This document shows positions 1-23,405 of a DNA stretch of 23,405 bases, piece after piece. Under the pieces are notes generated by a model, which did not search any database, was not told where the DNA came from, and worked only from the letters and a program-made list of their open reading frames with translations. Source of the stretch: a virus; the IMG/VR virus record IMGVR_UViG_3300009104_000126, positions 1 to 23,405 of that record; one strand, given 5' to 3'. Numbering within the stretch: position 1 is the stretch's first letter; the number at the start of each line of letters is the position of its first letter. A program made the position numbers and the translations under genes.

Positions 1-564
1 GAAGTGGATGATTTAGTTGAAGTCAATGGTGTACAATACGCCAAAGTCAAAGAACAAGATGAGTTCGAAGCCCGTAATGGTGACTTAGAAGTCAACGAGG
101 AAGATGACATTGACCTTGAAGAAATCTTGAAAGCACTCTCAGAACAAGATGATGAAGAAGCAGAGAAATCTGAAGCGAAAGTAACTGAACTTACATCAGA
201 TCTTGATGAGCACCGCAAGGTAGTGAAGTATCTACGTTCTAAGTTGAATGAAGTTAATTTATTGAACGCAAAACTATTGTTCACTAACAAATTATTCCGT
301 GCACACGGTTTAACTAATGAACAGAAGTTGAAAGTCGTAGAAACTTTCGATAGAGCTAAGAACCTTAGAGAAGTTAAGTTGGTATTTTCCACCTTGGCAG
401 AATCTTTTGGTAGCAAACCGGCAAGTACGCCAAAACAAATTAAAGAGAGTAAAGGCTCGGCTTCAAAACCTGTTGCTTCTACCAAACCTAAATCAGCACC
501 GAAGGTGATTGAAGAAGGATTTGATATGAAGGAACGTTTTCAGAAGTTAGCTAATATTCTATAA
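1..564 (+). CDS. 22: Prohead core scaffolding protein, gp22-like (3' part)
   Basis: The reading frame is open from the first base, so the gene enters from upstream and its true start is not visible; the GTG at base 4 has no ribosome site and is unlikely to be the start. The visible 187 residues are very acidic at first (an Asp/Glu-rich stretch around residues 25-60), then form a long charged helix with a conserved-looking core around NAKLLFTNKLFRAHGLT, and end in a Ser/Lys/Pro-rich linker and a short helix, ERFQKLANIL. This pattern, directly before the major capsid gene, fits the T4 gp22 family, the internal core on which the prohead assembles and which the prohead protease later degrades. 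Several possible protease sites of the (L/I)-x-E type are present (LSE, LAE, IEE). The identification rests on pattern and position. The protease gene must lie outside the window. Confidence 0.82.
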   Translation, partial: EVDDLVEVNGVQYAKVKEQDEFEARNGDLEVNEEDDIDLEEILKALSEQDDEEAEKSEAKVTELTSDLDEHRKVVKYLRSKLNEVNLLNAKLLFTNKLFRAHGLTNEQKLKVVETFDRAKNLREVKLVFSTLAESFGSKPASTPKQIKESKGSASKPVASTKPKSAPKVIEEGFDMKERFQKLANIL

Positions 565-598
565 CAATTAATAAATCTTAACGATTTGGAGAAAAACA

Positions 599-2215
599 AT
601 GGCAGATAATTTACAATCCATCGAACAACTGATGGAAAGCTATGATTCCCAACGCAGTCGTTTAGCCGAAACCCAAAAGTTAGTCAGTAAGTGGGAGCCT
701 ACTGGTTTACTTGAAGGTCTTGATGATACAAACAAACAACATGGAATGGCAGTTCTTTTAGAAAACCAAGCCCGTCAGTTAATTGATGAAAGTTCAAAAA
801 CTGGTACAGCTTCGAATTCTGAAGAATGGTCAGGTGTTGCATTACCATTGGTTCGTAGAATCTTTGGTGAATTAGCAGCACAGGATTTCGTAAGTGTACA
901 ACCTATGAATCTACCAAGTGGTCTGATTTTCTATCTTGACTTCAAATATGGTACGGCACAAACTGGCGCACACGTTCAAGGTTCAGATATTCATGGTAAC
1001 ACTTCCGCATCTAACGCAGATGCAAGTGGTGGTCTTTATGGAGCAGGTAAATTTGGGTATTCAGTGAATGACAAAGAAACTGCAACTTTAGCACCGACCG
1101 CAGCTTCCGCCTCTTGGCAAGAAGTTGATTTTGAACCATCATTGAGTTCGTCAATTGCAACGACAGCTTCAGACCAGATAATTAAACTTACTATCGCAAG
1201 AAGTAATTTTACAAGACCTGACGTTGAAGGTGCACGTGCATTCGTAGTTAGTGGTTCTGATATTTCCGCTCATTACCCAGCATATACAACTTCCGACGCA
1301 ACCAATTTTTACTTTTATGTAAAATCTACAAATGGTGTACTCGCAAGTGGTGTTGGTGTAAAGTATCATCAGCAACCAGTTGATACATCTCGTGGTGATT
1401 TCGAGCAAGGTACATTTAGTGTTCCTTCACCGAACTCAGCAGATGATGTTGATATCCCTGAGATAGACATTCAGTTACGTTCAGTTAGTATAGTTGCGAA
1501 AACTCGTAAACTTAAAGCTATCTGGACTCCTGAGCTAGCTCAAGACCTTAACGCTTATCATTCAGTTGATGCAGAAGCAGAACTTACTTCTATGTTGAGT
1601 GAGTACATTTCAATGGAAATTGATTTGGAAATCCTTGATATGTTGAAACAGAACGCTAATGCTAAGACCGAATATTGGTCAGCTAAAGTTGGTTTTGAGT
1701 ATGATTCCGCAAACTCTATTTTTAGTGAAGTGAGTGGTAATTCCAACGCTTACACTAAGGGTGAGTGGTTCCAGACTCTTGGAAACAAACTACAGTCAGT
1801 ATCTAACACGATACATCAGAAAACTCTACGTGGTGGAGCTAACTTCATGGTGATTTCACCTGAAACAGCAACTATCATAGAAAGTATCCCTGGATACGCA
1901 GCAGATTCTGATGGTGATTCAACGAACACGTCATATGCAATGGGTGTACAAAAAGTAGGTGCATTGAATAACAGATATACGGTTTACAAAAACCCTTATA
2001 TGTTAGAAAATGACATCTTACTTGGTTTCCGTGGAAGTAATTTCCTCGAAACTGGAGCTGTATACGCACCGTATGTACCGTTAATCATGACTCCTCTTGT
2101 TTACGATCCTGTTAATTTCACTCCTCGTAAGGGTGTAATGACAAGATACGCGAAGAAGATGGTTCGTCCTGAATTCTACGGTAAAGTAGTCGTAGCTGAT
2201 GTTAATTACGTTTAA
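599..2215 (+). CDS. 23: Major capsid protein gp23
   Basis: This 538-residue protein (T4 gp23: 521) is the main shell protein of the head. The N-terminal 64 residues are helical and charged and end in QLIDE-SSKTG, which matches the (L/I)-x-E cleavage rule of the T4 prohead protease. Cleavage after Glu64 would match T4, where gp23 is cut after Glu65. The following VRRIFGEL and SVQPMNLPSGLIFYLDFKYG segments are the characteristic start of the gp23 HK97-type fold; the C-terminal part contains MVISPETATIIES and YAPYVPLIMTPLVYDP, also typical. A GGAG ribosome site lies at 588-591, 7 bases before the ATG. The 34-base gap from the gp22 gene has no copy of the promoter motif seen elsewhere in the window, so transcription probably comes from upstream. 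A terminator follows at 2241-2272. Confidence 0.97.
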   Translation: MADNLQSIEQLMESYDSQRSRLAETQKLVSKWEPTGLLEGLDDTNKQHGMAVLLENQARQLIDESSKTGTASNSEEWSGVALPLVRRIFGELAAQDFVSVQPMNLPSGLIFYLDFKYGTAQTGAHVQGSDIHGNTSASNADASGGLYGAGKFGYSVNDKETATLAPTAASASWQEVDFEPSLSSSIATTASDQIIKLTIARSNFTRPDVEGARAFVVSGSDISAHYPAYTTSDATNFYFYVKSTNGVLASGVGVKYHQQPVDTSRGDFEQGTFSVPSPNSADDVDIPEIDIQLRSVSIVAKTRKLKAIWTPELAQDLNAYHSVDAEAELTSMLSEYISMEIDLEILDMLKQNANAKTEYWSAKVGFEYDSANSIFSEVSGNSNAYTKGEWFQTLGNKLQSVSNTIHQKTLRGGANFMVISPETATIIESIPGYAADSDGDSTNTSYAMGVQKVGALNNRYTVYKNPYMLENDILLGFRGSNFLETGAVYAPYVPLIMTPLVYDPVNFTPRKGVMTRYAKKMVRPEFYGKVVVADVNYV

Positions 2216-2240
2216 TCGTAATTAAATCATAGATCTAAAT

Positions 2241-2272
2241 AAAAGAGGGAGCTCGTTTGAGTTCCCTTTTTT
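2241..2272 (+). terminator. Rho-independent terminator after gene 23
   Basis: An 8-bp stem, GGGAGCTC (2247-2254) with GAGTTCCC (2259-2266) including one G-T pair, closes a GTTT loop and is followed by six T residues (2267-2272). It lies 25 bases after the capsid stop codon and should isolate the capsid transcript from the neck genes. The promoter motif at 2281 follows at once. Confidence 0.9.
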
Positions 2273-2280
2273 ATTGCCGT

Positions 2281-2291
2281 TATATTTATAG
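2281..2291 (+). promoter_or_regulatory. Putative late promoter TATATTTATAG before gene 13
   Basis: An exact TATATTTATA followed by G lies just after the gene 23 terminator and 46 bases before the gp13 start. The same 10-mer recurs at 19398, 19783 and 22287, always in gaps between genes. By position it would be the -10-like element read by a gp55-type late sigma factor, starting RNA about 6 bases further on. No -35 element is recognisable, as expected for T4-type late promoters. Confidence 0.65.
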
Positions 2292-2326
2292 ATGAGAAAT
2301 AATATCTTTTTTAAGGAGATTTTAAT

Positions 2327-3487
2327 ATGGAAGCTATATGGATAGGAAGTTCAAGTTTTTCAACAGGACAAACACCATTAGGACTTTATGATAGTGATAC
2401 CGATTTTTCTGGATCTGGGGCAAATTCGGTTGATAGATTTGCAGATTGGGCGGCAAGAAGATTGGGGTATCCAATCATGGCTGTTGAATTACCATCTGGT
2501 TCACTTTATGCCTGTTTTGAAGAATCAATTACTGAATATTCGGCACAAGTTAATCAATTTAACATTAGAGAGAATTTGTTATCATTACGAGGACAGACTA
2601 CTGGTTCAAATGTTACCCATAAACGAGTAACACCTAATTTTGCAGACGCCATTAGGGTTTCAGAACAATATGGTACAGAGGCAGGTGTTGGTGGAACAAT
2701 AGATTTTAAAAGTGGTTCAATTTCTGTTTCAAGTGGTTCACAAGTATATGATTTAAATTCATTGTGGGCCGCAGTTTCTGAAAGTGGTAACGCAATAGAG
2801 ATACGAAAAGTATATTACGAAGCATCACCAGCAGTTCAACGGTATTTTGACCCGTATGCAGGAACAGGAGCTGGTTCTTACAATATGTTAGATGGTTTTG
2901 GTTGGGGTTCTATGACACCAGCCGTTCAATTTATGATGATGCCAATATATGCAGATGTTTTGAGGATGCAGGCAATTGAATTTAATGACCAAATTAGAAA
3001 ATCTGCACATACATTTGAATTAAGAAATAATAAAATAAGGATTTTTCCAAAACCAACAACAAGTTATAAGCTGTGGTTTGAATATATTCTTAAATCAGAT
3101 CGAGATAATCCTATACAAACTGCATATGGAGAGGGAGAGGGAACGGTTTCAGATTTTTCCAATGTTCCTTATAATAATATGCAATATAAGTATATTAATG
3201 ATGTCGGAAAACAATGGATTAGGAAATATGGACTTGCATTAAGTAAGGAATTACTTGGAATGATTAGAAGTAAATATGGTTCTATTCCTGTTCCAAATGC
3301 AGAAACAACATTGGATGGTGATACTCTAAGGACGGAAGCACAGACAGAAAAGGAATTTCTCATTACACAATTAAGAGAAAATCTCGAAGCATCAAGTAGA
3401 AAAATGATGTTAGAAGCAGATAGTGAAGAATCTACACGACTTCAAGAAAAATTACAAAAAGTTCCATTACCAATTTATATAGGATAA
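2327..3487 (+). CDS. 13: Neck protein gp13 (head completion)
   Basis: This 386-residue protein (T4 gp13: 309) would form part of the neck ring that closes the filled head and receives the tail. Family features are visible: an N-terminal helix with WAARRLGYPIMAVELP (residues 41-56) followed by a short helix containing CFEESITEYS, which is the gp13-type 'RRLGxPxxxVEL...' segment, and a C-terminal region with YINDVGKQWIRKYGLALSKE, then a charged helix ending in KVPLPIYIG. A strong AAGGAG (2313-2318) lies 8 bases before the ATG. The gp14-like gene starts 4 bases after its stop. Codon use and base composition are more AT-rich than in the capsid gene next door. The placement after gene 23 differs from T4, where 13-14-15 precede 16-23. 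Confidence 0.88.
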   Translation: MEAIWIGSSSFSTGQTPLGLYDSDTDFSGSGANSVDRFADWAARRLGYPIMAVELPSGSLYACFEESITEYSAQVNQFNIRENLLSLRGQTTGSNVTHKRVTPNFADAIRVSEQYGTEAGVGGTIDFKSGSISVSSGSQVYDLNSLWAAVSESGNAIEIRKVYYEASPAVQRYFDPYAGTGAGSYNMLDGFGWGSMTPAVQFMMMPIYADVLRMQAIEFNDQIRKSAHTFELRNNKIRIFPKPTTSYKLWFEYILKSDRDNPIQTAYGEGEGTVSDFSNVPYNNMQYKYINDVGKQWIRKYGLALSKELLGMIRSKYGSIPVPNAETTLDGDTLRTEAQTEKEFLITQLRENLEASSRKMMLEADSEESTRLQEKLQKVPLPIYIG

Positions 3488-3491
3488 TATT

Positions 3492-3977
3492 ATGGCAGGA
3501 CGATTTTTACCACAAAGAGATTTAAACGTCTTTGAACGGGTAAATAAAGAACTGATTGGTGATCTTAGACTCGGTAAAGACGGGATAATAAATCAACAAG
3601 TAGTTCTTTATAAAGTATCAGTTCAAGATACTCAAACAAATATGTATGGTGAAGCCGCTGGTGGTAAGAAGTGGAAAGATGGTGTTAAGTTTGCCTGTTT
3701 AGTAGATGCAGCTGATTTTGATTGGAATAATGATGAATTTGGACCAGACGAACAACAAAATGCAGATTTTCATATTTTACGACAGTCTCTTATTGATTTA
3801 TCATTAGTTCCAGAACTTGGTGATGTGATTGAATGGAATTGGGCATATTTTGAAATTCAATCTATAAATGAAAATCAACTCATCGGAGGATTACAGGATA
3901 ATAATTGGACTGTGAGTTGTGGAACATTTAGAGTTAGATTTTCTAATCTTAACATCGAAAGGATACGGAGTATCTAA
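3492..3977 (+). CDS. 14: Neck protein, gp14-like
   Basis: The protein has 161 residues and is a compact acidic protein with no signal peptide or membrane segment. The segment ELGDVIEWNWAYFEIQSINE resembles the 'GDLIYFP...LFEI' core of T4 gp14, and the KWKDGVKFACLVDAADFDW stretch has a counterpart in that family. T4 gp14 is 256 residues, so this would be a short form lacking the T4 C-terminal extension. The main support is order: it lies between clear gp13 and gp15-like genes, starting 4 bases after the first and sharing one base with the second (stop TAA 3975-3977, next ATG at 3977). In T4, gp13 and gp14 join the head and tail. Another head-to-tail connector fold of similar size is possible. 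Confidence 0.72.
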   Translation: MAGRFLPQRDLNVFERVNKELIGDLRLGKDGIINQQVVLYKVSVQDTQTNMYGEAAGGKKWKDGVKFACLVDAADFDWNNDEFGPDEQQNADFHILRQSLIDLSLVPELGDVIEWNWAYFEIQSINENQLIGGLQDNNWTVSCGTFRVRFSNLNIERIRSI

Positions 3978-5665
3978 TGGCAAGACAAAAACCAGTACCA
4001 AGAAGTCAAAGAAAAGTTGTAAATCGAGCTCTTCAACATAAACGAGAAGATACTATACAAGATGTATCAGTAAGTTTGATGGACATGGATAGTGCAATTA
4101 TGTTCTATTTTGAAAATGTTATTAAACCTGCGGTAGTTGAAAATGGTGAAACTGTAAAAGTTCCTATAATGTATTCTTCCCCTGAAAGATGGGCCGCGAT
4201 TCAAAAAACTGGTTTTATGAGAGATAAAAAAAGACAGATTATATTACCTGTTATAGCATTCAGACGAACTGGAATGGAAAAAGATGATACAATGTCAGTT
4301 GATAAGATGGATCCTGAAGAACCAAAACTTCATTATTCTTTTGAACGAAAATATAACGCAAATAATAGATATGATAATTTTACAGTTCAACAAGGATTAT
4401 TACCACAAAGAGAATACTATAATGTAGCAATGCCAGATTATATGGTGTTAAGTTACGATTTTATCGTTTGGACTCATTATATTGAACAAATGAATAAATT
4501 GATTGAAAGAATTAATTGGTCTGCAGGTTCTTATTGGGGTGAACCCAATAAAATGAGATTTAGAACTAATATTGATAGTTATTCAGATGCAACAGAGGTT
4601 GCAGACGCAGAAAGAATAATTAGAACGGAGTTTAGTGTTACTCTTAAAGGATATTTGATACCAGAGGCATTTAATGAGTTAGCCGGTCCTCATACTGCAG
4701 GAACATTTTTAACACCTAAACGTGTTATAGTTGGTTCAGAAGTTTCAGCAGATGTTGCATCAACAATGGAACAAATTACTGGAATAAGTGAGTTACAAGA
4801 CGCTGTAGGAACAGTTGGAGAAAGTTCTGTACAAGGAGTAACTTTAGCCAATTCATTTTCATTAACATCTGGATTAGGAGTAACACTTACTAATGAGGGA
4901 GATGCATTTGATGGTTCTGAAGCAGTATCTCATGAAATTTCAATTCCACAAGCTGTAACTTCTTCTTCGAATGTTCAGTTTAGTGCAGTAACTTCTTCTG
5001 CGTTATTATTAGGTGAAAATACTATTTCAAGTACTGGTGTTAGTCAAGATTGGTCAGTTACAGGTTCATTAACGACAAATAGTAATTTAGTTGTTGCTGG
5101 GAACACTACAATTGGTGGAACTTTAACAGCACAAGAATTTCATACAGAATTTGTATCAGCATCTATTATGTTTTCAAGTGGTTCTACTCAATTTGGAGAT
5201 GGTCTTGTTGATACACATTATTTTACAGGAAGTATGTACGTCAGTGGTTCGTGGAATATAAATGGATATAGTATAAATGAAATATCTAATGATGTTTTAC
5301 TTGCTGATAGTAGTAGTACTGCATTAGTAACTGAAAGGGCAGTAAAACAATATGTAGATACTACTGCAACAGATGTTGGTGGATTTTCAACTTATTTAAG
5401 AAAACAGTATGTAAAGATTTCTACTACTCTGGTAAATAGTAGTACTGCAAGTTTCACAGCAGTTACGGCTTCTGCTCCAGATGGGTTAACATCCACAACC
5501 GAACACGATTTCTTATTTTTTATAAATGGTCAATATATGGAACATGACGCTCTGGCAATCCAACAAGCAGCATCAACTTTTTATCTTAAAGTAGATACAG
5601 ATTCTATTGGATATGAACTCGAAAGTGATGATGAGATATTGGGTTGGGGTAAATTTAATTCATAG
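3977..5665 (+). CDS. 15: Tail sheath terminator gp15-like, fused to a fibre module
   Basis: The protein has 562 residues, twice the length of T4 gp15 (272). Residues about 30-250 look like gp15, the hexamer that caps the sheath and tube: KVPIMYSSPERW (61-72), ILPVIAFRR (89-97), a YNANNRYDNF turn, MPDYMVLSYDFIVWTHYIEQMN (152-173) and RTEFSVTLKGYLIPE (216-230) follow the family order. After a linker (251-295) the sequence changes to fibre-like repeats: NTTIGGTLTAQEF, FSSGSTQFGDGLVDTHYFTG, STALVTERAVKQYVD, and a C-terminal domain ending WGKFNS. This second half (about 296-562) is a clear paralogue of the whole next gene. No frameshift or stop separates the halves, so the fusion appears real. It could place fibre material at the neck, as collar whiskers do in T4, but that is inference. 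Confidence 0.78.
   Translation: MARQKPVPRSQRKVVNRALQHKREDTIQDVSVSLMDMDSAIMFYFENVIKPAVVENGETVKVPIMYSSPERWAAIQKTGFMRDKKRQIILPVIAFRRTGMEKDDTMSVDKMDPEEPKLHYSFERKYNANNRYDNFTVQQGLLPQREYYNVAMPDYMVLSYDFIVWTHYIEQMNKLIERINWSAGSYWGEPNKMRFRTNIDSYSDATEVADAERIIRTEFSVTLKGYLIPEAFNELAGPHTAGTFLTPKRVIVGSEVSADVASTMEQITGISELQDAVGTVGESSVQGVTLANSFSLTSGLGVTLTNEGDAFDGSEAVSHEISIPQAVTSSSNVQFSAVTSSALLLGENTISSTGVSQDWSVTGSLTTNSNLVVAGNTTIGGTLTAQEFHTEFVSASIMFSSGSTQFGDGLVDTHYFTGSMYVSGSWNINGYSINEISNDVLLADSSSTALVTERAVKQYVDTTATDVGGFSTYLRKQYVKISTTLVNSSTASFTAVTASAPDGLTSTTEHDFLFFINGQYMEHDALAIQQAASTFYLKVDTDSIGYELESDDEILGWGKFNS
4862..5662 (+). repeat. Fibre module, copy 1 of a tandem duplication
   Basis: This is the C-terminal 267 codons of the gp15-like gene. 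The translated module matches 5696-6511 in the next gene from end to end: SGLGVTLTNEG / GTGVSLSNDG, SGSTQFGDGLVDTHYFTGS / SGSTQFGDTIDDIHYFTGS, ASFTAVTASAP in both, MEHDALAIQQ / MEHDALQIQQ, and WGKFNS / WGKFNA at the ends. The copies have diverged a good deal, so the duplication is not recent. Confidence 0.85.
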
Positions 5666-5674
5666 GAACAGACA

Positions 5675-6514
5675 ATGGCAACTTTATTAAAAAAATCATT
5701 AACATTATCTGGAGGAACAGGAGTATCATTAAGTAATGATGGTATTGATTTTAATGCCAGTACACCTATTAACCAAAATATAACAGTTGGAAATGACATA
5801 AGAACAACTGGTAAAGTTGAATTTAATGCAGTTACATCGAGTGGATATAATTTAAGTGGATATACTTTACTTGCAGATAGATGGGCTTCTGATTTTACTG
5901 CAGGGGGTACTATAAGAGTTACTGGAGATTTAACAATACCTGGAAATGCATCAGTTGGTGTGAAAGTTACTGCAGAAAAAATTACTTCAGAATTAACTTC
6001 TTCTGGAACAATATTTGCAAGTGGTTCAACACAATTCGGTGATACAATTGATGACATTCATTATTTTACGGGCAGTGTTTATCAAAGTGGTTCATTTTCT
6101 TTATTGGGGTACAGTGTAGATGAAATTTCTAATGATACAACTCTTACAGATAATAGTAGTACCGCATTAATGACAGAAAGTGCTTCAAAAGCATATACGG
6201 ATGTTGAATTAGGTTCAAGTGGTGAACCTACTGCTACTGATTCATACATAAGAAAAAGTTATAATAAAACTGCCTCGTCTGTTTCTAATAATACGGCCAG
6301 TTTTACAGCAGTTACGGCATCGGCACCTGAAAGTGTAACAGCAACAAGCGAAGCAGATTATTTATTTTTTAATAATGGACAAGTAATGGAACATGACGCG
6401 TTACAAATACAACAAAGTGGTTCAACATTTATGTTAATAGTGAATCCAAATAGTATAGGATATAATCTATCAAGTGATGATGAAATAAAAGCATGGGGTA
6501 AATTCAATGCTTAA
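5675..6514 (+). CDS. Fibre-like structural protein, paralogue of the gp15 C-terminal module
   Basis: This 279-residue protein has no visible cysteine and is rich in Ser, Thr, Gly and Asn. It consists almost entirely of the module found at the C-terminus of the gp15-like protein just upstream (residues 8-279 against 296-562 there). It has three parts: an N-terminal strand-rich segment (GTGVSLSNDGIDFNAS), a shaft-like middle (GDLTIPGNASVGVKVTAEKI, SGSTQFGDTIDDIHYFTGS, STALMTESASKAYTD) and a C-terminal domain (YLFFNNGQVMEHDALQIQQ to AWGKFNA) that may be a tip or trimerisation domain. It begins 9 bases after the preceding stop with only a weak ribosome site (AGGAACAGACA), which suggests translational coupling. 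The stop overlaps the next start (ATGCTTAA). It is probably a virion fibre or whisker component; the exact location is unknown. Confidence 0.75.
   Translation: MATLLKKSLTLSGGTGVSLSNDGIDFNASTPINQNITVGNDIRTTGKVEFNAVTSSGYNLSGYTLLADRWASDFTAGGTIRVTGDLTIPGNASVGVKVTAEKITSELTSSGTIFASGSTQFGDTIDDIHYFTGSVYQSGSFSLLGYSVDEISNDTTLTDNSSTALMTESASKAYTDVELGSSGEPTATDSYIRKSYNKTASSVSNNTASFTAVTASAPESVTATSEADYLFFNNGQVMEHDALQIQQSGSTFMLIVNPNSIGYNLSSDDEIKAWGKFNA
5696..6511 (+). repeat. Fibre module, copy 2 of a tandem duplication
   Basis: The partner of the module at 4862-5662, here as a free-standing gene with its own start. Similarity is strongest at the protein level, in the SGSTQFGD...HYFTGS segment and the last 60 residues; the DNA is only partly alike. 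Confidence 0.85.
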
Positions 6515-6905
6515 ATTAAAAGATTTATTATTTGAGGGTCATAATGATACAAAAGATACTGGTGGAGTTTTATATTATTGGTATGATAAAGTCTTATTGT
6601 GTTTAGGAGAACGTTCAAACGAATGGAATGTTCCTAAAGGACATATACAAATTGGAGAAGAACCATTAGATGGTTCAGTTAGAGAATTTACAGAAGAAAC
6701 ACAAATAGTATTAAATGGGATTCCAGAATTAGTAAATACATATAAGAAGGATAAAGGTGGAGAGTTTTATTTATATGTGTTGAAGGGAACAACAAAATTT
6801 ATTCCAAGAATAAACCATGAACATATAGATTGGGGATACTTTGACGTGAATAACTTACCGAGTCCGATAAAGAATTGGGTTAAGGAAACTATTGAAGATG
6901 ATTAA
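6507..6905 (+). CDS. Nudix hydrolase with a possible capsid-targeting leader
   Basis: This 132-residue protein carries a nearly complete Nudix box at residues 45-67: Gly45, Glu51, Arg59-Glu60, Glu63-Glu64, with Gln66 in place of the usual Gly. Nudix enzymes cleave nucleoside diphosphates linked to another group, using metal bound by these glutamates. The WNVPKGH just before the box is like that of Ap4A hydrolases and RNA 5'-pyrophosphatases (RppH), so a dinucleoside polyphosphate or an RNA 5' end is a reasonable substrate guess; the true one is unknown. The fold seems to begin near residue 18. Before it lies MLKLKDLLFE-G, a 10-residue leader ending in a possible prohead-protease site, nearly the same as the leader of the next protein. 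The start overlaps the previous stop by 8 bases and the stop overlaps the next start (ATGATTAA), so the three genes are probably translationally coupled. Confidence 0.9.
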   Translation: MLKLKDLLFEGHNDTKDTGGVLYYWYDKVLLCLGERSNEWNVPKGHIQIGEEPLDGSVREFTEETQIVLNGIPELVNTYKKDKGGEFYLYVLKGTTKFIPRINHEHIDWGYFDVNNLPSPIKNWVKETIEDD

Positions 6906-7110
6906 GTTAAAAAAATTACTAACAGAGAAAATGAGTGATGATAAACGTGCCTTCTTAATGTTACGAATCTATGGGGATAGTTGGAAAATAAATTTAGGAA
7001 AAGTTTTTTCGGGAATTAATAAGGGTAAACCTACTTTGATTAAAAAAGGATTAAAAGAAATTAAAATTCTCAATAAAAAAATTGAAGAAATGATTGAGGA
7101 TTTGATTTAA
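6898..7110 (+). CDS. Small basic protein with a possible capsid-targeting leader
   Basis: I do not recognise a family. The 70-residue protein is rich in Lys and Ile, with no cysteine or membrane segment. I chose the ATG at 6898; an in-frame TTG two codons earlier would make the frame longer but is a poorer start. From 6898 the protein begins MIKLKKLLTE-K, the same pattern as MLKLKDLLFE-G in the upstream Nudix protein. The leader would be followed by a short strand/helix region (AFLMLRIYGDSWKINLGKVF) and a C-terminal basic amphipathic helix (IKKGLKEIKILNKKIEEMIEDLI). A small basic protein with a protease-type leader is like the internal head proteins of T4 (IPI-IPIII), which travel in the capsid and enter the host with the DNA. 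This is inference from the leader, size and charge. Confidence 0.65.
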   Translation: MIKLKKLLTEKMSDDKRAFLMLRIYGDSWKINLGKVFSGINKGKPTLIKKGLKEIKILNKKIEEMIEDLI

Positions 7111-7151
7111 TTATAAAAATGTATATATCCACTTTTCTTTTACTATTTTCT

Positions 7152-7163
7152 GATATTTATTAG
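7152..7163 (+). promoter_or_regulatory. Putative late promoter GATATTTATTAG
   Basis: The shared core ATATTTAT lies at 7153-7160, only 4 bases before the ATG at 7165. If RNA starts about 6 bases after the core, as in T4 late promoters, the transcript would begin at the start codon itself and be nearly leaderless. It could equally serve the fibre gene at 7440. Confidence 0.45.
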
Positions 7164-7164
7164 T

Positions 7165-7458
7165 ATGAGGAAACGACATTGGAAAAATAGAAAAAACAGA
7201 AAGTGTCCTGATTGTAATAGAGTTATCTATTATACTCGTAAAGATACTTTTGACCGTGCAGTAGGGAATAACGCTGTATGTAAATCTTGTGCACAGTCAG
7301 ATAGAAAACTTACTATGGAAACTATTGAAAAAATGAAGAAACCTAAGAGTAATAAACATAAGAAAAATATTTCACAAGGAATGACTTTGTATTGGCAGGA
7401 AAGAAAAGAACAAGAAGCATTAAAATATAAGGAATTTAAATGGCTTACATCGGATTAA
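7165..7458 (+). CDS. Zinc-ribbon / NUMOD3-like DNA-binding protein (homing endonuclease remnant?)
   Basis: The protein has 97 residues and is strongly basic. Cys14-x2-Cys17 and Cys39-x2-Cys42 form a zinc-ribbon pattern. Then comes a stretch, METIEKMKKPKSNKHKKNIS to about residue 78, that resembles NUMOD3 helix-turn DNA-binding motifs, found next to GIY-YIG and HNH nuclease domains in phage homing endonucleases. No GIY-YIG, HNH or other nuclease core is present, so it is either a free DNA-binding protein or the remains of a mobile endonuclease. There is no clear ribosome site before the ATG, and no earlier ATG, GTG or TTG in frame after the upstream stop at 7114. Its last 19 bases overlap the next gene, which uses AAGGA at 7429-7433. 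It sits between fibre genes, a usual place for selfish insertions. Confidence 0.65.
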   Translation: MRKRHWKNRKNRKCPDCNRVIYYTRKDTFDRAVGNNAVCKSCAQSDRKLTMETIEKMKKPKSNKHKKNISQGMTLYWQERKEQEALKYKEFKWLTSD

Positions 7459-8345
7459 AACAATTAGATCCCACTTTAACAGGTTCAATGAAACTTTCTG
7501 GTAGTTTAGAAGTTACTGGTTCTGTTGGATTGACAGGTGTATCTACAATTGGTCTTGGTGACACTTATATTGATTACACACAAAATGATGAAATTAATTT
7601 TTGGGCTGGCGGTGAAAGATTATTAAAGTTAGATGAAGCTGGTGATGATGAAGTAGTTGTTGGAGATAGTGGTCATGTAAATTTTAGAGTTGCAACATCT
7701 GGTGTAGGATATAATCTTTATGTAAAAAGTGAAAATGCTGGTGGTGTTGATAATTCAGTAGGTATTCGAAATAGTTCACCACAATCTGTATTAGATGTTA
7801 CTGGTGATTTAAAAGTTTCTTCTCATATTACTTCCAGTGCAAATATAAGTTCAAGTGGAATAGTAACCGCAGAACATTTTTATTCAAGTGATGATATTGA
7901 AACTGTGGGTACTGGAACGGTAACTTCTGGATATGGAGTTGTGGGTTACTCATTACTTGTAAATAATAATTCACATGGTGGTGGAGATTTTAGGGTAAAA
8001 TCAGTTAATAATGCATATCAGATATTTTCAGATTCGAATCAAGATAAAGTAGGTATGGGTTTTTCTACAGCCCCTACATTATTATCAACATTACACATAG
8101 GTGGAGATATAACAGCTACTCATATAACTGCAAGTGGAAATATAAGTGCAAGTGGAACAATATATGCAGATAATTTTACATCAACTGGAGGAGATGTAGC
8201 AGGAATTTCATTTGCTGATGATTTAAATATAACAGGACATATTACTTCGAGTGGTAATATAAATACAACATCTGGTAGAGTTTATGAAGCAGGAACATCA
8301 GTAATAGACCACGCAACGGCGATGGCAATAGTTTTTGGAGGATAA
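7440..8345 (+). CDS. Fibre-like virion structural protein
   Basis: The 301-residue protein is built of short beta-rich repeats of the kind seen in phage fibre shafts: LSGSLEVTGSVGLTGVSTIG near the N-terminus, two similar units VSSHITSSANISSSGIVTAEHF and ATHITASGNISASGTIYADNF in the middle and late part, and INFWAGGERLLKLDEAGDDEVVVG, a segment type common in this protein class. SPQSVLDVTGDLKV and TLLSTLHIGGDITATHI are a second repeated pair, about 110 residues apart. No cysteine, signal or catalytic motif is visible. The C-terminus, VYEAGTSVIDHATAMAIVFGG, may be a small cap. It starts inside the 3' end of the zinc-ribbon gene and is followed after 13 bases by the next gene. It is probably a tail or neck fibre part; no T4 gene equivalent is assigned. 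Confidence 0.75.
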   Translation: MAYIGLKQLDPTLTGSMKLSGSLEVTGSVGLTGVSTIGLGDTYIDYTQNDEINFWAGGERLLKLDEAGDDEVVVGDSGHVNFRVATSGVGYNLYVKSENAGGVDNSVGIRNSSPQSVLDVTGDLKVSSHITSSANISSSGIVTAEHFYSSDDIETVGTGTVTSGYGVVGYSLLVNNNSHGGGDFRVKSVNNAYQIFSDSNQDKVGMGFSTAPTLLSTLHIGGDITATHITASGNISASGTIYADNFTSTGGDVAGISFADDLNITGHITSSGNINTTSGRVYEAGTSVIDHATAMAIVFGG

Positions 8346-8358
8346 AGGAGAATAAAGT

Positions 8359-8685
8359 ATGGCAAATACATTTAAAAGTGCAGCAACAGGGTCAAGGACA
8401 GACTTATTAACAATGTATACTTGTCCAGTAGGTACAACCGCTGTAGTTCACGCAGTATATTTAAGTAATGTCGATGGAACAAATGATGCTACGGTTAATT
8501 TATCAGTAAGTGGGAGTGCAAACTTTCAAGAAAGACGATATTTGTTAAAAACAGTAGATGTTGCAGCAGATTCAACTGTAGTAATTGAAAAACCAATTAA
8601 TTTGGGAGCAGGTGATAAGTTAGAAACTCAGGCATCTGCAAATGATGATATTGATGTTTTTGCAAGTATATTAGAAATGACATAA
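8359..8685 (+). CDS. Small beta-rich virion-associated protein
   Basis: The 108-residue protein reads as a single beta-sandwich: alternating hydrophobic strands such as TAVVHAVYLSNV, ATVNLSVSGSA, RRYLLKTVDVAADSTVVIE and KLETQASANDDIDVFASILEMT, with no membrane segment. Small proteins beginning MANTFK with this strand pattern (TCPVGTTAVVHAVYLSN..., GAGDKLETQAS) seem common in marine phage genomes, where they lie among fibre or decoration genes; that is recollection, not a search. A strong AAGGAG (8345-8350) overlaps the previous stop codon. One base separates its stop from the next ATG. It may be an adhesin tip, a decoration protein or a fibre adaptor. The exact function is unknown. Confidence 0.7.
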   Translation: MANTFKSAATGSRTDLLTMYTCPVGTTAVVHAVYLSNVDGTNDATVNLSVSGSANFQERRYLLKTVDVAADSTVVIEKPINLGAGDKLETQASANDDIDVFASILEMT

Positions 8686-8686
8686 T

Positions 8687-11059
8687 ATGAAATATATTGG
8701 TAAAGAGACAAGAAAAAGAAGAATCAAGATAAAGGGTAAACCTTTAATTGTTACTGGCTCGTATATCAAAATTGATAGAGGGTTGGATTCGGGTTCGACT
8801 GCAATTTATACCAATAATGTTCAAAATGGTTATCCAACTTCTAATCCCTGGGGAACTGGTTTAGATGGGAGTTACTTTAATAACTTTGATGAGACAACTC
8901 ATGTAAGTGAAATTTTAAGATTTATGGCTGGAATAGTTAGTCATTCAATAGATACATCATCCCCAACTGCAAATACAAAATATTGGAATACACTTTCCAC
9001 TACTCATACTCAAGGTTCAACTACGAGTAAAGGTTCATTGTTAGATGGAGTGTTAGGTTCAACTTATGAAAATGCAAGGTTATCACAACATTGGACTTCA
9101 TCTAAATTTATAGATATGAGTGATACTGGTTCATATAGAGAACTTCAAGATTATCTAACATTAAAAGGTTGGGTACAAACAAGCGATAGAGGTACTTTTG
9201 GAAACGACACGGGAACAAATCCATTTCATGGAAGTTACGCTTCTCGTATTCCATCAACGATACAGACTCAAGCGACACATGGTACAAATAATTTTACAAT
9301 AACAGCAAATGCAGGTGGTTCAAGTGCAGTTTATAGTAATTCTAACTATTTTGGAATGGGTGGATTAACAAGTGGAGGGGCAACACCGTTTTATGTAAGA
9401 GTATTGGCATCACATTCATTTAGTGATAATTACTCAGATGCTACACCAGATGAAAATTCAACTTTTACAACTGCTTCGGTTTTCGATTATTCAATAAGTT
9501 CATTTGGAACATCAAATGGATTAGTATTAGCAAAAATTAATTCTGCTAATCCAGCAGTTATACCTGCAGCATATCAAGATGGAGATTTTAATAGTGTTGC
9601 AGGACCAATTAGTGGTAGATTTTATACTGGAGGTGCAACAAGTGCAACAAGTATTTCTGCAAGTGGATATTATGCAACACATGATGTGGTATCTGGATTA
9701 AAATCTGGTTCACAGGGAAGTTATGTATATAAAAACGGAAGTGATTCAACAACAAGATTTTATTTATATTATAATATAACAGAGGACATTACAAATAGTC
9801 AACCTACAGCGGTAGTAACAAGTAGTGCAAATATAACTGCATTTTCAGCTACATCAAGGAGTTTGAGTGGAGCACCTTATTTATTAACAACAACATATAC
9901 CGTTACATTTGATTCAGAAGTAAGTAAATCATTTGATCCCGCTTACGGATATGCATCTTCACCATTAGTTAATAGTAATACAACTGATACATGGGAAAAT
10001 ATTGGTTCAACAACTTTATCTAATACTACTGTATCGGTAACTAATAGTGGAGTTCAATCCACAGGAGCCAATTTATATGTCATAGATAGTACTAAAAGTA
10101 CAAAAAGAAGTTCAAGTGGGATACCACATAGGTCAGATATAGCAGTTGCTAGTTCTTCTCTTTCTTTTACTTTAGATAGTAATACTGAAAATGTAGGACA
10201 GAATCGTACATCGAATAATACATTAAATTATTCATTAATATTTAGAGCTAGAGGTAGAAATTGGAAAAATACATCAGCAGATTCTACTTCGGGTACAATA
10301 TCTTTATATAACGCGGCTAGATTCGGTCAAAATTCTGATAGTGGTAGTATGGCGGTTTATAGTAGAGCACAAGGATATGATTCCAACACTTTACAAGATA
10401 CAACTGAAACATTTACGGGAGAAGATTTTAGAATAGTATTGGCAGATAATGTTCAAACATTTACTGGAGCATATATTACAACTGATAGTTTTAAAACTAA
10501 TGATGAGGGGGATGGTATTTTAGGACAATATGATTTACAAGTAAAACCTGGATACTTAGTAAATCCAACAGGTAGTTATGGATATTGGTTTACAGGTGAT
10601 AGTTTACCAGCAAGTTCGACAGGATATAGATATTACATACGAAGATTTCAAACAGACGGTGGAACAAAATCAAGTATGACGGTTAATTTAAGTAGTAAAA
10701 CATTGGTAGCTTGGAATTCTACGAGTGATGGTATAGCTTGTGCATTATTATTCGAGAGTTCGGGTAAAAATAGTGGTAATAATAGTTCTTTGGGTGTAGC
10801 AAGAATATATGACCCAGTAAAAACCACAAGTAACTTGATTGAAGCGGACATATCACAAGATAATTTTAAAAATCCATTTTCCACAGCAATTAGTTTATAT
10901 GGAAATAGTGGTGGTAGTATTTCAAGTGGAACATATACAGTTCCAATAAGAAATGCGGATGGAATGTATTTAGATAGTAATGATAATGAACTTTATGTGA
11001 TAGTTAGATATAAGGGTGATCCAGCACCAATATCTGCAATAACATTGAGTTTTAGTTAG
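8687..11059 (+). CDS. Large virion structural / fibre-like protein
   Basis: The 790-residue protein has a basic N-terminus (MKYIGKETRKRRIKIKGKPL) without a signal peptide, followed by very Ser/Thr/Tyr/Asn-rich sequence. A helical region around residues 60-170 (VSEILRFMAGIVSHSID, YRELQDYLTLKGW) breaks the beta-rich pattern. The middle has SGRFYTGGATSATSISASGYYATHDVVSGL and several immunoglobulin-like strand runs. The C-terminus (RIYDPVKTTSNLIEADISQD, GTYTVPIRNADGMYLDSNDNELYVIVRYKGDP) looks like a compact beta domain. It lacks the short SGNISGS repeats of the neighbouring fibres, so it may be a receptor-binding or connector element rather than a shaft. Ribosome-site evidence is weak, and the one-base gap after the preceding stop suggests coupled translation. 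I recognise no T4 counterpart. Confidence 0.68.
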   Translation: MKYIGKETRKRRIKIKGKPLIVTGSYIKIDRGLDSGSTAIYTNNVQNGYPTSNPWGTGLDGSYFNNFDETTHVSEILRFMAGIVSHSIDTSSPTANTKYWNTLSTTHTQGSTTSKGSLLDGVLGSTYENARLSQHWTSSKFIDMSDTGSYRELQDYLTLKGWVQTSDRGTFGNDTGTNPFHGSYASRIPSTIQTQATHGTNNFTITANAGGSSAVYSNSNYFGMGGLTSGGATPFYVRVLASHSFSDNYSDATPDENSTFTTASVFDYSISSFGTSNGLVLAKINSANPAVIPAAYQDGDFNSVAGPISGRFYTGGATSATSISASGYYATHDVVSGLKSGSQGSYVYKNGSDSTTRFYLYYNITEDITNSQPTAVVTSSANITAFSATSRSLSGAPYLLTTTYTVTFDSEVSKSFDPAYGYASSPLVNSNTTDTWENIGSTTLSNTTVSVTNSGVQSTGANLYVIDSTKSTKRSSSGIPHRSDIAVASSSLSFTLDSNTENVGQNRTSNNTLNYSLIFRARGRNWKNTSADSTSGTISLYNAARFGQNSDSGSMAVYSRAQGYDSNTLQDTTETFTGEDFRIVLADNVQTFTGAYITTDSFKTNDEGDGILGQYDLQVKPGYLVNPTGSYGYWFTGDSLPASSTGYRYYIRRFQTDGGTKSSMTVNLSSKTLVAWNSTSDGIACALLFESSGKNSGNNSSLGVARIYDPVKTTSNLIEADISQDNFKNPFSTAISLYGNSGGSISSGTYTVPIRNADGMYLDSNDNELYVIVRYKGDPAPISAITLSFS

Positions 11060-11068
11060 GGATAAGAA

Positions 11069-12088
11069 ATGGCAAAAATAGATTCAGGGTCAAAATCCAG
11101 TCGATTATTAGCATCGCGAAGGTATACTCACGATACACTTACAAGTGCACAAGAATCATTTACAAATGTACTTGATTTACAAGCATCTGAGATTTATACT
11201 CAAGGTGGGGATGTACCATCTTCAGGATTACCATTTAGTGGAAGTTCTCAAATTAATGCAACTTATGATGTTTCTGGATCAAGTGTATTAAAGTATTGGT
11301 ATAGACATCCACTTACAAAATCAAATACTAATAATGAAGTTTGGTTCTTTTTAAATCCAACTGGGAGTGATAATGGAATTGGTGCACAGTTAATTAGTTC
11401 TGATCAACAAGTTAATTTTATATCACCAAAATATTCAGTAGCAGCATTGGCAACTTCTACAACAGCAGATTCAACTCCTGGATATTTAGCAGCTTTATAT
11501 AAATCAACTTCAAGAAATACATCTTCATTAGATGGTGATGATTTAGTTTCAACTAATGATTATATATTTGATTATAAAACTGGTATAGTTCAGTTTATGA
11601 ATTCTTCAGTAGACCCATCTAATAGTGAATATCTTTATATGACAGTTTATCAATATGTTGGTACAACATTAGATGAAGGTATAAGTTTTAGTGGAGATAC
11701 TACACTTAGTAGTGTTTCTTCATCTATGATACCAAGTGAAGATGATGCTTTTGATATAGGATCATCTACAAAACAATGGAAAGATTTACATATAGACGGA
11801 ACAGCAAACATAGATTCGTTAGCTGTAACAGACGCATTTACATATGGAAGTACGACATGGAATGAAAACTCTGGAGCAAATAGAATAACTGGTTCAGATT
11901 TTATTTGGAAATCAACGGGTGGTGGATTTGATATTTATGATAATAGTGATGCTTTAATGTTTAAAATTGAAAATAAAGTAGCAGTGTTGGGATCAGTAAC
12001 AGGAGCACCACCTACAGCAGTAGCAGGTGGAATATATTATTCTGGCTCTGATGATTTTTATTTTGGATATGAAAATGAAGTTTCTTAA
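11069..12088 (+). CDS. Structural protein with a DLGS-type fibre repeat
   Basis: The 339-residue protein has two parts. The first 200 residues are a distinct domain (LTSAQESFTNVLDLQASEIYTQ, VLKYWYRHPLTKSN, NEVWFFLNPTGSDNGIG, YIFDYKTGIVQFMNSSVDPS) without obvious repeats. From about residue 216 it contains a single unit, SSMIPSEDDAFDIGSSTKQW-KDLHIDG, of the repeat that occurs several times in the two large fibre genes downstream. The C-terminal part (GAPPTAVAGGIYYSGSDDFYFGYENEV) is a short strand-turn cap of the type found where phage fibres display a tip. It follows the previous stop by 9 bases with a modest ribosome site (GGGATAAGA). The N-terminal domain may attach the protein to the virion and the repeat may let it interact with neighbouring fibres; this is inference. 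Confidence 0.68.
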   Translation: MAKIDSGSKSSRLLASRRYTHDTLTSAQESFTNVLDLQASEIYTQGGDVPSSGLPFSGSSQINATYDVSGSSVLKYWYRHPLTKSNTNNEVWFFLNPTGSDNGIGAQLISSDQQVNFISPKYSVAALATSTTADSTPGYLAALYKSTSRNTSSLDGDDLVSTNDYIFDYKTGIVQFMNSSVDPSNSEYLYMTVYQYVGTTLDEGISFSGDTTLSSVSSSMIPSEDDAFDIGSSTKQWKDLHIDGTANIDSLAVTDAFTYGSTTWNENSGANRITGSDFIWKSTGGGFDIYDNSDALMFKIENKVAVLGSVTGAPPTAVAGGIYYSGSDDFYFGYENEVS

Positions 12089-12127
12089 TAGTTTAAGTAG
12101 AAGAAAAGTAGATTAATTTAGAAAGTA

Positions 12128-12137
12128 TATATTTATT
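12128..12137 (+). promoter_or_regulatory. Putative late promoter TATATTTATT
   Basis: The core ATATTTAT (12129-12136) is preceded by T and extends to a longer TATATATTTATTAAC. It lies in the 90-base gap before the 641-residue fibre gene, 51 bases from its ATG, with a hairpin just downstream. It would be a second start point within the fibre array. Confidence 0.55.
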
Positions 12138-12140
12138 AAC

Positions 12141-12160
12141 GATAAATCATATGGTTTATC
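12141..12160 (+). promoter_or_regulatory. 5'-leader hairpin before fibre gene
   Basis: GATAAATC (12141-12148) pairs with GGTTTATC (12153-12160), an 8-bp stem with one T-G pair, around an ATAT loop. It starts 4 bases after the putative promoter core and so would form at or near the 5' end of the transcript. It ends well before the ribosome site TAGGAG (12166-12171). A role in mRNA protection is possible. Confidence 0.55.
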
Positions 12161-12178
12161 TAATTTAGGAGAATAATA

Positions 12179-14104
12179 ATGGCACAATGGAGAAAAGTCG
12201 TAGTATCGGGGAGTTCCGCGGTATTAAATCAAGTATCGGCTAGTGGAAACATAGTTCCAAAAACTACAGATGGTAGTTCATTGGGAACATCCACCCTACA
12301 ATTTAGTGACTTGTTTTTAGGAGAAGGTGCTGTAATAAATTGGGATGGTGGTGATTTCACAGCTACCCAAACTAATAACTTATTAGCCCTGTCTGGTGGA
12401 AACACAAGAGTAGATAGGTTAGAAGTTGATTCAGCAAATGATTATTTAGATGTAGATACAGATTTAAAAATAGTAGCAGCAGCTGATATTACATTAGACC
12501 CAGGTGGTAACAATGTTAAACCAGGTGGGGATAGTGCAGATGATTTAGGAGTTAGTGGAACTGCTTGGAGAACTCTTTATGTAGATGCTATAGAAATGAA
12601 TGGTCAAGGTGCTATTGCTGGTGTAACCCATGTTACAGCATCAGGTAATATATCAGGTTCCGCAGCATCCTCTGGATCATTTGGATACTTGAAAGTGTCT
12701 GGAGATGGTGTTTTTGGTGGTGATATAACATTTGGAGATGCAAATACTGATTCTGTTAGTTTTGGAGCAGATATTAGTTCTGATCTTATTCCAAATGCAG
12801 ATGATACCTATGATTTAGGTTCAGCCTCACAGGCATGGCAAGATTTATTTTTAGAAGGTGATATAACCTTAACAGATGCAGGAACTATACAAACAACAGC
12901 AGGAGTCTTAACTATTGATGGAGCTGGTGGACTGACATTGGACTCTGATGGTACTGATGCAGTCAATCTTGGTACTGAGGCTGTGGCAAAGACGATTACT
13001 ATCGGTAATGCCGCATCAACAAAGGTTGATATCAATGCATTGGCACTCGATTTTGATTCTGCAGCAGCAACAGACATTTTGGCAGCGACAACTGTAAGTG
13101 TTAAAGGAGCAGGTGGAGCATCATTTGGTGATGATGTAGCAACTTGGGAATTTAATGGTAGTGGAGCTGTTTCTGAAACAGGAATGACAACTGTTTCTAT
13201 AACACCTTCAAGTACATTTGATATAGATGCTGGTGGAGCAGTTACCATTGATGGTTCTGCAATTACTATTGGTGGAGATTCAGATGTCGCAGTAGATATT
13301 GATTCTTCTACATTAGACATAGACGCAAGTGGAGCATTAACTATTGACTCAGCTACTTCAATTGCAATTGGAGCAAACGCAGATAAACCTATTGATATTG
13401 ATTCAACTACTCTTGATATTGATGCAAGTGGAGCAATAACAATAGATGGTACATCTACAATTTTAATTAGTGGTGATGGGGGAGCAACTTTTAGTGATGA
13501 TACTGAAGCGTTAGTTTATGATGGTTCTGGTAATGTTGATTTTGATACTGTTGCTTTAGATATTGATTCAAGTGGAGCAATAACAATAGATGGTACTTCT
13601 ACTTTTTCAGTTGATGTACAAGGTGCTACTAATATCGATACTACAAGTGGTGCAATATCTATTGGTACTGCTAATAGTGGTATCGCAGTAAATATTGGTC
13701 ATTCAACTTCAGAGACTACGATTAATGATAACCTTACAATTACAGGAGATTTAACTGTAAATGGCGACCAGACAATAGTTTCTACGACTAATTTAGCTGT
13801 TGAAGATAAATTCGCTATATTTGCAAGTGGTTCAACATCGGACACGGATGGTGGAATTATTGTTCAAAATGCAGCATCAGCTGGATATGCATTAGGATAC
13901 GATTCAGGAGTTGATAGATGGGCATTTGACGCAGATTTGGCACATAACGCTACAAACTTAGTACCAGATGCATATGTTGGTGTGGTCCAAGTTGGAACAA
14001 CACATGGTGATTCAGTTGCAGTACCAACTTATGGTGGAACAACTAATGGTGTCGGAACAATTTATGTAGATACGGATGATAATGAAATTTGGATTTACGC
14101 ATAA
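12179..14104 (+). CDS. Fibre protein with tandem beta repeats
   Basis: The 641-residue protein has no cysteine that I can see and is rich in Asp, Gly, Ser and Thr. The N-terminus MAQWRKVVVSGSSAVLNQVS is closely related to that of the 123-residue protein at 14405 and may be the virion attachment peptide. DLGS-type units occur at residues 24-49, 112-137 and 201-227 (SSDLIPNADDTYDLGSASQA). Residues about 346-480 form a tandem array of LDIDASGAITIDGTST-like units. Near the C-terminus, ITGDLTVNGDQTIVSTTNL to DRWAFDADL is a module shared with the 1527-residue fibre (there ending DRWIGGLSG). The last residues, GVGTIYVDTDDNEIWIYA, form a simple cap; no Peptidase_S74 chaperone is present. It is probably a trimeric fibre shaft. 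A ribosome site TAGGAG precedes the ATG. Confidence 0.8.
   Translation: MAQWRKVVVSGSSAVLNQVSASGNIVPKTTDGSSLGTSTLQFSDLFLGEGAVINWDGGDFTATQTNNLLALSGGNTRVDRLEVDSANDYLDVDTDLKIVAAADITLDPGGNNVKPGGDSADDLGVSGTAWRTLYVDAIEMNGQGAIAGVTHVTASGNISGSAASSGSFGYLKVSGDGVFGGDITFGDANTDSVSFGADISSDLIPNADDTYDLGSASQAWQDLFLEGDITLTDAGTIQTTAGVLTIDGAGGLTLDSDGTDAVNLGTEAVAKTITIGNAASTKVDINALALDFDSAAATDILAATTVSVKGAGGASFGDDVATWEFNGSGAVSETGMTTVSITPSSTFDIDAGGAVTIDGSAITIGGDSDVAVDIDSSTLDIDASGALTIDSATSIAIGANADKPIDIDSTTLDIDASGAITIDGTSTILISGDGGATFSDDTEALVYDGSGNVDFDTVALDIDSSGAITIDGTSTFSVDVQGATNIDTTSGAISIGTANSGIAVNIGHSTSETTINDNLTITGDLTVNGDQTIVSTTNLAVEDKFAIFASGSTSDTDGGIIVQNAASAGYALGYDSGVDRWAFDADLAHNATNLVPDAYVGVVQVGTTHGDSVAVPTYGGTTNGVGTIYVDTDDNEIWIYA
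13216..13620 (+). repeat. Tandem fibre repeats (xLDIDxSGAITIDGTS units)
   Basis: Four related units occur in this part of the fibre gene: FDIDAGGAVTIDGSAI, LDIDASGALTIDSATS, LDIDASGAITIDGTST and LDIDSSGAITIDGTST. The last two are also nearly identical as DNA (around 13411-13455 and 13556-13600), while the others differ more. Spacing is about 35-50 codons, with different filler between units. This looks like growth of a fibre shaft by internal duplication. Confidence 0.8.
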
Positions 14105-14125
14105 CATTAGATAAGAGGTTTCAAA

Positions 14126-14326
14126 ATGGCAATTAAGGTTAAAGGCCGTATTAAAATTATAGAGGGAAAGGCATATGTTCATCCATTGACAATCCCTGAA
14201 TTAGAATTTTTATTAAAAATAGTAGCAGAAGCAGGACATAAAATGGAAGATGTTCCAAAGGTGTTACAAGTGACTAAGAAGCTACGAGAAGAATATAAAT
14301 TAGTTAAGGAACATCAAAAAACTTAA
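14126..14326 (+). CDS. Small helical protein, unknown function
   Basis: I do not recognise a family. The 66-residue protein has a strand pair at the N-terminus (IKVKGRIKIIEGKAYVHPL) followed by two amphipathic helices (IPELEFLLKIVAEAGHKME and DVPKVLQVTKKLREEYKLVKEH). It has no membrane segment or cysteine. A ribosome site, AGAGG (14114-14118), precedes the ATG by 7 bases and the upstream fibre stop is 21 bases away. Its position between two fibre genes that share an N-terminal module makes a fibre-assembly helper or adaptor one possibility, but there is no direct evidence. Confidence 0.6.
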   Translation: MAIKVKGRIKIIEGKAYVHPLTIPELEFLLKIVAEAGHKMEDVPKVLQVTKKLREEYKLVKEHQKT

Positions 14327-14330
14327 TGTT

Positions 14331-14367
14331 GGCCCATCTCTATGAAGATGATGGGAAGTGGGCTTCG
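14331..14367 (+). promoter_or_regulatory. Structured intergenic leader
   Basis: The 78-base gap before the gene at 14405 is GC-richer than its surroundings and can fold. CCCATC (14333-14338) pairs with GATGGG (14350-14355), followed by a small GAAG-TGGG-CTTC hairpin (14355-14366). GCCCA (14332-14336) could instead pair with TGGGC (14359-14363), giving alternative folds. There is no T tract, so it is not a normal terminator, and no promoter core is present. A strong AAGGAG (14389-14394) follows. The role is unknown. Confidence 0.4.
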
Positions 14368-14404
14368 TGAGAAGTAACCAACCGCGATAAGGAGAATATA
14401 TTAA

Positions 14405-14776
14405 ATGCCAAGTTGGAAAAAAGTATTAGTATCGGGCAGTTCAGCCCAATTAAATGAAGTAACAGCTAGTGGCGGGTTTTCAGGTGATGGTTCTGGTTTA
14501 ACTGGAGTAACAGCTGACACAGCAAACATCGCGGTCTTAGAAGAGGGTTCTTCTCTCACATCCCAAGTATCAAGTTTAGATTTTGTAGGTAGTAATGTAA
14601 CTGCCACAACAGATGGTAATGCAATAACTGTAACAGTTTCAGGAACAAGTGGTAATGCTTTAGATAATGCATGGGATGAGGATAGTAATGAAGATTTAAT
14701 GCCAGCCACAAGTAATCAAGTTGTTGATGTACATTATGAATTAGATAGTAATAACGATATAATGCCTCGTGTATAA
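14405..14776 (+). CDS. Short fibre-related protein sharing the fibre attachment N-terminus
   Basis: The 123-residue protein begins MPSWKKVLVSGSSAQLNEVT, matching MAQWRKVVVSGSSAVLNQVS of the 641-residue fibre. It continues with FSGDGSGLTGVTADT, a motif frequent in phage fibre proteins, and a short Thr/Val-rich strand region, and ends in NEDLMPATSNQVVDVHYELD to IMPRV. It has almost no shaft, so it could be a capping or adaptor subunit that uses the same docking site, or a reduced fibre. The RBS AAGGAG (14389-14394) lies 10 bases before the ATG. Its stop codon runs into the putative promoter at 14775. Confidence 0.68.
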   Translation: MPSWKKVLVSGSSAQLNEVTASGGFSGDGSGLTGVTADTANIAVLEEGSSLTSQVSSLDFVGSNVTATTDGNAITVTVSGTSGNALDNAWDEDSNEDLMPATSNQVVDVHYELDSNNDIMPRV

Positions 14777-14785
14777 TATTTATAG
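14775..14785 (+). promoter_or_regulatory. Putative late promoter AATATTTATAG
   Basis: The core ATATTTAT (14776-14783) followed by AG overlaps the stop codon of the preceding gene and lies 26 bases before the start of the 1527-residue fibre gene. The first base differs from TATATTTATAG. The predicted leader would be only about 12 bases long. Confidence 0.5.
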
Positions 14786-14801
14786 GAAATAGGATAAAAA
14801 T

Positions 14802-17800
14802 ATGGCAACTAAAAATTTAGTACCAAGAACTGGAAGTCAAGGTGGTATTGGAACAGATACTAAACCTTGGAAAGAAGCAATATTTTCTACTGGTAGTTTT
14901 CAATATATTAGTAGTTCTTTAATACCAGATGCATCAGAATCTTGGGATTTAGGTAGTGCAGATAAACCTTGGAAAGAAATTTATGTTTCAACAAGTTCAA
15001 TAAATTTTGTAAATCCATCAACTGGTACAGTTTTACAAACAATGTCAGCAACTTCAGATGGGTTTTCTTTTGGAGCGAGTGGTGATGCTATTATTAGTGG
15101 TTCAACCGTTAGTGGTTCTAAACTTCATATTGTAGGAACAGCCTTTATAGGTGGTAATTTAACTCTTGGAGATGCCGCAACAGATTCTATTAGTATTGGT
15201 GCAGATTTAACTTCTAATTTAATACCAAATGCAGACAATACTTATGATTTAGGTTCAAGTGGACAACAATGGAAAGATTTATATGTAAACGGAATAGGTT
15301 ATATAGACCAATTAGGAACTGATGGTGATCCAGTAGCAATTTATGTTAATAGTGGTGAACTTGATGGTGTAACCATTGGTGGAGAATCAGCCGCGGCCGC
15401 AACAGTTACAACACTTTCAGCGACTGGAGATGTTGATTTAGGTAACGCAACAAGTGATACTATTACGGTAACAGCCAGATTCGATTCTGACATTGTACCA
15501 TCTTCAGACAGTACAAGAGATTTAGGAACTTCAGCGTTACAATTTGCAGAAGCTCATATTGATACAGGTCATATAGATGATATTACTGCTACAGGAACTT
15601 CAACACTTACTACAGTTGATATTAATGGTGGAGCAATTGATGGAACTATTATTGGGGCCAATTCAGCAGCAGCTGGTACATTTACAAATTTAACAGTAAC
15701 TACAGATGTTAATATTGATGACTCTGGTGGTGATGGGGCTATTGATGGTGTTATTATTGGAGCATCTACCGCAGCCGCTGGTACATTTACAACTTTAAAT
15801 ACAACAGGACTTACTACGATAGGAGATGCAAGTGGTGATACATTAACTATTAACGCAGCAACTATCAATCCAGCCAATATAGCAGCAGGTACAGATAATA
15901 CAGTTGTTGTTTATAATGGTTCTACACTTTTAACAGACGAAATTGATTCAAGAGTTTGGGGAACTACATTAGTAGATACAGATGGATCAGGAACAAATAA
16001 TGAACTTGCAACTTGGTCTGATTCAAATTCTATAATTGGTGAAGGTAATTTAACTTTTGACGGTTCAACATTAACAGTTACAGGAGCACTTACAACAACT
16101 GGAAATGGAACTTATGGAAACGCGGTAGGGGATACACATACTTTTACTGGTCACATAACTTCAAGTGGTCATATAAGTGGTTCATCAACTTCAACTGGTT
16201 CATTTGGTGCAGTTACTATGGCAGAAGTTATAGGTAATTGGACAAACGCTGGAAACACCGTAGCCGATTTAGGAACTATTACAACCGTAGATATAAATGG
16301 TGGTACTATAAATGGAATCACAGATTTAGCTGTGGCAGATGGTGGTACAGGAGCTTCAACCTTTACTGATGGTGGAATTTTACTTGGTAGTGGAACAAGT
16401 GCTATTACAGCAACTGCAGTATTAGGTGATGGAGAAATTTTAATAGGAGATGGAAGTACAGACCCAACTACATTAGATATTGGTTCAAGTACTGCAATTA
16501 CAACTCTCGGAACTATCTCAACGGGTGTTTGGGAAGGTACAACTATAGCAGTAGATCAAGGTGGAACAGGAGCCACTTCTCTAAATAATTTAATTACATT
16601 AGGAACACATACTACTGGTAATTATGTAGCCACTTTAACTGCCGGTGCATTAATTGATTTACAAAATAATAGTGGTGAAACTGCTAGTCCAACAATAGAT
16701 GTTGATTTAACTGAAGCAGGTGAAGCAGCAATAGCAAATGGTGATTACATTTTATTCCTTGATGGTGGAGCTACAGGAACTCACGCAAAAGAAGCAATAG
16801 CCGATGTAGCAACACTATTCGCTGGTACAGGATTAACCGCAACCAATTCAGTAATTGCAATAGATGCGGCCGACACAACTACTACTTCCATTCTAAATTC
16901 TTCACTCGGTAAAATCGGAACAGCAGCAGCTCAAGAATATATTACATTTGGAACTTCTAATGAAGTAAATACTTTTATAGATAATACAGAAAGACATAGT
17001 GTAACTGCAGCGGGTGTTAATATTACAGGAGCATTAACAGTTAGTGGCAACTTAACTGTAAATGGAACAACTTCTTATATTTCTTCTTCTGTACTTGAGA
17101 TAGGAGATAGAATTATAACTTTGAACTCAGGTAACGCAGCAGGTGATGGTGGTCTACATATAATTGATACCGACTCAGCAGAAACAGGTTCATTACTTTG
17201 GGATGTAAGTGCAGATAGATGGATAGGTGGATTAAGTGGAAGTGAAGTTACAATACCAACTATTAGTTCAACCGATACACTTACAAATAAAACTTTAACC
17301 ACACCAACAATTGGTAATTTTTCAAACGCCACTCATACTCACGCTAACGCAGCAAATGGTGGACAGATTACTCTTGGAACTGGAACGACAGGAAATTATG
17401 TTGCAACAGCAGTAGCAGGTACTGGTATATCTGTAAGTGGGGCAACTGGAAATGTAACTATCTCAAGTGCAATCACAGCGGGTGATGGTTTAACATTAAA
17501 TACCGCAGACATCGATATAGATGCAGCACAAACAACTATTACTTCTATATTAAATACAAGCTTGGTAGTTGGTAGAGATTCAGATAATGATATAGATTTT
17601 GCTACCGATAATAATATTATATTTAGAGCGGGTGGTGAGGATCAACTTACACTTGTTGATGGTGCTTTAACACCATCTTCAAATGCTATTGTAGATTTAG
17701 GTACGGATGCACTTGAATTTAAAGATGCTTATTTTGATGGAACAGTAGAGGCAGATGCAATTACAATTGGTGGAAGTACATTAGCAAGTGTTATTCAAGG

Positions 17801-19385
17801 AACTACTGTAACAAATGCAACAAATGCAGCCCACGTTTCGGTAGCAGATAATGAAAGTACTGACGAAAATAATTTAATTCCATTTATAGAAGATACTTCG
17901 GCAACTGGAAACGTTGGGTTAGAATCAGATGGAGATTTTCATTATAATCCATCTACAGGAAGATTAACTGCAACTCAATTGGCAGGAACACTACAAACTG
18001 CAGCACAAGGAAACATAACATCATTAGGTACGCTTACAACACTAACAGTAGATGATATTACAATTAATGATTCTACCATTTCAGATGGTGGTGATTTAAC
18101 AATTGATGTCGAAGGAGATATTACATTAGATGCCAATGGGGCAGATATAATTTTAAAAGATGATGGTACTGCTTTCGGTAGATTTAAAAGAGATACATCT
18201 GATTTTGTAATTAAATCAGAAACAAACGATAAAGATATTCTATTCAAAGGAGTTGATAATAGTTCTACTATAACCGCACTTTCATTAGATATGTCTGAGG
18301 GTGGAAATGCAGAATTTAGTGGAAACGTAAGTGGCTCTGCAACTTCAACTGGTTCGTTTGGTTCGGTAGTAGCTGCTGGTACAGGAATAAATACATTTGC
18401 AGGAAAAGTAGGCATCGGCCTCACTAATCCATCTAATTTACTTCACGTAGAAAAAAGTACAAGTGGTACATTTTTAGGTTATATAAATAATACTCATGCA
18501 GATGGATATGGATTAAAAGTTAAAGGTGGACAAAATGCAGGAGATTATGCCTTTCTTGTAGAAGCACAAAACTCAGCTGATCATGTATTTAGAGTATTAG
18601 GAGATGGTACTACAGAATTTCCAAAAGCAAATGCAAAAGTAAGTGGTTCATCAACTTCAACTGGTTCATTTGGTCGTTTAGGGTTAGCTGTTGGTGGTGG
18701 TGTAGATTTACCTGATAACGTCAAACTTAATTTTGGTGATGGCAGTGATTTACAAATTTATCATGGTGGTTCAAATAGTGTTATTAAAGACGCTGGTACT
18801 GGAGGATTAATTTTAAGGGCTACTGAACTTAAACTCATGGGTGATAATACCAGTGAAGAATTTTTAGTAGCTACAGAAAATGCTGGAGTAGACATTTATT
18901 ATGATGATTCTAAGAAATTTGAAACTGTAACTGGTGGGGTAACTATAACAGGAAAAATGACATCAGATAGTGCACGTATAGATGACGCAACAGCTGCTTC
19001 AAGTAAAACAACAGGAGCATTGATAGTTGATGGTGGTGTAGGTGTTGGTTTAGATATTCACGCTGGTGGTGATGTTGTAGCATATGCATCTTCTGATATA
19101 AAACTTAAAGATAATATAGAAGTTATAGAAGATTCATTAGATAAAATAAGTGAAATTAGAGGTGTTAAATTTGATTGGAATGAAGAATCACCTGAATGGG
19201 CACAAGAAAGAGGACATGATGTTGGAGTTATAGCACAAGAAGTTCAAAAAGTACTTCCCGAAATTGTAACAGAAAGAACAAATGGTTATTTAGGAGTTGA
19301 TTATAAAAGATTAATTCCATTATTGATAGAATCCATTAAAGAATTAAAACAAGAGGTAGAAGATCTAAAGAAAAAAGTGAATTAG
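14802..19385 (+). CDS. Giant fibre protein with C-terminal Peptidase_S74 chaperone domain
   Basis: At 1527 residues this is the largest protein in the window. DLGS-type units lie at residues 38-63, 138-164, 228-253 and about 955-980 (for example NLIPNADNTYDLGSSGQQW). Residues about 275-345 hold IDGxIIGxxxAAAGTFT units. Then follow DGGTGASTF and QGGTGATSL elements, a LTVNGTTSYISSSVLEIGDR module shared with the fibre at 12179, three SGSxTSTGSFG units, and near residues 1310-1386 QIYHGGSNSVIKDAGTG with IYYDDSKKFET. Residues about 1430-1527 are a Peptidase_S74 (intramolecular chaperone) domain: SDIKLKDNI, VGVIAQEVQKVLPEIV, GVDYKRLIPLLIESIKEL, then a coiled coil. In this family the chaperone folds the trimer and cuts itself off; Ser1431 and Lys1436 fit the catalytic pair with the correct 5-residue spacing. 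The mature fibre would then be about 1430 residues. Confidence 0.9.
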   Translation: MATKNLVPRTGSQGGIGTDTKPWKEAIFSTGSFQYISSSLIPDASESWDLGSADKPWKEIYVSTSSINFVNPSTGTVLQTMSATSDGFSFGASGDAIISGSTVSGSKLHIVGTAFIGGNLTLGDAATDSISIGADLTSNLIPNADNTYDLGSSGQQWKDLYVNGIGYIDQLGTDGDPVAIYVNSGELDGVTIGGESAAAATVTTLSATGDVDLGNATSDTITVTARFDSDIVPSSDSTRDLGTSALQFAEAHIDTGHIDDITATGTSTLTTVDINGGAIDGTIIGANSAAAGTFTNLTVTTDVNIDDSGGDGAIDGVIIGASTAAAGTFTTLNTTGLTTIGDASGDTLTINAATINPANIAAGTDNTVVVYNGSTLLTDEIDSRVWGTTLVDTDGSGTNNELATWSDSNSIIGEGNLTFDGSTLTVTGALTTTGNGTYGNAVGDTHTFTGHITSSGHISGSSTSTGSFGAVTMAEVIGNWTNAGNTVADLGTITTVDINGGTINGITDLAVADGGTGASTFTDGGILLGSGTSAITATAVLGDGEILIGDGSTDPTTLDIGSSTAITTLGTISTGVWEGTTIAVDQGGTGATSLNNLITLGTHTTGNYVATLTAGALIDLQNNSGETASPTIDVDLTEAGEAAIANGDYILFLDGGATGTHAKEAIADVATLFAGTGLTATNSVIAIDAADTTTTSILNSSLGKIGTAAAQEYITFGTSNEVNTFIDNTERHSVTAAGVNITGALTVSGNLTVNGTTSYISSSVLEIGDRIITLNSGNAAGDGGLHIIDTDSAETGSLLWDVSADRWIGGLSGSEVTIPTISSTDTLTNKTLTTPTIGNFSNATHTHANAANGGQITLGTGTTGNYVATAVAGTGISVSGATGNVTISSAITAGDGLTLNTADIDIDAAQTTITSILNTSLVVGRDSDNDIDFATDNNIIFRAGGEDQLTLVDGALTPSSNAIVDLGTDALEFKDAYFDGTVEADAITIGGSTLASVIQGTTVTNATNAAHVSVADNESTDENNLIPFIEDTSATGNVGLESDGDFHYNPSTGRLTATQLAGTLQTAAQGNITSLGTLTTLTVDDITINDSTISDGGDLTIDVEGDITLDANGADIILKDDGTAFGRFKRDTSDFVIKSETNDKDILFKGVDNSSTITALSLDMSEGGNAEFSGNVSGSATSTGSFGSVVAAGTGINTFAGKVGIGLTNPSNLLHVEKSTSGTFLGYINNTHADGYGLKVKGGQNAGDYAFLVEAQNSADHVFRVLGDGTTEFPKANAKVSGSSTSTGSFGRLGLAVGGGVDLPDNVKLNFGDGSDLQIYHGGSNSVIKDAGTGGLILRATELKLMGDNTSEEFLVATENAGVDIYYDDSKKFETVTGGVTITGKMTSDSARIDDATAASSKTTGALIVDGGVGVGLDIHAGGDVVAYASSDIKLKDNIEVIEDSLDKISEIRGVKFDWNEESPEWAQERGHDVGVIAQEVQKVLPEIVTERTNGYLGVDYKRLIPLLIESIKELKQEVEDLKKKVN
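16176..16208 (+). repeat. 33-nt exact direct repeat, copy 1
   Basis: This 33-base stretch encoding SGSSTSTGSFG is identical to 18642-18674 in the same gene and frame. The copies are 2466 bases (822 codons) apart. A third, shorter and imperfect version lies near 18330-18360. Confidence 0.9.
18642..18674 (+). repeat. 33-nt exact direct repeat, copy 2
   Basis: Identical to 16176-16208, in the same reading phase. Recombination between the copies would keep the frame and the C-terminal chaperone domain. Confidence 0.9.
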
Positions 19386-19397
19386 AGTAATTTACTT

Positions 19398-19407
19398 TAT
19401 ATTTATA
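19398..19407 (+). promoter_or_regulatory. Putative late promoter TATATTTATA
   Basis: An exact copy of the 10-mer found at 2281, 19783 and 22287. It lies in the 52-base gap after the giant fibre gene and 40 bases before the coiled-coil gene. No terminator separates it from the fibre gene. Confidence 0.6.
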
Positions 19408-19437
19408 TAAAAGGTTAACAAAATAGGAGAAAAAGTT

Positions 19438-19743
19438 ATGGCCGATCAAGAGACAAAATTCTCAGAAGAAGAATTGAAATCTTTACAAGACCTACAAACT
19501 TCGTATCAACAGAAACAACTACAATTTGGACAGTTAGAGGTTCAAAGGTTATTAGTATCACAACAATTAGAACAATTGGATAATGCTAAAGCCAAGTTAG
19601 AAGTTGAATACAGTGAAGTTCAAGAAACTGAACGAAAATTGGTTCAATCATTGAATGAAAAGTATGGTCCTGGTAATTTAGACCCAGCAACAGGAGTATT
19701 TACTCCCACGCCAGTAGCTGAAGAAACTTCAGAAGCTACTTAA
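19438..19743 (+). CDS. Coiled-coil protein upstream of the tail sheath gene
   Basis: The 101-residue protein is mostly one long charged helix (residues about 8-75) rich in Gln, Glu, Leu and Lys with heptad-like spacing of Leu and Val, for example LQDLQTSYQQKQLQFGQLEV and LEQLDNAKAKLEVEY. The end is a short conserved-looking segment, LNEKYGPGNLDPATGVFTP, and an acidic tail. There is no membrane segment. It has a promoter motif before it, a GGAG ribosome site (19426-19429) and a hairpin after it, so it may form a single-gene unit. I cannot name the family. Its place just before gp18 is compatible with a tail-assembly or structural role; that is a guess from position. Confidence 0.65.
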   Translation: MADQETKFSEEELKSLQDLQTSYQQKQLQFGQLEVQRLLVSQQLEQLDNAKAKLEVEYSEVQETERKLVQSLNEKYGPGNLDPATGVFTPTPVAEETSEAT

Positions 19744-19753
19744 AATAATCTCC

Positions 19754-19772
19754 CCCAAGTATATCGTTTGGG
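19754..19772 (+). terminator. Possible terminator hairpin without T tract
   Basis: CCCAA (19754-19758) pairs with TTGGG (19768-19772), a 5-bp stem with a 9-base loop, 11 bases after the coiled-coil stop. There is no T run behind it, so termination would be weak. The promoter motif at 19783 follows, repeating the hairpin-then-promoter order seen at 2241-2291 and 22247-22296. Confidence 0.4.
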
Positions 19773-19782
19773 AAAGTTACGC

Positions 19783-19793
19783 TATATTTATAG
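19783..19793 (+). promoter_or_regulatory. Putative late promoter TATATTTATAG for tail sheath gene
   Basis: An exact TATATTTATA followed by G, 72 bases before the gp18 start. RNA starting about 6 bases after the core would carry a 5' hairpin at 19804-19819. The same 11-mer occurs at 2281. Confidence 0.65.
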
Positions 19794-19803
19794 TAAATCT
19801 TTA

Positions 19804-19819
19804 TAGTCCAAGTGGACTA
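19804..19819 (+). promoter_or_regulatory. 5'-leader hairpin before gp18
   Basis: TAGTCC (19804-19809) pairs perfectly with GGACTA (19814-19819) around an AAGT loop. It starts 11 bases after the promoter motif, so it would sit within the first few bases of the transcript, and about 25 bases before the ribosome site. It may protect the mRNA end. Confidence 0.5.
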
Positions 19820-19854
19820 ATTAGTTATTTAAATTATAACATAGGAGAAAAATA

Positions 19855-22224
19855 ATGGCAGAAAGAATCGTATCGCCGGGTGTGTTTACGAGAGAACGAG
19901 ATTTGTCATTTCTTCCACAGGGTATCGCTGATATTGGAGCATGTATAATAGGACCAACACTTAAAGGTCCTGCTTTCGTTCCAACGACAATAAGAAGTTT
20001 CCCTGAGTTTGAAGAAATGTTTGGATCAACTTCTAAGAATTATTATACACCGTATGCGGTAGAACAATATTTAAGGAGTGCGGGAACTGTAACTATAGTT
20101 CGTGTATTAAACACCGATGGATATTCAGCTGATTCACTATCACTATATCTTAGTGGTAGTAGTTTCACTAAAAAGACAGTGGCGGTGTTGTTACCATCAA
20201 GAGGTGGTTCAAGTGGAACTGCAGATTTAGAAGGTAGTAATGTTACTGGAAGTTGGAGTTCAGCAACACTTGTATTGAGTGGTAGTAATTGGGGTGCAAA
20301 AAGTTTAACAAGTCGTTCATATACAATATCATTTGATACAGGAAGTGCAAATTACATTGAAAATGTATTTAGTACAGATCCACAAGTTCAGAAATCTGGA
20401 CAAAATACTGTATCAGCATATTTGTATAAGAATTTTAAATATGCACAAAGTAGCAATGGATATAGTGCAAATGCAGCAATAACAGCAAGTCATGGAACTC
20501 ATAACTTATCTGTAACATATGCAAATGCAGCTACACCATCCATTCAATCACAAACTATAAACAATTCTAAGTATAACTTATTTAAAGTTAATACTCGTTC
20601 ACATGGTAGTGATGTAAATAACAAATATAAAGTTGTTATTTTGAATGTTAAGAAAGCAGGTTCAATTGCAGGTAGTGATTATGGTTCATTTTCACTTCAA
20701 CTAAGACAAACTGGATTAAATGATAACAATTTAACAAAAGATAACATCTTAGAACAATGGGATGGTTTGAATTTTGATCCAACAAGTCCTAATTATTTTG
20801 CAAAACGGATTGGTGATAGGTATGTTACTATCGCGAGTGATGGTAAACTTACTTACAATGGTGATTGGCCAAATATGTCTAAACATATTTATGTATCTGA
20901 TTTTACAGATATAGCAGAAAAAGCATCACCAGTTAGTGTAGTTCCAATGGGACATGCAGCAGTTAATAACCCATTTGGTAGTGATGATTCATCTATCCCA
21001 GCGTGGACAGTTAAAACATCACAATCAAACGCACAAGGTGAGTTTGACGCTAATGAACCTTTTGGAGTAGATTATTCTAACGCTGACGCAGAACAATATT
21101 TAGCACCTGTAAATTCATTTGGTAATGGAGCAAATGCTACTATGAGTATTGAGGACTTCAATGGTAGTTCAGATGCATCAACAACAGGAGCTACTTATTC
21201 AGATGGAACTGAAAAAATAACACTTGCTTTATCTAACATTAAACAGAGAAAGTTTGTTGTTCCATTTCAAGGTGGATTCGATGGGGAAAACCCAGCAAAT
21301 CCAAAATTGACAGGAGCAAGTATTGTTAATACCAATACACAAGGGTTTGATTGTTCAACATCTTCAACTGGTGGTACAGTAGCTTACAAGAAAGCAATTA
21401 ACTCTGTAAGTAACGCCGATGAATTTGATATCAATATGTTAGTAACACCTGGTATCGTTCATGGATTACATTCTAAGATTACAAATCATGCAATATCTAA
21501 GTGTGAAGCACGTGGTGATGCATTTTATGTATTAGATTGTGGTATTCAAGGTGGTACAATAGCAAGTGCAACTTCAGCAGTATCTGCACTTGATACGAAC
21601 TACGCAGCAACCTATTATCCTTGGGTAAAGATTGTAGATAGAAATACATCATTACCTGTATGGGTTCCGCCTTCAGTCGTGTTACCTGGTGTAATTGCTT
21701 ACACAGACCAAGTAGCACACGAATGGTTCGCACCAGCTGGTCTGAATCGTGGTGGTTTAACAACTGTACTTGAAGCACAAACGAGATTGACTCATTCTGA
21801 AAGGGATGACCTTTATGAAGAAAGAGTTAATCCAATAGCTTCATTCCCAGGTCAAGGTGTAGTAGTTTGGGGACAAAAGACCTTACAAGGTCGTCCTTCA
21901 GCACTTGATAGGGTGAATGTTCGTAGATTGTTAATTAAACTGAAGAAGTTTATTGCATCTTCAAGTAGGTATTTAGTATTTGAACAAAATACTACGGCAA
22001 CAAGAAACAGATTCCTTAACATTGTGAATCCGTTCTTAGAGTCAGTACAAGCAAATAGTGGTTTATCCGCATTTAGAGTAGTAATGGATGATTCCAATAA
22101 TACTCCAGATGTTGTTGATAGAAATCAACTTGTTGGTCAGATATTTATCCAACCAACACGGACAGCTGAATTTATTGTATTGGACTTCGTTGTTCAACCA
22201 ACAGGAGCAGCATTTCCTGAATAA
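19855..22224 (+). CDS. 18: Tail sheath protein gp18
   Basis: The 789-residue protein forms the contractile sheath; T4 gp18 has 659 residues, so this one is about 130 longer. The N-terminus (ERIVSPGVFTRERDLSFLPQ, then IGPTLKGPAFVPTTIRSFPEFEEMFG and YAVEQYLRSAGTVTIVRVLN) and the C-terminal third (PVWVPPSVVLPGVIAYTD, WFAPAGLNRGGL, NPIASFPGQGVVVWGQKTLQ, DRVNVRRLLIKLKKFIA, TRTAEFIVLDFVVQP) are the conserved parts that build the inner sheath wall. The middle, about residues 95-480, is Ser/Asn-rich and variable, as expected for the outward-facing domains, and carries the extra length. A GGAG site lies at 19843-19846. It has a promoter motif before it and a strong terminator after it, so it is probably made from its own transcript. 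Confidence 0.96.
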   Translation: MAERIVSPGVFTRERDLSFLPQGIADIGACIIGPTLKGPAFVPTTIRSFPEFEEMFGSTSKNYYTPYAVEQYLRSAGTVTIVRVLNTDGYSADSLSLYLSGSSFTKKTVAVLLPSRGGSSGTADLEGSNVTGSWSSATLVLSGSNWGAKSLTSRSYTISFDTGSANYIENVFSTDPQVQKSGQNTVSAYLYKNFKYAQSSNGYSANAAITASHGTHNLSVTYANAATPSIQSQTINNSKYNLFKVNTRSHGSDVNNKYKVVILNVKKAGSIAGSDYGSFSLQLRQTGLNDNNLTKDNILEQWDGLNFDPTSPNYFAKRIGDRYVTIASDGKLTYNGDWPNMSKHIYVSDFTDIAEKASPVSVVPMGHAAVNNPFGSDDSSIPAWTVKTSQSNAQGEFDANEPFGVDYSNADAEQYLAPVNSFGNGANATMSIEDFNGSSDASTTGATYSDGTEKITLALSNIKQRKFVVPFQGGFDGENPANPKLTGASIVNTNTQGFDCSTSSTGGTVAYKKAINSVSNADEFDINMLVTPGIVHGLHSKITNHAISKCEARGDAFYVLDCGIQGGTIASATSAVSALDTNYAATYYPWVKIVDRNTSLPVWVPPSVVLPGVIAYTDQVAHEWFAPAGLNRGGLTTVLEAQTRLTHSERDDLYEERVNPIASFPGQGVVVWGQKTLQGRPSALDRVNVRRLLIKLKKFIASSSRYLVFEQNTTATRNRFLNIVNPFLESVQANSGLSAFRVVMDDSNNTPDVVDRNQLVGQIFIQPTRTAEFIVLDFVVQPTGAAFPE

Positions 22225-22246
22225 GTTTAATCAATAGATTAACAAA

Positions 22247-22277
22247 TGAAAAGCCCCTCTTTTTTGAGGGGTTTTTT
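22247..22277 (+). terminator. Rho-independent terminator after gene 18
   Basis: CCCCTC (22254-22259) pairs with GAGGGG (22266-22271) around six T, followed by six T (22272-22277). The upstream A run allows the stem to extend by A-T pairs. This is the clearest terminator in the window. The next promoter motif begins 10 bases later. Confidence 0.94.
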
Positions 22278-22286
22278 GTTGCCCAA

Positions 22287-22296
22287 TATATTTATA
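22287..22296 (+). promoter_or_regulatory. Putative late promoter TATATTTATA (distal) before gene 19
   Basis: An exact copy of the 10-mer, 10 bases after the gp18 terminator and 117 bases before the gp19 ATG. A perfect 7-bp hairpin begins 3 bases after it. A second, nearer motif is at 22363. Confidence 0.6.
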
Positions 22297-22298
22297 TA

Positions 22299-22320
22299 TG
22301 AAGTTAGATATAAAACTTCA
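22299..22320 (+). promoter_or_regulatory. 5'-leader hairpin before gene 19
   Basis: TGAAGTT (22299-22305) pairs perfectly with AACTTCA (22314-22320) around an 8-base loop. It would lie at the very 5' end of RNA from the promoter at 22287. The gap 22225-22403 otherwise holds only the terminator, two promoter motifs and the ribosome site; I see no credible gene in it. Confidence 0.5.
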
Positions 22321-22362
22321 AAAAAACTATGAAAAATGAATATGATGATTTTTTATAAAATT

Positions 22363-22373
22363 GATATTTATAG
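22363..22373 (+). promoter_or_regulatory. Putative late promoter GATATTTATAG (proximal) before gene 19
   Basis: The core ATATTTAT (22364-22371) is followed by AG, 41 bases before the gp19 start. Together with the motif at 22287 it gives the tail tube gene two tandem promoters, in keeping with the large amount of tube protein each virion needs. Confidence 0.55.
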
Positions 22374-22403
22374 TTGAAGAATTAAACTTATTGGAGATTA
22401 AAG

Positions 22404-22895
22404 ATGCCAGAACTATTAGATCCTTCTGAAATAATGTTCACACCATTTGAACCGAAAACTAAAAATCGGTACATCATGTATATTGAAGGGATACCAGCTT
22501 ATCTTGTTAAAACAGCAAACAGACCTTCAATAGCCTTTGAAACGATTGAATTAGACCACATCAACGTAAGACGATATGTTAAAGGTAAAGGTGCATGGGA
22601 AGAATTAGAAATTACTTTATATGACCCAGTTGTTCCAAGTGGAGCACAGGCAGTTATGGAATGGGTTCGTTTATCTCACGAGTCAGTAACAGGTAGAGAT
22701 GGTTATACAGATTTTTATAAGAAAGATGTAACTATCAATGTTTTAGGACCAGTTGGTGATAAAGTTGAGGAATGGACATTAAAAGGAACATGGATTGTAA
22801 ACGCGAATTTTAACGATTTGGATTGGGCAAACACTACTGATCCTGCAGATATTACTCTTACACTAAGATACGATTACGCAATATTACAATTCTAA
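22404..22895 (+). CDS. 19: Tail tube protein gp19
   Basis: The protein has 163 residues, the same as T4 gp19, and forms the inner tube through which DNA passes. Recognisable parts are the N-terminal PSEIMFTPFEPKTKNRYIMY, the loop PAYLVKTANRPSIAFETIEL, then HINVRRYVKGKGAWEELEIT, LYDPVVPSGAQAVMEWVRLS and the final strands ADITLTLRYDYAILQF; these follow the tube fold shared with type VI secretion Hcp and other contractile tails. The ribosome site GGAG (22393-22396) lies 7 bases before the ATG. It has its own promoter motifs and a terminator before it. The next gene is 36 bases downstream with no terminator between, so the two are probably cotranscribed. Confidence 0.96.
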   Translation: MPELLDPSEIMFTPFEPKTKNRYIMYIEGIPAYLVKTANRPSIAFETIELDHINVRRYVKGKGAWEELEITLYDPVVPSGAQAVMEWVRLSHESVTGRDGYTDFYKKDVTINVLGPVGDKVEEWTLKGTWIVNANFNDLDWANTTDPADITLTLRYDYAILQF

Positions 22896-22931
22896 TAAAA
22901 ATATAAAAATAAATAATAAAAGGAGTCAATC

Positions 22932-23120
22932 ATGGCAGTCATAGCAGATAAGCAGTGGTGGAAGTCAAAGACAATTTGGACATCAGTAATAGCTGGTGTT
23001 GTTGGAGTTTTACAAGCAGCAGGTATTGTAGATCAAGTACCTGAAGTTGTTTGGACACTATTAGCATCTTTCGGACTTTATTCCGTTAGGTCAGCAGTTG
23101 GTGATTCAGCAGCTAAGTAA
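22932..23120 (+). CDS. Small membrane protein, holin-like
   Basis: The 62-residue protein has a short charged N-terminus (MAVIADKQWWKSKTIW), a hydrophobic segment at about residues 16-32 (TSVIAGVVGVLQAAGIV), a short polar turn with Pro37, and a second hydrophobic segment at about 36-52 (VPEVVWTLLASFGLYSV), ending in a charged tail. The KSKTIWxxVIAxVxxxLQAxGI pattern is like many small phage holins with two membrane spans. Holins make the membrane lesions that start lysis. Its placement between tail tube and baseplate genes is not a usual lysis cassette and no endolysin is in the window, so a membrane role in entry or assembly remains possible. A strong AAAGGAG lies at 22918-22924 and a terminator follows. 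Confidence 0.6.
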   Translation: MAVIADKQWWKSKTIWTSVIAGVVGVLQAAGIVDQVPEVVWTLLASFGLYSVRSAVGDSAAK

Positions 23121-23133
23121 ATAAAATAATTTA

Positions 23134-23165
23134 AACTGGGGATTATTATATCCCCAGTTAGTTTT
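23134..23165 (+). terminator. Rho-independent terminator after the small membrane protein gene
   Basis: AACTGGGGAT (23134-23143) pairs perfectly with ATCCCCAGTT (23150-23159) around a TATTAT loop, a 10-bp stem. The T run after it is short (AGTTTTATAA). It closes the gp19 transcript; because the stem is perfect it could act on either strand. Confidence 0.82.
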
Positions 23166-23174
23166 ATAATTGGT

Positions 23175-23185
23175 TATATTGTATA
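23175..23185 (+). promoter_or_regulatory. Weak variant of the late promoter motif
   Basis: TATATTGTATA differs from TATATTTATA by one extra base. It follows the terminator and lies 45 bases before the baseplate gene start, the same arrangement as at 2241-2291 and 22247-22296. The match is loose, so this rests mainly on position. Confidence 0.3.
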
Positions 23186-23229
23186 GGTTACTAAAAACTA
23201 TTCAATAAAAATTACAAAGGAGAAAAAAC

Positions 23230-23405
23230 ATGGCAGAAGAAAAACGCCAGTTTCCTACTGAAGTAATAGATTTGCCTTCGAAAGGATATTTTTATTCGAA
23301 GGACAGTCCATTATCAAGTGGTCAGGTGGAAATTAAATACATGACGGCGAGAGAAGAAGATATATTAACTTCTACTAATTTAATACAAAAAGGAATTGTT
23401 TTAGA
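23230..23405 (+). CDS. 26: Baseplate hub/assembly protein, gp26-type (5' part)
   Basis: Only the first 58 codons are in the window; the frame is open to the end. The protein begins MAEEKRQFPTEVIDLPSKGY, followed by FYSKDSPLSSGQVEIKYMTA and REEDILTSTNLIQKG. This 'LPSKGxFY...SPLSSGxVEIKYMTAxEEDIL' pattern is what I recall for the T4 baseplate family that includes gp26, a baseplate hub assembly component. The gene symbol is tentative because T4 gp26 itself is quite diverged from the phage relatives I have in mind. A ribosome site AAAGGAG (23216-23222) lies 7 bases before the ATG. Its place after the tail sheath and tube genes fits a baseplate role. Confidence 0.6.
   Translation, partial: MAEEKRQFPTEVIDLPSKGYFYSKDSPLSSGQVEIKYMTAREEDILTSTNLIQKGIVL

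What the first reader, a model, noticed from the sequence alone, without database searches (positions are those of the whole stretch)
6507..7110. Two consecutive accessory proteins share a 10-residue leader like the T4 capsid-targeting sequence
Seen: the Nudix hydrolase starts MLKLKDLLFE-G and the next protein MIKLKKLLTE-K. Both leaders are 10 residues, both end in L-x-E, and in the Nudix protein the leader stands outside the enzyme fold. Known: T4 internal proteins IPI-IPIII begin with a 10-residue capsid-targeting sequence (MKTYQEFIAE) that places them in the prohead and is cut after the Glu by protease gp21, rule (L/I)-x-E. Inference: this phage packages a Nudix enzyme and a small basic protein in its head and injects them with the DNA. 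A virion-delivered Nudix enzyme could act on dinucleoside polyphosphates or RNA 5' ends before any phage gene is expressed. If the leader recurs elsewhere in the genome, it would mark the phage's whole set of injected proteins.
Basis: partly seen in the sequence, partly recalled or inferred. Interest (0 to 1): 0.78.

Follow-up and report, generated by a model that had tools for sequence, protein, structure and literature searches.

The report
Capsid-targeting leader on phage cargo proteins
A ten-residue tag at the start of two neighbouring phage proteins recurs on about a hundred unrelated kinds of protein in marine T4-like phages and looks like the address label and cut site that T4 uses to load proteins into its head, so it may reveal which proteins these uncultured phages carry in their virions.

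Summary
The Nudix ORF (MLKLKDLLFE|G) and the next ORF (MIKLKKLLTE|K) share a 10-residue leader. It is not chance: a degenerate DNA pattern for it hits 35 sites in ten related records, the reversed control none, and it sits on 267 distinct proteins in 110 body clusters.

Three results support a capsid-targeting, gp21-cleaved propeptide. (1) The relaxed pattern finds one site in the whole T4 genome: vertex protein gp24 (MAKINELLRE), whose first ten residues the prohead protease removes. (2) Related phages encode a gp21 (S77) protease and keep I-x-E at the gp23 cut position. (3) The same body follows the leader directly in one phage and other pro-regions elsewhere, with (L/I/V)-x-E exactly at the joint in 21 of 32 cases against 2% expected. 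The window's second protein shows this itself: LLTE|KMSDDKRAFLM here; SLDE|, TIDE|, KIDE|, SVDE| in relatives.

The Nudix resembles Ap4A hydrolases and decapping enzymes, with the leader outside the fold. Packaging and cleavage are well supported by sequence only; ejection into the host, substrate and function are inferred. I found no virion data for this phage group. New variant of a known kind: T4-type targeting with a new consensus and far wider cargo.

The parts
6507..6536 (+). Leader 1, MLKLKDLLFE, predicted capsid-targeting propeptide with cut after Glu10
   Evidence: Sequence; leader motif enrichment; low-confidence region outside the fold
6537..6905 (+). Body of the Nudix hydrolase (mature protein predicted to start at Gly11)
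   Evidence: PF00293 E 3.5e-10; canonical Nudix box residues invariant in relatives; profile and fold nearest to Ap4A hydrolases and Dcp2
6898..6927 (+). Leader 2, MIKLKKLLTE, predicted capsid-targeting propeptide with cut after Glu10
   Evidence: Sequence; in four relatives the same body follows other pro-regions ending SLDE, TIDE, KIDE, SVDE
6928..7110 (+). Body of the small basic protein, predicted two-helix hairpin, no known family
   Evidence: pI 9.8 without leader; model with mean pLDDT 86.7, helices 14-42 and 45-69; no Pfam or PHROG match
5675..6514 (+). Upstream repeat-rich gene whose stop overlaps the Nudix start by 8 nt; suggests joint late expression
   Evidence: Coordinates; no separate promoter-like TATTTATA between 5675 and 6507
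599..2215 (+). gp23 major capsid protein; LIDE64|S65 aligns with the T4 gp23 cut
   Evidence: PF07068 E 3.8e-76; Glu64 in 71 of 71 and Ile62 in 70 of 71 distinct relatives; alignment to the T4 cut was by eye
4..564 (+). C-terminal part of the gp22-like scaffold protein (cut by the window edge)
   Evidence: Same C-terminal sequence as L008 8600-9961, directly upstream of gp23

Best explanation
The shared leader M-(I/L/A/V)-K-L-K-x-(L/I)-(L/I)-x-E is a capsid-targeting propeptide of the T4 type. During head assembly it binds the prohead core and carries the attached protein inside; the phage's gp21-type protease then cuts after Glu10, and the mature protein stays in the head with the DNA. By analogy with T4 Alt and IPI it is then ejected into the host with the genome. 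Here the cargo is a Nudix pyrophosphohydrolase, most likely acting on dinucleoside polyphosphates or RNA 5' ends, and a small basic helical protein. Well supported by sequence: the tag, its site rule, its modularity, and the presence of the protease in relatives. Inferred: physical packaging, ejection, substrate and function.
For: Leader on 93 distinct proteins of unrelated bodies in loci fetched by Nudix or capsid homology or taken from those records, 267 in all. DNA pattern 35 hits against 0 in the control; 101 of 4,536 start ATGs against 1 of 10,914 internal ATGs. The relaxed pattern hits T4 once, at gp24, whose first 10 residues gp21 removes (PMC9958956). Positions 4, 7, 8 and 10 match the T4 rules (PMC9026906). 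S77 protease in a relative (E 3.1e-26); protease N-termini end I/L-x-E and gp23 has I-x-E at the cut position. (L/I/V)xE exactly at 21 of 32 module junctions, 2.1% expected. All five leader-selected contigs of 100 kb or more hold both S77 protease and gp23. Synonymous codon variation between leaders of one genome.
Against: No virion proteomics for this phage group. The window lacks the gp21 gene (fragment). Some tagged proteins are enzymes not obviously useful in a head or at entry (CCA-adding type, lysozyme-like). The leader-selected loci are a biased sample. Six of 32 junctions do not fit even within two residues. The Nudix of Atu_ph07 that I could read lacks the leader.
Confidence: 0.85

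Rival explanations
1. The leader brings the proteins into the prohead and is cut there, but the proteins work inside the head (core assembly, DNA condensation) and are not delivered to the host.
For: One large tagged family lies between portal and gp23, where T4 has gp67 and gp68; in T4 most core proteins are degraded in the head (PMC9026906).
Against: Nudix, kinase, nucleotidase and ADP-ribosyltransferase-like cargo have no evident role inside a head; T4 Alt and IPI with such leaders are ejected (PMC9958956).
Confidence: 0.1
2. The leader is a short amphipathic helix for another destination, such as the host membrane or another phage complex, and the L-x-E ending is incidental.
For: The leader is predicted as a short helix with low confidence.
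Against: The same tripeptide marks internal module junctions that lack the helix, the gp23 cut position and the protease's own N-terminus.
Confidence: 0.03
3. The shared start is a DNA-level cassette (translation start or recombination hot spot) copied between genes, with no function for the peptide.
For: Tagged genes often lie in tandem and start codons overlap upstream stops.
Against: Within one genome leaders differ at many synonymous sites while Lys3, Leu4, L/I7, L/I8 and Glu10 hold; junctions far from any start also obey the rule.
Confidence: 0.01

Closest known systems
T4 gp24 propeptide (MAKINELLRE), removed by gp21
   Same: 10 residues, M-x-K-(I/L)-x-x-L-L-x-E, cut after Glu10 in T4; the only T4 hit of the relaxed pattern
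   Different: In T4 it is on a shell protein; here it is on many unrelated cargo-like proteins
T4 capsid-targeting sequence of IPII, IPIII and Alt
   Same: N-terminal, hydrophobic at 4, 7 and 8, Glu10, shared by unrelated bodies
   Different: Sequence MKTYQEFIAE or MELITELFDE; few cargo proteins in T4; 110 body clusters seen here
phiKZ/SPN3US head propeptides
   Same: Head and ejected proteins cut by a gp21 relative after x-x-E; identical leaders on two paralogues (PMC5694885)
   Different: A-x-E rule, often propeptides over 100 residues
T4 NudE
   Same: Nudix hydrolase, weak similarity (26% over 89 residues); its gene lies close to ipII and ipIII
   Different: No capsid-targeting leader

Membership tests
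T4-type capsid-targeting / gp21 propeptide | N-terminal leader of about 10 residues ending in (L/I)-x-E | tested here: met
   Both proteins; 90 leaders of exactly 10 residues, (selected for the motif)
T4-type capsid-targeting / gp21 propeptide | Hydrophobic residues at 4 and 7 (targeting), 8 and Glu10 (processing) | tested here: met
   rule; window; Nudix relatives: M1, K3, L4, E10 invariant
T4-type capsid-targeting / gp21 propeptide | Same leader on unrelated mature bodies | tested here: met
T4-type capsid-targeting / gp21 propeptide | Module boundary exactly after the Glu | tested here: met
   21 of 32 exact, 2.1% expected
T4-type capsid-targeting / gp21 propeptide | Phage encodes a gp21-family protease | tested here: inconclusive
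   Present in relatives; the window fragment ends before the gene would be reached
T4-type capsid-targeting / gp21 propeptide | Cleavage and packaging seen in virions; leader directs a reporter into proheads | not testable with these tools
   No virion data found
Nudix hydrolases | Nudix box GX5EX7REUXEEXGU and fold | tested here: met
   G45, E51, R59, E60, E63, E64 invariant, the late Gly is Gln; fold matches
T4 internal proteins IPII/IPIII (as homologous proteins) | Sequence similarity of the mature body | tested here: not met
   Second protein to ipII, ipIII, alt: no match better than E 1; IPI was not compared

The most novel reading that the evidence does not exclude
One short tag marks the virion-delivered protein repertoire of a large group of uncultured marine T4-like phages. 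The cargo is swappable, includes Nudix, kinase, nucleotidase, nucleotidyltransferase and ADP-ribosyltransferase-like enzymes, and part of it is made as chains of modules separated by gp21 sites and cut apart inside the head.
Probability: 0.65. Interest if true: 0.83.

Novelty: new variant of a known kind. Interest (0 to 1): 0.76.

Why it matters
Proteins injected with the DNA act before any phage gene is read, so they are prime candidates for counter-defence and host takeover, but they are hard to recognise from sequence. A tag readable from DNA turns that into a search: metagenomic contigs can be mined for head cargo. It also gives a testable case of an Ap4A/cap-type Nudix enzyme delivered by the virion, and suggests that T4-type targeting is used far more widely than T4's few internal proteins show.

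Tried and rejected
Chance: rejected by reversed-pattern and internal-ATG controls. DNA-level start cassette: rejected on synonymous variation. Homology of the second protein to T4 IPII, IPIII or Alt: none. Published virion proteomics for the nearest isolates: the Baltic Flavobacterium phage paper PMC7077304 does not mention the immuto phages and no held paper names Mel-JY01. Atu_ph07 gp053, a kinase homologue, falls in the CDS 31-76 range that its paper reports as rich in virion proteins found by mass spectrometry, but I could not check gp053 itself and the paper's numbering may differ from the locus tag. An Atu_ph07 Nudix does not show the leader (only one of four matched my filter). None of the 15 held papers with the phrase capsid targeting sequence is, by title, about this phage group (open-licence papers only, most not read).

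Full report
What is in the window. The record is a 23,405-base fragment of a T4-like phage: end of the scaffold gene, gp23 major capsid protein (PF07068, E 3.8e-76), neck genes, the reported pair, repeat-rich structural genes, and ORFs I read as tail sheath and tube from position and from tblastn to related records. ORF 6507-6905 is a Nudix hydrolase (PF00293, E 3.5e-10). ORF 6898-7110 has no known family. They begin MLKLKDLLFE-G and MIKLKKLLTE-K. Each start overlaps the preceding stop by 8 nt, which suggests that they are made together with the late structural protein upstream.

Is the leader real? I fetched relatives of the Nudix and of gp23. The same leader appeared on many proteins with different bodies. 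A back-translated DNA pattern found 35 sites in 10 of 17 records and none with the reversed pattern; within each record all sites were on one strand. The strict motif is at 101 of 4,536 near-start ATGs and 1 of 10,914 internal ATGs. Leaders in the same genome differ at many synonymous sites while the key residues hold, so the peptide and not the DNA is conserved. With further loci collected by the leader pattern itself there are 267 distinct tagged proteins in 110 body clusters. That second collection was chosen by the leader, so it speaks to cargo diversity, not to frequency, and cluster counts depend on the thresholds used.

Link to T4. In T4 the capsid-targeting sequence of IPIII is its first 10 residues; residues 4 and 7 matter for targeting, 8 and 10 for processing, and gp21 cuts after (L/I)-x-E (PMC9026906). 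The leader here has Leu4, Leu/Ile7, Leu/Ile8 and Glu10. I read the T4 proteins from its genome: IPII and IPIII MKTYQEFIAE, Alt MELITELFDE, gp24 MAKINELLRE. Run over the whole T4 genome, the relaxed leader pattern has one hit, gp24, and gp24 loses its first 10 residues to the prohead protease (PMC9958956). I had already seen the gp24 sequence when I ran this, but the pattern was a loosened form of the marine one; the informative part is that T4 gives no other hit.

Protease and cut rule in these phages. L008 2476-3096 is an S77 prohead protease (PF03420, E 3.1e-26). Its relatives with a complete N-terminus show I/L-x-E there, comparable to T4 gp21 LIE-9. In 71 distinct gp23 sequences the position that I aligned by eye with T4's cut is I-x-E, with Glu64 in all. 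Among contigs taken only because they match the leader pattern, all five of at least 100 kb hold both the protease and gp23; most of the shorter ones lack both, as fragments may. I did not measure the base rate in unselected contigs.

Module junctions. If Glu10 is a cut site, the mature protein starts at residue 11, and other pro-regions could be joined at the same point. For bodies that follow the leader directly in one phage, I looked at what precedes the homologous body elsewhere. Of 32 non-trivial cases, 21 have (L/I/V)xE exactly at the joint and 26 within two residues, against 2.1% and 10.6% expected. The nominal p of 4e-28 is inflated by shared ancestry, and about three of the 21 are probably ordinary leaders behind a mis-called start. 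The window's second protein is one of the clearest cases: LLTE|KMSDDKRAFLM here, SLDE|, TIDE|, KIDE| and SVDE| before the same body in four relatives. For the Nudix, L005 has an inserted pro-region ending QLTE, one residue off the aligned joint. A P-loop kinase family is preceded by (L/I/V)xE|G in four metagenomic phages and in Pelagibacter phage HTVC008M, Methylophilales phage Melnitz and Agrobacterium phage Atu_ph07, whose leaders are otherwise different; these three isolates have S77 proteases.

The Nudix enzyme. In an alignment of 11 tagged Nudix proteins (31-88% identity to the window's) M1, K3, L4 and E10 are as invariant as the catalytic residues. Five of the eleven (L157, L191, L228, L234, L243) lie in loci fetched by the leader pattern, so leader conservation rests on the other six. 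Distant homologues of the second protein without the leader exist (L266, L151), so the tag is an addition to that body.

Cargo. Pfam matches among tagged proteins include AAA_33/Zeta-type kinase, PolyA_pol/CCA-adding type, NT5C nucleotidase (weak), HAD-like, acetyltransferase and Mom-like, and lysozyme. Mel-JY01 carries ADP-ribosyltransferase-like proteins behind the leader; the ART assignment is mine from the motif, strengthened by a Vibrio phage homologue with YHGT, and no Pfam family matched.

Location. In eight of nine related records at least half of the tagged genes lie within 20 kb of gp23, several between portal and gp23. The expected fraction is high in short records, so only the long records G001 and G004 add real weight. 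G007 is the exception, with four tagged genes in a row upstream of the terminase.

What is not shown. I found no virion protein data for this group. Packaging and cleavage are inferred from sequence, ejection from analogy with T4, and what the Nudix does in the host is open.

Novelty. Capsid targeting by a short propeptide is known, and the idea that T4-like phages use it to load varied proteins has been stated (PMC9026906). New, as far as the open-licence literature searched here shows, are the consensus in this phage group, the breadth of cargo and the interchangeable pro-regions.

Noticed in passing
window 2283, 14777, 19400, 19785, 22289, 22365: TATTTATA (reverse complement of the T4 late promoter TATAAATA) occurs 8 times on the + strand against 2 for TATAAATA; six copies lie in gaps upstream of gene starts. 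Candidate late promoter of this phage group.
   Followed up: partly
phrog_15528 match to window 6507-6905: A PHROG family labelled portal protein matches the Nudix domain at its positions 517-634 (E 5e-7), hinting at portal-Nudix fusions, that is, virion-borne Nudix domains in other phages.
   Followed up: no
window 7165-7458: 97-residue ORF with two CxxC pairs (CPDC, CKSC), zinc-ribbon-like, no family match and no leader.
   Followed up: no
L071 3969-4358, L005 6652-7125, L024 6290-6646: Recurrent pro-region modules between leader and body: RKFGEPLPTL and CECGxxCC segments, often ending in (I/L)-x-E.
   Followed up: partly
L132 10276-10923 and L132 12056-12715 (Mel-JY01): Tandem ADP-ribosyltransferase-like proteins with the leader in an isolated Microcystis phage; distant Vibrio phage homologue starts MKKFNEFAKELEE.
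   Followed up: partly
G007 39.0-43.0 kb: Four tagged genes in a row (CCA-adding type, possible metallopeptidase, NT5C-like, unknown), far from gp23.
   Followed up: partly
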